From an uncultured Bacillota bacterium (lineage in GTDB: Bacteria > Bacillota_I > Bacilli_A > Erysipelotrichales > Coprobacillaceae): a DNA stretch of 64,000 nucleotides. The stretch covers positions 1-64,000 of the forward strand of contig CASETM010000080.1 in the NCBI GenBank assembly GCA_949290865.1, read 5' to 3'. Of this stretch, positions 1 to 64,000 are shown piece by piece (position 1 is the stretch's first letter; each line of letters starts with the position of its first letter). Made by a program: the position numbers and the translations under genes. Under the pieces are notes generated by a model. The model searched no databases and was not told the origin of the DNA. It was given only the letters and a program-made list of their open reading frames with translations.

Positions 1-135
1 AAAATTTCTGAAGGTAAGCACCATTTTGTTGCCCTGGCAGGCATTAGCCGTAAACTATTAACCATAATCTACTATATTTTAAAAGAAGATAGAGATTATA
101 TCAGATACGACAATATTAAAGACAAATATAACTAA
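1..135 (+). CDS. IS110-family transposase, C-terminal fragment (cut by window edge)
   Basis: The first 135 bases are open from the window edge to TAA and encode about 44 residues. The segment HHFVALAGISRKLLTIIYYI matches the conserved tail of IS110/IS116/IS902 transposases, where a GK..KVAL..ARKLL.II..ML pattern follows the transposase_20 domain. In this family the enzyme is a DEDD recombinase guided by a bridge RNA. Only the tail is visible, so activity cannot be judged, and whether the element is intact depends on sequence to the left. It is one of the few plus-strand genes here, which fits an inserted element. Family assignment rests on a short segment. Confidence 0.68.
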   Translation, partial: KISEGKHHFVALAGISRKLLTIIYYILKEDRDYIRYDNIKDKYN

Positions 136-320
136 TTTTTAAAAAATGAATACTTTAGTTGTTTTCGTCATGCAATAATTTAAGCAAATTTTTATTTTCA
201 AACTTTTTCATAAAACTTCTTAAAAATTATTTGACTTATTTATAGTTGTCTTTTCTGCATTATATGTTAGCTTAAGCTAACATATAATGCAAATCATATG
301 CTGATAATTATGCTGTCAAT
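136..320. other. AT-rich non-coding stretch after the transposase
   Basis: This stretch holds no convincing gene. It is very AT-rich and contains one perfect 36-bp palindrome (256-291). It may include the right end of the IS110-type element. In the IS1111 branch of this family the guide (bridge) RNA lies on the 3' side of the transposase gene, so this is where it would be if the element belongs to that branch. No IS boundary could be fixed because this family lacks simple terminal inverted repeats. Confidence 0.4.
256..291. repeat. Perfect 36-bp palindrome
   Basis: The left arm TGCATTATATGTTAGCTT is followed directly by its exact reverse complement, giving an 18-bp stem with no unpaired loop in principle (about 4 unpaired bases in a real hairpin). 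There is no U-tract of terminator type on either side. It lies between the transposase tail and the convergent HAD gene. It could be part of the IS110 element's end, a cruciform target site, or an operator. Confidence 0.75.
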
Positions 321-344
321 AAAAAAAGGAAGATCATTCTTCCT
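321..344 (-). terminator. Intrinsic terminator of the HAD gene
   Basis: On the minus strand a 7-bp stem (AGGAAGA / TCTTCCT, loop of 4) is followed by seven T. It overlaps the TAG stop codon of the HAD phosphatase gene ending at 343. Confidence 0.8.
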
Positions 345-1221
345 ATAAAAGCTGCATTTTTTCCAGTAAAATGATTCCTTCTTCAACCGCACCATCACCG
401 CCACGATGATCAAGCACATATTTCACTTTGGCTTTCACTTCTGGATGCGCATTGGCAGGTGCAAAACTGTAAGGAAAATCTTCCAACATACATATATCAT
501 TCAAACCATCACCAAATACTGCTACTTCATCTAACGATAGCCCTTGCTCTTTTATGATTTTTTTCAGCATGATTCCTTTATCATAATCATCACATGTAAT
601 TTCAATATTATCTTCATAAGATGAAGAAATATTCAGATGTGATATGACTGACAAACGTTCATTGACTCCCTTAGCTTCTTCAGGATTCAAGTGACGGGCA
701 TCAACCTTTAATGGTAAAGCGCCCTGTGCATACATTTCATCAAGTGAACTGACTGATGTACAGTCATTCAGAAAACCTTCTCTGCTGAAAAATGTTGCAT
801 CTGGCAGATGATCAAGTTTTCTTAAGGCCTCATCCTGCATCAGCATTTCAATATGCCAGTTCCAGTATGTATCAAAATCGGTCAGTATGTATTTTCCTTT
901 AGTTGTATGAATAGAAATATGATAATGATATTTCTGCAGGATCGCAATCATTTGTCGAAATGCGGCTTCATTCATGGGATGACATTCATTCATCGTTCCA
1001 TCATAATTTCTGAATTGTGTCCCATTGTTCAGAATCAGTTCATCATAAATTCCACATGCATCAAGGATCTGCGTCATCATATTCATATCTCTTCCTGATG
1101 CAAACATAAAACGAACACCCTGTCTGATCTTTTCATGAATTTTATTTAGATCTCCCGAATGAAACTGACTGAATCGATTGACGCTTGTCCCATCCACATC
1201 ACAAACTATTAATTTTATCAT
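343..1221 (-). CDS. Cof-type HAD-superfamily hydrolase
   Basis: A 292-residue protein of the Cof subfamily (HAD class IIB), soluble Mg-dependent phosphatases of sugar phosphates and other small phosphoesters. Motif I DVDGT lies at residues 8-12 (nucleophile Asp8, acid Asp10), a motif II-like SGR follows near 42, and the motif III/IV segment FGDGLNDICML is near the C-terminus. Length is normal for the family. The ATG at 1221 was chosen because AAGGGTG sits 6 nt upstream; a longer frame would need TTG at 1239 and no site. Substrate cannot be told from sequence. It stands alone with its own terminator. Confidence 0.9.
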   Translation of the reverse strand: MIKLIVCDVDGTSVNRFSQFHSGDLNKIHEKIRQGVRFMFASGRDMNMMTQILDACGIYDELILNNGTQFRNYDGTMNECHPMNEAAFRQMIAILQKYHYHISIHTTKGKYILTDFDTYWNWHIEMLMQDEALRKLDHLPDATFFSREGFLNDCTSVSSLDEMYAQGALPLKVDARHLNPEEAKGVNERLSVISHLNISSSYEDNIEITCDDYDKGIMLKKIIKEQGLSLDEVAVFGDGLNDICMLEDFPYSFAPANAHPEVKAKVKYVLDHRGGDGAVEEGIILLEKMQLL

Positions 1222-1287
1222 TTTATTCACCCTTATCAACTATATCACAATTATTCGGTTATATTCTTTTTTTCTCGATCAGAAAAA

Positions 1288-2217
1288 CTATCGACCAAAG
1301 CGATCCTTCATTTTCTCAAACAGGCTTTGCGAAATTCCAAATTTCTTGCACATTTGACGAACATATTCATCAACTTCCTGTGGAGACATATTTTTTAATG
1401 CTTCTTCATCAATTCCTAGACTGTTCATTGCAGACTTTAACTGATCGTACATTTCCGTATTGCCCTGACGATAGCTTTCGCTCATTTCATCAAACCATTT
1501 TTTGGCACCTTCCAGCTGCTGATCTTCCTGCGCTGATTTCTGATCAAAAAAATCCTGTGCCTGCATTAAAGCATCGATTTCCTCACTTTCCAAACCAAAT
1601 CTTTCAAAGAAATCCAACACATAGCGACATAACGCTCTTAATTCATCCTGCTGATCGCTTTCTGGCAGTTTCCCGATCATTTCCAGTTCATGATAGATAT
1701 CATTGATCTGCTGATGTTCCTCAGCACCTAAATCCAGATCCTCATAAACATCATCTTCCATATCCGCCAGTACCAGAGGAACAAAGTAAACGACTTTTTC
1801 ATAAGGATCCATCACAAAATCAATCTTCTTTTCCGTAATCTGAGCTAACGCTTTAACAAAATTTTCAAGATTCAGAAAACTGTTTTTAAAAACATAGGTC
1901 TTACCTGTCGTCTGGATTCTGGCATAAAAACTGTGATGTTCTTTCTGCCACACCAGAGAGAGCTGCTCGATATCTCCAAAGCGAAAGCTTTGTGGCTCTT
2001 TAAAACAGAAATAAGCCCCTTGGGCAGTCATGATCATTCCCAGACTGCCATCACTTTGCGCACTGGCATCAATAAATGCAATGATTTCAAAATCATTATT
2101 ATTGCCATACAGATACATGGCATTCGATATCTGCGCAGGCAGATGCTGATGATCATAAAACACTGCCTTATCCACGATATCTTCATCGATCAGTTCAATT
2201 ATTTCTTCTTTTCCCAT
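1288..2217 (-). CDS. Conserved hypothetical protein
   Basis: A 309-residue acidic protein of unknown function. The first half (about 1-150) looks like a beta-rich fold with hydrophobic strands such as FEIIAFIDAS and TYVFKNSFLN, and resembles a small pleckstrin-like or adaptor domain only vaguely. The second half is strongly acidic and helical and ends in a basic tail, KKFGISQSLFEKMKDRFGR. There is no signal peptide or membrane segment, so it is probably cytoplasmic. The start at ATG 2217 follows AAAAGGTGAT with 5-nt spacing; the 27 codons upstream in frame are probably not translated. Nothing nearby suggests a partner. Confidence 0.7.
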   Translation of the reverse strand: MGKEEIIELIDEDIVDKAVFYDHQHLPAQISNAMYLYGNNNDFEIIAFIDASAQSDGSLGMIMTAQGAYFCFKEPQSFRFGDIEQLSLVWQKEHHSFYARIQTTGKTYVFKNSFLNLENFVKALAQITEKKIDFVMDPYEKVVYFVPLVLADMEDDVYEDLDLGAEEHQQINDIYHELEMIGKLPESDQQDELRALCRYVLDFFERFGLESEEIDALMQAQDFFDQKSAQEDQQLEGAKKWFDEMSESYRQGNTEMYDQLKSAMNSLGIDEEALKNMSPQEVDEYVRQMCKKFGISQSLFEKMKDRFGR

Positions 2218-2282
2218 ATAATCACCTTTTCGTATGTATATTACACCAATTCTAATGAAAATAAAAGACATCTTTTTATAAT

Positions 2283-2307
2283 GAAAAAGAGAAGTCATTT
2301 ACTTCTC
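2283..2307 (-). terminator. Intrinsic terminator of the 2299-2943 gene
   Basis: The minus-strand stem GAGAAGT / ACTTCTC with a 5-nt loop is followed by TTTTT. It overlaps the stop codon of the membrane protein gene ending at 2299. Confidence 0.8.
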
Positions 2308-2943
2308 CATTTCTTTTTCAAATATTTTTTTATTTGTTAAAAGGGCAATAACAAGAATTGCAAAAGTTATATCAAAAGGACTGTTATACATCAACACTGC
2401 AATCACCAGTGATACTACAAACCCGGCAATTTCAATTTGAATGGGCTTATTTTTCAGCTGATGCTTTCTGATGATCTTCACTTCACTGTTGAAATTATGA
2501 ATTGCGATAAACAATGCAAATACCGCAACCAATGAATCGACATAAAAGTGAATCAGATAGTTTCCTGATAGCAGTTCTTTGATAAACATAAGAACAATAT
2601 AGCCACACATTGTCAGCCATAATCCAGAAATTGCATAACTTTGCATATCAGCTTTTCTAATTGCTGCTATGCGTTCTCGATAATTGATCTTTTTTTCTAT
2701 TCTATTGATAACCAGCTGTTTATTTGTTCCAAACAGCTGATAAGGATCATTTTTCTTTTCCTGATGAGCAAGCATCTCATCAAGAAGATCACTGATCAGA
2801 ATATTCGTTTTTAAAATGTTTTTTGTTTTTTTAAATAACGCTTTTTCAATATCCTGATAATATTCAAGATACTGATCATTCAAGAATTTGATCTTATCTT
2901 TATTTTCATCGATAATCTCATACTTCTTTTTTTTATCTATCAT
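2299..2943 (-). CDS. Hypothetical membrane protein with soluble helical N-terminus
   Basis: A 214-residue protein. The first about 100 residues are charged and helical; residues 105 onward hold about four hydrophobic segments, for example SGLWLTMCGYIVLMFI, SLVAVFALFIAI, IAGFVVSLVIAVLM and FAILVIALLT, ending in a basic-acidic tail. This layout (amphipathic helices then a small membrane bundle) is reminiscent of DUF1048/DUF1129-type proteins, but no family is claimed. The start follows AAAGGTAG at 6 nt. It begins 1 nt after the stop of the M18 aminopeptidase, so the two are probably co-transcribed. Confidence 0.7.
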   Translation of the reverse strand: MIDKKKKYEIIDENKDKIKFLNDQYLEYYQDIEKALFKKTKNILKTNILISDLLDEMLAHQEKKNDPYQLFGTNKQLVINRIEKKINYRERIAAIRKADMQSYAISGLWLTMCGYIVLMFIKELLSGNYLIHFYVDSLVAVFALFIAIHNFNSEVKIIRKHQLKNKPIQIEIAGFVVSLVIAVLMYNSPFDITFAILVIALLTNKKIFEKEMEK

Positions 2944-2944
2944 C

Positions 2945-4261
2945 TTAATCTACCTTTAAAACATGGCTGTTGATTTCACTGATATGACTGTTAAAGAACT
3001 GTTCCATGACCTTGATCATATAATAAGTATCTTTAACTCCAGCTGTTTCGTAAGCTGAATGCATAGCCAGCTGTGGCAAACCAATATCAACACTGTTCAT
3101 TGAAACCTGTGACATGGCAATATTACCAAGTGTGCTGCCTCCAGCAACATCAGAACGATTGGCAAAGAACTGAAGCGGAACATCAGCTCTACTGCACAGT
3201 TCTCTAAAGACAGCAATGCTCACTGCATCACTGGTATATTTCTGTCCAGCATGTGATTTCACAACAATACCTTCATTCATGTAAACACAGTTTGTATCAT
3301 CTGTTTTTGAAGGATGATTTGGATGAACGGCATGCGCATTATCAGCACTTAACATGAAGCTTGAAGCAATAGCACGATAAAAGTCTTCTTCGTTTTTACC
3401 TAAAGCTGTATTTGTTCTTTTTAAAACATCATACAAAAATGTTGATGCTGCTCCCTGTTTTGTTCCTGAACCAACTTCTTCATTATCAAAGCAAGCAAAA
3501 ACATTGATTGACTGATCATTAGCTCCTTTTAAGAATCCCATTAATGATGTATATCCACATTGCAGATCATCTAAATGCTGACTTGAAATAAATTCGTTAT
3601 TTGCACCCCAGACAGAAGGTGCCATTCTGCTGTAAAGATAAAGATCACTGCCATAAATATCTTCTTCTTTGACACCTGCTTCCTGTGCTAACAGCTTTTT
3701 AAAATCACCTTTCTGACAGTCTGCACCACCAAAAAGCGGTAACATATCAATCTGCTTATTGTAGGCATAGCCATCATTAACAGCACGATTCATATGAATT
3801 GCAACATTAGGAATAAGCAACAGATCACGATCAATATTGATCAGCTGAGTTTTGATCATATTATCTTCTTTGATCAGAAGACGTCCAGCAACCGATAATG
3901 GTCTGTCAAACCAGGTTGCACAAAGCATTCCCCCATAGCCTTCGGTATTTAATGTCATATATTTGTTTCTAACCGTAATTTCAGCATTTTCCTTGATTTT
4001 AAACGTTGGACAGTCTGTATGTGATGCTGCAACATTAAAACTGTAATTCAGCAGATCTGTTCCTATATTCAAGGCAATGATGCTCGAATTATTACGTGTA
4101 ACATAATATTTTCCACCAGGCTGGATCTGCCATGGCTGTCCTTCTAGCAGTTCCTGATAACCATGGTTATTTAATTCTGTTTTCATATTTTCTACAGCAT
4201 GAAATGCTGTTGGACTCTTCTTCAGAAATTCAAGCATTTCCTGAGAAACTTTTTCATACAT
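2945..4261 (-). CDS. apeB: M18-family aminopeptidase
   Basis: A 438-residue cytosolic metallo-aminopeptidase of family M18 (aspartyl aminopeptidase-like), which removes N-terminal residues in peptide turnover using two metal ions. Visible metal and catalytic motifs are SHTDCP (first His ligand), CFDNEEVGSGTKQGA (catalytic Glu pair), DNAHAVHP and the late AMHSAYETAG (last His ligand). All family landmarks and the usual length are present. The ATG at 4261 is preceded by GGAGGTG at 6 nt; an in-frame ATG five codons earlier lies inside that site. It is followed at once by the membrane protein gene ending at 2299. Confidence 0.93.
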   Translation of the reverse strand: MYEKVSQEMLEFLKKSPTAFHAVENMKTELNNHGYQELLEGQPWQIQPGGKYYVTRNNSSIIALNIGTDLLNYSFNVAASHTDCPTFKIKENAEITVRNKYMTLNTEGYGGMLCATWFDRPLSVAGRLLIKEDNMIKTQLINIDRDLLLIPNVAIHMNRAVNDGYAYNKQIDMLPLFGGADCQKGDFKKLLAQEAGVKEEDIYGSDLYLYSRMAPSVWGANNEFISSQHLDDLQCGYTSLMGFLKGANDQSINVFACFDNEEVGSGTKQGAASTFLYDVLKRTNTALGKNEEDFYRAIASSFMLSADNAHAVHPNHPSKTDDTNCVYMNEGIVVKSHAGQKYTSDAVSIAVFRELCSRADVPLQFFANRSDVAGGSTLGNIAMSQVSMNSVDIGLPQLAMHSAYETAGVKDTYYMIKVMEQFFNSHISEINSHVLKVD

Positions 4262-4288
4262 AGTTAACACCTCCATATTTCCCTGTAT

Positions 4289-4325
4289 ATTATAACATAT
4301 CCTTTCGGTTGCCCAAAAGGATATG
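4289..4325 (-). promoter_or_regulatory. Inverted repeat abutting the aminopeptidase -10 box
   Basis: Arms CATATCCTTT (4296-4305) and AAAGGATATG (4316-4325) form a perfect 10-bp inverted repeat around a 10-nt spacer. On the minus strand it is followed immediately by TTATAAT, so a -10 hexamer (4289-4294) directly adjoins it. There is no T-tract in that direction, so it is not a typical terminator for the permease upstream; it may be an operator, or a plus-strand terminator (TTTGTCTTTTTT follows there). Confidence 0.45.
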
Positions 4326-4335
4326 TTTGTCTTTT

Positions 4336-5760
4336 TTATTCAGCTGTTACTTTTTCACGTTTTTTAATTGCTGGCATAATTAAACCTAAAGCTGTTAATA
4401 CAACTGGTGTGATAACGTTTAATGCAGTAATAAACATATCTCCTTCTTTGTACATACCGAATAAACAGCAGAATGCAGTAACAAAGAAACACCATGCTCC
4501 AGCAGTCAGAGCCAGACCTTGATTTTTCGTGAATTTGTATTCTGGGTCAAATTTCTGTTTAGCTTTACGTAAAGCAATATAAGCAGCAAATACCCATAAA
4601 TAACGCAATGGCATCGTTACTGAATTTAACTGTGTTAACTGACGTAAAACAACGTCTGAGTTAGGTACCAGTGCCTGAATCAGAATAATTGATCCTGACA
4701 GAATCACAACCATCCAGATACCATTGATATAAGCACCATATTTGTTTTTCTTTAATAATTTTGTAGGAATGAACTGACGTGCATCTTCATTGTCTAATAA
4801 CATTCTTAATGGTGCATCAATACTTAATACTAATGTTGAGAACTGACCAATAGCATTACATGCTGCATAAATGATCATTAAGATATTACCCATTCCATAG
4901 TATTCACCAAGTTTCTGGAATGCCCAGTAAGAACCATTGGCATTATAAGCATCAAAGTTAGCCGCAATGTCAGCAGGATCAAACATCATACCCATTGCAA
5001 CAGTACCTAAAATGGCACAAACCATAACCATGACTGCCAATGCAATCATCCCTTTTGGGAATCCACGAGATGGATTTTCGACCTTGTTTACATAAGGTGA
5101 AATCTTTTCACATCCACCAACTGCAAATACCAGAATTGATAATGATGTAAAATATCCCATATTAAACTGTGGAATCAGATTTTTCCAGCTGAGATCCATT
5201 GATAAATATCCACCATTAGGATTAATTGCTGGAGCTGCAAACATCATCAGAATGTAAAGAATCGACATAACAAACATACTTGTTCCCGCTAAAGTCGCCA
5301 ATTTCTTTAATGGGTTCAACCCTCTACTTGCTACCCAGCAGAAGAATAAGAATACTGCCAAAGTTGCAAACTGAACCAGTTCAGTATTGAAAGTTGCGTA
5401 AGTTTCTCCATTCTGGAAAACCATCCAGCTTAATGCTTTTAAACCGCCACTTCCTTTGCTGGCAATATAAGTAATGTGACATGCCCAATATGTCCATCCT
5501 GCATAGTATGCACATTTAGGCCCAATAGTTTCGTGGATCCATGAGCTGACTCCACCACCTGAATTTTTGAATGCTGACCCTAATTCTCCGACCATCAAAG
5601 CATAAGGTACGAAATAAAGCGCAAACATCAAAATCCAGCTGAAGATAACCTGTATACCGTTAAAATAGATATACCCGTTTAAAACATTTCCAAATCCCCA
5701 TACTGTAGAAAATGCCATAAACGCCAGGTTATACCAAACGATTTTTTTTGAATTTTCCAT
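4336..5760 (-). CDS. APC-family amino acid permease
   Basis: A 474-residue integral membrane transporter with about 12 hydrophobic segments, of the amino acid-polyamine-organocation superfamily. The N-terminal segment FSTVWGFGNVLNG and the GELGSAF / NSGGGVSSWI motifs of the first helices match the glutamate/GABA-antiporter and YjeM-like branch; AVGGCEKISPYV lies in the middle. It probably moves an amino acid by exchange or proton symport; the substrate is not readable. The start has AAAGGAGG 5 nt upstream. It is a single gene with a strong promoter (5822-5850). Confidence 0.88.
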   Translation of the reverse strand: MENSKKIVWYNLAFMAFSTVWGFGNVLNGYIYFNGIQVIFSWILMFALYFVPYALMVGELGSAFKNSGGGVSSWIHETIGPKCAYYAGWTYWACHITYIASKGSGGLKALSWMVFQNGETYATFNTELVQFATLAVFLFFCWVASRGLNPLKKLATLAGTSMFVMSILYILMMFAAPAINPNGGYLSMDLSWKNLIPQFNMGYFTSLSILVFAVGGCEKISPYVNKVENPSRGFPKGMIALAVMVMVCAILGTVAMGMMFDPADIAANFDAYNANGSYWAFQKLGEYYGMGNILMIIYAACNAIGQFSTLVLSIDAPLRMLLDNEDARQFIPTKLLKKNKYGAYINGIWMVVILSGSIILIQALVPNSDVVLRQLTQLNSVTMPLRYLWVFAAYIALRKAKQKFDPEYKFTKNQGLALTAGAWCFFVTAFCCLFGMYKEGDMFITALNVITPVVLTALGLIMPAIKKREKVTAE

Positions 5761-5793
5761 ATTTCCTCCTTTAATTCAATCGACGCGTATTGC

Positions 5794-5808
5794 ATACAAC
5801 TATTGTAT
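5794..5808. promoter_or_regulatory. Small palindrome just downstream of the permease promoter
   Basis: ATACAA-CTA-TTGTAT is a perfect inverted repeat (6-bp arms) lying where the transcription start of the permease gene is expected. It could be an operator for a repressor. No family match is claimed. Confidence 0.35.
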
Positions 5809-5821
5809 CAAATACTATACA

Positions 5822-5850
5822 ATTATAAGTTATTTTTCAAAATATATCAA
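5822..5850 (-). promoter_or_regulatory. Sigma-A-type promoter of the permease gene
   Basis: On the minus strand TTGATA (5845-5850) is separated by 17 nt from TATAAT (5822-5827). The start codon is at 5760 after AAAGGAGG. Confidence 0.75.
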
Positions 5851-5870
5851 CTCAAAGCATTTTTCTATAT

Positions 5871-5900
5871 AAAAAGCTTAGAAATACTATATTTCTAAGC
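5871..5900 (-). terminator. Intrinsic terminator of the siroheme operon
   Basis: A stem of 11 bp (GCTTAGAAATA / TATTTCTAAGC, 3-nt loop) followed on the minus strand by TTTTT. It overlaps the stop of the precorrin-2 dehydrogenase gene, so the cobA/hemD-hemB-sirC transcript ends here. Confidence 0.85.
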
Positions 5901-7026
5901 ACATCTTAATTCGCTTTATCAGATAGTTTTTCATTTCCTGACAATCTAGCAGATTCCCACCAAAAACAATATCATAACCTTGTCTTTGATAATCTTTGAC
6001 CAAATTCTGATAATCCGCATAATGTTTGCCATGTCCTAAGATCATGATTTTTAATTCATACATTTCCTCTTTATCAAGGACGATTTCTTCATGAAAATCA
6101 TAAATATCAATATTTCTTGTAAAAGTTTTAAACATATTTTTTAAACGATCATCTTGACGATGGTGTAAGACCCAGATCTGTTTGCGTTCGCTTTTCCATG
6201 TATCCATCAAAAAAATAATATCATCTTTTGACTGAATAACTGGACCTGTATTGATCAAATCTGATGACATGTCTTTAGTCATACGTTGATAGATCATCCC
6301 TTCAGACATCACCAGTGGTACACAGATATAGCGCACAGGAAATCTAAAAAGCGTCTGATAGTCATGAAATTCTTCAATCGACAAATAAACAATAGGCTGC
6401 ATATCAAAATGATAACTGTTATCAAATTTATTTTTATGATAGATAACGATAACGCCATATTGATCAGTCAGAGAATCCCATAAAAACTGCAGCAGCTGTA
6501 AAGGTGCATGATAAAACAATGAAAAAATCTGACGGTCATCATGTGGTGTCTTTAGAATGTATGGTCTTAATTTTGCCAGTAAAAGCATTTTTGGTTTTTC
6601 TTTTTCAATAACAGTCATCATCTGATCAAGTAACGGCTGGCTGTAGGGAAACTGCTGATGCGATGAATATGCCACCATTCCAGCTTCATCTTCTCGATAA
6701 GCCATGCCATAAAATGATGCTTCACCATCTTTTGTGGCACTGCCACAGATAATATTTCTCTGTGTGCAGTCCATGACGATCTGATGATTGATATCACGGT
6801 CCTGCGTTGCAGCATAAACCAGAAACATCTCATTCAGATATCGAGAATGATAGCTATCACATACCATTTGAACATCGAGCTGTTTAAATTCTTCCCGAAA
6901 AGCTATGGAAACAACATAAACATGTGCTCCTTCCAAGATATATTTTCTGGCTTTTTTCAGTGCCACTTTCCCAGCACCTACGATCAGGACGTTTTTTCCT
7001 TTTAAATTGAGTGCAACCGGGATCAT
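5887..7026 (-). CDS. Precorrin-2 dehydrogenase with unusual C-terminal half
   Basis: A 379-residue protein. Residues 1-150 match precorrin-2 dehydrogenase (SirC / CysG N-terminal domain), which oxidises precorrin-2 to sirohydrochlorin with NAD: PVALNLKGKNVLIVGAGKVA is the dinucleotide-binding loop, and YAATQDRDINHQI and YSSHQQFPYSQPLLDQMM follow. Residues about 165-379 are extra; they vaguely resemble a CbiX-type chelatase pair (VIVIYHKNKF, PLVMSEGMIYQRMTKDM, IWVLHHRQDD), which would insert iron, but the usual GHGSR and G-H motifs are not intact. The start has AAAAGGAA at 6 nt and overlaps hemB by 4 bp (ATGA). Dehydrogenase role is firm; the chelatase role is a guess. Confidence 0.8.
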   Translation of the reverse strand: MIPVALNLKGKNVLIVGAGKVALKKARKYILEGAHVYVVSIAFREEFKQLDVQMVCDSYHSRYLNEMFLVYAATQDRDINHQIVMDCTQRNIICGSATKDGEASFYGMAYREDEAGMVAYSSHQQFPYSQPLLDQMMTVIEKEKPKMLLLAKLRPYILKTPHDDRQIFSLFYHAPLQLLQFLWDSLTDQYGVIVIYHKNKFDNSYHFDMQPIVYLSIEEFHDYQTLFRFPVRYICVPLVMSEGMIYQRMTKDMSSDLINTGPVIQSKDDIIFLMDTWKSERKQIWVLHHRQDDRLKNMFKTFTRNIDIYDFHEEIVLDKEEMYELKIMILGHGKHYADYQNLVKDYQRQGYDIVFGGNLLDCQEMKNYLIKRIKMCLEI

Positions 7027-7985
7027 AACTGATTCCTTTTGACAAAGTTTAATGCATCATATGTAATGATCAAATCAGCCCCTGCTCTTTTAATAGCCAG
7101 CAGCGATTCATCCAGAACACTTTCATTCATCAAACCCTGAGCCACAGCCATCTGCAGCATCGCATATTCTCCGCTAACCTGATAGGCACATAAAGGCACA
7201 TGATACGCTGAGGCCTGTTTGATGATATCAAGATAAGCCAAAGCCGGTTTAACCATGATGATATCTGCTCCTTCTTCTATATCTGCTTCGATTTCACGCA
7301 TAGCTTCTTTACTGTTGGCACAGTCCATCTGATAGCTTTTTCGATCACCAAAGGCAGGAGCACTGTTTGCTGCTTCACGGAAAGGGCCATAATAGCTGGA
7401 AGCATATTTGGCACTGTATCCCATGATTGGCAAAGTTACATAGCCAGCCTGATCCAATGCTTCACGCATCGCCTGAATATGTCCATCCATCATATCGCTC
7501 GGTGCAACCATATCAATACCTGCCTTGGCATAACTGACTGCTATTTTACACAGGTAGGTCAAGGTCGTATCGTTATCAACATCACCTTCTTGATTAAGAA
7601 TACCGCAATGTCCATGATCAGTATACTCACACATACACACATCACCGATAATGTATATATCTGGTGCTTTGGCCTTGATGTAACGAATAGCCTGCTGAAC
7701 GATTCCATTGTCATTGTATGCTTCGCTGCCACAATGATCTTTATGATCAGGAATTCCAAACAGAATACATGAAAGTATCCCTGCACTCTGCATCTGTTCA
7801 ATGATCTCATCTAATCGATCAATCGAATAATGAAATACTCCTTTTAAAGAGGAAATTTCTCGACATATGTTATTTCCTTCTACCACAAAGATCGGTAAAA
7901 TCAGATCTTCTTTATGTACAACTGTTTCTTTCATCATCTGACGAATCGTTGGATTCTTTCTCAATCGTCTTCCTCTATAAAACAT
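7023..7985 (-). CDS. hemB: Porphobilinogen synthase (5-aminolevulinate dehydratase)
   Basis: A 320-residue cytosolic enzyme that condenses two 5-aminolevulinate molecules into porphobilinogen, the first pyrrole of tetrapyrroles. Family motifs are complete: the metal-binding Cys region DVCMCEYTDHGHCG, APSDMMDGHI, the first active-site Lys in GYSAKYASSYYGPFR, and the Schiff-base Lys in IMVKPALAYLD. Length is normal. The ATG at 7985 follows AAAGGGGG by 7 nt and lies inside the end of the cobA-hemD gene (25-bp overlap); it overlaps the downstream dehydrogenase by 4 bp, so the three genes are translationally linked. Confidence 0.96.
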   Translation of the reverse strand: MFYRGRRLRKNPTIRQMMKETVVHKEDLILPIFVVEGNNICREISSLKGVFHYSIDRLDEIIEQMQSAGILSCILFGIPDHKDHCGSEAYNDNGIVQQAIRYIKAKAPDIYIIGDVCMCEYTDHGHCGILNQEGDVDNDTTLTYLCKIAVSYAKAGIDMVAPSDMMDGHIQAMREALDQAGYVTLPIMGYSAKYASSYYGPFREAANSAPAFGDRKSYQMDCANSKEAMREIEADIEEGADIIMVKPALAYLDIIKQASAYHVPLCAYQVSGEYAMLQMAVAQGLMNESVLDESLLAIKRAGADLIITYDALNFVKRNQL

Positions 7986-9397
7986 TCCATTTCCCCCTTT
8001 AAAATACAATCAATCATTTTAGCCTTATCTGGCTTATCCATTTCCAGAATATAACTGTCTGGATAACAGTCATTGATCGCTCTTGTTGTCGCTGGCCCCA
8101 TTGATACAAATGTATTTGCACACATATGCGTCTGCTGTAAAATACGATGTACGGATGAAGCACAGGTAAAGCAGGCATAATCAAAAAAATCATTGATATC
8201 TTCAATCGCAGTTTCTTTATTTTTATAAACCTGGATCTTCTGATGTTTCATCGTGACAGCAGTCACGTCCCCCTGAACAACAAAGAGTTCCTCATCTTTG
8301 ACAAACTGCTTTAATTCTTTATTGAGACCTTCTCCATGACCATAGACAGAAACATAGTCCGCATTTAATCCAAATTCATTTAAAGCCTGATTGGTCTTTT
8401 TGCCAATAGCAACAATTCTAACTCCATGCAGCTTTCTGACATCGTGATACTGTTTCGTATAAGCTTTTATAAAACCAATGACACCATGTCTGCTGGTAAA
8501 AACCAGATTATCTTTGATCTGTGGAATAACAGGATCTAGATAGACAATCTGTCCGGTCATGATTTCCTTGACATCAGCACCAAGATCACTCAAGGTATCT
8601 CTTAAATAATGGTCATGTCCAACCGCTGTCACCAGGATATGACGGCCAAACAAAGGTTTTCTTTCAAAAAAATTCAGTTTTTCATGCATTTTCACACTGT
8701 TGCCAACAACGATAATACCTGGCATTGGCACTGGATTCAGTTCAAATTTTTCTAAAATGGTCCCCAGTGTCGCAATCACACACTTCTGATTTGGCATAGA
8801 TGCATGAGAGACAATAGCACAGCCTGTCTGCGGATCTTTCCCTGCCTTTAAAAATCCGGCAACGATTTTTTCTTTCTTGGCCATGCTCATCAAAAAAATA
8901 TAGGTCGTATAATCATCCAGCATTGTAGAAAAATCAAATTCTCTTTCTTCTCCTTGTCGCAAAACACCGGTACATACCTGGAATCCACCTGACAATCCTC
9001 GATGAGTCACTGGAATTCCCGCATAGGCCAGTCCTCCAATTGCTGATGAAACGCCAGGAACAACTTCAAAGTCTATTCCATGATCATAAAGATATGCTCC
9101 TTCTTCACCACCACGGCCAAACACATAGACGTCACCACCCTTGAGACGAACAACACAATCGTACTGCATTGCTTTTTCTGCCAGCAGTTCATTAATCTGA
9201 TCCTGCGGCAATGTATGTCGATGTGCAATTTTGCCTACATAGATCTGTTCACAGGATTCCTGACAGTAATGCAGGATCTGTTTATCAACCAGCTGATCAT
9301 AAATCAGACAATCTGCTTCTTTGATACATTTCATAGCTTTCACGGTATATAATTCTAAAGCGCCACAACCTGCACCAACCAAATAAACCTTTCCCAT
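7961..9397 (-). CDS. Uroporphyrinogen-III C-methyltransferase / uroporphyrinogen-III synthase fusion
   Basis: A 478-residue two-domain enzyme. Residues 1-245 are a SAM uroporphyrinogen-III methyltransferase (CobA/SumT): VYLVGAGCGALELYTVKA, RLKGGDVYVFGRGGEEG and GVSSAIGGLAYAGIPVTHRG are its signature blocks. Residues about 250-478 are a HemD-type uroporphyrinogen-III synthase, with LFGRHILVTAVGHD, VFTSRHGVIGF and the late FVSMGPATTRAI block. Together they close the tetrapyrrole ring and methylate it to precorrin-2. Such fusions are common in Clostridia-like Firmicutes. The ATG at 9397 has AAGGAG 8 nt upstream. With sirC next door this points to siroheme for the adjacent sulfite reductase. Confidence 0.94.
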   Translation of the reverse strand: MGKVYLVGAGCGALELYTVKAMKCIKEADCLIYDQLVDKQILHYCQESCEQIYVGKIAHRHTLPQDQINELLAEKAMQYDCVVRLKGGDVYVFGRGGEEGAYLYDHGIDFEVVPGVSSAIGGLAYAGIPVTHRGLSGGFQVCTGVLRQGEEREFDFSTMLDDYTTYIFLMSMAKKEKIVAGFLKAGKDPQTGCAIVSHASMPNQKCVIATLGTILEKFELNPVPMPGIIVVGNSVKMHEKLNFFERKPLFGRHILVTAVGHDHYLRDTLSDLGADVKEIMTGQIVYLDPVIPQIKDNLVFTSRHGVIGFIKAYTKQYHDVRKLHGVRIVAIGKKTNQALNEFGLNADYVSVYGHGEGLNKELKQFVKDEELFVVQGDVTAVTMKHQKIQVYKNKETAIEDINDFFDYACFTCASSVHRILQQTHMCANTFVSMGPATTRAINDCYPDSYILEMDKPDKAKMIDCILKGEMECFIEEDD

Positions 9398-9465
9398 ACA
9401 CATTTCTCCTTTTTCACTTCTTCTATTTTACCAAAAGCGACAGTTTTTGACCACGATAAAACATA

Positions 9466-9491
9466 AAAAGTCGTGTATGCACACGACTTTT
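9466..9491 (-). terminator. Intrinsic terminator of the asr operon
   Basis: An 11-bp stem (AAAAGTCGTGT / ACACGACTTTT, loop of 4) followed by T-rich sequence on the minus strand, just after the asrC stop. A weak promoter for the siroheme genes (TGGTCA, 17 nt, TAAAAT) lies beyond it at about 9430-9460. Confidence 0.85.
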
Positions 9492-9494
9492 CTA

Positions 9495-10556
9495 TTATTC
9501 TCTAGGTCCGGCATGTGGATGATCACTTAATGGAATCAAATGACTGTTTCCACGTTGTTCACTTTCTGCCCAATAGATCTGTTCAGCTACTAAACATTCA
9601 GGGTTTAAATCAACACCTTTTAAGATCATTTCTTTAAATTTATGGTAACCAGCCATATCGATTAGATGTCCACCATGTAAATACTGTGGTTTATGATCCA
9701 TAACCCATGCTGAGAATTCAGTCCAGTTTCCAAACATCTGCAATAATGGTTCTTCTTTAATCCAGTTCAGGAACAGTTTACCAGCTCTTGGATCTTTCTT
9801 TCCAGTACGTCCACCTAAAGTTACACGATAGAATTTATCTTCGCTTCTTGTCCATGCTCCTGTTGGGCAGGCAATAACACATTCAGCACAACCAACACAG
9901 CAGCAAGTATCCTTATCAACTTTTCCATGATCATTCAATGAAAGAACTCGTGTTGCATGATGTCCGCAGGCTTTAACACAGGCACCGCAACCAATACATC
10001 TTTCTGGATGATATGTCATCTTTGATACACCCATGATTCCAAAATCATTAAAGTTTGCTTTTGCACAGTCATTTGGACATCCTGCGCAGGCAATTTTAAT
10101 ATGATAATGAGATGGGAAGATCAAAGGTTCGATTTTTCTTGCGATATCAGTTGTATCACAGTTTCCTTTGATACAGTGTCTATTACCGATACATGCCATG
10201 ATATTACGTGCACCGATTGAAGGATATCCTGATTTTGGATCCCATTCTTTTTCTTCTAATCCAACTTTATTCATATTAACGTTAGATAGAGCTTCAATTT
10301 CTTTGATATAATCTTCAATATATTCATTAACAGCAGGTATATCTTTATATTTGATTCCTGTCGCATTTAATGTTTGACGAGTTCCGATATGGAATAATCC
10401 ATCTCCCCAGGTTTGAGCAATATGTTGAATGACTTCAAGATATTTAGCATCAATCAAGTTACCAGGAACACGCAGCTGTAACATGAATTCACCAGGTACT
10501 TTCGACTGTCTAAAACAGTTCAAACGTGTTTTTTTAACATCAATATCCCAATTCAT
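9495..10556 (-). CDS. asrC: Anaerobic sulfite reductase subunit C (siroheme and Fe-S subunit)
   Basis: A 353-residue catalytic subunit that reduces sulfite to sulfide with six electrons. The siroheme-[4Fe-4S] ligands are the pairs CIGNRHCIKGNC (about residues 124-135) and CAGCPNDC, followed by two ferredoxin-type clusters, RCIGCGACVKACG and CCCVGCAECVIACPTG. Length and order match AsrC of the asrABC system first described in Salmonella. The ATG at 10556 follows AAGGAGGG by 7 nt; asrB ends 13 nt upstream. It needs siroheme, which the neighbouring operon makes. It ends at a clear terminator. Confidence 0.95.
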   Translation of the reverse strand: MNWDIDVKKTRLNCFRQSKVPGEFMLQLRVPGNLIDAKYLEVIQHIAQTWGDGLFHIGTRQTLNATGIKYKDIPAVNEYIEDYIKEIEALSNVNMNKVGLEEKEWDPKSGYPSIGARNIMACIGNRHCIKGNCDTTDIARKIEPLIFPSHYHIKIACAGCPNDCAKANFNDFGIMGVSKMTYHPERCIGCGACVKACGHHATRVLSLNDHGKVDKDTCCCVGCAECVIACPTGAWTRSEDKFYRVTLGGRTGKKDPRAGKLFLNWIKEEPLLQMFGNWTEFSAWVMDHKPQYLHGGHLIDMAGYHKFKEMILKGVDLNPECLVAEQIYWAESEQRGNSHLIPLSDHPHAGPRE

Positions 10557-10569
10557 ATCTTTGCCCTCC

Positions 10570-11361
10570 TTAGTCAATTAAATCTTTTGCTACAGTATAG
10601 TTAAATACTGGACCATCTAAACATACATAAACTTCATCAATACGACAGTGTCCGCATTTACCTACCGCACAAGACATCTTTCTTTCAAATGAAACCCAGA
10701 TTTTTTCAACTGGTACTCCTGCTTTCATTGCTGCTAAAGCAGAGAATTTCATCATTGGTGGTGGTCCAACAATGATCATTTCATAATCACCATCAAACTG
10801 ATCATAATTAATCTGTGGAATATATTCGGTTACAAATCCAGTATTCCATCCATCAATCTTATCATTATCCAATGTATAGAAAGTTGTAAATTTATCTTTC
10901 CATTTAGCCAGTTCTTCTTTAAATACAATACCAGCTTCATTTTTAAAACCTGAAATCAGTGTTACTGATTTTACAGCATTATCATCATTGTAGCAGGCAT
11001 TCAGCATACTTCTTACTGGAGCCAAACCTGTTCCCCCAGTAACAACAACAAGATGTTTTCCTTTAAACTGATCTTCAAAAGGCCATCCATTTCCATAAGG
11101 ACCTCTTAAAAATAGTGTATCACCAGGTTTTTTATTAAAAATTTCTTCTGTTACCTTTCCTACTGATCTGATCGTAAAATCAAGATATCCATCTCCATAA
11201 CCAGAAACAGAAATTGGTGCTTCTCCAACTTTTGGAATTGATAACTGTAAGAATTGTCCATGATTTGGAGTCTGATCATAAGCAACTTTAAAAGTATATT
11301 CTAATTCGCTTTCACGTTTAATATCTAGTATTTCGCAAGGAATTGGTTTTACAGGGTTCAT
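10570..11361 (-). CDS. asrB: Anaerobic sulfite reductase subunit B (flavoprotein)
   Basis: A 263-residue FAD/NAD(P)H-binding electron-transfer subunit of the ferredoxin-NADP reductase fold. Visible are the FAD-binding region PISVSGYGDG, LRGPYGNGWPF, the NAD-binding loop VVTGGTGLAPVRSML, the late IIVGPPPMM, and the C-terminal [2Fe-2S] Cys set in SFERKMSCAVGKCGHCRI followed by VCLDGP. It passes electrons from NADH toward AsrA/AsrC. The ATG at 11361 starts 1 nt after the asrA stop, with GGAGG 9 nt upstream. Confidence 0.95.
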   Translation of the reverse strand: MNPVKPIPCEILDIKRESELEYTFKVAYDQTPNHGQFLQLSIPKVGEAPISVSGYGDGYLDFTIRSVGKVTEEIFNKKPGDTLFLRGPYGNGWPFEDQFKGKHLVVVTGGTGLAPVRSMLNACYNDDNAVKSVTLISGFKNEAGIVFKEELAKWKDKFTTFYTLDNDKIDGWNTGFVTEYIPQINYDQFDGDYEMIIVGPPPMMKFSALAAMKAGVPVEKIWVSFERKMSCAVGKCGHCRIDEVYVCLDGPVFNYTVAKDLID

Positions 11362-11362
11362 C

Positions 11363-12388
11363 TTATGCTTCCTCCTTTTCAATTTCTTTGATAGCTGCAT
11401 TCATTTTTTCTACTGTTGCGACAATAGAAATAAATTCTGGACAACGATCGATACAGCGTCCACAGCCAACACACATATGATAATCTTTAAAACGTGCTTT
11501 ATAGTCATGGAATTTATGTAAAACTTTGTATCTCATACGATCTCCAGCTGTTGGTCTGAAAGTATGTCCTCCAGCCATATCAGTAAATCCTTCTATCTGA
11601 CATGAAGCAGATGTTCTTTTTCTTTCTCCAACATTTGGATTTTCATTATAGGCAATATCAGTTGTTGTAAAACATGTACATGTTGCACAGGCAATCGTAC
11701 ATGCCCCACAAGAAATACATCTGCTGTTGAATTCATTCCACATTGGATGTGATTTTAATTTTGTCAGGATCGCTTTATTTTTAATTTCTGGTATTTCTAC
11801 TGACAGTTCATTTTCTTCAACGAATTCTACATTGAAATCAGCTTCTTCACCTTTGAAACATGCAAATTCATCATCTTTGACATCTACCAGCCAGTATCCA
11901 TCTTCATTTCTGACAGCAACAGAATATTCATCACTCTTATTTGAACCCATGCTTACACAGAAACATGTATCCCATCCTTTTGAACATTCCATCATGATGA
12001 TTTTTACTTTTTCCTGTAATCTTGAATAATAAAGATCTTTGAATCCACCATTCTGTAAATAAATCTTATTCTGGTGTTCCATCGCATTAATATCACAAGG
12101 TCTCATAAAAATAATGATTTTTTTAGAACTTGCTTTACTTTCACGATATTCATCTTCTGTAAAATAAAATAACGTTTGAGTAATTGGACTCAATACTTCT
12201 TTTGCAGGCATATCAGATTTTTCATCAAAAACGATATCTTCTGCTTTTTCAATGATATCATAACGAATCATATCTGTATCAGAATATCTTCCTGCTTTGT
12301 TAAATCTTTTTGGAGCATAAATATCATATTCTTTTGACAGTTCTTTTATGATTTCATTGACTTTTTCATAACCAATTTTATATCCCAT
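11363..12388 (-). CDS. asrA: Anaerobic sulfite reductase subunit A (4Fe-4S protein)
   Basis: A 341-residue iron-sulfur subunit, first gene of asrABC. It has two ferredoxin-type cluster sites, CISCGACTIACATCTCF and CVGCGRCIDRCPEF near the C-terminus, plus the early FMRPCDINAM segment typical of AsrA and hydrogenase beta-type subunits. It ferries electrons between AsrB and AsrC in the cytoplasm. GGGAGG lies 10 nt before the ATG. It has its own promoter (12422-12451) and leads a tight three-gene operon that ends at the terminator at 9466. Confidence 0.95.
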   Translation of the reverse strand: MGYKIGYEKVNEIIKELSKEYDIYAPKRFNKAGRYSDTDMIRYDIIEKAEDIVFDEKSDMPAKEVLSPITQTLFYFTEDEYRESKASSKKIIIFMRPCDINAMEHQNKIYLQNGGFKDLYYSRLQEKVKIIMMECSKGWDTCFCVSMGSNKSDEYSVAVRNEDGYWLVDVKDDEFACFKGEEADFNVEFVEENELSVEIPEIKNKAILTKLKSHPMWNEFNSRCISCGACTIACATCTCFTTTDIAYNENPNVGERKRTSASCQIEGFTDMAGGHTFRPTAGDRMRYKVLHKFHDYKARFKDYHMCVGCGRCIDRCPEFISIVATVEKMNAAIKEIEKEEA

Positions 12389-12421
12389 AAAAAAGTAGCC
12401 TCCCTTTCCATTCTTATCAAT

Positions 12422-12451
12422 ATTATATCATCGATCTGTTATTATTCACAA
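12422..12451 (-). promoter_or_regulatory. Promoter of asrABC
   Basis: TTGTGA (12446-12451), an 18-nt spacer and TATAAT (12422-12427) on the minus strand. The TTGTGA hexamer resembles half of a Rex or FNR/CRP-like site, but no proper second half follows, so only the promoter is claimed. Confidence 0.6.
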
Positions 12452-12492
12452 TACAAATTACCAATATCTATTATTGAATTTTCTAATAATAA

Positions 12493-12519
12493 AGCCTGTT
12501 AACTCACAGCTGACAGGCT
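12493..12519 (-). terminator. Probable terminator after the argB-like gene
   Basis: Minus-strand stem AGCCTGT / ACAGGCT with a 13-nt loop, followed by TTTATTATT. It lies 3 nt past the stop of the argB-like frame. Confidence 0.6.
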
Positions 12520-12521
12520 CT

Positions 12522-13235
12522 CTAATCTTTTTTTCTTTCATGTTTATATAAATGATCTTCATCAAGCACAGCCGTACCAATTCCATTGATACTGAACAAT
12601 TCTAACAGAATACTGTGTTCTATCAGACCATCAATGATATGTACTCTTCGCACACCATTTTCAATGGCTTCTATCGCATTTTTGATCTTCAAATCCAAAA
12701 ATCCATCAAAATGACCTTGCTGATATTTCTGTTTTAACTGTGCCAGAGACATCATGGAAATCAGTTCCTTATTTTTATCATAGATTCCCTTGGCTTTGGA
12801 AATAAAGATCAGCTTGTCTGCCTGCATCTGCACTGCAATCTCACAGGCAACATTTTCAATCACAAAATCTTCATCGGCAGTCTTGATATCATTAGGAATC
12901 ACGACGGGAATATAGTCGTTATCCACCATCATTGTTAATGTTTGTATATCAATACCACAAATACCAATCGCTTTGATATGATTCTCTTCAATCAATGAAG
13001 CAATTCTTTTATTTTCCCTGAACAGATCGATTCCTTTTCTAGCTGAATGAACAATAATTGGTTTCATCTCCAGAAATTTTAACAGTGCAATATCCTTTAA
13101 AATCACTCTTTCCTGATCTTCATCAACATAGTGATTGCAGCTTTATTGAATGACCATGATACAGTCATGAAAATCCTGAATATATGGCAAAGCATCCGTT
13201 AAAATATCAGCCTTTGCTTTGATATCTTCATACAT
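12522..13235 (-). pseudogene. argB: Decayed acetylglutamate-kinase-like gene with in-frame TAA
   Basis: From an ATG at 13235 (GAGGGG 8 nt upstream) the frame reads KADILTDALPYIQDFHD, as at the start of ArgB, then hits TAA at 13143-13145 exactly where ArgB has the Tyr of KYGG. The same frame continues without shift for 207 codons (VILKDIALLKF, KPIIVHSARKG, RVHIIDGLIEHSILLELF). The glycine loops KYGG, HGGG and SGGM are lost and the middle is shortened (237 codons against about 260-300). A 194-residue product could start at GTG 13106 with a weak AGGAAAG site. It is therefore a pseudogene, or a non-catalytic relative made by re-initiation. It follows the HAD gene by 43 nt. Confidence 0.75.
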
Positions 13236-13278
13236 GATATTTTCCCCTCTTTCAATATCTCATTACATATGTCAAGGA

Positions 13279-14133
13279 CTATTTATCGCAGTCTATTTCC
13301 GGCATATATTTTAAAAGAGCAGCAGCAATACCATCATGATTATTTGATAACGTGATATCATCAGCAACCGCTTTTAATTCTGCACTGGCATTTTCCATGG
13401 CGATACCATGTCCAACATATTCGATCATGGTTTTATCATTCTGTGCATCACCAAAAGCAATCATCTCATCACGATGATATCCCATTGGTATCAAAACCGA
13501 ATCCAATGCTTTCGCCTTATCGATCCCTTTTGCAGTAAACTCAAAATAGAAATCAGCAGTAAACATGCAGTTTAAGCGGTCTTTGAACGGCTCCATCATT
13601 TCCTGATAATGAGCCTGCAGATATTCTGGATCGCCATAAGTCAGTATTTTATTAATTTCAAAATCAACAAAGGCTGCCAGATCTCTTTTTTCACAGAGCA
13701 GATAATTATTACTTCGTGATTCATATTTCATTACATTGAAAGGTTCCCCTTTATAAGTAATATAGTTGTCAAAAACATCATTGACATACATATATTCCCC
13801 TTTATCAAACATTGGTCTGGCTTTAAATTTCTTCAGATGTTCCAAAATTGCCTTGCTGTCTTCAACAGACATAGCCTGGTTGAACAGGACCTCATCGCTC
13901 TGACAGTCAATCACTTTTGCCCCGTTAAAACAGATAAAAAGTCCATGATGCTGATCCATTTCCAGTTCTTTAGCCAACGCTCTTAATCCACTTGTCGGTC
14001 TGCCTGAAGCCAGCACCAGCAGCGCCCCCTGTCTTTGTGCATTTAAAAGCACAGCTTTTGTCTTTTCAGTAAGTTCTTTTTTATCATTGAGCAAAGTTCC
14101 ATCAATATCCATTATAATTACTCTAATTGCCAT
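13279..14133 (-). CDS. Cof-type HAD-superfamily hydrolase
   Basis: A 284-residue Cof-like phosphatase. Motif I DIDGTLLND starts at about residue 9, SGRPTSGLR near 43, and the closing motif FGDAQNDKTMIEY is followed by the AMENA segment typical of the subfamily. All catalytic Asp residues are in place. Substrate is unknown; sugar phosphates or flavin/pyridoxal phosphates are usual. AGGAGA lies 6 nt before the ATG. It starts 10 nt after the PHP gene upstream and probably belongs to the ROK-PHP-PHP-HAD transcript. It is only distantly like the HAD protein at 343. Confidence 0.92.
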   Translation of the reverse strand: MAIRVIIMDIDGTLLNDKKELTEKTKAVLLNAQRQGALLVLASGRPTSGLRALAKELEMDQHHGLFICFNGAKVIDCQSDEVLFNQAMSVEDSKAILEHLKKFKARPMFDKGEYMYVNDVFDNYITYKGEPFNVMKYESRSNNYLLCEKRDLAAFVDFEINKILTYGDPEYLQAHYQEMMEPFKDRLNCMFTADFYFEFTAKGIDKAKALDSVLIPMGYHRDEMIAFGDAQNDKTMIEYVGHGIAMENASAELKAVADDITLSNNHDGIAAALLKYMPEIDCDK

Positions 14134-14143
14134 AAATACTCTC

Positions 14144-15034
14144 CTATATTAAATGATATTTGTGTAATTTTTCTTCAATTTCCTGAGGATCCAAACAGCC
14201 ATTGAAACCAAGCTGGATCGCTGGCTTAGTCTTACCATGAAAATCACTGCCACAAGTCATCAGGATATGCAGTTCTTTGGCTTTGTGATAAAAATACTCA
14301 TTGACTTCCTGGCTGTGATAGCTTGAAAAGCATTCAACTCCTTGCAGTCCCAGCCTGACCATTTCATCAAAAAGTTCAAAACGACCTTTCAGATTATTTC
14401 CTGGATGAGCCAGCACGGCAACACCGCCATGATCATTGATCAGCGTGATAATTTCTTTTAAATCAGGAAACTGAATCTCAGTATAGCATGGTTTCCCTTG
14501 GGCATAGTAATCCCAGTAAAAATTAACAAAAGGATTGTCTGCTCTATCCCCTCCTGGTCGATACGGCTTTAACAGGTCATGATCAAGATAGCGCGGATCG
14601 CTCAACAGCACTTCTGCAAACATTTCTCCAGTATAAACACCATTTTCCGACAGTTCATCCAGCTGCGCCTTTGTAACAGCAAAACCCAGCTGATTTGTCA
14701 ATTCAATCTTTTTCATCGAACAAGCCAGCTCCTGAGCCATGATCTTTTCTCCCAACTGATCAAAATCTCCATTTTTATAGTCAATTCCATAGCCAAGAAC
14801 ATGAAGATTGACACCCTGATAAGTACAGTCAATTTCTACTGCCGGTATCAGCGTAATATGCAGCTGTGCAGCTCGCTGACCGGCTTCATCAATAGCTTTG
14901 GTCCAGTTGTGATCAGCGATTGCCATGATCCTGATTCCTTCATTATGACACATATTGACAAGCTGAACAGGTGTAAACTGACCATCATCGCTATACATAC
15001 TGTGCATATGTAAATCAATATAACTTTTCTTCAT
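14144..15034 (-). CDS. PHP-domain phosphoesterase
   Basis: A 296-residue protein of the polymerase-and-histidinol-phosphatase fold with a trinuclear metal site. The N-terminal DLHMHSMYSDDGQFTP and IADHNW motifs, VEIDC, the middle AVLAHPGN and the late GSDFHGK supply the conserved His and Asp ligands. The layout matches the YciV/RNase AM branch, enzymes acting on nucleoside 3',5'-bisphosphates or short RNA, but the true substrate is not readable. AAGGAG precedes the ATG. It sits 36 nt after the second PHP gene. Confidence 0.85.
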   Translation of the reverse strand: MKKSYIDLHMHSMYSDDGQFTPVQLVNMCHNEGIRIMAIADHNWTKAIDEAGQRAAQLHITLIPAVEIDCTYQGVNLHVLGYGIDYKNGDFDQLGEKIMAQELACSMKKIELTNQLGFAVTKAQLDELSENGVYTGEMFAEVLLSDPRYLDHDLLKPYRPGGDRADNPFVNFYWDYYAQGKPCYTEIQFPDLKEIITLINDHGGVAVLAHPGNNLKGRFELFDEMVRLGLQGVECFSSYHSQEVNEYFYHKAKELHILMTCGSDFHGKTKPAIQLGFNGCLDPQEIEEKLHKYHLI

Positions 15035-15070
15035 CTTTTTCTCCTTCCCATCTCTTATCTTTCATATGAT

Positions 15071-15901
15071 CTATAAATCATGAAAAATCGGTTTCATCTG
15101 TGAAAATGTACAATAATACTGAAACCCTGTTTCTTTCAATATCTGTTTCGTTTCTTCAATATACGCCCCTAAATGTTCCTCCTTATGAGAATCACTGCCA
15201 ATAGTAATGATCTTGCCACCAAGCTGGTGATAAAGCTTCAGAATATCCATTGACGGTGTCATATCTGACAGGCCATAGCGATGATATGAAGTATTCACTT
15301 CAATGCCTTTACCATCAGCAATCACTCTGTTCAATATTTTTTCAATAAGTGGTTTGATCTTCACAAAAGGATAATTTCCTTCCTGATCATATCGACTGAT
15401 CAGATCCAGATGACCTAGAACACTATAATCCTTATACTGACTGATAATATCCAGAATTTCCTGATAATATCTTTCATAAAACATCTTCTGTGTCTTGCCT
15501 CTTTGAAAATCATACGTCCAGAATTCCTGATCATCAATCTGATGAACCGAAAGAATAATAAAATCAAACGGATAACGGTCAAACAGTCTTTTAAATTGAC
15601 CAATCGTATGTTTCTGCATACCAAATTCCATTCCCATTTTTATACTGATCTGATTTTTATATTGATTCTGTAAATGTCTTAATTCTTTTTCCCATTTGGA
15701 ATAATCAACATTAGCTATTGGCATGCCATCACGATAAGCAATATCCTCGCCAGAATCCCAGTCGCTCTTCACCCCATAATCAACATGATCGGTAATGGCG
15801 ATTTCATCTAATCCTTTTGTTATGGCATCTTTCACACAATCTGCCAGGGCATATTGAGAATCATCACTGTATGCCGTATGAACATGATAATCGATTTTCA
15901 T
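15071..15901 (-). CDS. Histidinol-phosphatase-like PHP protein
   Basis: A 276-residue PHP-family phosphatase of the HisK/HisJ type. Metal-binding motifs are DYHVHTAYSDD at the N-terminus, AITDHVD, the Glu of KMGMEFG, ILSVHQIDD, LGHLDLISRYD and TIGSDSHKEEHLG near the end. In histidine makers this family dephosphorylates histidinol phosphate, but no other his genes are in the window, so another phosphoester is equally possible. Its ATG overlaps the stop of the ROK gene by 4 bp, so it is translated from the same message. Confidence 0.85.
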   Translation of the reverse strand: MKIDYHVHTAYSDDSQYALADCVKDAITKGLDEIAITDHVDYGVKSDWDSGEDIAYRDGMPIANVDYSKWEKELRHLQNQYKNQISIKMGMEFGMQKHTIGQFKRLFDRYPFDFIILSVHQIDDQEFWTYDFQRGKTQKMFYERYYQEILDIISQYKDYSVLGHLDLISRYDQEGNYPFVKIKPLIEKILNRVIADGKGIEVNTSYHRYGLSDMTPSMDILKLYHQLGGKIITIGSDSHKEEHLGAYIEETKQILKETGFQYYCTFSQMKPIFHDL

Positions 15902-16872
15902 GATATTTCCTCCCCTTTGCTTTTATTATTAATCACTATCCGATAAAGACCATCGCATAAATATGGATACATCTCATCAACGATAAACAGACGAGGCTGA
16001 TGTTTTTCAGGTAGATGCAGTTTTAACGTATCCAACGATGTTGCATCACTGCATAGACAGACTGTTTCTGGATTCATAACACAGCAAACAGTCTCAATCT
16101 GCAGACGCAGCAGCTCTAATGGATCTTTTTTCAGCATCTGATCCTGAAATTCATGATCATAGAATGGCAGGTATCTTAATTCTCCCGCAAAATGAGAAAA
16201 CCCATTATAAAGCTGACCGTCAATTATGATTCCACAGCCGACATATTCAGCAGCCGGCTGATACAGAAAAGCCAGATTTCTATAATGCAGAGAATGACTT
16301 AAAGCAATACTGGCTACATTGACATCATTTTCAATAATCATCTCCAGGTTTTCCTTGATCGGCAGCTGCTCTTTGAGATGCACACCTTCCAGTTCCTTGA
16401 AATCACAGATACTGACATAACCTTCATCACAGATTCCCGGAATGCTTAAACATAAAACCGTAAGCAACGGGTCTTCTTCATACAGTTTTTTCACAATTGT
16501 TTTCAGTTCTTCAAGACTTCCTTTATGAGAAATCACCTTATCTTCACTGATTGTCTGATCTAAAAGATCACTGCAAATACTGATAAAACAATAATGATCT
16601 TTTCTTCTTATCAGCATGATCTTGCCAATATGGAAATAATCTTTATTGATCTGATACTGCTTTGCCTTTCTGCCACCCGTTGAAACAGCTTCACCAAGAT
16701 AAGCGATATAATTTTCTTCTAGAAGTTCTTTGAGAATATTTGTGATGGCAGCCTTAGAAATACCTGTTTCTAAAGCTATCTCATTTTTGGTCCACACTTT
16801 TCCATTATAAAAACAGTTTCTGATCTTACTGCTGTTTTTCTTTTTCAGATCTTCGATTTTTGCCAAATACAT
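15898..16872 (-). CDS. ROK-family transcriptional regulator
   Basis: A 324-residue protein with an N-terminal winged helix (about 20-75: TKNEIALETGISKAAITNIL and the wing GGRKAKQY) and a sugar-kinase-like ROK domain (ENDVNVASIA, GCGIIIDGQLYNGFSHFAGE). The Cys-rich zinc motif CxCGxxGC of classic ROK proteins is absent and the ATP loop is poor, so it probably senses a ligand rather than phosphorylating one. A GTG one codon earlier is an alternative start. As first gene of the PHP-PHP-HAD set it may control that set. Confidence 0.85.
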   Translation of the reverse strand: MYLAKIEDLKKKNSSKIRNCFYNGKVWTKNEIALETGISKAAITNILKELLEENYIAYLGEAVSTGGRKAKQYQINKDYFHIGKIMLIRRKDHYCFISICSDLLDQTISEDKVISHKGSLEELKTIVKKLYEEDPLLTVLCLSIPGICDEGYVSICDFKELEGVHLKEQLPIKENLEMIIENDVNVASIALSHSLHYRNLAFLYQPAAEYVGCGIIIDGQLYNGFSHFAGELRYLPFYDHEFQDQMLKKDPLELLRLQIETVCCVMNPETVCLCSDATSLDTLKLHLPEKHQPRLFIVDEMYPYLCDGLYRIVINNKSKGEEIS

Positions 16873-16930
16873 CACCCATCTTTCATCACATTATGTCGAA
16901 AGCTACTTTTAGTATATCATATTATCAACA

Positions 16931-16962
16931 GAAAAAAAGGAAAAGCAAAAAAATGCTTTCCC
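16931..16962 (-). terminator. Terminator of the aldo/keto reductase gene
   Basis: Minus-strand GGAAAGCA / TGCTTTTCC stem with one bulge and an A/T-rich loop, followed by TTTTTTTC, just beyond the stop at 16971. Confidence 0.75.
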
Positions 16963-16970
16963 TTTCATCG

Positions 16971-18116
16971 TTATTTTTCAAACTCTTCAGCAACATCTTT
17001 CAGATAATCAATGATCGTCAAATGCTGAGGACAAATTCCTTCACACTGACCACATTGGATACAGTCACTTGCTTTTCCATATTTGTGAGTCAAACGCGAA
17101 TAGTATTCTCCCTGTGGTGTCCAACCTTTTTCTTTGATTTCCTGTTTTTCTGCATTGTATAAAGAAAAATACTTAGGAATTGGTATATTCATAGGACATC
17201 CATCCACACAGTATGCACAGCCAGTACATGGAATGACGATATTTGAATTAATAATATCTGTTGCCTTTTCAATGATTTTCAGTTCTTCATCGTTTAATGG
17301 TTTGAAATCCTGCATATAGCTTGTATTATCCAGCAGCTGTTCCATATTAGACATCCCAGAAAGAACCATCATGATTCCTTCATGACTCGCTGCAAAGCGA
17401 ATTGCCCATGAAGAAACAGACATATCAGGAGCGTAATCTTTAAAAAGTTTTTCTACTGATTCTGGAACTTTAGCCAGCGTTCCACCTTTTACCGGTTCCA
17501 TGACGATCACTGGTTTTTGATGTTTGCGACAGACTTCATAACATTTTCTTGACTGTACACCTTCACTGTTCCAGTCAAGATAATTGATCTGCAACTGAAC
17601 AAATTCAAACTCTGGGTGTCGTGTTAAAATATCATCCAGCATTTCTGCATTATCATGGAAAGAAAAACCAATATGTTTTACCAGACCTTTCTCTTTTTTC
17701 TCAACGATCCAGTTATAACAGTCTAATTCTTCATATATTTTATCATGATCATAGCCATTATCATGCAGCAGATAATAGTCGAAGTAATCAACACCAGTTT
17801 TTCTCAATTGTTCATTAAAAATTCTATCACGGTCTTCTTTTGTTTTAATAAATCCAGCATGCAGCTTTGTAGCAAGGGTAAAACTATCACGAGGATGACG
17901 TTTTACCAGACATTCTTTTGTTGCTTCTTCACTTTGAAAATTACAGTACATCCATGCTGTATCAAAATAAGTAAAACCTCTTTCCAGAAAAGTATCGACC
18001 ATCTGGTTAACCAGTTCCAAATCGATTTTTCCAGCATCAACACCATCTTTTAATGCTGCTGCGTCTTCCAGCGCAGGCAGACGCATCAAGCCAAATCCTA
18101 ATTTCTTTGTTTCCAT
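16971..18116 (-). CDS. Aldo/keto reductase with C-terminal 4Fe-4S domain
   Basis: A 381-residue oxidoreductase. The AKR barrel (1-about 280) shows [17 protein letters not shown] with the catalytic Tyr, YYLLHDNG and [10 protein letters not shown]. Two ferredoxin-like cysteine sets follow, [12 protein letters not shown] and [12 protein letters not shown], each able to hold a [4Fe-4S] cluster. Such fused proteins are common in anaerobes and are called Fe-S aldo/keto reductases; substrates are mostly unknown. METK at 18116 was chosen since AAAGGATGG lies 8 nt upstream. A -10 box TATAAT is at about 18143-18148; the gene is single. Confidence 0.92.
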
Positions 18117-18199
18117 CTTACACACCATCCTTTAGCAACATTATAACAAAATCATCATCACTTTAACAGTATGCATCGACTTTCATTCATAAAGAAAGC

Positions 18200-21004
18200 T
18201 TATCTGCTTTTTTTCATCCAAAAATAAATATAGCCTAAACATATGATCATCGAAGAAAGTCCCATAAAAGCATATCCCATCAAGCCGCTTTCATCACCTG
18301 TCTTTACGATCACAGGTATGCTTTCATCTTTCATTACGATTTTCTGGATATCATAACTATCTTGAACGATGAATTCTATATCATTTGCTTTCTGATAGCC
18401 TTCTGGTGAACGTTCTTCATGGAGAACATAAGTTTTGCCAGCTTCTAAACCCTCAATGCGGTACGCTTTTGTTTCAGACATCCATGTTTCAATGATCTCA
18501 CCAGTTGCCTTATCCATCAAGGTCAGTTGTGCCCCTGCCAATGGCTTTTCAGTGGATGCATCAACTTTTAAAATATCAATTTTGGTAATCCGATCGATCA
18601 TGGTCAGTCTGATATCTTTTTTACCGTTAACAGTAAAAGTCTGTTCTTTAGCTGTTGCATATCCACGAGGGGCTTCGATTTCTCTTAAAATATATTCTTC
18701 ACCAACAGCCAGACCCTGAACCATATGAACCGTTTCATTGCCTTCAATATCGACTAGATAATAAGACACCTCATCTTTGTCCTTCATCATCACAAAATAA
18801 TCACCATCATGATCACTGATTGAATACGTGATCTCGCTACCATCTTTTGTCACGGTTCCCGTTATCGTTTCATGATGAAGTAAAGACATTTTCATACTTT
18901 CATCAATATCGATGATATGCTGTCCCGTTGTCCATCTGTCAACAATATTTTTTGTTTTCCTGCTGACAACCTCCAGTATGGCCCCTTTTAGTAACTGATT
19001 ATTTTCATCTGTTTTCTGCACAGAAACAAGACTATCCTTCATCATGACCTTTTGGATCTGACCATCCTGATTAACTGTAAAATGAACACTTGCTGCTTTT
19101 ACATAGCCAAGAGGTGCAAGATCTTCATGAAGTGTATATGTTTTTCCAGCAGTCAGTCCGTCAATTTCATGAGGCTGATCAGATGAAATCCATTCATCAA
19201 CGACCTGACCTGATTGATCCGTGATTTTTAAACTGGCCCCTGCCAGTTCCTTTTCGCCAGTAATATCTGTTTTCAAGAATTGTGTTTTGGTAATCATATT
19301 TGTCACTTCAACATTCTGTTGATATATTTTGGTTGTATAGTCTTGCTGGACAAATTTAACTTCATGATCAGTTTCATTTAAGACATAGCCATTCGCACAG
19401 TCTGTTTCAATTACCTTATATTTTCCTAACGGTATTCCAGACAATTCCAGTTTTCCATCTTTATCAACAGAAAAAGTTCCATCGCCATTGTCTGTTCCTT
19501 TGACCAGATGTACACCTTTTGAAAATTCAAGTTCCTGTCCAGATGCATCAACAATGCATTGACCACTTCCAACAGTAATTGCTTCACCTTTTTTATACAG
19601 ATCCTTTAAAGAAACTGTATCTTTGATATCATCACTGGCAACAACTTGATACCTTGTTTTGGTTATATCAGCATCTGCAACATCTGTTGCTCCAGCATTG
19701 GCACTTTCCAGTGTCTTTTGAACAGTCAAGTTTCCTGTTGGTCTAAGAGTATTGACTACAACCTGCTTGGTTGTCTTGTTCTTTTCAATGGTCACGCTCC
19801 ACTGTGCTACTGTTGGTGCAAAACTGTCATCACAGTCGATTTCAGTTAAAGCATAGGTTCCCACTGGCAGACCTTCAATCAGCAGTTCATAGTCCCCGTC
19901 CTTATCTTTACTAACTTCATAGGTTTCATCAAAGCCATCGTACGACGTTGAAACCAGTCTGAATTTTGCGCCTTTTTGAAAAGCTGACGTATTATCAACT
20001 TTTGACAGTCTTAATGATCCCAGTTCCATCCAGTTCACTCCATAATATAGACTGGCGGCATCTTTAACCCACGATCCCTCGCTTTGATAGTTTCCTCCAG
20101 GAATGATTGCCAGAGCTTCAAAACGTTCACAATGTTCTCCAGCGATATTACCAGAAACATAATCTTCAGGACAATTGTTCAAAGGTGCTGACAAATAAAA
20201 CTTCTGACCACCATAAACCGTAGCCGTTCCACCCGTTTGTGTCGTACCCGCCGTTACATTATGTAATGTGACCTGATCCTGTAAAGTAATATGTGCCGTG
20301 GCATTGCTGCTGCCAGTAAAAGTCACTGTTTCTGTTCTTTGAACTTTGTTTTCTTTATCAAATGAGGCCTTTAATTGAGCAGTTGAGCTTTGCTGACCAT
20401 TAACTTCAAACTGCGCATAATCTGGTTCCGGCAAAGCATTGATTGCCTGATAACCCCACATGATATTGTCACCATAGCCACCATTACCATCAGGATTAGG
20501 CCACTTGGCATTAAACTCATCCAAGCTTAGTCCCATCAGATCACCACAATAGGCATAAGAAAGCCAGATATGCGTAAACAGATATGCCCCATCTTCAAAG
20601 TTTCCATGGTCCTTGCCAAAATCATCAGGAACACAGGCTTTAAGCTGCTGTTCAAATACAGCTTCGATTTTCTGATCATAGCCTGGTCCTCCATAGCCAT
20701 AATACAGCAGTTTCTTGACTGCTGGATGATCATCAATGACTGAAGCAACATAGCTGCCACTTACCGGCGTATTTTTGCTGGCTTCCAGACAATAGGCAAT
20801 GTTGCCATTATATGTACACATCGTTGTGCTCCACTGTTTGACCGAGCCTATTTTTGCCGACCACCACCAAGGATAGTCGATACTTTTTACTTTGGTAAAC
20901 TCATGAGGAATTGATGCATCCCAGGCATAAACCTGCTGAAAGTTACCAAACAGCATACCTAAAGTCAGAATTATAGTAAAAAATTTCTTCAATATACGTT
21001 TCAT
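18200..21004 (-). CDS. Sortase-anchored adhesin with repeated SpaA/Cna-B domains
   Basis: A 934-residue surface protein. Residues 1-27 are a signal peptide (KRILKKFF core, cut near VYA). Residues about 55-200 resemble a thioester adhesion domain: the reactive Cys would be Cys72 in IAYCLE, but the usual TQxAIW reads FTHIWLSY, so the bond partner Gln is doubtful. From Lys335 on come about five SpaA-like domains beginning LSKVD, VQKTL, FLKTD, VQKTD and ILKVD and ending with EI/EE-type segments (ALTEID, VIETD, LHEDL, LREIE, LHEER), the Lys and Glu pattern of isopeptide cross-links. The C-terminus has VKTGD, a membrane helix and KKSR: a non-canonical sorting signal. No sortase gene is near. The start follows AAAAGGAG. 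Confidence 0.9.
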   Translation of the reverse strand: MKRILKKFFTIILTLGMLFGNFQQVYAWDASIPHEFTKVKSIDYPWWWSAKIGSVKQWSTTMCTYNGNIAYCLEASKNTPVSGSYVASVIDDHPAVKKLLYYGYGGPGYDQKIEAVFEQQLKACVPDDFGKDHGNFEDGAYLFTHIWLSYAYCGDLMGLSLDEFNAKWPNPDGNGGYGDNIMWGYQAINALPEPDYAQFEVNGQQSSTAQLKASFDKENKVQRTETVTFTGSSNATAHITLQDQVTLHNVTAGTTQTGGTATVYGGQKFYLSAPLNNCPEDYVSGNIAGEHCERFEALAIIPGGNYQSEGSWVKDAASLYYGVNWMELGSLRLSKVDNTSAFQKGAKFRLVSTSYDGFDETYEVSKDKDGDYELLIEGLPVGTYALTEIDCDDSFAPTVAQWSVTIEKNKTTKQVVVNTLRPTGNLTVQKTLESANAGATDVADADITKTRYQVVASDDIKDTVSLKDLYKKGEAITVGSGQCIVDASGQELEFSKGVHLVKGTDNGDGTFSVDKDGKLELSGIPLGKYKVIETDCANGYVLNETDHEVKFVQQDYTTKIYQQNVEVTNMITKTQFLKTDITGEKELAGASLKITDQSGQVVDEWISSDQPHEIDGLTAGKTYTLHEDLAPLGYVKAASVHFTVNQDGQIQKVMMKDSLVSVQKTDENNQLLKGAILEVVSRKTKNIVDRWTTGQHIIDIDESMKMSLLHHETITGTVTKDGSEITYSISDHDGDYFVMMKDKDEVSYYLVDIEGNETVHMVQGLAVGEEYILREIEAPRGYATAKEQTFTVNGKKDIRLTMIDRITKIDILKVDASTEKPLAGAQLTLMDKATGEIIETWMSETKAYRIEGLEAGKTYVLHEERSPEGYQKANDIEFIVQDSYDIQKIVMKDESIPVIVKTGDESGLMGYAFMGLSSMIICLGYIYFWMKKSR

Positions 21005-21085
21005 AATAATCTCCTTTTCAAACATCATTTTTTTGCTGATCAAAAATGGCTTTACATCAAGACGCAGTTGATTACCATTTTCCAT

Positions 21086-21112
21086 AAAAAAAGACAATCT
21101 TACGATTGTCTT
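21086..21112 (-). terminator. Terminator in the leader of the adhesin gene
   Basis: Stem AAGACAATC / GATTGTCTT with a 4-nt loop, followed on the minus strand by seven T. It lies 82 nt upstream of the adhesin start, with no good promoter in between, so it may act as an attenuator. Confidence 0.8.
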
Positions 21113-21146
21113 ATGGTTTAAAAATCCATTTCATTCTTTTCATCAT
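21111..21146 (-). CDS. Possible 11-residue leader peptide
   Basis: ATG ATG AAA AGA ATG AAA TGG ATT TTT AAA CCA TAA encodes MMKRMKWIFKP. An AAGGGAAG site lies just upstream, and the TAA stop overlaps the first bases of the terminator hairpin. Peptide, stop and hairpin placed like this are typical of translation-controlled attenuation, but the frame is so short that chance is a real alternative. A perfect AAAGGAGGTGAT lies further upstream (21189-21200) without a start codon at the right distance. Confidence 0.3.
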   Translation of the reverse strand: MMKRMKWIFKP

Positions 21147-21322
21147 ATCTTCCCTTTCTTGTGATAATTTATTTTAAAGTACTTTGATATCACCTCCTTT
21201 CCATCCCAAAATAAAAAGAAATCTATATTTCCTAGATTTCTTTTTATTGTTCTTATTATCTGTATCTGACATCTGTCCCAGCAGAATCTGCCTGTTTTCA
21301 TAGAATAATAGTGGTGATCCTG
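21147..21322. other. Intergenic region between adhesin leader and the 105-aa gene
   Basis: Together with the leader at 21005-21146 this makes about 320 bases with no standard gene. It holds a bidirectional terminator (21213-21245) and an orphan AAAGGAGGTGAT on the minus strand. A 66-codon minus-strand frame (21143-21343) crosses the terminator and was not accepted. Confidence 0.5.
21213..21245. terminator. Bidirectional intrinsic terminator
   Basis: AGAAATCTA and TAGATTTCT form a 9-bp stem (7-nt loop) with AAAAA before and TTTTT after, so it can stop transcripts in both directions. Confidence 0.75.
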
Positions 21323-21640
21323 ATGTTTTTTCCCATTATGCATCCATTAACTTTAGACAGTATTGCACTTTTGCTGGCAGCATCTTTAACCGAAGGTTTG
21401 TCCCCAGATGATCAGGCAATCATTGGTGCCTTTTTTAATGTTCTTGGCGATCTGCTTTCATTAAACAGCAGTTATCTAGCTTCCATTCAGTCGGCTAGTG
21501 AACAAAATGATTCACAAAATTCTGCTACAGATAGCGATGATGCGGACAATAAATTTGACCTGCTGCAGAAAAGTTTTCAGAAACTGGAAGAAGAACTCAA
21601 AAAAATCAAAGAAAACTGCAACACTGATTCTGCAGTTTAA
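21323..21640 (+). CDS. Small helical protein of unknown function
   Basis: A 105-residue protein on the plus strand, against the trend of its surroundings. The N-terminal half is one hydrophobic, helix-forming block (DSIALLLAASLTEGLSPDDQ, then IIGAFFNVLGDLLSL); the C-terminal half is acidic and ends in a predicted coiled coil (LLQKSFQKLEEELKKIKEN). The pattern LLAA-L-EGLS-DE--ILGAFF-QLGD recalls short uncharacterised Firmicute proteins, but no function is known. The start ATG 21323 has GGTGAT 5 nt upstream. An 8-bp hairpin AAACTGCA / TGCAGTTT overlaps the end of the gene. Confidence 0.68.
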   Translation: MFFPIMHPLTLDSIALLLAASLTEGLSPDDQAIIGAFFNVLGDLLSLNSSYLASIQSASEQNDSQNSATDSDDADNKFDLLQKSFQKLEEELKKIKENCNTDSAV

Positions 21641-21672
21641 TAACCATATTTTTCGTATTCTTTCACAAATAC

Positions 21673-21706
21673 AAAAAGGAACAGCTTTTCCATAGCTATT
21701 CCTTTT
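21673..21706. terminator. Bidirectional terminator between the 105-aa gene and fakA
   Basis: AAAAGGAACAGCT and AGCTATTCCTTTT form a 13-position stem with one C-A mismatch and a 7-nt loop; T-rich on both sides. It serves fakA (minus) and the convergent small gene (plus). Confidence 0.8.
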
Positions 21707-21725
21707 ATTATGAAACGAAAAATAA

Positions 21726-23393
21726 TTATTCAACACCAACAATAAATGAGTAAACAGGCTGTTTACCATCAATCAGTTCTAATTCTGCATCAAAATTATC
21801 TTCAATATAACTTTCGATTTCTTCAACTTCTTCGTCAACAACATCTTCACCAACCAGTAATGTGATTAATTCAGAGTCTTCATCAACCAGACGGTTCAGG
21901 CATACTTTTAAAGCATCCAGTTTATTCTGTTTGCAGTCAACGATTTCTTTTTCAACCAGAGCCATATAATCATTAGCCTTGATTTCTACACCATCAATAT
22001 TGGTATCTTTGATAGCAAACGTTACCTGACCAGTTTTGACATTGGCAATTGCTTCTTTCATATCTTCGATATTTTCTTCCAGAGATGTGTCTGGATTATA
22101 CATGATACATGCTGACAGTCCTTGTGGAATCGTTTTTGTTGGTAAAACGATGACATTGACTTCATCTTCCAATATTGTTGCAGTCTGCTGTGCTGTCATG
22201 ATGATGTTAGAATTGTTTGGTAAAATAATAACATTCTTGGCATTGACTTCTTTCACTGCAGCAACCATATCTTCTGTTGAAGGATTCATTGTCTGACCAC
22301 CACTTACCACATAGTCACAGTGTAATTCCAGGAAAGCATCTTCAACCCCTTCACCAGCGCATACGGTAATGATCGCAGTTTCTTTTTCTTCAAAAACCGA
22401 TTTTTTCTCGGCATTGTCATCAACACCAACGATACTTGACTGACCACCGGCATTATTTTGCAGATTATTGGCCTGTTCCTGCATATTTTCAATTTTTAAT
22501 TTTACAAATTCACCAAATCTTTGTGCCAGATTCAATGCATTTCCTGGTTTTAAAGTATGTACATGGACTTTAACGATTTCTTCATCCTGTACAACAACGA
22601 TACTGTTTCCTGGGATTCTTTCTAATTCTTTCTTCAACTGATTTTCAGAGAATTTATCAATTAAAGAAGGTTCCAGTCTAATAATAAATTCTGTACAGTA
22701 TCCATATCCTTCTTCACCAGATTCCAAATCAACACCAGCATTGACCTGACCTTCAGCTTTAATATCAACAAATTCAACACGGTCACCACCAAGACCAGCC
22801 ATGAAACCAGTTAAAACCAGTAATAATCCGGCTCCACCACTGTCAACAACACCGACTTCTTTTAAAACTGGCAGTAATTCAGGAGTTCTTTCCAATGAGT
22901 TTTCCGCTTCTTTAACAAAATACGAAAATACATCTTCAATTTCCATATCAGCTTTGGCATATTCAACAACTTTTTCACTTGCTTCTCTGATAACTGTTAA
23001 AATTGTTCCTTCAACCGGTCTCATAACAGCTTTATAGGCCACCTTGGCACCATTAGCCCACGCATTGGCAAAAGCAACAGCGTCTACCTGCTCATGCCCT
23101 TCCAAGCCTATTGCAAAACCTCTAAAAATCTGTGATAGAATAACTCCTGAGTTTCCACGAGCTCCCATCAGTAAACCTTTTGACAGCTTTTTAGCAATTT
23201 CATAAATATTATCCGTATCCATATCTTTGATTTCTAATGCTCCGGCATTAAAAGTCATCGACATATTTGTTCCCGTATCTCCATCAGGTACTGGGAAAAC
23301 ATTCAATGCATCAATCTCTGGATGATTATTATGAAGAGTATTTGCCCCACATAGAACCATCTCTTTAAATAGTTTTCCTGTAAGTATTTTCAT
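21726..23393 (-). CDS. fakA: Fatty acid kinase catalytic subunit (DAK2 / YloV family)
   Basis: A 555-residue soluble kinase. The N-terminal DhaL/DAK2 domain (1-about 200) carries the ATP/Mg signature NVFPVPDGDTGTNMSMT and GARGNSGVILSQIFRG; DSGGAGLLLVLTG closes it. The C-terminal part is the FakA domain that docks the fatty-acid carrier FakB. The enzyme phosphorylates FakB-bound fatty acids, letting exogenous fatty acids enter phospholipids. No fakB/degV gene lies in the window. Gene order asp23-like then fakA is the conserved yloU-yloV pair of Firmicutes, with 12 nt between the two. Confidence 0.94.
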   Translation of the reverse strand: MKILTGKLFKEMVLCGANTLHNNHPEIDALNVFPVPDGDTGTNMSMTFNAGALEIKDMDTDNIYEIAKKLSKGLLMGARGNSGVILSQIFRGFAIGLEGHEQVDAVAFANAWANGAKVAYKAVMRPVEGTILTVIREASEKVVEYAKADMEIEDVFSYFVKEAENSLERTPELLPVLKEVGVVDSGGAGLLLVLTGFMAGLGGDRVEFVDIKAEGQVNAGVDLESGEEGYGYCTEFIIRLEPSLIDKFSENQLKKELERIPGNSIVVVQDEEIVKVHVHTLKPGNALNLAQRFGEFVKLKIENMQEQANNLQNNAGGQSSIVGVDDNAEKKSVFEEKETAIITVCAGEGVEDAFLELHCDYVVSGGQTMNPSTEDMVAAVKEVNAKNVIILPNNSNIIMTAQQTATILEDEVNVIVLPTKTIPQGLSACIMYNPDTSLEENIEDMKEAIANVKTGQVTFAIKDTNIDGVEIKANDYMALVEKEIVDCKQNKLDALKVCLNRLVDEDSELITLLVGEDVVDEEVEEIESYIEDNFDAELELIDGKQPVYSFIVGVE

Positions 23394-23405
23394 AATTATC
23401 CTCCA

Positions 23406-23762
23406 CTAATCATTATTACGAAGTCCCTGAACATACACATTGACCGCTTCAACAGTCACATCTAAAGTAGTTTCAACGACATACTTCACTTTTTTCTGTA
23501 CTTCTACAAGAATTTCATCAACTTTTATGCCATATCCTAAGATCACATATAAATCCAGGATCAATCCGGTTTCACCATCATTGGCAATAATCCCTTTAGA
23601 ATAGTTTTCTTTTTTCAGCAGTTCGTAAAAGCCATCTTTCAGTCTTTTCTTGCTGGCCATACCAACTACACCATAACATTCTGTTGCTGCCCCACCGGCA
23701 ACTGTTGCGACGACATCTAAAGAAATATGAATTGTTCCGTAATTTGTATTTTTTTCAATCAT
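23406..23762 (-). CDS. Asp23/Gls24 family envelope stress protein (YloU-like)
   Basis: A 118-residue single-domain Asp23/DUF322 protein, with the family blocks TNYGTIHISLDVVATVAG, CYGVVGMASKK and YVILGYGIKVDEI. Members sit under the membrane or act with fakA; YloU's exact job is unknown. AAGGAGGG precedes the ATG. It has a strong promoter (23800-23828) and drives fakA. Length is normal. Confidence 0.9.
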   Translation of the reverse strand: MIEKNTNYGTIHISLDVVATVAGGAATECYGVVGMASKKRLKDGFYELLKKENYSKGIIANDGETGLILDLYVILGYGIKVDEILVEVQKKVKYVVETTLDVTVEAVNVYVQGLRNND

Positions 23763-23799
23763 TAAGTTTCCCTCCTTAAATTGATACCTATCGGAAATA

Positions 23800-23828
23800 A
23801 TTATAACTTAAAATCAATATATTTACAA
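23800..23828 (-). promoter_or_regulatory. Promoter of the asp23-like/fakA pair
   Basis: TTGTAA (23823-23828), 17-nt spacer, consensus TATAAT (23800-23805). Confidence 0.75.
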
Positions 23829-23998
23829 TTTTTAAAACAATAAACTTTATCGCATATAAAACCTTGGATATGATACCATAGAAAAACAGAAAAATAAACA
23901 TATATGATTTTCATTCATCTTATATCTTCTTATAGTATATACAAAAAAACATCTACTATGCGTTATGCGAAAAAATGGAAAATATTACAAAAAAATAA

Positions 23999-24027
23999 TT
24001 GCATTCCCAAAAAAAAAATGGTAATAT
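23999..24027 (+). promoter_or_regulatory. Promoter of rpmB
   Basis: TTGCAT (23999-24004), 17-nt spacer, TAATAT (24022-24027), then AAAGGAGGG before the start codon at 24068. Confidence 0.7.
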
Positions 24028-24067
24028 AACACAGTACGTAGAACAACTACTAAAGGAGGGAAAGCAC

Positions 24068-24253
24068 ATGTCAAGAAAATGCCAAGTATCTGGTAGAGGT
24101 CCAATGTCTGGAAATACTCGTTCTCATGCATTAAACTCAAGTAGAAGAAAATGGAATGTTAATTTACAAAAAGCTACTATTTTAGTAGATGGTAAACCTA
24201 CAAAAGTTAAAATTTCTGCTAGAGAACTTAGAACTTTAAGAAAAGCTGGATAA
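24068..24253 (+). CDS. rpmB: 50S ribosomal protein L28
   Basis: A 61-residue basic protein of the large ribosomal subunit. [20 protein letters not shown] is the diagnostic N-terminus, followed by [13 protein letters not shown] and [16 protein letters not shown]. Full family length. The ATG follows AAAGGAGGG. It lies opposite the yloU-yloV pair, as in Bacillus, and has its own promoter and terminator, which fits single-gene expression. Confidence 0.97.
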
Positions 24254-24261
24254 TAATAAAT

Positions 24262-24287
24262 AAAACAGTGCATTGTACTGTTTTTTT
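24262..24287 (+). terminator. Terminator of rpmB
   Basis: Stem AAAACAGT / ACTGTTTT with a 7-nt loop ending in a run of seven T on the plus strand. Confidence 0.85.
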
Positions 24288-24296
24288 ATTTTATAA

Positions 24297-24324
24297 AAAG
24301 AAAAGGCTTGTCATCTGACAAGTC
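24297..24324 (-). terminator. Terminator of the hrcA-grpE-dnaK-dnaJ operon
   Basis: Stem CTTGTCA / TGACAAG with a 2-nt loop (longer with G-T closing), followed on the minus strand by CCTTTTCTTTTT, directly after the dnaJ stop. Confidence 0.75.
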
Positions 24325-24325
24325 T

Positions 24326-25447
24326 TTATTTTTTAAACTGTTTTTTAAAAGTATCAAAAATTGAATCTTTTTTTCCTTGAACATGTCTTAACTGTTCATA
24401 CAGTTCTTTTTCTCTCGTTGAAAGTTTGGTAGGAACTTTGACTTCGACCTTTAATAACTGATCTCCATAATCATTTCCTCTTAAACTCTTAACACCTTTT
24501 CCTCTTAAACGTAACGTCGTTCCAGACTGTGTTCCCGGAGCAATTTTCACCGAAACATCACCATAAACAGTTGGAACATCAACTTCACATCCTAATACTG
24601 CATCAACGACACTGATTGGTACAGTCAAATGAATATTATTTCCTTCTCTGACAAACTGAGTATTGTTGCGAATATGAATTTCTATGAATAAATCACCGTT
24701 TGGTCCACCATTAGACCCTCTTCCACCTTTACCAGCTACACGTAACTGCTGACCTTCATTAATTCCTGCAGGAACATCAAGCTCAACGCTTACGGTTTTA
24801 TTAACATATCCTTTCCCACTGCAGTGAGGACATTTAACCTTTATTTCTTTTCCTGTACCATTACAGTGTGGGCAGGTTGTCTGCGTTACAAATGTTCCAA
24901 ATGGTGACTGCTGCTGTTTAGAAATTGTACCCGTTCCGTTACAGTGTGAACACCTTTGCACATCATTTGGTGTTTTAGCACCAGAGCCATGGCAATGAGA
25001 ACATGTTGCATCATATGTGACCTTGATTTCTTTTTTGGCACCTTTAATGGCTTCCATAAAATCAATGTCCAGACGCATCAGGTGGTCATCCCCACGACGA
25101 GGTCCGTTCTGTCTTTGACGACGAGAACCGCCTCCAAAGAATGAACCAAAAATATCTCCTAAATCAACATCTTCAAAACCAAAGCCACCAAAACCACCGG
25201 CGCCAGCACCACCGGCACCCTGCTCAAATGCTGCATGACCATATCTGTCATAAGCGGCTCTTTTATTATCATCAGATAGAACATCATAAGCTTCCTGAAC
25301 TTCTTTGAATTTTTCTTCAGCTCCAGGTTCTTTATTGACATCGGGATGATATTGTTTTGCCTTCTTTCTATATGCACGTTTGATTTCTGTAGCGTTAGCA
25401 CTTTTTGATACCCCTAGGACTTCATAATAATCTCTTTTACTCGCCAT
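24326..25447 (-). CDS. dnaJ: Chaperone DnaJ (Hsp40)
   Basis: A 373-residue co-chaperone that delivers unfolded proteins to DnaK and stimulates its ATPase. Residues 1-70 are the J domain with HPD in [15 protein letters not shown]; then a Gly/Phe-rich linker ([15 protein letters not shown]); then four zinc-finger repeats [24 protein letters not shown] and CPHCSGKG; then the substrate-binding beta domain. Complete. AAAGGATG precedes the ATG. It is the last gene of the heat-shock operon, separated from dnaK by a hairpin that may lower its level. Confidence 0.98.
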
Positions 25448-25472
25448 ATAATCATCCTTTCATCATACTCTT

Positions 25473-25497
25473 AAAAAACCAAGGAAGAACCTTGGTT
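25473..25497 (-). terminator. Hairpin/terminator between dnaK and dnaJ
   Basis: AACCAAGG / CCTTGGTT (5-nt loop) followed on the minus strand by TTTTTT. It lies between the dnaK stop and the dnaJ start, where no promoter is evident, so it is likely a partial terminator. Confidence 0.75.
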
Positions 25498-25503
25498 TTT
25501 TCA

Positions 25504-27324
<1,821 letters not shown>

Positions 27325-27912
27325 CTATTCACTGACTTTTACTAAAGATGCGCGAATAACACGATCTTTTAACATATATCCTTTTTGCAGTTCTTCTACG
27401 ATCATACCAGGTTTGTAGTTTTCATCGCTGACAGTCATCACTGCCTGATGATAATTTGGATCGAACTCTTTTCCTTCTGTTTCGATAACCTTCACTCCCT
27501 GATTTTCGAGAAGTGTAACAATTTGTCTGTAAATCATTTCATAGCCTTTTAAAAATCCTTTCAGCTCATCACTTGGATTTTCAATAGCTAATGATCTTTC
27601 AAAATTATCTACGATAGGTAACATCTGTTCAACAATGGACTGCGCCATAAATTTTAACTGGTTGGCATGTTCATTCTGCAAACGACGTTTCACATTTTCT
27701 ATATCCGCAAATACTTTGTAATATTCGTTTTTCCATTTATCAACTTCTTCCTGAAGAACCTTGATCTGATCTTCTTTTTGATCATCAGCACTCTCCTTTT
27801 CCTCTGGCTGATGATTTTCTTTCTTTTCTTCAGTTTCTTCTTTGCCTTCTTCTTTTACTTCAGTTTCTTCAACTTTTTCTTCTGTTTTATTTTCTTCTGC
27901 CACTTTGCTCAC
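27325..27912 (-). CDS. grpE: Nucleotide exchange factor GrpE
   Basis: A 195-residue protein that releases ADP from DnaK. The first about 60 residues are an unstructured Glu/Lys-rich tail; a long coiled coil follows and then the beta-wing domain with QSIVEQMLPIVDNFERSL, GYEMIYRQIVTLLENQGV and FDPNYHQAVM, all diagnostic. The gene starts only 3 nt after the hrcA stop. Normal length. Confidence 0.97.
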   Translation of the reverse strand: MSKVAEENKTEEKVEETEVKEEGKEETEEKKENHQPEEKESADDQKEDQIKVLQEEVDKWKNEYYKVFADIENVKRRLQNEHANQLKFMAQSIVEQMLPIVDNFERSLAIENPSDELKGFLKGYEMIYRQIVTLLENQGVKVIETEGKEFDPNYHQAVMTVSDENYKPGMIVEELQKGYMLKDRVIRASLVKVSE

Positions 27913-27915
27913 CTC

Positions 27916-28950
27916 TTATTCATCTTCATCATCAAGACTTCCTTCCATAAAAGCCTTTTCTATATTTTCTGAAACATATTCAACTAAAGCCACAATTTTT
28001 TCATAAGGCATCCTTGTTGGTCCAATAACTGAGATAGAACCTTTAGATGTCTGTCCTGTTTTGAAGGACGCTGAAATGACTGATACATCATCTACAGCTG
28101 ACATTGGTGATTCACTGCCAATCTTTATTTGAATACCATCCTCAAGCGATAGTGGCATAGTTTTCCAAATCTGTGCATCCTCAAAAGCTGTCACAATTCT
28201 TCGTAATTTATCAACATCATTATATTCAGGCTGATACAGCATATTTTCCTTTCCTGAAAAATAAACACTGTTTGATGCAAATTTAACAAAAGCTTCTAAA
28301 AATGCATTAAACAATTCTTCATGCTGCTTGATTTTTACTGAAAGAATTGGTTTGACATCTCTTTCTAAACGAAATGCAACTTCGGTAATTGGTGTTCCTA
28401 TCAAAAGTTCGTTCATAATATTGACACAGCTGAGTAAATCTTCCATTTCTATTTCGCTAGAAAACTGAAAAACCTTATTTTCAACATGTCCCTGATTTGT
28501 AATAATAATAGCTGTTACTCTGTTATTTTCTAAAGGAACAACAGAAATCCTCTGCAAGGTGTCATCCGATGCATTGCCTAAAGCAACACTTGTCAGATGC
28601 GTCAGCTCACTTAACATATTACAGCTTTCATGAACGATCTCATTTAAGTTGCGACTGCGTTTACTGAAAATCGTCGCCACCTGATTTTTTATATTTTCAT
28701 CGAGATCCACTTTTCCTAAATTATGAACATAGAACCGATATCCTTCTTTAGAAGGAATCCTTCCTGAAGAAATATGGGTTTTTTCTAGATATCCATAATT
28801 TTCGAGAAAATTCATCTCATTTCTGATTGTTGCACTTGAATAAGGTAATTTATATTTCATCATCAATGCCTTCGAACCAACCGGTTCAGCATGCTCAATA
28901 AATTCTTCAACAATACATTTAAAAATCAACATCTGTCTTGCCGTTAACAT
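27916..28950 (-). CDS. hrcA: Heat-inducible transcription repressor HrcA
   Basis: A 344-residue repressor that binds CIRCE and depends on GroEL for folding. The winged helix lies at about 1-95 (TARQMLIFKCIVEEFIEHAE, PVGSKALM, SSATIRNEMNFLE, SSGRIPSKEGYRFYV), followed by the GAF-like dimer domain (IIITNQGHVENKVF, the late ISVIGPTRMPYEK). ATG 28950 lies after AAAGGTGG; frames starting further up would begin within that site. Two CIRCE boxes lie just upstream, so it represses its own operon (hrcA-grpE-dnaK-dnaJ). Confidence 0.97.
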   Translation of the reverse strand: MLTARQMLIFKCIVEEFIEHAEPVGSKALMMKYKLPYSSATIRNEMNFLENYGYLEKTHISSGRIPSKEGYRFYVHNLGKVDLDENIKNQVATIFSKRSRNLNEIVHESCNMLSELTHLTSVALGNASDDTLQRISVVPLENNRVTAIIITNQGHVENKVFQFSSEIEMEDLLSCVNIMNELLIGTPITEVAFRLERDVKPILSVKIKQHEELFNAFLEAFVKFASNSVYFSGKENMLYQPEYNDVDKLRRIVTAFEDAQIWKTMPLSLEDGIQIKIGSESPMSAVDDVSVISASFKTGQTSKGSISVIGPTRMPYEKIVALVEYVSENIEKAFMEGSLDDEDE

Positions 28951-28965
28951 CAAGTACACCACCTT

Positions 28966-28992
28966 TTAGCACTCTTCTTTCCTTTGTGCTAA
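28966..28992 (-). promoter_or_regulatory. CIRCE operator, downstream copy
   Basis: TTAGCACTC, nine bases, TTGTGCTAA: the HrcA box TTAGCACTC-N9-GAGTGCTAA with two changes in one arm. It lies between the -10 box and the hrcA ribosome binding site. Confidence 0.88.
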
Positions 28993-28996
28993 ATAT

Positions 28997-29024
28997 ATTA
29001 TACATTTTATTTTAGCACTGTCAA
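28997..29024 (-). promoter_or_regulatory. Promoter of the hrcA operon
   Basis: Consensus TTGACA (29019-29024), 16-nt spacer, consensus TATAAT (28997-29002) on the minus strand. The -35 box lies inside the upstream CIRCE copy. Confidence 0.9.
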
Positions 29025-29038
29025 CATCTTTGTGCTAA
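29012..29038 (-). promoter_or_regulatory. CIRCE operator, upstream copy
   Basis: TTAGCACTG, nine bases, TTGTGCTAA. It overlaps the -35 hexamer, so HrcA binding would block RNA polymerase. The two copies are 46 bp apart and share the same TTGTGCTAA arm. Confidence 0.88.
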
Positions 29039-29062
29039 TTTTTTCAATAAATCTATTTTTCA

Positions 29063-29100
29063 AAAAAAGCAATAAAGATTGGCTTCTGTTACCAATCTTT
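29063..29100 (-). terminator. Terminator of the hemW operon
   Basis: AAAGATTGG / CCAATCTTT with a 9-nt loop, overlapping the hemW stop, followed by TATTGCTTTTTTT on the minus strand. Confidence 0.8.
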
Positions 29101-30195
29101 TTCATCCATGAAATCAACCAAGATATCATTTAAAAGATACATTCCTTTTTCTGTCGTTCGCAAATGACCATCAGCAATTTCCAAAAGTCCACGTTTCTCA
29201 TTTTTAGTAATTGCCTGTTTATATATGTTTTTAACATCTTCATGATAAAGATCTTGAAACTTTTCCAGATTCAGACCTTCTGTCAGCCGTAAAGACATCA
29301 TCACATGATTAAACATCGTCTCTTTCTTGTCCTGTATGATAACATGACTCTGCGCTGTATGATTCAGATATTTCGTCAATGAACGGCTATGTTCGATAAT
29401 TGCATCATCAATCTTGGATGCTGAGCCAACACCAATCCCGTAATAATTGTCATAATGCCAGTAAACCAGATTATGCTTTGAAGCATATCCCTGTCTGGCA
29501 TAATTAGAAATCTCATACTTCTCATAGCCACAGGTTTTCAAGGTATCATCAATACAGCAGTTGATCTGATATTCCGTCTCTTCATCAATTGGCTGATAAC
29601 GCTGATACTTGAGGATCGTATGGTCCTCTAGAATCAAAGAATAATAAGAAACATGCTGAATATCCAGATTTCTAACGATTTCCAGATCATTTTGAATATC
29701 TGCCAATGTCTGTTCCGGCAACCCATACATCAGATCAATAGAAATATTATTAAAGCCTATGTCTCTAGCCTGTCTTATCAGTCTTAAAACCTGCTGGCTG
29801 CTGTGACGTCGATCGATCAGTTTCAGCAGATGATCCTGAAAAGTCTGCACTCCGATACTCAAACGTGTTATGCCACCACGTTGAAGGATCTTAAGTTTAA
29901 AAAGATCCATCGATTCCGGATTCACTTCAATACAGTATTCTTCAACATCCTGACTGTATGGCTTTAACATATCGAACAGAAATTCAAGCTGTTCATCAGT
30001 TAATGAACTCGGTGTTCCCCCACCAATGTAAATCGTTTTCAGTTTATCAGTAATCTTTAATTCCTTTAATTCCTCTTTTAAAACCTCTAAATATTCATCT
30101 GCCATTCTGTGATCATAATAAACCTTGCAGAAATCACAGTAACGACAGATCGTATCACAAAAAGGAATGTGAACATACAAACTAGCTGTCTTCAT
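29089..30195 (-). CDS. hemW: HemW, heme chaperone-like radical SAM protein
   Basis: A 368-residue radical SAM protein, long annotated as coproporphyrinogen III oxidase but lacking that activity in studied members and thought to bind and transfer heme. The [4Fe-4S]/SAM motif is YVHIPFCDTICRYCDFC; IGGGTPSSL, EVNPESMD, GITRLSIGVQTF and DLMYGLPEQT complete the radical SAM barrel, and YEISNYARQG is typical of the family. In Firmicutes it often precedes hrcA, as here. Its start overlaps the end of sdaA by 14 bp, so it is coupled to that gene. Confidence 0.93.
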   Translation of the reverse strand: MKTASLYVHIPFCDTICRYCDFCKVYYDHRMADEYLEVLKEELKELKITDKLKTIYIGGGTPSSLTDEQLEFLFDMLKPYSQDVEEYCIEVNPESMDLFKLKILQRGGITRLSIGVQTFQDHLLKLIDRRHSSQQVLRLIRQARDIGFNNISIDLMYGLPEQTLADIQNDLEIVRNLDIQHVSYYSLILEDHTILKYQRYQPIDEETEYQINCCIDDTLKTCGYEKYEISNYARQGYASKHNLVYWHYDNYYGIGVGSASKIDDAIIEHSRSLTKYLNHTAQSHVIIQDKKETMFNHVMMSLRLTEGLNLEKFQDLYHEDVKNIYKQAITKNEKRGLLEIADGHLRTTEKGMYLLNDILVDFMDEKDW

Positions 30196-31396
30196 CTTTT
30201 AAGCCAAATTCCTTTGCCAGTCCACCCAATGATGTTTCCTTATAAGCACTGTTAAGATCTTTTCCTGTTTCTTTCATAACTTTAACGATCGAATCAAAAG
30301 AAACTTTATTCTTCCTTAAATAACCGAGCTGTTTGGCATACATTGCTGCATCAATTGCTCTTAAAGCACCAAAGCCATTTCTTTCAATACATGGAATCTG
30401 CACATAGCCGCCCACTGGATCACACGTCAGTCCCAAATTGTGTTCCAGTCCCATTTCAGCAGCGTACTCAATCAGCGAATTGTTCAGTTCCAGGATCCAG
30501 CCATAGGCTGCTGCTGCCATTGCACAGGCACTTCCCACTTCTGCCTGACAGCCTCCATCGGCACCAGAAATCGTCGCATTAGTTTTGATGACATTACCAA
30601 ACACGCCTGCCACAGCCAGTGCTTTGATCAGCTCTTTACGTGGAATATCCAGCTGTTTATAGCAGTAAAACAGAACCGCCGGCAAAATACCACTGGCCCC
30701 GCATGTTGGTGCAGTCACAATCTGATTGCCACAGGCATTTTCTTCAGACACAGCATAAGCATAGCTGGAAATCAAAAGTCGCTCTCTTTCACTTTCTCTT
30801 CTCGTATTAATTGCCTGCTGATACATCGATTTGGCAACTCTTTTCAGTTTCAAACGCCCTGGGATGATTCCTTCATGTCTCAATCCGTTCTGCACACTGG
30901 AAAACATCGTATCTAAAATTTCATATAAATACGATTTGATATCATCATCTTCAAAATCAATGACATATTCATAAAAGGAAATCCCATGATCTTCAATATA
31001 GCGAATAATCTCTTTAAGATCTTTATGCGGATATACTTCTTTAGGTTTTTCAACCTTATTTCCTTCAAATTCAATAACACCTCCCCCGATTGAAAATACC
31101 GTTAAAGTATCAACTAATTCATTATTCTTATAAATATAAAATTTCATTCCATTAGGATGATAAGCCAGTGAATCACTTTTAAAATGAATAACAGTATCTT
31201 CACCCAGGGTTTTTTTAATAATATAATCCGTCAAATGGCCTTTCCCCGTTAAAGATAAAGAACCATAGAGGTCAACTTCATAGCGATCAGCATCAGAATA
31301 TAATTCTTTGATCTTTGCCGAAGCACGCTGTGGCCCCATCGTATGTGACGATGATGGTCCAAAACCAATTTTAAATAATTCTCTTATTGAATTCAT
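30182..31396 (-). CDS. sdaA: L-serine dehydratase, iron-sulfur type, single chain
   Basis: A 404-residue enzyme that deaminates L-serine to pyruvate and ammonia using a [4Fe-4S] cluster. The beta-type domain comes first (FGPSSSHTMGPQRASAKI, YGSLSLTGKGHLTD), then the alpha-type domain with VTAPTCGASGILPAVLF, the Cys of VGSACAMAAAAYG, and GLTCDPVGGYVQIPCIERN. Both halves are fused as in E. coli SdaA, though shorter than its about 454 residues. AGGAGG is 5 nt before the ATG. It supplies pyruvate from serine, a common energy route in gut anaerobes. Confidence 0.94.
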   Translation of the reverse strand: MNSIRELFKIGFGPSSSHTMGPQRASAKIKELYSDADRYEVDLYGSLSLTGKGHLTDYIIKKTLGEDTVIHFKSDSLAYHPNGMKFYIYKNNELVDTLTVFSIGGGVIEFEGNKVEKPKEVYPHKDLKEIIRYIEDHGISFYEYVIDFEDDDIKSYLYEILDTMFSSVQNGLRHEGIIPGRLKLKRVAKSMYQQAINTRRESERERLLISSYAYAVSEENACGNQIVTAPTCGASGILPAVLFYCYKQLDIPRKELIKALAVAGVFGNVIKTNATISGADGGCQAEVGSACAMAAAAYGWILELNNSLIEYAAEMGLEHNLGLTCDPVGGYVQIPCIERNGFGALRAIDAAMYAKQLGYLRKNKVSFDSIVKVMKETGKDLNSAYKETSLGGLAKEFGLKDEDS

Positions 31397-31404
31397 AATT
31401 CCTC

Positions 31405-32355
31405 CTAAATTTTCAGCATAAACAGTTCTAAGCCTAGTTTTTTGTCAATTTTCCCAGTCTTGATACCAACATCCAGCAAAGACAGCTGATTCAGACATTG
31501 CAGCAGATCATCAAGTGCAAAATCCTGTCCTTCCTTTCTGATATATTTCAGTCGAAATGGTTTGAGATTCAGCATCTTACTGATTTCCTGATCATTATAT
31601 CCTTTGCGGTCAAGCAGCTTTACCTGATACAGCAGGCGCATGGAACTGGCAATCATCGCAATCAGCCTTACCGGTTCTTCATTTAAAACCATCAGGTCAT
31701 GATAGATTGCAAACATTTTCTGTCTTTCTTTATTCAAAATAGCTGTTGAAAGATGAAAAACATTCTCATCCAGAGGCTGAGCAACCAGTTTTTCAACACT
31801 TTGTCTGTCAATATGCTTTGTATATAGACAAAGCTTTTCAACCTCATTGACAATATCAATCAGATTCTGTCCCTTTCGACTCAACAACAATTCCAGGGCA
31901 TCATCATCGATCGTACAGTCTCTTTTCTTGATTGCTTTTCTCGTCGTATCTGATACTTTATAATAACTCAAAGCATCAATTTCAAAAAACTTTGCTTTTT
32001 CTCTTAAAGTTTTCACAATTTTCTTTCTTTCATCAAAGTTTTTCTGATCATTAAAAATAACCAGATGAATTTGATCGTCTAAATAATCCAAGCATCCAGA
32101 CAGCAGTTGGACATCCTGATTATCCTTTTTTATTTTTTTTGTTGTCAGAAAGTCAGCGTTCGTGATCACAACCATCTTATGATCACTTAAAAACGGTGGC
32201 ATCATGATATCTTCCATCACCGTTTCCATACTGTCTTTATGCAAATCATAACTTGAAAAATTCATCATTTCTTCATTGCACTGAAACTGTTTTTTCAGTT
32301 TCTGCAGTTTCTGATCCATAAGAAACCTTTCTGTTCCATATATCACAAATAACAT
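31405..32355 (-). CDS. holA: DNA polymerase III subunit delta
   Basis: A 316-residue clamp-loader subunit that opens the sliding clamp. VIYGTERFLMDQKLQKLK at the N-terminus, LSGCLDYLDDQIHLVIFND and the later NLIDIVNEVEKLCLYT and PVRLIAMIASSMRLLYQVKLL match HolA of Firmicutes. GGTGAT lies 4 nt upstream of the ATG. It follows comEA-comEC, the common comE-holA order in Firmicutes (yqeN in Bacillus). Confidence 0.92.
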   Translation of the reverse strand: MLFVIYGTERFLMDQKLQKLKKQFQCNEEMMNFSSYDLHKDSMETVMEDIMMPPFLSDHKMVVITNADFLTTKKIKKDNQDVQLLSGCLDYLDDQIHLVIFNDQKNFDERKKIVKTLREKAKFFEIDALSYYKVSDTTRKAIKKRDCTIDDDALELLLSRKGQNLIDIVNEVEKLCLYTKHIDRQSVEKLVAQPLDENVFHLSTAILNKERQKMFAIYHDLMVLNEEPVRLIAMIASSMRLLYQVKLLDRKGYNDQEISKMLNLKPFRLKYIRKEGQDFALDDLLQCLNQLSLLDVGIKTGKIDKKLGLELFMLKI

Positions 32356-32415
32356 TCAAATCACCATCTTCATTATAAAGCATCTTTTCCGCAAAGTCAT
32401 GGATATCTGTCATAA

Positions 32416-34425
32416 TTATTGACCATTGCGATAACAGTCAATATAGTTTTCATCAAAATAATAGAAAATCGTCACCATTCCCTGAAGATCACTGCGATAG
32501 ATCTCTACCCCGTAGTCTTTCAGTATTTGCAGTGTCTGTTGATGAGGATGACCATAAAAATTATCTTTACCAACACTGATCAAGGCAACTTTCGGTCTGA
32601 TCATCTTCAGCAGTTCTCGAGAAGTTGACGATTCACTGCCATGATGGGCAACCTTTAAGACATCGACATCTAAATGCTGATACTTTTCATAAAGCTCTCT
32701 TTCAACAGTCTGAGAAATATCACCAGTAAATAAATAATGAAGATGATTGATTTCAACATAAATCACCGTAGAGCGGTCATTGGCATCGCTGTAATACTTA
32801 TCAATTGCAAGATTCTCAAACCGCAGCTGCCCGATCGTTTTTTCCTGAAAATCATAAATCACCTCTTTAACAGAAAAATGTTCCTGCAATGAAGGCAAGG
32901 CCCCACAATGATCAAAATCATCATGAGAAATAAAAACTGCATCGAGGCTTCTGATTCCCTCACTGTAAAGATAAGGAATCACGGTTTCGGTTGCCACATC
33001 ACGATATTCCAGTCCGCCTGTATCAATCAGGATATTGCCCTGCTGAAAAGGCTGTTTGATTAAAAAACAGTCCCCCTGACCGACACTGATCATGACGACT
33101 TTACCTTGCATATCATAATAGGGATAAAAATAAAAGGCGATCATCAGTCCTAACAGGCATGACAGTTCCCTGCCGGCCCTTCTGTTCATGTTCACTTTTA
33201 AGATCACCTGAAAATAGATGAAATAATACAGACAGATAAACAGCAGATTCGGTTTAGGAAAATACAAATAAAACGATATATCATACAAAAATGCCATGAT
33301 CGTATCAAATACTGAAAATAAAATTGTCAGCATACCAGCTACCCACTGTCCGAAAATCAGATAATACAGAATACACTGATAAATTATTTCTATCAGCGGT
33401 GTCACGCTGACACTTAATAACATCGTTACTATATTCAGTTTATAATTAACGTGCAAAAGAACAGGAACAGATGACAGCATCAGCAGATACGTCATCCTTC
33501 TGTTATTTTCAAACAAAATGATCATAAAATAAACAAGATAAGAAAAAATGAAAGACAGATTATACAACAGATAAGGATTATAGTACAGCATTCCTAAAGT
33601 CAGCAGCACAAAAATATCCAGTCTGTTCAAAAATCTTCCCAGTAGCAAAGGCAAAAAAAGCATCAGATAAGCCCTTAAAAATGAGATATTATAAGGAATG
33701 GTATACACATACAGACCAATGATCAAAACAGCAAGGATTTCCTGCACCTTTTTTGAACAGAAATACTGCAGGAACTGACATAGCCACTTTTTTAAGATCA
33801 TCAGATGCATTCCAGATAAAGCAAACAGATGTACCAGTGACAGTTCCGTTAATTTTTCATAATAGTCTTTCATCTGTTCATCCTTTGTCCCTAAAACAAA
33901 CAATGACACGAGGCTTTTGAGTTCATCGTTCTGATTGACACGCTGTTCAAGCAGATGATAAAGACGCTGATGACTTTGACAGCTGACAATTTCCTTAAGC
34001 TCTAAACTGTCAAAAATATTCAAACTGTACAAATAGTGCTGATAATTGAAGGCATTGTGATTATCAGGAGTCGTCATGCTTTGATATTGTCCATAAAGTT
34101 CAATTTCATCATACATTTGACATGTACTAAAATCACCGTAAACCTTAAATTTGTGATAGCCATCCTTTACGACGATACTGTCTTCATCCTGCGCTACGAT
34201 TTTTCCTTTGACATATTCGCTTTTCACCGGTCCCGGAACTGAAAAAAACATCATCATCACTATCAGGATTCCAAGATAAAGAGCATAGCCTTTTCGTGGC
34301 AGCCAGCGCCAGCAAATCACCATCATAGCCACCATCGGTAAATAAAAAACCGGATGAAGCATCCGTGCCAGGATATAAAAAAACAAAGGCAGTCCCAGAA
34401 GCAGCATATTTCCTTTTAAAGACAT
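32416..34425 (-). CDS. comEC: ComEC/Rec2 competence DNA channel
   Basis: A 669-residue polytopic membrane protein that carries single-stranded DNA across the membrane in transformation. Its soluble N-terminal domain follows the first helices (about 70-165), the competence membrane core spans the middle (LVHLFALSGMHLMILK is the conserved signature), and the C-terminal metallo-beta-lactamase-like domain has SVGQGDCFLIKQ, LIDTGG, ISHDDFDHCGALPSL, LFTGD and LKVAHHGSESSTS. All domains are complete. It overlaps comEA by 10 bp. Other late competence genes are not in the window. Confidence 0.95.
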   Translation of the reverse strand: MSLKGNMLLLGLPLFFYILARMLHPVFYLPMVAMMVICWRWLPRKGYALYLGILIVMMMFFSVPGPVKSEYVKGKIVAQDEDSIVVKDGYHKFKVYGDFSTCQMYDEIELYGQYQSMTTPDNHNAFNYQHYLYSLNIFDSLELKEIVSCQSHQRLYHLLEQRVNQNDELKSLVSLFVLGTKDEQMKDYYEKLTELSLVHLFALSGMHLMILKKWLCQFLQYFCSKKVQEILAVLIIGLYVYTIPYNISFLRAYLMLFLPLLLGRFLNRLDIFVLLTLGMLYYNPYLLYNLSFIFSYLVYFMIILFENNRRMTYLLMLSSVPVLLHVNYKLNIVTMLLSVSVTPLIEIIYQCILYYLIFGQWVAGMLTILFSVFDTIMAFLYDISFYLYFPKPNLLFICLYYFIYFQVILKVNMNRRAGRELSCLLGLMIAFYFYPYYDMQGKVVMISVGQGDCFLIKQPFQQGNILIDTGGLEYRDVATETVIPYLYSEGIRSLDAVFISHDDFDHCGALPSLQEHFSVKEVIYDFQEKTIGQLRFENLAIDKYYSDANDRSTVIYVEINHLHYLFTGDISQTVERELYEKYQHLDVDVLKVAHHGSESSTSRELLKMIRPKVALISVGKDNFYGHPHQQTLQILKDYGVEIYRSDLQGMVTIFYYFDENYIDCYRNGQ

Positions 34426-34874
34426 AACTGCTCCCTGATTTTCAGATACGTTTTTTCACCGATACCACTTACTTTCATGATATCTTCAATGGTCTGAAAC
34501 CTTTCCTGATTTCTCTGTTCAATAATAGCAGCAGCCTTTTTTTCACCAATTCCTTTGATCGTCATCAGTTCTTCTTTGGTTGCCGAATTCAACGATATCA
34601 GCTGTTCTCCAGCTGGAATATAGAATACATCTTGAGAAGACAAACAGTAATTCTCGTCAAACCCATAGCTGTTTTCTATATGAATATCTTTAAAAATTTC
34701 ACTGATCGTTGGATCGTGATCATAGGATAGTTTTGTATTGACTGCTCCTTCAATGAAAATTGTGATTTCAGGAACATTTTCGATCTTTTCAATACTGCCC
34801 TCAGGCATCACAAAAGAATAAATACATGATATAACAAACAGGAATGCTAAAACGATTCTTTCTTTTTTATCCAT
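34416..34874 (-). CDS. comEA: ComEA-like competence DNA receptor
   Basis: A 152-residue membrane-anchored protein: one N-terminal membrane helix (IVLAFLFVISCIYSFVM), an SLBB-like segment (ITIFIEGAVNTKLSY) and a C-terminal helix-hairpin-helix pair that grips DNA (SLNSATKEELMTIKGIGEKK, ERFQTIEDIMKVSGIGEKT). It hands DNA to ComEC, whose gene overlaps it. There is no recognisable ribosome binding site before the ATG; instead a terminator hairpin with its U-run ends directly at the start codon, so expression must be low or conditional. Confidence 0.9.
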   Translation of the reverse strand: MDKKERIVLAFLFVISCIYSFVMPEGSIEKIENVPEITIFIEGAVNTKLSYDHDPTISEIFKDIHIENSYGFDENYCLSSQDVFYIPAGEQLISLNSATKEELMTIKGIGEKKAAAIIEQRNQERFQTIEDIMKVSGIGEKTYLKIREQLCL

Positions 34875-34902
34875 AAAAAAAACAAGAGTTAAAGCTCTTG
34901 TT
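34875..34902 (-). terminator. Terminator between ruvB and comEA
   Basis: AACAAGAG / CTCTTGTT (6-nt loop) holding the ruvB stop codon, followed on the minus strand by eight T that run up to the comEA ATG. Confidence 0.88.
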
Positions 34903-35875
34903 TGATATTAAGATGTTTGTAGGCTTCACTAGTAACAATGCGGCCTCGTGGGGTACGTTTTATCAATCCTATCTGCAATAAATACGGTTCATTGACATCC
35001 TCTAAGGTCTGTGGTTCTTCACCAATTGATGCAGCAATTGCTTCCAGACCTACTGGCCCCCCTTTAAAACGATGAATAATGCCTAGAAGATATTTATGAT
35101 CGACATCATCCAATCCCAGATCATCAACTTTCAGTCTTTCCAGGGCTTCAACCGTTCTTTCTTTTGTAATGACCTTATCACCATAGAACTGTGCAAAATC
35201 ACGAACCCGGCGAAAAAGACGATTGGCAATACGTGGTGTCCCACGGCTTCTTCTTGCCAACTCAATTTTGGCTTCATCATCCATTTCCATTTCGTAAACC
35301 TTGCTGGTACGATGAATGATCTGTGTGAGTTCTTCTTCGCTGTAATATTCCAGTTTGGATATGATTCCAAAACGATCCCTTAATGGCGCCGACAGATCCC
35401 CGGCACGCGTTGTCGCTCCAACCAGCGTAAATGGTGGCAGATCAATTCTGACAGAACGTGTCGATGCTTCTTTACCAATAACAACATCAACACAGAAATC
35501 TTCCATGGCCGGATACAGTATTTCTTCAACAACCTTATTCAAACGATGAATCTCATCGATAAATAAGACATCGCCTGGTTCCAGTGCAGTTAAAATTGCA
35601 ACCAGATCCCCAGTTTTTTCAATACTTGGTCCCGTTGTAATCTTGATATGTGTTCCCATTTCATGAGCAATAATCATCGACATTGTCGTTTTTCCTAAAC
35701 CTGGTGGTCCATACAGCAAGACATGATCAAGTGACTCATCTCTTAATTTGGCGGCACCAACGAAAACCTTCAGATTTTCTTTTAAATTTGTCTGTCCGAT
35801 ATATTCATCAAAATTATGAGGTCGAAGTGAACTTTCTTCATCTTCTACCACATTTGGATCAAGAACTTCATTCAA
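34889..35875 (-). CDS. ruvB: Holliday junction helicase RuvB
   Basis: A 328-residue hexameric AAA+ motor that drives branch migration with Ruv[14 protein letters not shown], the Walker [21 protein letters not shown], Walker [13 protein letters not shown], the arginine-finger region [13 protein letters not shown] and the winged-helix [13 protein letters not shown] are all present. The start is TTG at 35875 with GAGG 5 nt and GGAGG 11 nt upstream; no in-frame ATG fits. It follows ruvA by 17 nt. Confidence 0.95.
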
Positions 35876-35892
35876 TGTGACCTCATCCTCCT

Positions 35893-36450
35893 TTATTTAA
35901 CCAGCATGCTCAATGCTTTTTTGACATAACCATTGGTATCCATTTTTTCATGAAACAGCAAAGCCATGACTTTATCAACTTCCTGCTTTTTATAGCCTAA
36001 AGCCAGCAGAACTTCACTCGCTTCCTCAGCCTGTTCATTAACGATCATTTCTTTGTTTCCTGTGATCTTGCCCTGCAGATCAAGGATAATCTGTCCTGCT
36101 GCCTTTGGTCCAATTCCTGGGATTTTCTTTAAATAAGCCGTATTACCACTTTCAATAGCCTGACAGATAGCATCTACATCACCACTGGCCAGCATATTGC
36201 ACGCACTTTTACAGCCAATGCCTTTGACCATGATCAGCTTGAGAAACAGTTCTTTTTCTTCTCTCGTTAAAAAACCAAATAAAAAAATTCCATCATCTCT
36301 GACCTGCTGATACAGATATACCGTTGTTTCCTTCCCTTTAGAAAAAGCATAGGGATTGCTGACATAAACCAGGTAACCAATGCCCTGATTGTCAACAACG
36401 ATATGGTCTCTTTGAATATCAACGATTAAACCTTTTATATAACTATACAC
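35893..36450 (-). CDS. ruvA: Holliday junction protein RuvA
   Basis: A 185-residue protein that binds four-way junctions and loads Ruv[21 protein letters not shown] is domain I, the helix-hairpin-helix pair is [12 protein letters not shown] and [16 protein letters not shown], and a C-terminal domain III ([20 protein letters not shown]) binds RuvB. The start is GTG 36450, 6 nt after TAGGAGA; an upstream ATG in frame lacks a site and would add 13 unrelated residues. Slightly shorter than the usual 190-205. Confidence 0.93.
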
Positions 36451-36610
36451 GATTCGTCTCCTATAATTATTATAATACAGAAACAGCATTCTCTTGTTTT
36501 ATGATTCTTTCATATCCGTTTCATTTTTGTATCAATTATATCATAACTTCCTTCTTCTTTAAAGTCATTCACATTTGCTTTCCAGAAACCACAATCATGA
36601 TCTTTAGAAG

Positions 36611-36638
36611 AAAGAACTGCTTTTTCAAGCAGTTCTTT
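36611..36638 (-). terminator. Terminator of obg
   Basis: A perfect 12-bp stem AAAGAACTGCTT / AAGCAGTTCTTT with a 4-nt loop, overlapping the obg stop and followed by TTTCTTCT on the minus strand. Confidence 0.8.
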
Positions 36639-37917
36639 AATCATAAAATTCAAATTCAAAATCAAGGATCGAAACAGTATCACCATTTTGGCATCCAGCT
36701 TCTCTTAATGCTTCATCGATGCCCATGTTACGCATTTTAATAGATAATCGCTTGATTGCATCATCACTGACAAGTGATGTCATCGAAACTATACGTTCAA
36801 TTTTCTTTCCGGTAACTGACCATTGACCATTACCATGATTATGAATTGTAAATGGTGCCTCTTCTTCTTCAAAACTGTAGACAACAGTATTTTCCTGTTC
36901 ATCCATCATATCAAATTTTGGTGCTGTTTCCAAAGCATCAGCAACTGCATATAGCACCTGATCAACACCATCGTGAATGATCGCAGAAATCGGAAAAACT
37001 TTAACATCAGGTCCAACCTTTTCCTTGAAAATTCTTAGATTTTCCTCCGCTCCTTCTTCATCCATCTTGTTGGCAACAACGATTTGCGGTCTTTCCAGCA
37101 GACGGTACTGATATTGTCCCAGTTCCTGATTGATCGTACAATAATCTTCATATGGATCCCTTCCTTCTTCAGCTCCCATATCAATAATATGAACGATCAC
37201 TCGACATCTTTCAATATGTCTTAAAAACTGATGACCCAGTCCTTTCCCTTGACTGGCACCTTCAATCAAACCAGGAAGATCAGCCATAACGAAACTGCGA
37301 CCGTCTTTGACCTGTACAACTCCCAAATTAGGCACGATTGTTGTAAAATGATAATCAGCAATTTCCGGACGTGCTCGTGATACAACTGACAGCAGCGTTG
37401 ATTTTCCAACCGAAGGAAAACCAACCAAACCAACATCTGCCAGCAATTTCAGTTCACAGCACACATCGAATTTTTCTCCTGGCTCTCCTCTTTCACAGAT
37501 CTGTGGGGCAGGATTACGCGAAGTTGCAAAACGAGCATTTCCGCGTCCTCCTCTGCCTCCTTTAGCCAGAACAACTCTCTGTTTATCTTCTGTTAAATCA
37601 GCCATGATCTGTCCTGATTCTTCATTGGTGATGACCGTTCCTACTGGAACTTTGATCAGCAGATCCCTGGCATCAGCTCCATGCATTTTTTTGGCCATAC
37701 CATTACCACCAGCACGCGCTTTATAGACACGGTTATATTTCAGATCCAAAAGCGTCGAAAGTGAATGAGTTGCTTCAAAAATGATGCTGCCACCTTTTCC
37801 ACCATCGCCACCAGCTGGTCCTCCTTTAGGAACATGAGCTTCACGTCGAAAAGCAACTGTTCCATCTCCACCTTTTCCGGCTTCAATATATATTTTTGCT
37901 TTATCAATAAATTGCAT
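36637..37917 (-). CDS. obg: GTPase Obg/CgtA
   Basis: A 426-residue essential GTPase linked to 50S assembly, stress and, in Bacillus, sporulation. The glycine-rich Obg fold is at 1-160 ([32 protein letters not shown]); the G domain has [21 protein letters not shown] and NKMD; the C-terminal OCT domain starts near 350 ([13 protein letters not shown]). GAGGTGG precedes the ATG. It follows the rplU-prp-rpmA set with a terminator in between, the same order as in Bacillus but without spo0B. Confidence 0.96.
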
Positions 37918-37936
37918 CCTTCCACCTCTTTTCCAA

Positions 37937-37960
37937 GAAAAAAATCCCTTTGCAGGGATT
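37937..37960 (-). terminator. Terminator between rpmA and obg
   Basis: AATCCCT / AGGGATT with a 4-nt loop, then seven T on the minus strand. Only about 12 nt separate the U-run from the obg ribosome binding site, so obg is probably reached by read-through. Confidence 0.85.
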
Positions 37961-37963
37961 CAA

Positions 37964-38248
37964 TTATGCAGCTGGGTAAACTGAAACTTTCTTTCTATCT
38001 TTTCCCATTCTTTCAAATTTAACAATTCCATCACATTTTGCAAATAAAGTATCGTCTCCACCTTTACCTACATTTGTACCTGGATGAATTTTCGTACCTC
38101 TTTGTCTATAAATAATAGAACCAGCACTAGCGAATTGTCCATCTGCTAATTTAGCTCCTAATCTTTTTGCTTTAGAGTCACGACCGTTTTTAGTAGATCC
38201 AACCCCTTTTTTAGAAGCGAATAATTGTAAATCTAATTTGAACATCAT
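37964..38248 (-). CDS. rpmA: 50S ribosomal protein L27
   Basis: A 94-residue ribosomal protein of the peptidyl-transferase region. It carries the Firmicute N-terminal extension ending [11 protein letters not shown], which is cut after FA by the Prp protease; the mature N-terminus reaches the active site. [27 protein letters not shown] and [12 protein letters not shown] are diagnostic. The protease gene lies directly upstream. AAGGAGG precedes two successive ATG codons; either may be used. Confidence 0.97.
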
Positions 38249-38252
38249 TATT

Positions 38253-38576
38253 CTATTCCTCCTTATAGGTTATCTTTATAAATTGATGATAGCCATCTTC
38301 AAATGATAATAAACTTATTTCCAGTGTCTCTAGTATCACCTGCAAAGTTTCATCATTCTTGAGTACATCTATCATTATATTACCATTTTTCAATTCAATT
38401 GAACACATCTTTTGATCAATATATCCTTTTTTGGCAATGGTATTGCAAACACCTGTCGCAATGGCACTGACACCAGCACAAACCAGATCCTTACCGTAAT
38501 CATCAGCCTGAGCGTGTCCCTGAATCGTTACTTTCGTAATATCTTGTTTTTTTTTATAAATATTAACGCGAATCAT
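38253..38576 (-). CDS. prp: Ribosomal-processing cysteine protease Prp
   Basis: A 107-residue protease (YsxB family) that removes the N-terminal extension of L27. The catalytic pair is the His of [14 protein letters not shown] and the Cys of [13 protein letters not shown]. It lies between rplU and rpmA, the invariable place in Firmicutes, next to its substrate, whose LQLFA cleavage motif is visible. Its ATG overlaps the rplU stop by 1 nt (TAATG). Confidence 0.95.
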
Positions 38577-38887
38577 TATTTTACATTGATTGCATCAACA
38601 ACTAATTTTGTATAAGGTTGTCTATGACCTTGTTTTTTATGATAATGTTTTTTTGGATTATATTTGTAGATTGTGACTTTCTTTTCTTTTCCCTGTTTTT
38701 CAACAGTTGCTTCTACAGTTGCTCCTTCAACATAAGGAGTTCCAATTGATACTGTTTCATCACCAACTAATAAAACTTTATCAAAAGTGTATTTTTCTCC
38801 TGCTTCAACTTCTAATTTTTCTACAAAAATAACATCACCAGTTTCAACTTTGATCTGTTTTCCACCTGTTTCAATAATTGCGTACAT
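38576..38887 (-). CDS. rplU: 50S ribosomal protein L21
   Basis: A 103-residue 23S rRNA-binding protein. [26 protein letters not shown] and the C-terminal [20 protein letters not shown] are the family signatures. GGAGGTGCGG lies just upstream of the ATG. It is the first gene of the rplU-prp-rpmA operon and has a structured leader that can mask its ribosome binding site. Confidence 0.97.
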
Positions 38888-38986
38888 ATCCGCACCTCCT
38901 ATAAAATATTTCTAAGACTCGCCAACCAAGGCAGCATTAGCATTTAATACCTTTTATGTGCGGTTGTAGTCTAGAGGTCTACAACA
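38888..38986 (-). ncRNA. L21 leader RNA (ribosomal protein operon leader)
   Basis: The about 100-nt transcript before rplU begins near 38986 and contains a 7-bp hairpin GTTGTAG / CTACAAC (38963-38985 on the plus strand). CCGCAC directly after the hairpin (38958-38963) is complementary to GTGCGG in the ribosome binding site region (38890-38895), so pairing could hide the site. This matches the conserved L21 leader known in Bacillus-type rplU operons, thought to bind L21 or another ribosomal product for feedback. Structure was judged by eye. Confidence 0.75.
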
Positions 38987-38991
38987 AGTGC

Positions 38992-39020
38992 ATTATAAAC
39001 TTTTTCATTATTAAAGTCAA
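38992..39020 (-). promoter_or_regulatory. Promoter of rplU-prp-rpmA
   Basis: TTGACT (39015-39020), 17-nt spacer, TATAAT (38992-38997). It overlaps the stop codon of the spoIVFB-like gene. Confidence 0.85.
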
Positions 39021-39721
39021 TGTGATTTCATTGATTTCATCAAATTAATTTTCATCTCTTCAAAGTCATAAAAGCGCTGACCAACAAAATAAAAATTCTG
39101 GTATGGTCGATAATATTTCAAGGTATGATGCAGTTTGATATGCTTTTTTTCATAATGATCTGCAAGAATAGTTTCCAGCATAAAAAGACGATAATTTTTC
39201 AGATACACAATATTCTGATAAAAAAGATAAATCAAAACAATCAGTTTCCCTAATGATCTGATATAGACAAATCCCAAAGCAATAATGATCAGTGATATGC
39301 GAATCTGCAGCCAGAACGTATTACGATAGTCAGTCAAATAAGAAAAAACTAACTGGATAAGCTTCGATCCATCTAAAGGATAAACTGGAATAAGATTAAA
39401 TATACCAATAAAAGCATTAATGATCACCAGATCATTTTTATCACAAAAAGAAAAAATGATCATCAGGATAAAATTGACCAAGGGTCCAGCCAGCAGCATC
39501 ACCAGTTCTTCTTCAACTCTATGCCTGCCAAAATCTTTTAAAGACAAAAATGCCCCAAAAGGCAAAATTTCCATATATTCGATATCAAAATCGAAATAGC
39601 ACGCAGCCAAATAATGTCCACATTCATGCAGTAAAGAAAACAGCAGAAAACCAACATATTCAGACATTCGAAAATAAAAAGCTACCAACAGATAAACAAA
39701 GGTAAAGGGATGTATTTTCAT
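39017..39721 (-). CDS. spoIVFB: SpoIVFB-like M50 intramembrane metalloprotease
   Basis: A 234-residue site-2 protease family membrane enzyme with about six hydrophobic segments. The zinc motif is LLHECGHYLAA (HEXXH), and the third ligand is in NLIPVYPLDGSKLIQL (NPxxDG-like). In Bacillus SpoIVFB cuts pro-sigma-K in the mother cell of the forespore. Here it sits between spoIVFA-like and rplU genes exactly as in Bacillus, which supports the same role. GGGGAT precedes the ATG and overlaps the end of spoIVFA. Confidence 0.88.
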   Translation of the reverse strand: MKIHPFTFVYLLVAFYFRMSEYVGFLLFSLLHECGHYLAACYFDFDIEYMEILPFGAFLSLKDFGRHRVEEELVMLLAGPLVNFILMIIFSFCDKNDLVIINAFIGIFNLIPVYPLDGSKLIQLVFSYLTDYRNTFWLQIRISLIIIALGFVYIRSLGKLIVLIYLFYQNIVYLKNYRLFMLETILADHYEKKHIKLHHTLKYYRPYQNFYFVGQRFYDFEEMKINLMKSMKSH

Positions 39722-39722
39722 A

Positions 39723-40277
39723 TTACATCCCCTGATATTCCTGATAAGTCATATTCTGACCAAGATGCTCAAACGTCATCTGAAACTGCTGATCATAGGT
39801 TGCCAGAACATCATCACTTCTTATCTCCTGAAACTGCGTAACCTGAATGTCTTTGACATGGGCGTAAGTAATTTCAACATCATTTTCATCTAAAACAACA
39901 AAATAATTTCCTAACAGATCATCATCTTCTTTAACTTCAATCACCCGGCCATCATCAAAAGCATTGATCTGATTACTGTCTCCACAGTAATAATCATCCT
40001 TGATATGCTGGTAAACAATATTCTCGCTGACCTGACTGTCTGCCGGCAAAAAACTATAGACACTTTCCGAAACAAAAGACACAAACCGCTGAACATAATC
40101 ATTATTAAAAATCTGACTTTCCAGTTTAGGATCATTCATTACGATCATCGATCCAATAACTACAATCATCAGAGTCATCATACGAATCATTCCATTATAC
40201 AATTTATTAAAATGATAACTGGTCAACGGTTTTTTCCTTTTCTCAATACGTTTTCTAACTTCATCTATATCAGACAT
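39723..40277 (-). CDS. spoIVFA: SpoIVFA-like regulator of SpoIVFB
   Basis: A 184-residue protein: basic cytosolic N-terminus (VRKRIEKRKKPLTSYHFNK), one membrane helix (MMTLMIVVIGSMIVM), then an extracytoplasmic M23-like fold without the metal ligands (GRVIEVKEDDDLLGNYFVVL, ITYAHVKDIQV). This is the layout of SpoIVFA, which holds SpoIVFB inactive until signalled. Identity rests on layout and gene order more than on sequence. The start is uncertain: ATG 40277 has GGTGAT only 3 nt upstream; ATG 40289 has no site. Confidence 0.75.
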   Translation of the reverse strand: MSDIDEVRKRIEKRKKPLTSYHFNKLYNGMIRMMTLMIVVIGSMIVMNDPKLESQIFNNDYVQRFVSFVSESVYSFLPADSQVSENIVYQHIKDDYYCGDSNQINAFDDGRVIEVKEDDDLLGNYFVVLDENDVEITYAHVKDIQVTQFQEIRSDDVLATYDQQFQMTFEHLGQNMTYQEYQGM

Positions 40278-40303
40278 GATATCACCCATTACATCATATG
40301 AAA

Positions 40304-41083
40304 TTATCCTAAAAAGATACGGGTTAATAAATTTCTTTTACGATATTTTGCGATCTCAACATCCTGACCCAGCATTCTTAAAGCAATATTTTGAAAACAA
40401 TGCTGCAGCAGATGCCCTTTTTCCAGATAGATCGGTCTTCCCCGATTATTGGCTTCGATCATCTCATGATCATCATAAACAATTCCTAAAAGTGGTAAAG
40501 CCAGAATTTCCTTGGCATCTTCAATCCTTAAAGATCTTCCCTCTTCAATATCATCAATATTCACCCGATTGATGATCATCGAAATGTGATGGATGTTTCT
40601 TTTCAGCAACAGACCAACGACCCTGTCATTATCTCTTAAAGTCGCTAGATCAAGATTCACGACGATAATAGCTTCATCAGCTATACTTGTCGCATAATCA
40701 AAACCATGTTCAATGCCCGCGGGACTGTCAATCAGAATAAAATCAAACTCTGTTTCCAGATGTTTGATCAAAGAAGCCATCACCTTGGCATCCAGATTCT
40801 GAAATGCCAGTGATTTACAGGCTGGAAGTAAAAAAAGACTGTCCTCTCTTTTATCCTTGACCAAAACCTGATGCAAATCGCATCGTCCCTGGATCACATC
40901 ATTTAAATCATAGACAACTCTGTTCTCCAGTCCCATCATAACATCCAGATTCTTTAAACCAAAATCACCATCAATCAGACAAACCTTATAATGATGATGC
41001 GCCAGTGCCATGGCAATATTGACACTCACACTGCTTTTCCCTACGCCACCTTTACCAGAAGTAACTGTTATTATTCTAGACAT
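40304..41083 (-). CDS. minD: Septum site-determining ATPase MinD
   Basis: A 259-residue membrane-associated ATPase that places MinC at the poles to block polar division. The deviant Walker A is TSGKGGVGKSSVSVNIAMAL; LIDGDFGLKNLDVMMGLENR and FILIDSPAGIEHGF (switch regions) follow; the C-terminus RKRNLLTRIFLG is the membrane-targeting amphipathic helix. Complete. ATG 41083 has GAGAGGAA 7 nt upstream and overlaps the end of minC by 8 bp. Confidence 0.96.
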   Translation of the reverse strand: MSRIITVTSGKGGVGKSSVSVNIAMALAHHHYKVCLIDGDFGLKNLDVMMGLENRVVYDLNDVIQGRCDLHQVLVKDKREDSLFLLPACKSLAFQNLDAKVMASLIKHLETEFDFILIDSPAGIEHGFDYATSIADEAIIVVNLDLATLRDNDRVVGLLLKRNIHHISMIINRVNIDDIEEGRSLRIEDAKEILALPLLGIVYDDHEMIEANNRGRPIYLEKGHLLQHCFQNIALRMLGQDVEIAKYRKRNLLTRIFLG

Positions 41084-41651
41084 TGATTGATTCCTCTCTT
41101 TCACAAATAATATCATTATCTTTATAATATAAAACGCACATTGTAAAACTTGTAAAATTATGTATCGATTTTCCAAAAAAACGAATTGTCGCATTTTTAT
41201 AGCTTTTTGCTGAAATCAAAGCATTTTCACTGACACCTTCGATCGTTCCATAGATTCCCTTTAAAACATATAGACGAGCATGAATATAAACCATGGCACC
41301 AGGATTGACCGTCCCCGTAATCAGTGTATCTTCATCAATATAAAGCACTTCCCCACCATGAACAGAACCATCAATAATCTGAATCTTTTTATCTTCTTTC
41401 TCTTCTTTTCTGACAAATCCACCAAACAAGATACATTTTGTTTCAATTAAACATTGAAATAAAGCAATTATCTGATCTTCATTTAAAATTCGACTTTTAA
41501 AATCAAAAAAAGCCTTTGGAAAATAATCTTTATGTTTAAAAAAAGATTTTTTCAAAAGACTTTTTAATTCATTTAACAGCTTATCAAAACTGATCTGATC
41601 ATTAAAAATAAAAATCAGACGTCCATTATAGTTCTTCACTAAAATATACAT
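41076..41651 (-). CDS. minC: Septum site-determining protein MinC
   Basis: A 191-residue inhibitor of FtsZ polymerisation. The divergent N-terminal FtsZ-binding domain covers about 1-85; the C-terminal beta-helix that dimerises and binds MinD shows VHGGEVLYIDEDTLITGTVN, PGAMVYIHARLYVLKGIYGT and the late SAKSYKNATIRFFG. The N-terminal half is weakly conserved, as usual. ATG 41651 follows AGAAGGTGAT. It overlaps mreD by 26 bp and minD by 8 bp. Confidence 0.88.
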   Translation of the reverse strand: MYILVKNYNGRLIFIFNDQISFDKLLNELKSLLKKSFFKHKDYFPKAFFDFKSRILNEDQIIALFQCLIETKCILFGGFVRKEEKEDKKIQIIDGSVHGGEVLYIDEDTLITGTVNPGAMVYIHARLYVLKGIYGTIEGVSENALISAKSYKNATIRFFGKSIHNFTSFTMCVLYYKDNDIICEREESINV

Positions 41652-42159
41652 TGACATCACCTTCTAACTTGATCTTATCGTGAACAATGTACACAATATT
41701 GAAAATAATAGCATTAAAAAACAATGTTGGAAGCAATCTCCAGACAATGAATGTTACTACAAACAATTTTGTTATACCGGTTATCCACATTAACAAATAT
41801 AACACAGATTCCTGTATGAAAATTGTCAAAACAACCATCGTCAGTGCTTCAAAATATGTAAAAGTAGCCTTTTTCATATACTGTTTTCCCATCCATGCAT
41901 ATCCTAAGAACAAAAGCGTATAAATAAAAACCGAATTTCCATAAATCACACTATAGTAAACACCACAGATCACAGCAAAAAAGTATCGATGTTCTTCATC
42001 AATATCATTATTAAGAAAAGTAAACATCATGACCCCTACATAAGAAACAATTGTTAAACCTGTCTTCAACAGATCATGAGGCAAATAAAAGCGTAATAAA
42101 CTGTCAACAACAAAACAAAGAAACATCACAACCAGAGAATGAGTTAATCTATTTTTCAT
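41626..42159 (-). CDS. mreD: Rod shape-determining protein MreD
   Basis: A 177-residue protein with about five membrane helices (LVVMFLCFVVDSLLRFYL, YFFAVICGVYYSVIYGN and others), of the MreD family that joins MreC and the elongation machinery. Identification relies on hydropathy, size and its place between mreC and minC. The start at 42159 follows AAGGTGA and lies 4 nt from the mreC stop. Confidence 0.85.
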   Translation of the reverse strand: MKNRLTHSLVVMFLCFVVDSLLRFYLPHDLLKTGLTIVSYVGVMMFTFLNNDIDEEHRYFFAVICGVYYSVIYGNSVFIYTLLFLGYAWMGKQYMKKATFTYFEALTMVVLTIFIQESVLYLLMWITGITKLFVVTFIVWRLLPTLFFNAIIFNIVYIVHDKIKLEGDVNVYFSEEL

Positions 42160-42163
42160 CACG

Positions 42164-43009
42164 TCAATTCACCTTTTTAACAACAACCACATATGACAGA
42201 TCATCAAAATCAGCAGCAGCCTTCACTCTCACCAATGTCGTTGTCCCATCACTGTTGGTATATAATTTTTTTGCTTTTCCAATATATATGCCTTTTGGAC
42301 TTTTTCCATCTCCGCCTAAACCAGAAGTATAAACCTTAGCATCTTTTTCCAGTTTATCAATCTTGCTAAGTAATGTCATTTCCAGATAGCCATTATTCAC
42401 ATCATATCCTTCAATAAGGCCATAAATCGTTTCTTCCCCATTCAAGATCATAACCGGTATCTTGCTGGCAGGTTTTTCACATGTCAGCAAAGAAACCGTT
42501 GCCGTCAGTTCATTAACAGACGTTACTGTTCCAATCATTCCTTTCGAATCGCAGACAACCATTCCTTCTTCAATTTCACTTTGACTTCCAGAGTCAATGA
42601 TGATCTCATCATTCCAGTTTGTTTGATCTCTTGTCTGAACACCTGCAACTTTGGTCTTATATTCTGTAGGCAGATAATCTATTTCACTGATTTCTTTTAA
42701 TTTATTCATTTCAGATGTCAGAACTTCGTTTTCTGATTCCAGACTAACATATGAATCCAGCTTTTCTTTCAGCAATTCATTTTCATCATAGACATCCTTC
42801 AATTCATAGTATTCACTAAAAATACCGCTGACAAACTCTAGAGGCTTTTTAACGAGATAGTATTCAACAGTCTGGACACTTGTACTGAGAAACTTACCAA
42901 GGCTAGACTGATTTTTCCCTACAAAAAACGAAAACATACTGATCAAAATAAAAACGCTGATTATACCAATGATAATTTTCTGATTTCTTTTTTTTCTTCT
43001 ATTATTCAT
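42164..43009 (-). CDS. mreC: Rod shape-determining protein MreC
   Basis: A 281-residue cell-shape protein with one N-terminal membrane helix (QKIIIGIISVFILISMFSFF), a coiled coil (about 70-110, ENELLKEKLDSYVSLESENE) and two beta domains outside the membrane (RDQTNWNDEIIIDSGS, CDSKGMIGTVTSV, SGLGGDGKSPKGIYIGK). ATG 43009 follows AGAGGTGAT. mreB, which normally precedes it, is not here; radC stands in front. It has its own promoter (43032-43060). Confidence 0.95.
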   Translation of the reverse strand: MNNRRKKRNQKIIIGIISVFILISMFSFFVGKNQSSLGKFLSTSVQTVEYYLVKKPLEFVSGIFSEYYELKDVYDENELLKEKLDSYVSLESENEVLTSEMNKLKEISEIDYLPTEYKTKVAGVQTRDQTNWNDEIIIDSGSQSEIEEGMVVCDSKGMIGTVTSVNELTATVSLLTCEKPASKIPVMILNGEETIYGLIEGYDVNNGYLEMTLLSKIDKLEKDAKVYTSGLGGDGKSPKGIYIGKAKKLYTNSDGTTTLVRVKAAADFDDLSYVVVVKKVN

Positions 43010-43031
43010 ACCATCACCTCTAGTAACACTC

Positions 43032-43060
43032 ATTATATAGTCAATATCCAAAAAAATCAA
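43032..43060 (-). promoter_or_regulatory. Promoter of mreC-mreD-minC-minD
   Basis: TTGATT (43055-43060), 17-nt spacer, TATAAT (43032-43037); overlaps the end of radC. Confidence 0.75.
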
Positions 43061-43740
43061 TTCCCTTTACAATCGAAGAGATAATCAGAAGCAAAACTAT
43101 AAAAACAGTTCCTGCCAATGATCAGATGATCAATCAGTTCAATCTGCAGCTGCTGTGCCATCATTGATAATTTTTCAGTTATTTCTCGATCTTCCTGAGA
43201 AGGCTGAGGATTGCCACTAGGATGATTATGTATCAGAATAATACGGGTTGCACCACAGCGCAGCGTATGTAAAAAAACCTCTCTCGGTTCAAGCATAGAA
43301 GCTGTCTCGCTGCCGATAAATAACAGTTTTTCCATAATGACTTCTAATTTAGCATTCAAACAAAGCAGGATAACTTTTTCTTGTTTTTCAAAAAGCAGCC
43401 TGTTTCTGACCAGCTGATAGCCATCCATGGGATCATTGATAATGTATCTTTTCTCGCGACATTCCTGCATCCGTTTGGCCAGTTCAATACTGGCCAGCAG
43501 TTCAATGGCTTTCGCTTGTTTAATTCCTTTGATCTGAATCAGACGATGATAATCTACATCCTTCAGTTTACTGAAACCACCTATCTCTTCCAGCAGAAAC
43601 TGAGCAAGCTTCATGACAGACATGTCTTTATTCCCCGTTCGCAGGATCACAGCCAGCAGTTCCTGATCGGATAACGTTTCTATCCCATATTGAACAGCTT
43701 TTTCTCGGGGACGTTCATATAATGGACAATTCAGCATCAT
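43057..43740 (-). CDS. radC: RadC/JAB-domain protein
   Basis: A 227-residue protein with an N-terminal helix-hairpin-helix region (PREKAVQYGIETLSDQELL, LIQIKGIKQAKAIELLA) and a C-terminal JAB/MPN+ metalloprotease-like domain with HNHPSGNPQPSQED as the metal motif. The name is historical: a role in DNA repair is not supported, and the true activity is unknown. AAGGAG precedes ATG 43740, which overlaps the SPOR gene stop by 4 bp. In Bacillus mreB follows radC; here it is absent. Confidence 0.93.
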   Translation of the reverse strand: MMLNCPLYERPREKAVQYGIETLSDQELLAVILRTGNKDMSVMKLAQFLLEEIGGFSKLKDVDYHRLIQIKGIKQAKAIELLASIELAKRMQECREKRYIINDPMDGYQLVRNRLLFEKQEKVILLCLNAKLEVIMEKLLFIGSETASMLEPREVFLHTLRCGATRIILIHNHPSGNPQPSQEDREITEKLSMMAQQLQIELIDHLIIGRNCFYSFASDYLFDCKGN

Positions 43741-44114
43741 TTCAACTCCTTATATATGTTTTCATATTTTTTTTGACTGATTTCCGCTTCATATTGACTG
43801 TCTATCATATATTCCTTAACCACACAGGTTACACCTTTCTGTGACAGTTCTGCCGCAAGGCGATCTGCTTCATCCTGCTGTAAAACAATCTGAGCAATCA
43901 CGACATAATTATCATCCTGATAACAATATCCTTCATAGCCAAGTTCACTAAGCTGAGCAATGGTCGTGTCAGCATTTTCCTGCTGATCATATCTTCCTAC
44001 CTGAATAACAAAAATACTGATATCCTGTTTTAAGATTGTATCAAGATATAAAAAAACAAAAATATTCATCAGAATCATTGTTCCCGCCAGCAACAGCATT
44101 GCCTTTCTTTTCAT
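43737..44114 (-). CDS. Membrane-anchored SPOR-domain protein
   Basis: A 125-residue protein with an N-terminal membrane anchor (MLLLAGTMILMNIFVFLYL) and a short SPOR-like domain (about 33-100: IFVIQVGRYDQQENADTTIA, YCYQDDNYVVIAQ). SPOR domains bind denuded peptidoglycan at division septa. It occupies the place of spoIIB/comC in Bacillus, and SpoIIB itself is a SPOR protein, so it could be a small functional counterpart; that is inference. It is coupled to radC by ATGA overlap. Confidence 0.78.
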   Translation of the reverse strand: MKRKAMLLLAGTMILMNIFVFLYLDTILKQDISIFVIQVGRYDQQENADTTIAQLSELGYEGYCYQDDNYVVIAQIVLQQDEADRLAAELSQKGVTCVVKEYMIDSQYEAEISQKKYENIYKELK

Positions 44115-44146
44115 GATCTCACCTCATCACATCTTATGCAGGCACA

Positions 44147-44182
44147 AAAAGAATATGAAAACGAACCGTTTCATATTCTTTT
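44147..44182 (-). terminator. Terminator of the double-glycine peptide gene
   Basis: A perfect 14-bp stem AAAAGAATATGAAA / TTTCATATTCTTTT with an 8-nt loop, followed by T on the minus strand. It lies 18 nt past the peptide stop. Confidence 0.88.
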
Positions 44183-44199
44183 CGTGACTTTAAATACAT

Positions 44200-44358
44200 T
44201 TAACGCCATTCAATTGAAATAAGCTTTGGAATCGATACTCTGCCACCATTAGAAAAAAGCATCTTGTATACAGCTGCACCGATTACGATACAAAGAATCA
44301 ACGTTCCTGCACCACCTCCGGTTATTTCCATCTGTTGTACTAACTGTAATTCATTCAT
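44200..44358 (-). CDS. 52-residue peptide with double-glycine leader (bacteriocin- or pheromone-like)
   Basis: MNELQLVQQMEITGG is a leader of the double-glycine type (hydrophobic residues at the usual places and GG before the cut). The predicted mature 37 residues start GAGTLILCIVIGAAVYKMLF, a glycine-rich membrane helix, and end SNGGRVSIPKLISIEWR. AAAGGAGG lies 7 nt before ATG 44358; a longer frame up to 44502 runs over the valS terminator and is rejected. It is a free-standing gene closed by a strong terminator. Such leaders are cut and exported by peptidase-containing ABC transporters; none is in the window. Could be a class II bacteriocin, a signal, or a small membrane peptide. Confidence 0.62.
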   Translation of the reverse strand: MNELQLVQQMEITGGGAGTLILCIVIGAAVYKMLFSNGGRVSIPKLISIEWR

Positions 44359-44453
44359 CCTATTTCCTCCTTTTTTCTGGAAAAGACAGCCACTAACTTC
44401 CTCACTTATATATAAGTCAGCAATTCCAGAATTACTCTTTATTTTAAAATAAT

Positions 44454-44520
44454 CAAAAAAAGATATCAGTTTGAAGTGAACACCATTATTTGGTCGATTC
44501 ATTTCAATTCTGATATCTTT
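44454..44520 (-). terminator. Long hairpin terminator of valS
   Basis: AAAGATATCAG and CTGATATCTTT close a stem of about 20 pairs that continues through TTGAA/TTCAA and TGAA/TTCA with bulges around a 17-nt loop; a run of seven T follows on the minus strand. It starts 7 nt after the valS stop. Confidence 0.82.
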
Positions 44521-44526
44521 TTATCA

Positions 44527-47139
44527 TTACATATTCGCCAGTTTTTCTTTGACTGTCTGGTATTTAGAAGTATAATCTTCAAGTTTTTTTCTTTCACTGT
44601 CAACTTTTGCCTGAGGTGCTTTTGAAACAAACTTTTCATTGTTAAGCATATTAGTACAGCGTTTGATTTCTCCTTCAAGCTTCTTCAGTTCTGCTTCCAG
44701 TTTCTGCTTTTCTGCTTCCTTGTCAACATAGGCTCCCAGCTCAACAATCAGGGTGTGTCCACCATGAATCATCACAGTGGCGACATCTTTAGAATCATTT
44801 GTATTATAGCCAACACATGTCGCATTGCATAATTTCTTTAAATAAGGAACGAAAACATCAAGCAGCGTTTCTAAAGAACTGTCTTTTGTATCAATTGAAT
44901 ATTCAACTTCAATCGCATTTTTGATCGTATAATTGGCTCTGATTTCACGAACGCCTTTAACAATATCCATTAAATAAGTAAACTGTTCATTAATTTGACT
45001 ATCATTAAATGCTTCATTAACTTTTGGATATTCACAGATACAGATTGATTCTTTCAGATGCGGAATTGCCTGATAGATTTCTTCCGTAACAAATGGCATG
45101 AATGGATGTAGCATTCTTACAATGGCATTTAAGACATAAACCAATGTATGAACGCTGGCCTGTTTTTCTGTCTGATCTTCACTGTTTAAATGAACTTTCG
45201 AAAGTTCAATATACCACGAACAGAAATCATCCCAGATAAAATTATATAATGCTGTACCAACATTGACAAACTCATATTTATCCATGTTTGTATCCACTTC
45301 TTTAATGACATCATTCAAACGATTCAAGATCCATTTATCACACAGATTCAAATGATCAAAATTCAAATCTTCATAACGAATATCTTCGTCAATATTCATC
45401 AGTACAAATCTTGCTGAATTCCAGATCTTATTGATAAAATTCCATGACGATTCAACTTTTTCAGGAATATATCTTAGATCCTGTCCTGGTGCTGAGTTTG
45501 TTGTCAAGAAATAACGCAGGGCATCACAGCCATACTGTTCAATAACATCCATTGGGTCAACACCATTACCTAAAGATTTTGACATCTTTCTTCCCTGACT
45601 GTCACGAATCAAACCATGAATCAGACAGTCTTTAAATGGTCTCTGTCCCGTCAGTTCAATTCCCTGGAATACCATACGGGCAACCCAGAAGAAAATAATG
45701 TCATAGGCAGTAACCAGAACATCATTTGGATAGTATCGCTGCAGATCAACTGTATCCTGAGGCCAACCCAGTGTACTGAAAGGCCACAAAGCACTTGAAA
45801 ACCACGTATCAAGAACATCTTCATCCTGTACCCAGCCGTCTCCTTCAGGAGCAGTCAAACCAACATAGACCTCATCACCTTTATACCATGCAGGAATACG
45901 GTGTCCCCACCACAGCTGTCGAGAAATACACCAGTCATAGCAGTTTTCCATCCATTGTTTTAATGTCTTTTCAAATCTACCAGGAACAAAATTAACTTTC
46001 TTGTCAGGATCTTTTTGATTTTCCAGTACCTGCTGTGCTAGTTTATCCATTCTGACAAACCATTGTTTTGATAAGTATGGCTCAACGACACAATGCGTTC
46101 TTTCGCTATGTCCAACACTATGAACCATTGGTTCAATCTTGATCAGCAGATCAGCTGCTTTCAGATCTTCAACCAAAGCTTCACGACAAGCTTCTCTGGT
46201 CATGCCACAGTATTTTCCCGCATTTTCATTCATCGTTGCATCAGGATTCATACAGACAACACGGGGCAGCTGATGACGATTTCCAACTTCAAAGTCATTT
46301 GGATCATGAGCAGGTGTGATCTTTACGACCCCTGTTCCAAACTCAGGATCAGCATGGATATCACCAACGATTGGAATACGTTTATTAACAACCGGAAGAA
46401 TGACATACTGTCCAATCAGATCCTTATAACGTTCGTCTTTAGGATTGACTGCAACTGCGGTATCACCAAATAGAGTTTCTGGTCTCGTTGTTGCCACTTC
46501 CAGATAACGGCTATGATCTTCCAGATAATATTTCAAATGATAAAAAGCTCCTTCATCATCCTGATAGATAACTTCTTCATTTGATAATGCTGTCTGCTGA
46601 ATTGGATCCCAGTTAATGATCTTTTCACCACGATAAATAATTCCTTTTTGATAATAGTCAACAAACACTTTTGTAACGGCTTCATTTAAGCCTTCATCCA
46701 GAGTAAAACGTTCTTTAGAATAATCCAGTGAAAGCCCCAGTTTGGCCCACTGTTCTCTGATATTCTTCGCATATTCTTCTTTCCATTCCCAGGCTTTTTC
46801 CAGAAATCCTTCTCTGCCCAGATCACGTTTATTAATACCCTGTTTTTTCAGTTTTTCTACAACTTTAACTTCAGTAGCTATAGCTGCATGGTCCATTCCC
46901 GGAAGCCATAAAGCATCGTAACCCTGCATTCTTTTATAACGAATGATCATATCCTGCAAAGTTGTATCCCAGGCATGACCCAGATGCAGTTTTCCAGTAA
47001 CGTTAGGTGGTGGAATAACAATCGCATAAGGTTTTTTGGATGTATCCCCAGCTTTAAAGTATTCTTTATCAAGCCACTGCTGATACTTTCCTTTTTCTAC
47101 GCTTAAATGATCGTATTTACTCGCTAATTCTTTCTTCAT
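44527..47139 (-). CDS. valS: Valine-tRNA ligase
   Basis: A 870-residue class I aminoacyl-tRNA synthetase charging tRNA-Val. The HIGH motif is [16 protein letters not shown], the KMSKS motif is [14 protein letters not shown]; the editing (CP1) domain, anticodon-binding domain and C-terminal coiled coil ([16 protein letters not shown]) are all there. ATG codons at 47142 and 47139 both follow AAAAGGAGG; 47139 gives the better spacing. It overlaps the upstream membrane protein gene by 23 bp and shares its T-box leader, so it is induced when tRNA-Val is uncharged. Confidence 0.97.
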
Positions 47140-47779
47140 CATTATCCTCCTTTTCAATGAAACTGTCTTTATGTTCTCTTATGTATTCTCCTAGTTTTTC
47201 TGCCAAATTTGATGATCGAATCATCGCCAACAGTTCATTGGTAAAATCAGCAAAATTATAAGTTGCATAGTCACTGTCTTCATCAATATCATCTTCCTGG
47301 TCATTTTCAATAAGGATTGCCAGTTTTTCGGCTTCTTCCAGCAAATGAACAATATTATGACAATTATGAATTTCCAGGGCTTCTTTATAATATGGTCGAT
47401 AGTCACAATAAGGTTCCATAATAAAGAAACTATGAACTGATCCTCTTCCTCCTTCTAAAGAACTTTCCAGTTGAAAGAGCGTATATACCATGAGTTCTTC
47501 ATGACTCAAATGGGGAATAAGATTCCCATCATAATCATCATCTTCAAATAATCTGTCTTCTTTAGCCTGAATATGATAGATGACTGCACGGGTCAGATCA
47601 ATTGTTTCCGTCTGATCAAACACTTCACTGGTCAAATGTGCAAACAGATTTTTTTCTTCTTCCATTTTCGCCATTCTTTCTTTTTGACTGGCACGAATGA
47701 TCAGAAATCTTCTCCCAAAAGTAATGATCAAAAATGCACAGCAGCACGCAAATAACACCCATACAATAAAATAATCCAT
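47117..47779 (-). CDS. Unknown membrane-anchored protein in the valS operon
   Basis: A 220-residue protein with one N-terminal membrane helix ([19 protein letters not shown]) followed by a basic stretch and a long acidic soluble domain (about 40-220) containing [39 protein letters not shown] and [20 protein letters not shown]. No family is recognised. ATG 47779 follows AAGGAGG by 7 nt. It is the first gene after the valine T-box and overlaps valS, so its level tracks valine-tRNA charging. It is absent from this place in Bacillus. Confidence 0.75.
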
Positions 47780-47797
47780 CTTCATTCCTCCTTAAAA

Positions 47798-48016
47798 TAA
47801 AAAAATCGTCCATCTAAGGACGACATTGATCGCGTTACCACCTTAGTTCCAGAATACTATCCTGGCACCTCAAAACTTTAACGCAGTTATACGTGTTAAA
47901 CTACTTTAATTTCACTTAACAGGCTCCTTGGCTACCTTCGTTCTCTTTTTCTGTCCTTTTCCAGCAACCAGGACTCTCTATGAGAAAAAAACAAGAACTA
48001 CTCCTCCACATCATCG
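47798..48016 (-). ncRNA. T-box leader, probably valine-specific
   Basis: The minus-strand RNA has the T-box core AGGTGGTAACGCG (47831-47843), a following terminator GTCGTCC / GGACGAT with a U-run (47798-47824), and a Stem I region with GAGAGTC and GGTTGCTGGAAAAGGAC. The segment GAACGAAGGTAGCC offers GTA (Val) as specifier codon, which fits the downstream valS. Uncharged tRNA-Val would pair with TGGT of the core and prevent termination. The specifier was picked by eye. Confidence 0.88.
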
Positions 48017-48023
48017 CATAAAC

Positions 48024-48052
48024 ATTCTACCAAATTGCTCATCAACAGTCAA
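48024..48052 (-). promoter_or_regulatory. Promoter of the T-box-valS operon
   Basis: TTGACT (48047-48052), 17-nt spacer, TAGAAT (48024-48029); it overlaps the stop of the YsxE-like gene. Confidence 0.8.
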
Positions 48053-48965
48053 TCTTTAACTTTGTGATCAGACGGCTGATACACTCTTCATAACGTAGTA
48101 TTTTGGACATTTCACATATATTGCGTTCTTCATCATGACTGAAATGTACAACTGGTATGATCGACAGCAGACAGCAAAGCAGCAGCTTTTCCTCTTTTAA
48201 CAACTGTACCTTTTCCTGATAGTAATCAAACAGAGTTTCACAGTCATCAAAAAAAGGATCAATTGCCTGTAACAGATCATAAATATCATAAATACAGAAA
48301 TTAATGGTCATATGATCGATCGAAATGAGCTTGTTTTCATAAACATAAATATGATCATAAGAAAAATGATTATATGTTAAAGATAGACGTATTTCTGTTT
48401 TTTCTTTCATCATGTCACAGTATTCATTAAGAAAATGATAAGCCTGATGAAAACAGTTCATCAAACGACAGTAATTCAAAACCAGCATCCATCCTGAAGG
48501 TGAACGAAATCGCATGATTTCAAACTGTTTCATAAAATCTTCATAACATTTTTTTCTTTCCTGAATCAAAGCAAGAAGATCCTGTTTTTGCTGATGAATT
48601 AAATCAGCCTCTACATGCTGATAAAAAAATGACTGATTATGCAGATAAGCCAAATAGCGATAATAATATTTAAGCTTAAGCTCTTTCTTGATTTCTTTAT
48701 CAGCCGTTAAATATTCCATAATATAAAAATACTGATTTTTATATGGTGTAAAATACTCATTGTCTTTATTGCACATCAAAGCAACAAAATGCTGCAGTTT
48801 CAAAGTCAGAATATGATTATATGCCATTTCCTGCTTTTTATTACTAACGATCTTAAGACAGTAAAATTCATGTTCTGTTTTGATTTTATATACATTTTTA
48901 CTGATTCCAATCAGGCCAATGATCTGCAGATGATAATATTCATTAATGGTTTTCTGGAGCGACAT
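48042..48965 (-). CDS. ysxE: YsxE/CotS-like spore coat kinase-fold protein
   Basis: A 307-residue protein of the aminoglycoside-phosphotransferase-like CotS/YsxE group: an N-lobe with VYKIKTEHEFYCLKI, the hinge YFYIMEYL, a catalytic-loop-like LTYNHFSYDHIYVYENKLISIDH and a metal-loop position. Key kinase residues look partly replaced, so activity is uncertain. In Bacillus ysxE lies between spoVID and valS, exactly as here, and is expressed in the mother cell. No clear ribosome binding site; it overlaps the spoVID-like gene by 23 bp, so coupling is likely. GTG 48989 is an alternative start. Confidence 0.78.
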   Translation of the reverse strand: MSLQKTINEYYHLQIIGLIGISKNVYKIKTEHEFYCLKIVSNKKQEMAYNHILTLKLQHFVALMCNKDNEYFTPYKNQYFYIMEYLTADKEIKKELKLKYYYRYLAYLHNQSFFYQHVEADLIHQQKQDLLALIQERKKCYEDFMKQFEIMRFRSPSGWMLVLNYCRLMNCFHQAYHFLNEYCDMMKEKTEIRLSLTYNHFSYDHIYVYENKLISIDHMTINFCIYDIYDLLQAIDPFFDDCETLFDYYQEKVQLLKEEKLLLCCLLSIIPVVHFSHDEERNICEMSKILRYEECISRLITKLKIDC

Positions 48966-49659
48966 ATGGAATAATGATAACCTGTCCACTGACTAAATCA
49001 ATATTACCGTTATAACTTCTGATGATCTTTTCGTCAACATGATAATGTTCTGCAATTGATGAATACGTATCATTTGGCCCAATCACATAAAGATAATATA
49101 CTCCTGTATCCTCATCGCCATCATCTTTAGGTTCTTTGGTTTTTGTTTCATAGACCTTTTTAGACAATGACTTTTCTTCTGGCAAAGGAACTGGCTTTTC
49201 CTCTGGCAAGGGAACTGTTTCTTCGGGAACTTCAGCCATCTGTTCATTACTGTTTTCTTCCTGTAGAGTTCTTGACAGTTCTTCTATTTCTGCAACTGGA
49301 TCAGGTTCAGACTGCAAAGAAACGAAACGGTCTTTTCCATCCTCAACACCATAAACACCTACTTCAATCGTTATTTTCAGATTTCCATCCACAATTTCAT
49401 ATTCAAAATCTTCTACTTTTAAATGAAAATCTCTCTGATCCGTGATCTTTTTTTCATCTGCATAAATATCCAGTTCAATATTTTCTACAAACAGTTTATT
49501 TTGATCCGATACATACTCGCCCTTAACAATCAGTGATCCCACTGCTCTAACACCATTTTCTTCAATTTTGTAGTCAATTGATTCATCAACGGTCAGACTT
49601 GTCAGCTCTTTAAGTTTATGCGACAAATCAATTTCTTTTTCATAATATATCTTTTGCAT
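48943..49659 (-). CDS. spoVID: SpoVID-like spore coat assembly protein with LysM domain
   Basis: A 238-residue protein. The N-terminal domain (1-about 115) is of the SPOCS/DUF3794-like type found in spore coat proteins; the middle is Glu/Pro-rich with repeated PLPEEKP; the C-terminus (about 190-238) is one LysM domain (LYVIGPNDTYSSIAEHYHVD, NGNIDLVSGQVIIIPYV). This is the layout of SpoVID, which organises coat encasement. ATG 49659 has CAGGAGG 6 nt upstream. A sigma-E-like promoter precedes it and the ysxE homologue follows. Confidence 0.85.
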   Translation of the reverse strand: MQKIYYEKEIDLSHKLKELTSLTVDESIDYKIEENGVRAVGSLIVKGEYVSDQNKLFVENIELDIYADEKKITDQRDFHLKVEDFEYEIVDGNLKITIEVGVYGVEDGKDRFVSLQSEPDPVAEIEELSRTLQEENSNEQMAEVPEETVPLPEEKPVPLPEEKSLSKKVYETKTKEPKDDGDEDTGVYYLYVIGPNDTYSSIAEHYHVDEKIIRSYNGNIDLVSGQVIIIPYVAPENH

Positions 49660-49676
49660 ATCCATCCTCCTGTCTC

Positions 49677-49705
49677 ATTATATGTAGAGAATGAGCAGAT
49701 ATGAA
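49677..49705 (-). promoter_or_regulatory. Sigma-E-like promoter before the spoVID homologue
   Basis: TTCATATC (49698-49705), 13-nt spacer, CATATAAT (49677-49684), close to the sporulation sigma-E pattern (TCATATT, 12-14 nt, CATACAAT). SpoVID of Bacillus is made under sigma-E. The predicted leader is very short (about 12-15 nt), ending in the ribosome binding site. Confidence 0.55.
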
Positions 49706-49726
49706 AAAAAGGTGATCAAATCACCT
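49703..49726 (-). terminator. Terminator of engB
   Basis: AGGTGAT / ATCACCT with a 3-nt loop followed by seven T on the minus strand, overlapping the engB stop codon. Confidence 0.85.
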
Positions 49727-50324
49727 ATTCGAAATCAATATCACATAATTCATAGATATGATGCCACGTTTCTTCTATTCCCTTTTTCTTCAGACTGGAG
49801 AAACGCACAAACTGATCTTCATGCTGTAGCTGTAAAGTATCCCTGATCAGTTTTTCATTTTTTTTGAGATCATTACGTTTTAATTTATCTTCTTTGGTCG
49901 CAACAACAATGACAGGAATATCATGATGTTTGATGAACTGATACATTAAAACATCATCTTTCGTTGGTTTATGACGATAATCAACAAGCAGAATAAATCC
50001 TTTCAGCGTTTTTCTTTGCGTGATATATTCATCCATCGTTTTCCCAAACTGTTTGGTCATTCGGTCATTGACCTTCGCGTAGCCATAACCGGGCACATCA
50101 ACAAAATACAAAGCATCATTAACATTATAGAAATTCAGAGTACGTGTTTTCCCTGGGGTACTGGATACTTTCGCCAGACCATTTCTTCCCAGCATTGTAT
50201 TGATAAAACTGCTTTTCCCTACATTCGATCTTCCTGCCAGACAGATTTCAGGAAATGAATCTGCTGGCCATTGTGATTTCCAGGCTGCAGATAAAATATA
50301 TTCAGATTTTGTTATTTTTACCAT
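49725..50324 (-). CDS. engB: Ribosome biogenesis GTP-binding protein EngB/YsxC
   Basis: A 199-residue GTPase needed for 50S assembly. AGRSNVGKSSFINTML (G1), TPGKTRTLNFY (G2), VDVPGYGYAKV (G3) and VATKEDKL (G4, TKxD) are all visible; length is normal. GTGGTGAT precedes the ATG. In Bacillus ysxC follows lonA and precedes hemAXCDBL and spoVID; here it goes directly from lon to spoVID, with the hem block missing. A weak promoter TTGAAT-16-TAAAAT lies in the lon terminator region. Confidence 0.96.
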   Translation of the reverse strand: MVKITKSEYILSAAWKSQWPADSFPEICLAGRSNVGKSSFINTMLGRNGLAKVSSTPGKTRTLNFYNVNDALYFVDVPGYGYAKVNDRMTKQFGKTMDEYITQRKTLKGFILLVDYRHKPTKDDVLMYQFIKHHDIPVIVVATKEDKLKRNDLKKNEKLIRDTLQLQHEDQFVRFSSLKKKGIEETWHHIYELCDIDFE

Positions 50325-50348
50325 ATTATCACCACTCGTATTTTAACA

Positions 50349-50377
50349 TAAAAAAACGGAAATTCAAGATTTCCGTT
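50349..50377 (-). terminator. Terminator of lon
   Basis: AACGGAAAT / ATTTCCGTT with a 5-nt loop and seven T on the minus strand; it overlaps the lon stop. Confidence 0.88.
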
Positions 50378-52697
50378 ATTTGATCACTGCGTGTTCCAGC
50401 ACTGTATCAATATTGTCAGCTAATACAATTTCCAGTTCATCCTGTACAGATTGTGGAATATCTTCGATATCCTTTTCATTTTCTTTTGGAATAATGATCT
50501 TTTTAATACCAGAACGATGTGCAGAAATTGATTTTTCTTTTAAACCACCAATTGGTAGAACATTACCTCTTAAAGTAATTTCTCCTGTCATTGCCACATC
50601 ATTTCTGACTGGTTTATTTGTAAAGGCTGAATACAGAGCTGTCGTTAAAGTAACACCGGCACTTGGTCCATCCTTTTTCACTGCCCCTTCAGGAACATGA
50701 ATATGAATATCTTCTTTATCAAAAGCAACATTTTCCAGACCATAACGCTTGCTGTTGGCTTTCATATAATCCAAGGCAATCGAAGCCGATTCTTTCATGA
50801 CATCACCTAACTGACCAGTAATAATAAATTTACCGCTGCCAGCAAAATGATTGACTTCAATTGGCAGTATATCACCACCAAATTGTGTATAAGCCATACC
50901 AGTAACCACACCAATTTGTGGTTTATCCAGTTTTTTCGTATGATCAAATGGTGCTTTGCCTAAAAATTCCAGCAGTTTTTCATGATCAATTGTTACAGAT
51001 TCAACTTTATCCTTTAAAATAGATAAAACTGTTTTACGGCATAGCTTGGCGATAAATCTTTCTAGTTCACGGACCCCGGCTTCACGGGTATAATGCTGAA
51101 TGATTTCCATGATAGTATCATCACCAATAATCATCTGTTCCGCTTTTAAATTATGCGCTGCCAGCTGTTTTTTTAGCAGATGCTTTTTGGCAATCATCAG
51201 TTTTTCCTGTTCAGTATAACTTGAAACTTCGATGATTTCCAGCCTGTCTCTCAATGGCGCAGGGATTGCCCCCAGGTCATTGGCAGTCGCAATAAATAAA
51301 ACTTTTGATAAGTCATATGGTTCTTCAATATAGTTATCAGAGAACTGGCTGTTCTGTTCAGGATCCAGAACTTCCAGCATAGCACTGGTTGGATCTCCTC
51401 TGAAATCACTAGACATCTTGTCAATTTCATCAAGCAGGAATACAGGGTTGACAACACCAGCTTTCTTCATACTTTGAATGATTCTACCTGGCATTGATCC
51501 CAGATAAGTTCTACGATGTCCACGGATTTCTGATTCGTCTTTCACCCCACCTAATGAAGCTTTTACGAATTTTCTGTTTAAAGCTCGGGCAATACTTCTG
51601 GCAATACTTGTTTTCCCGACACCTGGAGGCCCCGCCAGACAGATGATTGGTGCTTTTAAAGACTGTGTCATCTGTTTCACTGCCAGATATTCAACGATTC
51701 TTTCTTTGACTTTTTTCAAACCATAATGGTCTTCTTCGAGAATCTGTTCGATTTTGCTGATATCTTCTTCATCCTGGCTTTCCTGATACCAAGGTGTTTT
51801 CATCACCCAGTCAATATAGGTTCTAACCACATTGGCTTCTGAAGATGCCGCAGGCATTGCTTCAAAGCGACGCAGTTCTTCTTCAATTTTATCCTTGATA
51901 TATTGAGGATAAGGATTTTCATTCAGAATTCTGCGAATATCATCCGCATCATCCTCTTTAGGAACTGTGTCTCCTAATTCGTCTTTGATCGCTCTTAATT
52001 TTTCACGTAAATAATATTCTTTCTGATTTTCGTCAATGCTTTCTTTAACTTTACGGTTAATATTTTCTTCCAGCTGACTGATAATTTTTTCTGATTCAAT
52101 TGAGCTGGCAACCATCAGTAGTCTTTCATTGACTCTCTGTTCTTCTAAAATATGCTGTCTTCTCTGCAGATCAATTGGCAAATACTGCGCAATCGTGTCT
52201 GCCAGCAGGCTGGCTGATGTTCCGTTAGAAAGTAAAGCCAGACTTTCTCTAGGAATGTGAGGCATATTGCGTTTGGCCTGTTCAAAGTATGATGTTGTTT
52301 TTCTTACCAAAGCAACTTCTTCATTTTCATCACCAGTAATATCTTCCAAAATTTCTGCTTTAGCAAAAATACTGTTATTTTCGATATAGAACTGCTGAAG
52401 AGAAACTCTTTTTTCCCCGATAACAGTCAGCTTAATTGTTCCTGAACTGTCACGACGGAGTTTTCTATCAATTTTACATAATGTTCCAACATGAAAGACA
52501 TCTTCAAAATTTGGATCATCTACAACAGGATTAATTTGTGAAACAAAGATAATATTGTTATCGTAATTAAGACTTGAAAGTTCCAAGGCTTTTAAGCTCA
52601 ATGGACGCCCAACATCCAATGTCAGACGATTCCCTGGAAAAACGATCATTCCTCTTGTACAAACAACAGGAAGAGTTAATACTGTACTTTCGTTCAT
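50376..52697 (-). CDS. lon: ATP-dependent protease Lon
   Basis: A 773-residue cytosolic AAA+ protease that degrades damaged and regulatory proteins. The substrate-binding LON domain is at 1-about 200 (LPVVCTRGMIVFPGN), Walker A is CLAGPPGVGKTSIARSIARAL, Walker B PVFLLDEIDKM, and the C-terminal Ser-Lys protease site is PEGAVKKDGPSAGVTLTTAL. Complete. ATG 52697 follows AAGGGGGT by 6 nt; 14 earlier in-frame codons overlap the tig terminator hairpin and are rejected. It lies after tig with a hairpin in between. Confidence 0.97.
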   Translation of the reverse strand: MNESTVLTLPVVCTRGMIVFPGNRLTLDVGRPLSLKALELSSLNYDNNIIFVSQINPVVDDPNFEDVFHVGTLCKIDRKLRRDSSGTIKLTVIGEKRVSLQQFYIENNSIFAKAEILEDITGDENEEVALVRKTTSYFEQAKRNMPHIPRESLALLSNGTSASLLADTIAQYLPIDLQRRQHILEEQRVNERLLMVASSIESEKIISQLEENINRKVKESIDENQKEYYLREKLRAIKDELGDTVPKEDDADDIRRILNENPYPQYIKDKIEEELRRFEAMPAASSEANVVRTYIDWVMKTPWYQESQDEEDISKIEQILEEDHYGLKKVKERIVEYLAVKQMTQSLKAPIICLAGPPGVGKTSIARSIARALNRKFVKASLGGVKDESEIRGHRRTYLGSMPGRIIQSMKKAGVVNPVFLLDEIDKMSSDFRGDPTSAMLEVLDPEQNSQFSDNYIEEPYDLSKVLFIATANDLGAIPAPLRDRLEIIEVSSYTEQEKLMIAKKHLLKKQLAAHNLKAEQMIIGDDTIMEIIQHYTREAGVRELERFIAKLCRKTVLSILKDKVESVTIDHEKLLEFLGKAPFDHTKKLDKPQIGVVTGMAYTQFGGDILPIEVNHFAGSGKFIITGQLGDVMKESASIALDYMKANSKRYGLENVAFDKEDIHIHVPEGAVKKDGPSAGVTLTTALYSAFTNKPVRNDVAMTGEITLRGNVLPIGGLKEKSISAHRSGIKKIIIPKENEKDIEDIPQSVQDELEIVLADNIDTVLEHAVIK

Positions 52698-52715
52698 AAT
52701 TAAACCCCCTTTTAT

Positions 52716-52736
52716 AAAAAGACGCTTAAGCGTCTT
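52716..52736 (-). terminator. Hairpin/terminator between tig and lon
   Basis: AAGACGC-TTAA-GCGTCTT followed by TTTTTAT on the minus strand. It starts 6 nt after the tig stop and its U-run ends about 6 nt before the lon ribosome binding site, so there is no room for a separate lon promoter. Confidence 0.78.
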
Positions 52737-52742
52737 CATCCA

Positions 52743-54029
52743 TTATTTTTTTAAATTATCTTTTACAATATCTAATGCTTTCTTATTTAAGATATCGCTG
52801 TCGATCTGATACATGTTCTGAGCAAAGATTTCTTTGATATCTGCCAGTTCACGATTGTATGTTTTAGCAATATCTTCCAGTTCTGCTTCACGATCTTCAT
52901 CAGTGACTTCGATCTTTTCAGCTTCAACGATAGCAGCCAGGATAGCATTTAATTTAACACGATCTTTGGCCTGATCCTTGATATCTTCTTTGATAGCATC
53001 TTTATTTTTTCCTGTGAACTGTTCATACAGTTCAAATGTTAAACCTTGCTGTTTTAAATTCAGTTCGATTTCTCTTAACATTAAATCTAATTCTGACTGT
53101 AACAATGCTTCACTGTCTTCTACTTTACAGCATTCTAATAAGGCTTTTGTTAAATCAGTAGAGAATTTATTTTCAACTTCGGCTTCTTTTTGCGCTTTTA
53201 ACTGTGTTTTGATATGTTCTTTTAATTGATCTAGTGTTTCTACACCATCAATATTAACATCCATAGCTAATTCATCATCAGCTTCTGGTAAAGTTTTTTC
53301 TTTGATTTCATGAACGATAACTTTGAATGTTGCTTCTTTACCAGCCAAATCAGTTGCCTGATAATCACTTGGGAAAGTCACAACGATATCTTTTTCGTTA
53401 TCACAAGTCATTCCGATCATCTGATCTTCAAATCCTGGAATGAACTGACCTGAACCAATTTCTAATGAATGGTTTTCAGATTTTCCACCTGCAAAAGGTT
53501 CACCATCGATGAATCCTTCAAAATCCATAACAACAGTATCACCATTTTCAACTGTACCATTTTCTTTCACTGTCAGTTCAGCAAACTGCTGACGATAATT
53601 TTCGACCTGTGCATCAATATCTTTCTTAGAAACTGTAACACGTCCTTTTTTCACTTCTAAACCTTTATATTCACCTAATTCAACTTCAGGTTTAACAGGA
53701 CACAAGATTGTGATCTTTAAATTATCTTTATCAACTTTTTCTACTGTTAAAGATGGTTGAGCGATTGGTGTCACTTCTGCTTTTTTCATAATATCTGCAT
53801 ATTTTTTCTGCAGGATCTGATCAGTAGCTTCTTCAAAGATAGCTCCATTGCCAAGTCTTGCTTTAACCATGGCTGCAGGCGCTTTTCCTGGTCTGAATCC
53901 ATCAATTTTCACTCTTGCTTTTAATTTGTTTAAAGCTTTTTTTTGAGCTTCTGCCCATTCGTTTTTATCAAATGTTACTTTAATCTGAGTAACAGCATTT
54001 CCTAATCTTTGTGTACTAGTTCTCATCAT
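52743..54029 (-). CDS. tig: Trigger factor
   Basis: A 428-residue ribosome-bound chaperone and prolyl isomerase. The ribosome-binding N-terminal domain contains FRPGKAPAAMVKARLG (G-F-R-x-G-x-x-P signature in KIDGFRPGKAP); the FKBP domain lies near 160-245 (GDTVVMDFEGFIDGEPFAGG, SGQFIPGFEDQMIGM); the C-terminal helical arms form the cradle. Two ATG codons follow AAGGAG; the first was kept. It has a strong promoter at 54057 and precedes lon, as in many Firmicutes. Confidence 0.97.
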   Translation of the reverse strand: MMRTSTQRLGNAVTQIKVTFDKNEWAEAQKKALNKLKARVKIDGFRPGKAPAAMVKARLGNGAIFEEATDQILQKKYADIMKKAEVTPIAQPSLTVEKVDKDNLKITILCPVKPEVELGEYKGLEVKKGRVTVSKKDIDAQVENYRQQFAELTVKENGTVENGDTVVMDFEGFIDGEPFAGGKSENHSLEIGSGQFIPGFEDQMIGMTCDNEKDIVVTFPSDYQATDLAGKEATFKVIVHEIKEKTLPEADDELAMDVNIDGVETLDQLKEHIKTQLKAQKEAEVENKFSTDLTKALLECCKVEDSEALLQSELDLMLREIELNLKQQGLTFELYEQFTGKNKDAIKEDIKDQAKDRVKLNAILAAIVEAEKIEVTDEDREAELEDIAKTYNRELADIKEIFAQNMYQIDSDILNKKALDIVKDNLKK

Positions 54030-54056
54030 TATTCTCCTTATTCCATGTCAAAAGAC

Positions 54057-54085
54057 ATTATATACTAACATTTTTTTAAATTCAA
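54057..54085 (-). promoter_or_regulatory. Promoter of tig
   Basis: TTGAAT (54080-54085), 17-nt spacer, TATAAT (54057-54062). A small inverted repeat ATGTC-AAAAG-ACAT follows the -10 box. Confidence 0.8.
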
Positions 54086-54100
54086 CTATATTAATTAAAT

Positions 54101-55021
54101 TTAGTACTCTATTGCCTGAATCCCATTGAGGACATCATAAACGTCCTGAGCATCAACATTATAATCCAGTTCAATATCTTTCATTTCTATATCTATATAC
54201 TGTAAAGAGGCCAGATGATAGTGAATTGCTGCCGCAATAGCACGATAATCCATATCATCGATATAGCGCGGATAAATCGTATACAGATAAAAATCCAGAA
54301 ACTGCTGACAAAGCTGATAAAGAGAGGGATTGTCATTTTCAATAACATCTGCCAGCAGCTGATCAATCACTCCCCTTGCCTCCTGAGTCAAGACCATAGG
54401 TTCATATAAAGGATTAATATCATAGCTGATGCCGTTTTTGACAACAGACATTTCTTCATCAATTTCCTGATCGATCATCACTTCGATTAACAGACTTTTC
54501 GCAAAATCAGGTTTATCATTATTGCTGATAAAAGCTTTGACAGCTGGCAGAATTCGACGCACATTCATGCTTTCCAGCTGTTCCAGAGCCATATACAGCA
54601 GTTCTTCATTATAATCATCCCGCGAAAGAATACTAACAATATCTTCTTCATTAAAAACATGCTGGATACTTCCTTCATAAGATGCATTCTGCTTGGCTAA
54701 AAGCAAATCATCATAGGCAGCATTAAACATTGTTTCGTACTGATAGGGTATATAAGGCATCGACAGTTCTTCAACGATGATATTGATAGCTTCTTCATAT
54801 TTTTCCAGTTCTTTCAGCACTGAGACATAAATAGCAACCACATCATAATAAGTCTGTTCAGCTAAAGCCTTGGCTTTAATGCCTTCACGATAAGCCTGAT
54901 CATATTCTTTTAAAGCATAAAGACAGACCAGTCTTTGATATCTGACATTTTCATCATCCTGATCCGTCAGATACTGCAAAGCTTCTTTATATTTTCCAAG
55001 TTCTATCAGATCTTCTATCAT
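54101..55021 (-). CDS. YsoA-like tetratricopeptide protein
   Basis: A 306-residue all-helical soluble protein with degenerate tetratricopeptide repeats (LIELGKYKEALQYLTDQDDE, CLYALKEYDQAYREGI, VLKELEKYEEAINIIVEEL). It resembles Bacillus YsoA in type and position next to tig; function there is unknown, and it is presumably a protein-binding scaffold. The ATG overlaps the stop of a 45-residue gene by 4 bp, so the two are coupled. Confidence 0.8.
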   Translation of the reverse strand: MIEDLIELGKYKEALQYLTDQDDENVRYQRLVCLYALKEYDQAYREGIKAKALAEQTYYDVVAIYVSVLKELEKYEEAINIIVEELSMPYIPYQYETMFNAAYDDLLLAKQNASYEGSIQHVFNEEDIVSILSRDDYNEELLYMALEQLESMNVRRILPAVKAFISNNDKPDFAKSLLIEVMIDQEIDEEMSVVKNGISYDINPLYEPMVLTQEARGVIDQLLADVIENDNPSLYQLCQQFLDFYLYTIYPRYIDDMDYRAIAAAIHYHLASLQYIDIEMKDIELDYNVDAQDVYDVLNGIQAIEY

Positions 55022-55155
55022 TGGTCATCATCATCCTCGTCATCAAATTCATAAGTCATTTCTGGCATCTTATCTTCTTCATGCAATTGATTCATGATTT
55101 CTAGATATTTGTCAGATTTATTATTCTTTACAAATTCATCATCAGTTAATGGCAT
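55018..55155 (-). CDS. Small acidic protein, 45 residues
   Basis: ATG 55155 follows GAGGAGG by 7 nt and starts MPLTDDEFVKNNKSDKYLEI; the C-terminus is a run of acidic residues (FDDEDDDDQ). The stop overlaps the ATG of the YsoA-like gene (ATGA). Strong ribosome binding site, coupling and biased composition argue that it is real. Function unknown; such acidic tails suggest binding to a basic partner or metal. Confidence 0.72.
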   Translation of the reverse strand: MPLTDDEFVKNNKSDKYLEIMNQLHEEDKMPEMTYEFDDEDDDDQ

Positions 55156-55217
55156 TATATTACCTCCTCATTTAACTCTTATAATATAGAATAAATATTT
55201 CAAAAACGCAACTCTAA

Positions 55218-55246
55218 GTCATATTTTTTATGATAAGACATATTTT
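55218..55246 (+). promoter_or_regulatory. Sigma-E-like promoter before the gerM homologue
   Basis: GTCATATT (55218-55225), 13-nt spacer, CATATTTT (55239-55246). The -35 box is a full match to the sigma-E pattern, the -10 box a partial one (CATACAAT expected). Spacer length is the same as before the spoVID homologue. Confidence 0.5.
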
Positions 55247-55262
55247 ATAGCAGGGTGATCAA

Positions 55263-56180
55263 ATGCATAAGAAATATTTAAGATATATAACATTGACATC
55301 ATTATGTTTACTGGTAGGTTTAAGCTATTTCTTCACAGCAGACAATGAAGAAACCGCTGTCGAAACTAAAAAGGAAGAAAATATGCAAACTGTCATATTC
55401 AAAGATGAAACAGATACACTGATTCCAGTCAGTGTCGATATCGGCAACGAAAACGAACAGGAAAATAACTATCGTGGTATCATAGAAATGATGAAATCAA
55501 GTGACTATGAAACTCTTGGTTTATATCCAATATTTGACAAACAGCTGGAAATCAACACGCTGATCATCGAAAATGATCAGCTGACGTTTGATTTCACCAA
55601 CCATCTTAATGTTCAAAATGATCAGGAAGCTCTGGACATCTGCGAAGCGCTCAGCTATGTCTTCTGTAATGATGAAATTCAGAAAGTCAATATCCAGATC
55701 GATGGTCAAACTGTTTCTTCTCTGGAAAACTCAACAGTTCCTCTTTCCTGCATAACCAGTCAATTAGGTATCAATAACTTTGAAAGTTCAACTTCTGATT
55801 TATATAAAACATCTTCCGTTATCGTCTATAATGAAAAAGAAATTGCTGGACAGACTTACTATGTTCCTGTAACAACCAGAATTGATGATCTTGAAAGTTC
55901 ATTAGATACTAAGGTCTCTTTACTACTGGATAATTTTGACTATACAACAAAAATAACAACTGATCAGCAATGCAGTCTTAGTGACGGTATACTCTCTGTC
56001 TACCTTTCTTCTACAATACTTGATGACAGTGAAACAATTTCTCCAGTTTTGTATCAGCGCCTGGAAAAATCACTTTTATCTTTACCAGATGTCTATCAGG
56101 TCGATATCTATATTGATGGACAGCTGATAGAAAACAGTGAAGAAGTCAGTTCAATAATTGATAATAAAATACAATTATAG
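55263..56180 (+). CDS. gerM: GerM-like protein with two GerMN domains
   Basis: A 305-residue exported protein: N-terminal signal-anchor (ITLTSLCLLVGLSYFFTA, without a clear lipobox), then two GerMN-type domains (about 50-170 with LTFDFTNHLNVQNDQEALDI and VNIQIDGQTV; about 185-300 with LLLDNFDYTTKI and VDIYIDGQLI). In Bacillus GerM is needed in spore formation and germination. The gerM-ysnB order also matches Bacillus loosely. GGGTGAT precedes the ATG. It reads divergently from the ysoA operon. Confidence 0.82.
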   Translation: MHKKYLRYITLTSLCLLVGLSYFFTADNEETAVETKKEENMQTVIFKDETDTLIPVSVDIGNENEQENNYRGIIEMMKSSDYETLGLYPIFDKQLEINTLIIENDQLTFDFTNHLNVQNDQEALDICEALSYVFCNDEIQKVNIQIDGQTVSSLENSTVPLSCITSQLGINNFESSTSDLYKTSSVIVYNEKEIAGQTYYVPVTTRIDDLESSLDTKVSLLLDNFDYTTKITTDQQCSLSDGILSVYLSSTILDDSETISPVLYQRLEKSLLSLPDVYQVDIYIDGQLIENSEEVSSIIDNKIQL

Positions 56181-56223
56181 TAGCAGTTTTCAAGATTTTT
56201 GTTATAATATCAATGGTGATATT

Positions 56224-56697
56224 ATGAAAAAAATAGTCGTTATGTCAGACAGTCACGGTTATCATCAGATGATCGATGAAGTCAGAGAAAGAGAACCTGA
56301 TGGAGATTATTATGTTCACTGTGGAGACAGTGAAGCTCCTGTCGAAATGATGAGACATTGGTTATGTGTAAAAGGGAATAATGACTGGTATTCAGATTTT
56401 AATGATAAAATTATCTTTCAGGCTGAAGACGTCCGTTTTCTGGTCGTTCATGGTCATCGCTTTGGATACAGCGACAGAGAATCCCGTATGATCTATGCCT
56501 TACAGGAAAGTGAATGTGATGTTCTGCTGTCAGGTCATACCCATGTTCCTATGTGTAAAGATGTTGATGGTTATATTCTGATCAATCCTGGATCAACAAC
56601 ATTGCCTAGAGGCGGAAGTTCACGCAGCTACTGTGTTATTATTGTTGATGGCAGAAATATTTCAGTGAATTTTAAAAATTTAGACAAAAACTCTTGA
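56224..56697 (+). CDS. YfcE/YsnB-type metallophosphoesterase
   Basis: A 157-residue single-domain phosphodiesterase with a two-metal site. VVMSDSHGYHQMI (D-x-H), VHCGDSE (GD), VKGNNDWY (GNxD), VVHGHRFG and LLSGHTHVPM (GHTH) give all metal ligands, then INPGSTTLPRG. Members cleave simple phosphodiesters or cyclic nucleotides in vitro; the cellular substrate is unknown. ATG 56224 follows GGTGAT; the frame upstream overlaps gerM and is rejected. It follows gerM by 43 nt. Confidence 0.9.
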   Translation: MKKIVVMSDSHGYHQMIDEVREREPDGDYYVHCGDSEAPVEMMRHWLCVKGNNDWYSDFNDKIIFQAEDVRFLVVHGHRFGYSDRESRMIYALQESECDVLLSGHTHVPMCKDVDGYILINPGSTTLPRGGSSRSYCVIIVDGRNISVNFKNLDKNS

Positions 56698-56722
56698 TTT
56701 TTTAAAAAAATCATGTTACTAT
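56694..56722 (+). promoter_or_regulatory. Promoter of tRNA-Arg
   Basis: TTGATT (56694-56699), 17-nt spacer, TACTAT (56717-56722); about 28 nt before the tRNA. It overlaps the stop codon of the phosphoesterase gene. Confidence 0.6.
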
Positions 56723-56749
56723 TTCAAAGCAGTTGATTGAAATAGTTAT

Positions 56750-56826
56750 GTCTACGTAGCTCAGCTGGATAGAGCACACGCCTTCTAAGCGTGCGGTCAG
56801 GGGTTCGAATCCCTTCGTGGACGCCA
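56750..56826 (+). tRNA. tRNA-Arg (UCU anticodon)
   Basis: A 77-nt cloverleaf with CCA encoded. Acceptor arms GTCTACG / CGTGGAC pair with one T-G; D-arm region GCTCAGCTGGATAGAGC; anticodon loop CTTCTAA with TCT at 56784-56786 reading AGA codons; T-arm GGGG-TTCGAAT-CCCT. Followed by a terminator. Confidence 0.97.
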
Positions 56827-56836
56827 TTTAAAAAAT

Positions 56837-56861
56837 AACGATTAGAAATAATCGTTTTTTT
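56837..56861 (+). terminator. Terminator of tRNA-Arg
   Basis: AACGATTA-GAAA-TAATCGTT followed by TTTTT on the plus strand; it also faces the convergent end of birA. Confidence 0.85.
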
Positions 56862-56883
56862 ATATTTAAAAGAGGTAGCGCAG

Positions 56884-57597
56884 CTACCTCTTATCCTTTT
56901 GATGGGAATTATTTTGAGATAAAGTAATTTCATTGACGAGCATTTGATGAATCTGATTATTCTCATCAATATATTCAACCATTCCCTGACCGTTAATCTT
57001 TAAAAACGATATTCTTCCATAGTCCCTGTAATCAAGCCATTTCCCTTTCAGATAGGAACGCCGATTCAGTTCATCCAGAATGACATCAAACTGACCGTGG
57101 TAATACATCTCCATATGATGATTCATAGAAACAATGAGACTCGCCAACACTTCATTGATATCACACTCCTGATGTATGATATCTTTCATACATATATAAG
57201 GTCTGGCATCATTGACATTGATACCAATACCGGAAATGATCCCTTTTAGATCCGGATCAAGAATAGTTTCTACAAGCATACCGCATATTTTCTGATCACC
57301 AGCATAAATATCATTAGGCCATTTGATTTTTGCTTCAATGCCATATTTTCCTAACACATCAATAACACTGGCAGCGCTGATCATCGTATATTTCCAGGCT
57401 TCCTGAATATCTGTGATATCCTTATACAGGAAAGTGACCGCCAGATTCTGATTGCTACTGCTCCAGACATGCCCTCTTCGCCCTTTGCCAGAAGTCTGTC
57501 TTTTAGCCTGAACACAGGCACATGCTGGCAGCTGCTGATATATTTTCTTTATATATTCATTTGTCGAATCAACTTCATCTAGTCTTATGATCTTCAT
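56884..57597 (-). CDS. birA: Biotin-protein ligase without DNA-binding domain
   Basis: A 237-residue enzyme that attaches biotin to the carrier protein of acetyl-CoA carboxylase via biotinyl-AMP. SGKGRRGHVWSSS is the biotinyl-AMP loop (GRGRRG type), KWPNDIY and GIGINVN are core motifs. There is no N-terminal winged helix, so it cannot repress transcription like the long BirA. Its ATG overlaps the bioY stop by 4 bp. It is the last gene of the fatty-acid operon. Confidence 0.94.
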   Translation of the reverse strand: MKIIRLDEVDSTNEYIKKIYQQLPACACVQAKRQTSGKGRRGHVWSSSNQNLAVTFLYKDITDIQEAWKYTMISAASVIDVLGKYGIEAKIKWPNDIYAGDQKICGMLVETILDPDLKGIISGIGINVNDARPYICMKDIIHQECDINEVLASLIVSMNHHMEMYYHGQFDVILDELNRRSYLKGKWLDYRDYGRISFLKINGQGMVEYIDENNQIHQMLVNEITLSQNNSHQKDKR

Positions 57598-58118
57598 AAT
57601 GTATCCTGTTTATACAGTCTGATTTTTTCACTGAGAACAATCGAAACGATGATCTTCAAAGCATCTCCAGCCAAGAACGGAACAACACACATCATCAGTG
57701 AAGATATCAGATCAAACTTCATGACATACATAAACCAGGCTGTTCCAATCACATAGCAGACCAGTGTCCCCGTCACACAGCCTATGATCTTATTCACGAT
57801 ACTCTTATTATAGCCAAGCCAGGATATGACAAAACACATAATTGGAAAAGCAAAAATATATCCACCATTATAACTGAGGAGCGACCCCAGACCACCAGTA
57901 AATCCAGCAAATACCGGCAGTCCTGCAGCCCCCATCAGAATATAGCAGCCTGATACATAAAAGGCATGTTTTGGTTTCGCTAATAAAGCAATGATATAAA
58001 TACCTAGTGTCTGTAAAGTAATCGGTACGTAACCTAAATCAATCTTAATTTGTGCCAGAATAATCAACATACATAGCAACAATGCCATCTGACACATGAT
58101 CCTAACTTTAGAATTCAT
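57594..58118 (-). CDS. bioY: Biotin transporter BioY (substrate-binding membrane subunit)
   Basis: A 174-residue membrane protein with about six helices, the S component of an ECF vitamin transporter. LGYVPITLQTLGIYIIALL and the region AAGLPVFAGFTGGLGSLLSYNGGYIFAFP are diagnostic. It needs an ECF module coded elsewhere. It overlaps fabZ by 1 nt (TAATG) and birA by 4 nt. Its place implies biotin is taken up for fatty-acid synthesis. Confidence 0.95.
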   Translation of the reverse strand: MNSKVRIMCQMALLLCMLIILAQIKIDLGYVPITLQTLGIYIIALLAKPKHAFYVSGCYILMGAAGLPVFAGFTGGLGSLLSYNGGYIFAFPIMCFVISWLGYNKSIVNKIIGCVTGTLVCYVIGTAWFMYVMKFDLISSLMMCVVPFLAGDALKIIVSIVLSEKIRLYKQDTL

Positions 58119-58543
58119 TACTGAATAGCAAATGTTAATTCAGCTTTAACAACAACTTTGCCATTAACCTTAGCTGTTGCTTCACCGATACCAATAGGTC
58201 CTTTCTGTTTAACTAAAACACATTCCATTTCAACAACATCTCCAGGAATGACCTGACCTTTGAATCGACAGTTTTTAATTCCCCCAAAGAAAACCAGTTT
58301 TCCTTTATTCTCTTCTTTTGATAAAATAGCAATACATCCTACCTGAGCCAGCGCTTCTACGATCAAAACTCCTGGCATAACATGATGAGTTGGGAAATGT
58401 CCACAGAACTGCATTTCGTTGACACTTACACATTTAATACCTCTGGCAAATTTCCCTGGTTCGTAATCAGTAATACGGTCTACCAGTGAAAAAGGATATC
58501 TGTGGGGATTGATTTCCTGAATCTGATTACTGTTTAATTCCAT
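58118..58543 (-). CDS. fabZ: 3-hydroxyacyl-ACP dehydratase
   Basis: A 141-residue hot-dog-fold enzyme that removes water from 3-hydroxyacyl-ACP. PHRYPFSLVDRI and the catalytic segment FCGHFPTHHVMPGVLIVEALAQ (His, then Glu) are complete. No fabA/isomerase partner is visible. AAGGGAGA precedes the ATG; 2 nt after fabF. Confidence 0.96.
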   Translation of the reverse strand: MELNSNQIQEINPHRYPFSLVDRITDYEPGKFARGIKCVSVNEMQFCGHFPTHHVMPGVLIVEALAQVGCIAILSKEENKGKLVFFGGIKNCRFKGQVIPGDVVEMECVLVKQKGPIGIGEATAKVNGKVVVKAELTFAIQ

Positions 58544-58545
58544 AA

Positions 58546-59787
58546 TTATTCTCCCTTATATTTTTTAAAAACAATAGAAGCATTGTGTCCACCAAATCCT
58601 AATGAATTTGACATTGCATATTCATATGCCATATGTCTTCCTTCATTTGGTACGATATCTAAATCACAAACTTCATCTTTTTCTTTATAGTTGATCGTTG
58701 CTGGTACATAATCATTTTCCAATCCTTTGCAGACAATGACACCTTCAATTGCCCCAGCAGCACCTAAACAATGCCCCGTATTTCCTTTTGTTGAAGATAC
58801 CATGACATCTTTGGCATGATCTTTCATGACTGCTTTAACAGCCGCTGTTTCACATTTATCATTTAATGGTGTAGATGTTCCATGAGCATTGATATAGTCA
58901 ATATCGCTATATTGAATACCTGCATCATCAATAGCGTTCTGCATGGCTTTTGCCCCACCTTCACCATTTTCCAATGGAGCAGTAATGTGATTAGCATCAC
59001 AGCTGACACCATAACCAACCATTTCACAATAGATCTTTGCTCCTCTGGCTTTGGCATGTTCATATTCTTCTAATAATAAGATACCTGCACCTTCACCCAT
59101 GACAAAACCACTTCTTTCTTTATCAAATGGGATAGAGGCTCTGTTTTTATCTTCACTTTCACATAAAGCTTTCATTGATGTAAATCCACCAATACCTAAA
59201 GGTGTAATTGATGCTTCACATCCACCAGCCAGCATAAGATCCTGATAACCATCTCGAATATTTCTGAAAGCATCTCCAATCGCATTGGTTCCACCTGCAC
59301 AAGCTGTAACAGGAGTTGTACATAATCCTTGTGCTTTAAATTCAATGGCAATATTTCCAGCTGCCAGGTTCACAATCGTCATTGGAATAAAATATGGAGA
59401 AACACGATCATAACCTTTTTTCAAAGCTTTTTCATGATTGGTTTCGATAGAACCGATTCCACCGATCCCACTGGAAACAACAACACCAAAACGGTCATGA
59501 TCAATTTTATCTAAATCGATCTGAGAATCTTTGATTGCTTCTTTGGCTGCAATCAAACCATACTGAATAAATTTATCCATTTTTCTGACAGCTTTTTTAT
59601 CTAAAAAAGCTGTTACATCTAAATCTTTTACTTCTCCAGCCAGTTTTACTTTCATATCAGAAGTATCAAAATGAGTAATCTTATCGATTCCACAACGACC
59701 TTCCAGGATTCCTTGCCACATTTCATCAACATTATTTCCAATTGGTGTAACAGCACCTAAACCAGTGACAACAACTCTTCTTTTCAT
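58546..59787 (-). CDS. fabF: 3-oxoacyl-ACP synthase II
   Basis: A 413-residue condensing enzyme for chain elongation. The active-site Cys is in VTACAGGTNAIGDAF; the two His are in NAHGTSTPLND and KGNTGHCLGAAG; the N-terminus RRVVVTGLGAVTPIG and GFGGHNASIVF at the end are typical. AGGAGG precedes the ATG. It follows fabG by 11 nt. Confidence 0.97.
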   Translation of the reverse strand: MKRRVVVTGLGAVTPIGNNVDEMWQGILEGRCGIDKITHFDTSDMKVKLAGEVKDLDVTAFLDKKAVRKMDKFIQYGLIAAKEAIKDSQIDLDKIDHDRFGVVVSSGIGGIGSIETNHEKALKKGYDRVSPYFIPMTIVNLAAGNIAIEFKAQGLCTTPVTACAGGTNAIGDAFRNIRDGYQDLMLAGGCEASITPLGIGGFTSMKALCESEDKNRASIPFDKERSGFVMGEGAGILLLEEYEHAKARGAKIYCEMVGYGVSCDANHITAPLENGEGGAKAMQNAIDDAGIQYSDIDYINAHGTSTPLNDKCETAAVKAVMKDHAKDVMVSSTKGNTGHCLGAAGAIEGVIVCKGLENDYVPATINYKEKDEVCDLDIVPNEGRHMAYEYAMSNSLGFGGHNASIVFKKYKGE

Positions 59788-59798
59788 CTGTTTTCCTC

Positions 59799-60551
59799 CT
59801 ACATTGCCATTCCGCCATCTACATGTATTGTCTGTCCGGTAATATATTTTGCATCATCGCTTGCTAAGAACAATACTGTATTGGCAATATCATCAACTTC
59901 TCCTAAACTGCCAAGAGGAATCTGTGATAACATCTGCTGCTTGATTTCATCACTTAAAACATCTGTCATTGCTGTTTTGATAAATCCAGGAGCAACAGCA
60001 TTAACTGTAATTCCTCGACTGCCAACTTCTCTGGCAAGAGACATTGTCATCCCAATGATTCCTGCTTTACTTGCTGAATAATTAACCTGTCCAGCATTTC
60101 CCATAACACCAACAACTGAAGATAAAGAAACGATACGTCCGTATTTCTGTTTCATCATCAAACGTGTTGCATGTTTCATACAGTTGAAAGTTCCCTTCAG
60201 GTTAACATCAATAACACTGTCAAAATCAGATTCTTTCATTCTCATGATCAGATTGTCTCTTGTGATACCAGCGTTATTGATCAGAATATCAATACGTCCA
60301 AATTCTTTTTTCACCTGATCAAACATATCTTTTGTTTCTTCAAATGAAGCAACATTTGCTGCCATTAATACACATTTGACACCATACTGTTCAACTTCCT
60401 GTTTTGCCTGTTCGGCAATTTCTTTATTATTTCCAAAATCAATATAATTGATAATAATATCTGCACCTTCACTGGCCAGCTTTAAAGCAATTGCTTTACC
60501 AATTCCCTGTCCACCACCAGTCACTAAAGCGACTTTATGTTCTAATTTCAT
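59799..60551 (-). CDS. fabG: 3-oxoacyl-ACP reductase
   Basis: A 250-residue NADPH-dependent short-chain dehydrogenase. [20 protein letters not shown] is the cofactor loop; the Ser-Tyr-Lys set is in [21 protein letters not shown] (listed piecewise: SLSSVVG and NYSASKAG); [10 protein letters not shown] and [10 protein letters not shown] are typical of FabG. AAGGAGA precedes the ATG. Confidence 0.96.
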
Positions 60552-60553
60552 TT

Positions 60554-61474
60554 TTATTCTCCTTGTAAATCGCTGATTAATTTATCTAATGATTCTTTAT
60601 CTTCAACCTGATATACTTTCTTAGTCTTGTCAATTTTTCTAACAAAACCACTTAAAACCTTACCAGGACCAATTTCTACAAATGTATCAACACCTTGTGC
60701 AATCATATAACGGATGCTGTCTTCAAAATAAACTGAAGATTTGACCTGTTTCACTAACATTCCAGCAACAGTTTCATTATCCTGTAAAGGTAAAGCTGTT
60801 GTATTAAAGATCACTGGAATCTGCATATCATGAAAATCAACACTTTCAAATTTTTCTTTTAAAGCAACAGATGCACTTTCCAATAAAGACGTATGGAAAG
60901 GTCCAGACGTATTTAAAGGAATCATTCTCTTAGCTCCTGCTTCTTTAGCCAGGGCTTCTGCTTTTTCTACTGCAGGTCTTTCACCAGTAACAACCAGCTG
61001 CCCAGGACAGTTATAATTGGCAATCGAAACAACCCCCAGATCACTGGCCTGTTGGCAGATATCCAGTAAAACTTCTCGGCTTAGTCCCATAACAGCAACC
61101 ATCTTACTGTCAATTCCTACAACCGCATCTTCCATCGCCTGACCTCTCAGTCTGACAACATCGATCACCGTATCGTTATCCAAAACCCCAGCTGCATTCA
61201 ATGCTGAATATTCACCTAATGAAAGACCGGCAACATAACTTGGTCTGATTCCATTTTTCTTTAACAGTTCACTGACAGCAACTGCAAACAGAACCATACA
61301 AGGCTGGGTATGACTTGTTTTTGATAGAGTTTCAATAGGTCCTTCAAAACATAATTCTTTTAAATCAGGATACTGATCAAACAGCTGTCTGGCTTCATCG
61401 TAATTTTCATACAATGATTTTCCCATTCCAACTTTTTGACTTCCCTGTCCTGCATATAAAAATCCAATCTTCAT
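60554..61474 (-). CDS. fabD: Malonyl-CoA:ACP transacylase
   Basis: A 306-residue acyltransferase that loads malonyl on [18 protein letters not shown] is the N-terminal signature, the catalytic Ser is in [16 protein letters not shown] and the catalytic His in [17 protein letters not shown] precedes the ATG, 1 nt after the upstream gene. Confidence 0.96.
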
Positions 61475-61475
61475 C

Positions 61476-62534
61476 TTAATCTCCCATTAATTCTTCTATA
61501 AGATCCTTTACTGAAATCAATTTATCACTTCTATAACCATTGGTACCACTGAATATCAGACCTTCATCAATATTTCCTTTGCACGCTTCGATCAGTGCTT
61601 TTGAAATACAGTAAGGTGTCGTTTTGACATCACAAGGAATCAGACACTGATAGCATTTTTTCACTGGTATTCTTTGTGTCTTGATTGTTTCTGTCAGTTT
61701 ATTTCTAATTGCTCTACCTGGCATCCCTACTGGTGAAGTGACCAGTTCAATATCTTCTTTTTTAGCCTTTAAAAACATTTCTTTATATTTATCGCTGGCA
61801 TCACATTCATAAGTCGTAATGAATCTTGTCGCCATCTGCACACCATCAACACCTAATGCCAGATATTTCTGGATATCTTCTTTGGTATAGATACCACCAG
61901 CAACAAAAATTGGAATATGTTTATTGAAAAGACCTTCAAATTCCTTAACAACTTCTTTGACTTCCAGGAAAATTTCTTCCAGCGTCTGTACTTTTCTATT
62001 TAACAGATCTTCCTTCTTGAATCCCAGATGTCCACCTGCCTGACTTCCTTCGATGACAATAAAGTCAGCACATCTTTTATATTTTTTATTCCAATTTCTT
62101 AAAATCAGACGGCATGCTTTGCCACTGGATACAATTGGCGCTATCAGGACATCGTGTCCTTCGACCAGTTGAGGCAGCCTTAATGGCAGTCCTGCACCAG
62201 AAATAATAGCATCAACCCCTGCATCTAATGATGCCTGGATCATTTCATCATAATCTTTAATGGCAACCATTGCATTAACTGCAACCATACCATTTGACTG
62301 AGCGATGTCTTTTGCTTTTTTGATTTCCTTTTTCAAAGCTCTAACATTCGCATTTAAAGTATTATTTTCAAAATCTTCTTCGCGATAGCCAGGATGAGCA
62401 GTAGAAATAACGCCCATTCCTCCGTTTAAGGCAACATGACCTGCCAAATTACCTAAAGAAATCCCAACACCCATTCCTCCTTGAATCAGAGGAATAGATA
62501 TTCTGTAATGATCATTAAATGCGATTTCTTTCAT
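61476..62534 (-). CDS. FabK-like NAD(P)H-dependent flavin oxidoreductase
   Basis: A 352-residue FMN TIM-barrel protein of the nitronate monooxygenase/FabK superfamily: IPLIQGGMGVGISLGNLAG at the N-terminus, VIEGSQAGGHLGF as the FMN-phosphate region, FVAGGIYTKEDI and GVDGVQMATRF. It has an extra C-terminal Cys-rich part, CYQCLIPCDVKTTPYC, possibly metal-binding. It is a paralogue of the neighbouring FabK but longer; the exact reaction in fatty-acid synthesis is unknown. It starts right at the fabK stop (TAAATG). Confidence 0.85.
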   Translation of the reverse strand: MKEIAFNDHYRISIPLIQGGMGVGISLGNLAGHVALNGGMGVISTAHPGYREEDFENNTLNANVRALKKEIKKAKDIAQSNGMVAVNAMVAIKDYDEMIQASLDAGVDAIISGAGLPLRLPQLVEGHDVLIAPIVSSGKACRLILRNWNKKYKRCADFIVIEGSQAGGHLGFKKEDLLNRKVQTLEEIFLEVKEVVKEFEGLFNKHIPIFVAGGIYTKEDIQKYLALGVDGVQMATRFITTYECDASDKYKEMFLKAKKEDIELVTSPVGMPGRAIRNKLTETIKTQRIPVKKCYQCLIPCDVKTTPYCISKALIEACKGNIDEGLIFSGTNGYRSDKLISVKDLIEELMGD

Positions 62535-63461
62535 TTAAATTTCCAGATTTTGATAAGCTTCCTGGCATTCGCTCATCAGCCTTTCCAGAATATCCTTAAC
62601 CGGTTTGATTTCATTGACCATACCAGCAACCTGTCCGGCCATCAATGAACCTTCATCAACGTTACCATCAAAAACAGCTTTACGAAGAGATCCTAATGTA
62701 TATACTTCTAATTCTTCTAAAGTAGCTCCTTCACGTTCTTTTTTAACGTATTCTTTCGCCATTTTATTTTTCAGAATTCTGACTGGTGTTCCACCAATAC
62801 GACCAGTAACGATCGTTCCTGTATCTTTTGCTTTGATAACTGCATTCTTATAGTTTTCATGAATTGGACATTCAACACTTCCTAATAAAATCGTTCCGAT
62901 CTGAGCACCACAGGCACCTAAAGCATAAACTGCTAATAACTGTCTGCCACTGGCAACTCCACCGGCAGCGATTACTGGAATATTTACTGCATCAACAACT
63001 TGAGGAACCAGTGCCATCGTTGTCATTTCTCCGATATGTCCACCAGCTTCACATCCCTCAACAATCACGGCATCAGCACCCGCTCTTTCCATACGTTTTG
63101 CCAAGGCAACACTAGGAACAACTGGTAATACTTTGATTCCCGCTTCTTTCCAGGCTTTCATATAAACCCCTGGATTTCCAGCTCCAGTTGTAATGATCTG
63201 GACTTTTTCATCAATAACCAGCTGAGCCATTTCTTCTGCCTGAGGGTTCATCAGCATGATGTTGACACCAAAAGGCTTATCAGTTAATTCACGGCATCTG
63301 TGAATATTTTCTTTTAAAGTTTCAACATTCATTCCTCCGGCTCCAATCAGACCTAACCCACCAGCATTACTGACAGCAGCAGCAAATTCACCAGTAGCGA
63401 TATTTGCCATACCACCTTGAATAATTGGATATTTAATATTTAACAGTTCATTTAACTTCAT
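62535..63461 (-). CDS. fabK: Enoyl-ACP reductase II (FabK)
   Basis: A 308-residue FMN enzyme that reduces enoyl-ACP with NAD(P)H, the triclosan-insensitive replacement of FabI. KYPIIQGGMANIATGEFAAA, GFG-type NIMLMNP, IVEGCEAGGHIGEMTTMALV (with the catalytic His) and AAGGVASGRQLLA are diagnostic. MKLNELL at 63461 was chosen as start, with a GGTAGGT site upstream; the longer frame would overlap fabH. Confidence 0.94.
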   Translation of the reverse strand: MKLNELLNIKYPIIQGGMANIATGEFAAAVSNAGGLGLIGAGGMNVETLKENIHRCRELTDKPFGVNIMLMNPQAEEMAQLVIDEKVQIITTGAGNPGVYMKAWKEAGIKVLPVVPSVALAKRMERAGADAVIVEGCEAGGHIGEMTTMALVPQVVDAVNIPVIAAGGVASGRQLLAVYALGACGAQIGTILLGSVECPIHENYKNAVIKAKDTGTIVTGRIGGTPVRILKNKMAKEYVKKEREGATLEELEVYTLGSLRKAVFDGNVDEGSLMAGQVAGMVNEIKPVKDILERLMSECQEAYQNLEI

Positions 63462-63469
63462 CGTTATAC

Positions 63470-64000
63470 CTACCATTCCATTAAAGTTGCTCCCCATGTC
63501 AAACCACCACCAAAACCAACGACAATGATTTTCATGCCTTCTTTTAACAATCCTTTTTCATTCATTTCAGCAAGTGCCATTGGGATACTTGCTGCTGAAG
63601 TATTTCCATACTCATCAAGATTTGTAAAAAACTTATCTGGAGAGCTTTTTAATTTTTTATAAACATATTGAATAATTCTTAAATTTGCCTGATGACAGAC
63701 AACATAATCAACATCATCCAATGTCATCTGGGCTCTTTGTAAAACTTCATTGATACTCTTTACAATCACTTTTGTCGCAAATTTGAAAACTTCCTGTCCC
63801 TGCATATGTAAATAAGGATCATCTTTTTCAAAACTTGCTACCAGCGGAAGTGCAGTTCCACTGGCGTCATTGTAACTGACAAATAAACCATCTGCTTTTT
63901 TAGCAACCACTGCTCCTGCTCCATCTCCAAACAGGATACATGTCGAACGATCAGTAAAGTCGACAATACGACTTAACTGTTCACTGCCAATGACAAGAGC
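63470..64000 (-). CDS. fabH: 3-oxoacyl-ACP synthase III, C-terminal part (cut by window edge)
   Basis: 177 codons of a FabH-type condensing enzyme that starts fatty-acid chains from acetyl-CoA and malonyl-ACP. ILFGDGAGAVV, the His in VCHQANLRIIQYV and the Asn in YGNTSAASIPMAL are two of the three catalytic residues; the Cys part lies beyond the right edge. The frame is open to 64000. Ends 8 nt before fabK. Confidence 0.95.
   Translation of the reverse strand, partial: ALVIGSEQLSRIVDFTDRSTCILFGDGAGAVVAKKADGLFVSYNDASGTALPLVASFEKDDPYLHMQGQEVFKFATKVIVKSINEVLQRAQMTLDDVDYVVCHQANLRIIQYVYKKLKSSPDKFFTNLDEYGNTSAASIPMALAEMNEKGLLKEGMKIIVVGFGGGLTWGATLMEW

Follow-up and report, generated by a model that had tools for sequence, protein, structure and literature searches.

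Almost every double-glycine (GG) leader or C39 protease is interpreted as part of a bacteriocin or pheromone system. The window, the 64,000-nucleotide stretch of DNA analysed here, carries a gene for a short peptide with a leader of this type among housekeeping genes, in the order valS – peptide – SPOR protein – radC – mreC – probable mreD – minC – minD. The locus raises the question of which protease would mature such a peptide, and what the product would do for the cell.

The peptide gene and its family

The gene encodes the 52-residue peptide MNELQLVQQMEITGGGAGTLILCIVIGAAVYKMLFSNGGRVSIPKLISIEWR (table 1). A strong ribosome-binding site and a 15-residue leader ending in ITGG had been described in the first-pass annotation, and both are confirmed by reading of the open reading frame. 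In the window species the leader has Leu at position -12, Gln at -7, a hydrophobic residue at -4 and the glycine pair at -2/-1. The mature part has a membrane helix (precursor residues 17–35), a single Cys and the C-terminal end GRVSIPKLISIEWR. The AlphaFold model of the peptide (pLDDT 76, last residues below 60) supports only the leader helix and the membrane helix. A terminator had also been annotated after the gene. A strong stem-loop is indeed present there, although the terminator scan did not flag it. Because this stem-loop and a second one towards valS separate the gene from both of its neighbours, the peptide gene is probably a transcription unit of its own.

Table 1. Coordinates of the peptide gene, its parts and its neighbours in the window.
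Feature	Position	Strand	Evidence or remark
valS, conserved upstream neighbour	44527..47157	-	Pfam, synteny
Stem-loop between valS and peptide gene, probable valS terminator	44457..44522	-	z -6.7
Ribosome-binding site AAAGGAGG	44366..44373	-	7 bases 5' of ATG
Peptide gene, 52 codons and stop	44200..44358	-	ORF read, homologues, pN/pS 0.36
15-residue leader MNELQLVQQMEITGG, M1–G15, ending in ITGG	44314..44358	-	
Mature 37-residue peptide: membrane helix and conserved tail S..GRVSIPKLISIEWR	44203..44313	-	
Stem-loop 3' of peptide gene, probable terminator	44140..44189	-	-22.5 kcal/mol, z -6.8
SPOR-domain protein, downstream neighbour in many relatives	43737..44114	-	PF05036
radC, most constant neighbour across families	43057..43740	-	PF04002
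mreC, then probable mreD (no Pfam match, named from position), minC, minD	42164..43060	-	PF04085

The gene is not an orphan, as had been supposed. Homologues are found in 40 of the 43 genomes and 18 of the 20 genera of the window's GTDB family, which belongs to the Erysipelotrichales and includes Faecalibacillus, Thomasclavelia, Massilimicrobiota and Sharpea. Carrier genomes have one or a few copies, usually a single one. Given this distribution and a pN/pS of 0.36 over 14 homologous peptide genes, the reading frame is more than a chance one. An alignment of 31 homologues is invariant at G14, G15, Y31, K32, S36, G39, P44, E50 and W51, so that the conserved GG site for which the first-pass annotation had proposed a search is present; most of these positions remain nearly invariant in a wider set. 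The tail, which had looked conserved in the one sequence, is so across families and orders. The single Cys, noted at the same time, is real in the window peptide but not conserved, relatives often having Tyr in its place.

The reach of the family was followed in two ways. (i) A pattern scan of a genome collection of 84,980 species matched 35 contigs, 33 of them from a group comprising Faecalibacillus, Thomasclavelia, Massilimicrobiota, Stoquefichus, Longibaculum, Eggerthia, Kandleria, Sharpea, Beduini and unnamed relatives. The two remaining matches, in an archaeal metagenome-assembled genome and in Flexithrix, look like chance. (ii) With a profile of the mature core, the family was detected in 105 of 316 Erysipelotrichales genomes and in about 50 sampled genomes, most of 0.8–1.8 Mb, from other orders of the class. 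A profile of the full-length precursor had under-counted the neighbouring family f2, and the mature-core profile put this count right. The peptide gene stands beside radC almost everywhere across families, and it adjoins valS both in the window's family and in other orders.

The annotation as a new peptide family in a housekeeping locus holds: no profile of Pfam, NCBIfam, PHROGs or PDB matches the peptide, no curated bacteriocin family of Pfam or NCBIfam does so, and no description of the family was found in the literature. There is no bacteriocin cluster at the locus, where the neighbours are valS, the SPOR gene, radC and mreC. In the loci read, those of the window and its relatives, no sensor kinase or receptor adjoins the peptide gene.

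Local variants of this arrangement occur. In members of genus g11 (L023, L024, L027, L029) the peptide gene is repeated in tandem, with three to five copies per array, some of them diverged. In Thomasclavelia (L015, L047) the first peptide is directly followed by another GG peptide, different in kind and about 45 residues long; the tail of this second peptide ends in Arg and is without the Trp motif. Similar adjacent hits are present in G025, G034, G035 and G038–G041.

Leaders and C39 proteases across lineages

A double-glycine leader is defined by a GG-type cut site together with hydrophobic positions -12, -7 and -4 (PMC10885120, PMC6959990), with the consensus L(-12)..E(-8)L(-7)....GG (PMC6959990). 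Leaders of the peptide family follow this rule, at -7 mostly outside the window's own family: there, position -12 is hydrophobic in 27 of 27 leaders, -4 in 26 of 27 and -7 in 5 of 27. In f2 all three positions are hydrophobic in 17 of 17 leaders, and they are kept even with GG replaced by GK, GL, GR, GM or GS. The precursors of f2 are either 55–58 residues long with a leader or 37–44 residues long and leaderless. These short forms begin at the cut-site position, with a good ribosome-binding site there. In many of the leaderless genes an in-frame stop codon lies only a few codons 5' of the start, and a hidden leader is therefore not possible in them. Two adjacent leaderless family peptides, possibly a pair, were observed at L223 (genus g75).

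A single C39 ABC transporter is present in the window genome, a protein of 687 residues encoded between an aminotransferase gene and ybeY. It is a full PCAT, with the C39 domain (PF03412), membrane domain (PF00664) and ATPase (PF00005) in one chain, and provides the genome with a C39 protease having catalytic Cys, His and Asp. The ATPase motifs are intact in the exporter of the window's family. Carrier genomes were to be searched for a C39 protease according to the first-pass annotation, and a match is present in 41 of the 43 family genomes, as a rule one C39 ABC transporter per genome. In the loci checked, the exporter gene lies directly upstream of ybeY-cdd-era-recO. A second C39-like gene of the window genome (contig C56, L034 4487-5200, 237 residues) encodes a separate protein and was rejected as the partner. 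This protein has an N-terminal membrane segment, and its gene lies beside a two-component system.

The partner is not a PCAT in f2 and in other orders. All 17 leader-type f2 genomes with a readable ybeY locus have a stand-alone C39 gene of about 111–127 codons there. No C39 gene was found at ybeY in leaderless f2 genomes; two of these, G186 and G198, have ordinary PCATs of 719–759 residues, not at ybeY. Upstream of ybeY, genomes of f8 and f19 usually have a gene for a protein of about 390–410 residues that combines a C39 domain with additional hydrophobic segments and has no match to an ATPase. Of 29 genomes from other orders, 22 encode a C39 domain with a membrane domain at ybeY, among them a shorter form of 170 residues (G639, f25), and six of the remaining seven have a C39 gene elsewhere. 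PF03412 alone missed several of the stand-alone genes, which were recovered with a profile of our own and reading in all frames. All 22 aligned C39 domains keep the catalytic Cys and His. A point against cleavage is that the N-terminal Gln of the oxyanion hole is missing from the stand-alone domains. The closest solved relatives of the partner are LahT150 (6mpz), PCAT1 (4ry2) and ComA (5xe8).

Comparative evidence across these lineages supports the pairing of peptide and C39 well. Among 66 genomes, 44 have both leader and C39, 21 have neither, one has the leader only, and none combines a leaderless peptide with a C39 of this kind. On a tree of these genomes built from RadC, YbeY, Era, Cdd and MreC, with G264 left out, leader loss takes four changes, compared with an average of 18 for shuffled labels, and C39 absence takes five (G420 adds one). 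The leader was thus lost about four times, each time with C39 absent; for one of these losses (G242, G267) the nearby internal tree support is moderate. The joint loss is a correlation over about four events. In the genomes of g64, G182 and G277 the protease was looked for after the leaders had been seen, and it is present in all readable ones. No C39 was found in G420 and G594, both with a leader (ybeY is not readable in the latter), nor in G264, where the N-terminus of the peptide is atypically long. Three further cases of absence are either consistent with the pairing or carry no information on it. In G017 the valS-SPOR interval is without the peptide, and the exporter at ybeY (L155 3986-5608) is without Walker A and signature motifs. 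In G019 the catalytic Cys and Walker A are missing from the exporter, and the assembly does not include the radC locus. In G029 the radC locus is not readable.

Proposed maturation and role

The gene probably encodes a precursor that a dedicated C39 protease matures into a conserved miniprotein, which would span the membrane once and serve a cell-autonomous role. (i) The precursor leader would dock on the C39 cysteine protease. (ii) The protease would cut after the glycine motif in the cytosol, yielding a mature peptide of 36–42 residues. (iii) This product would consist of one membrane helix and a conserved tail of 16–20 residues that ends near Trp. In the window genome, the ABC exporter encoded beside ybeY would provide the protease as its N-terminal domain, and this exporter may in addition translocate the peptide or insert it into the membrane; the intact ATPase suggests real export in the window's family. 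In other lineages, the protease would act without an ABC exporter, or the peptide would be made leaderless.

The joint losses of leader and C39, together with leaderless forms that start at the cut, make it probable that maturation yields a single-pass membrane peptide whose tail is conserved, and that the ybeY-locus C39 carries out this maturation. Conservation of peptide and protease at fixed housekeeping sites throughout a large branch of gut bacteria, and the loss of the protease where the leader was lost, speak for a function that the cell maintains rather than for a transient antibiotic peptide. We infer a cell-autonomous role linked to the envelope, cell shape or division, as opposed to killing or signalling. 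The first-pass annotation had expected export by a transporter encoded elsewhere. The C39 ABC transporter was found elsewhere in the genome as predicted, but ABC export is not the common denominator across lineages: since the partner may be a stand-alone C39 or a C39-membrane protein without ATPase, or the peptide leaderless, that common denominator would be cleavage.

A bacteriocin or pheromone role had been implied, in which the ybeY-side exporter cuts the class II peptide and secretes the 37-residue core to act on other cells. The GG leader and the full C39 ABC exporter with ATPase motifs in the window's family would suit such a role, and the tandem copies of g11 and the second adjacent GG peptide of Thomasclavelia look like diversification. 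However, the gene is usually single copy, stays at the same locus and is under purifying selection across families, with a tail that is shared between orders; homologues without a leader or without an ABC exporter exist; and no immunity, sensor or accessory gene stands beside the peptide gene of the window. A secreted bacteriocin or pheromone is unlikely, and less likely than a membrane miniprotein. It is more improbable still that the ybeY-locus C39 serves another substrate and that the peptide is a membrane protein with a coincidental leader. Although peptide and C39 genes are unlinked, and a mollicute (G447) has the exporter and no recognisable peptide, this explanation would leave to chance the roughly four joint losses, the agreement of the leader with C39 recognition positions and the start of leaderless forms at the cut site. 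A small hydrophobic toxin of a type I toxin–antitoxin pair would likewise be short, with one membrane helix and a strong ribosome-binding site, but conservation in mostly single copy, synteny over orders and a leader with a protease partner make it very improbable.

A matured membrane miniprotein would have partial parallels in known systems. The family resembles the double-glycine peptides of PCAT exporters (ComC/ComA, CtA/PCAT1 and the LahT substrates) in its leader with hydrophobic -12/-7/-4, its GG-type cut site and its C39 partner. It differs from them in its housekeeping loci, class-wide synteny and unlinked peptide and protease genes, in a protease that often has no ATPase or membrane domain, and in a peptide that is sometimes leaderless. 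A precedent comes from EbfG1–4 and PteB of Synechococcus elongatus, where small GG proteins serve a purpose other than antibiosis that depends on the cysteine of C39 (PMC4997328); the present family would be comparable in having a non-antibiotic role. The Ebf proteins, in contrast, are secreted biofilm proteins with their own cluster and no class-wide distribution, and homology is not claimed.

Mollicutes and wider significance

The best NCBIfam match of the exporters of both the window's family and G447 is NF045998 (Mbov_0121 family peptidase domain-containing ABC transporter, mycoplasmas). The window family's exporter scores 304 bits, below the model cut-off of 500 bits, and no peptide substrate is known for NF045998 (PMC6609329). 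In G447, which reads TGA as Trp, the exporter (671 residues) lies just upstream of ybeY-cdd-era-recO-glyS. It is a full C39 ABC exporter (L361 15026-17041), with an ORF for a 117-residue membrane protein between it and ybeY; after valS, this genome has genes resembling comEA and comEC. No recognisable peptide homologue occurs in the roughly 790 of 1076 kb of G447 read, and the mollicute link is thus a lead only. The first 400 kb of the Mycoplasma-like G536 contain neither exporter nor peptide. Gene 0401 of JCVI-syn3A is, we presume, also next to ybeY. It encodes a C39 domain, and no GG peptide is known for it (PMC6609329). We suggest only tentatively, as a doubtful extension, that Erysipelotrichales and mollicutes share an ancestral maintenance system of their branch of the Bacilli, in which the ybeY-locus C39 would mature the valS-radC membrane miniprotein for envelope or cell shape and of which JCVI-syn3A 0401 would be a relic.

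The GG leader and C39 machinery described here appear as a conserved housekeeping pair, to which C39 proteases without an ABC exporter also belong, and the parallel losses act as a natural experiment. With the peptide family, C39 genes that would otherwise be orphans gain a defined candidate substrate. The PCAT-ybeY neighbourhood of the mollicute G447 is relevant to the orphan C39 transporter that a minimal cell has retained, and the pairing offers a direct way to ask what the role of that transporter may be.
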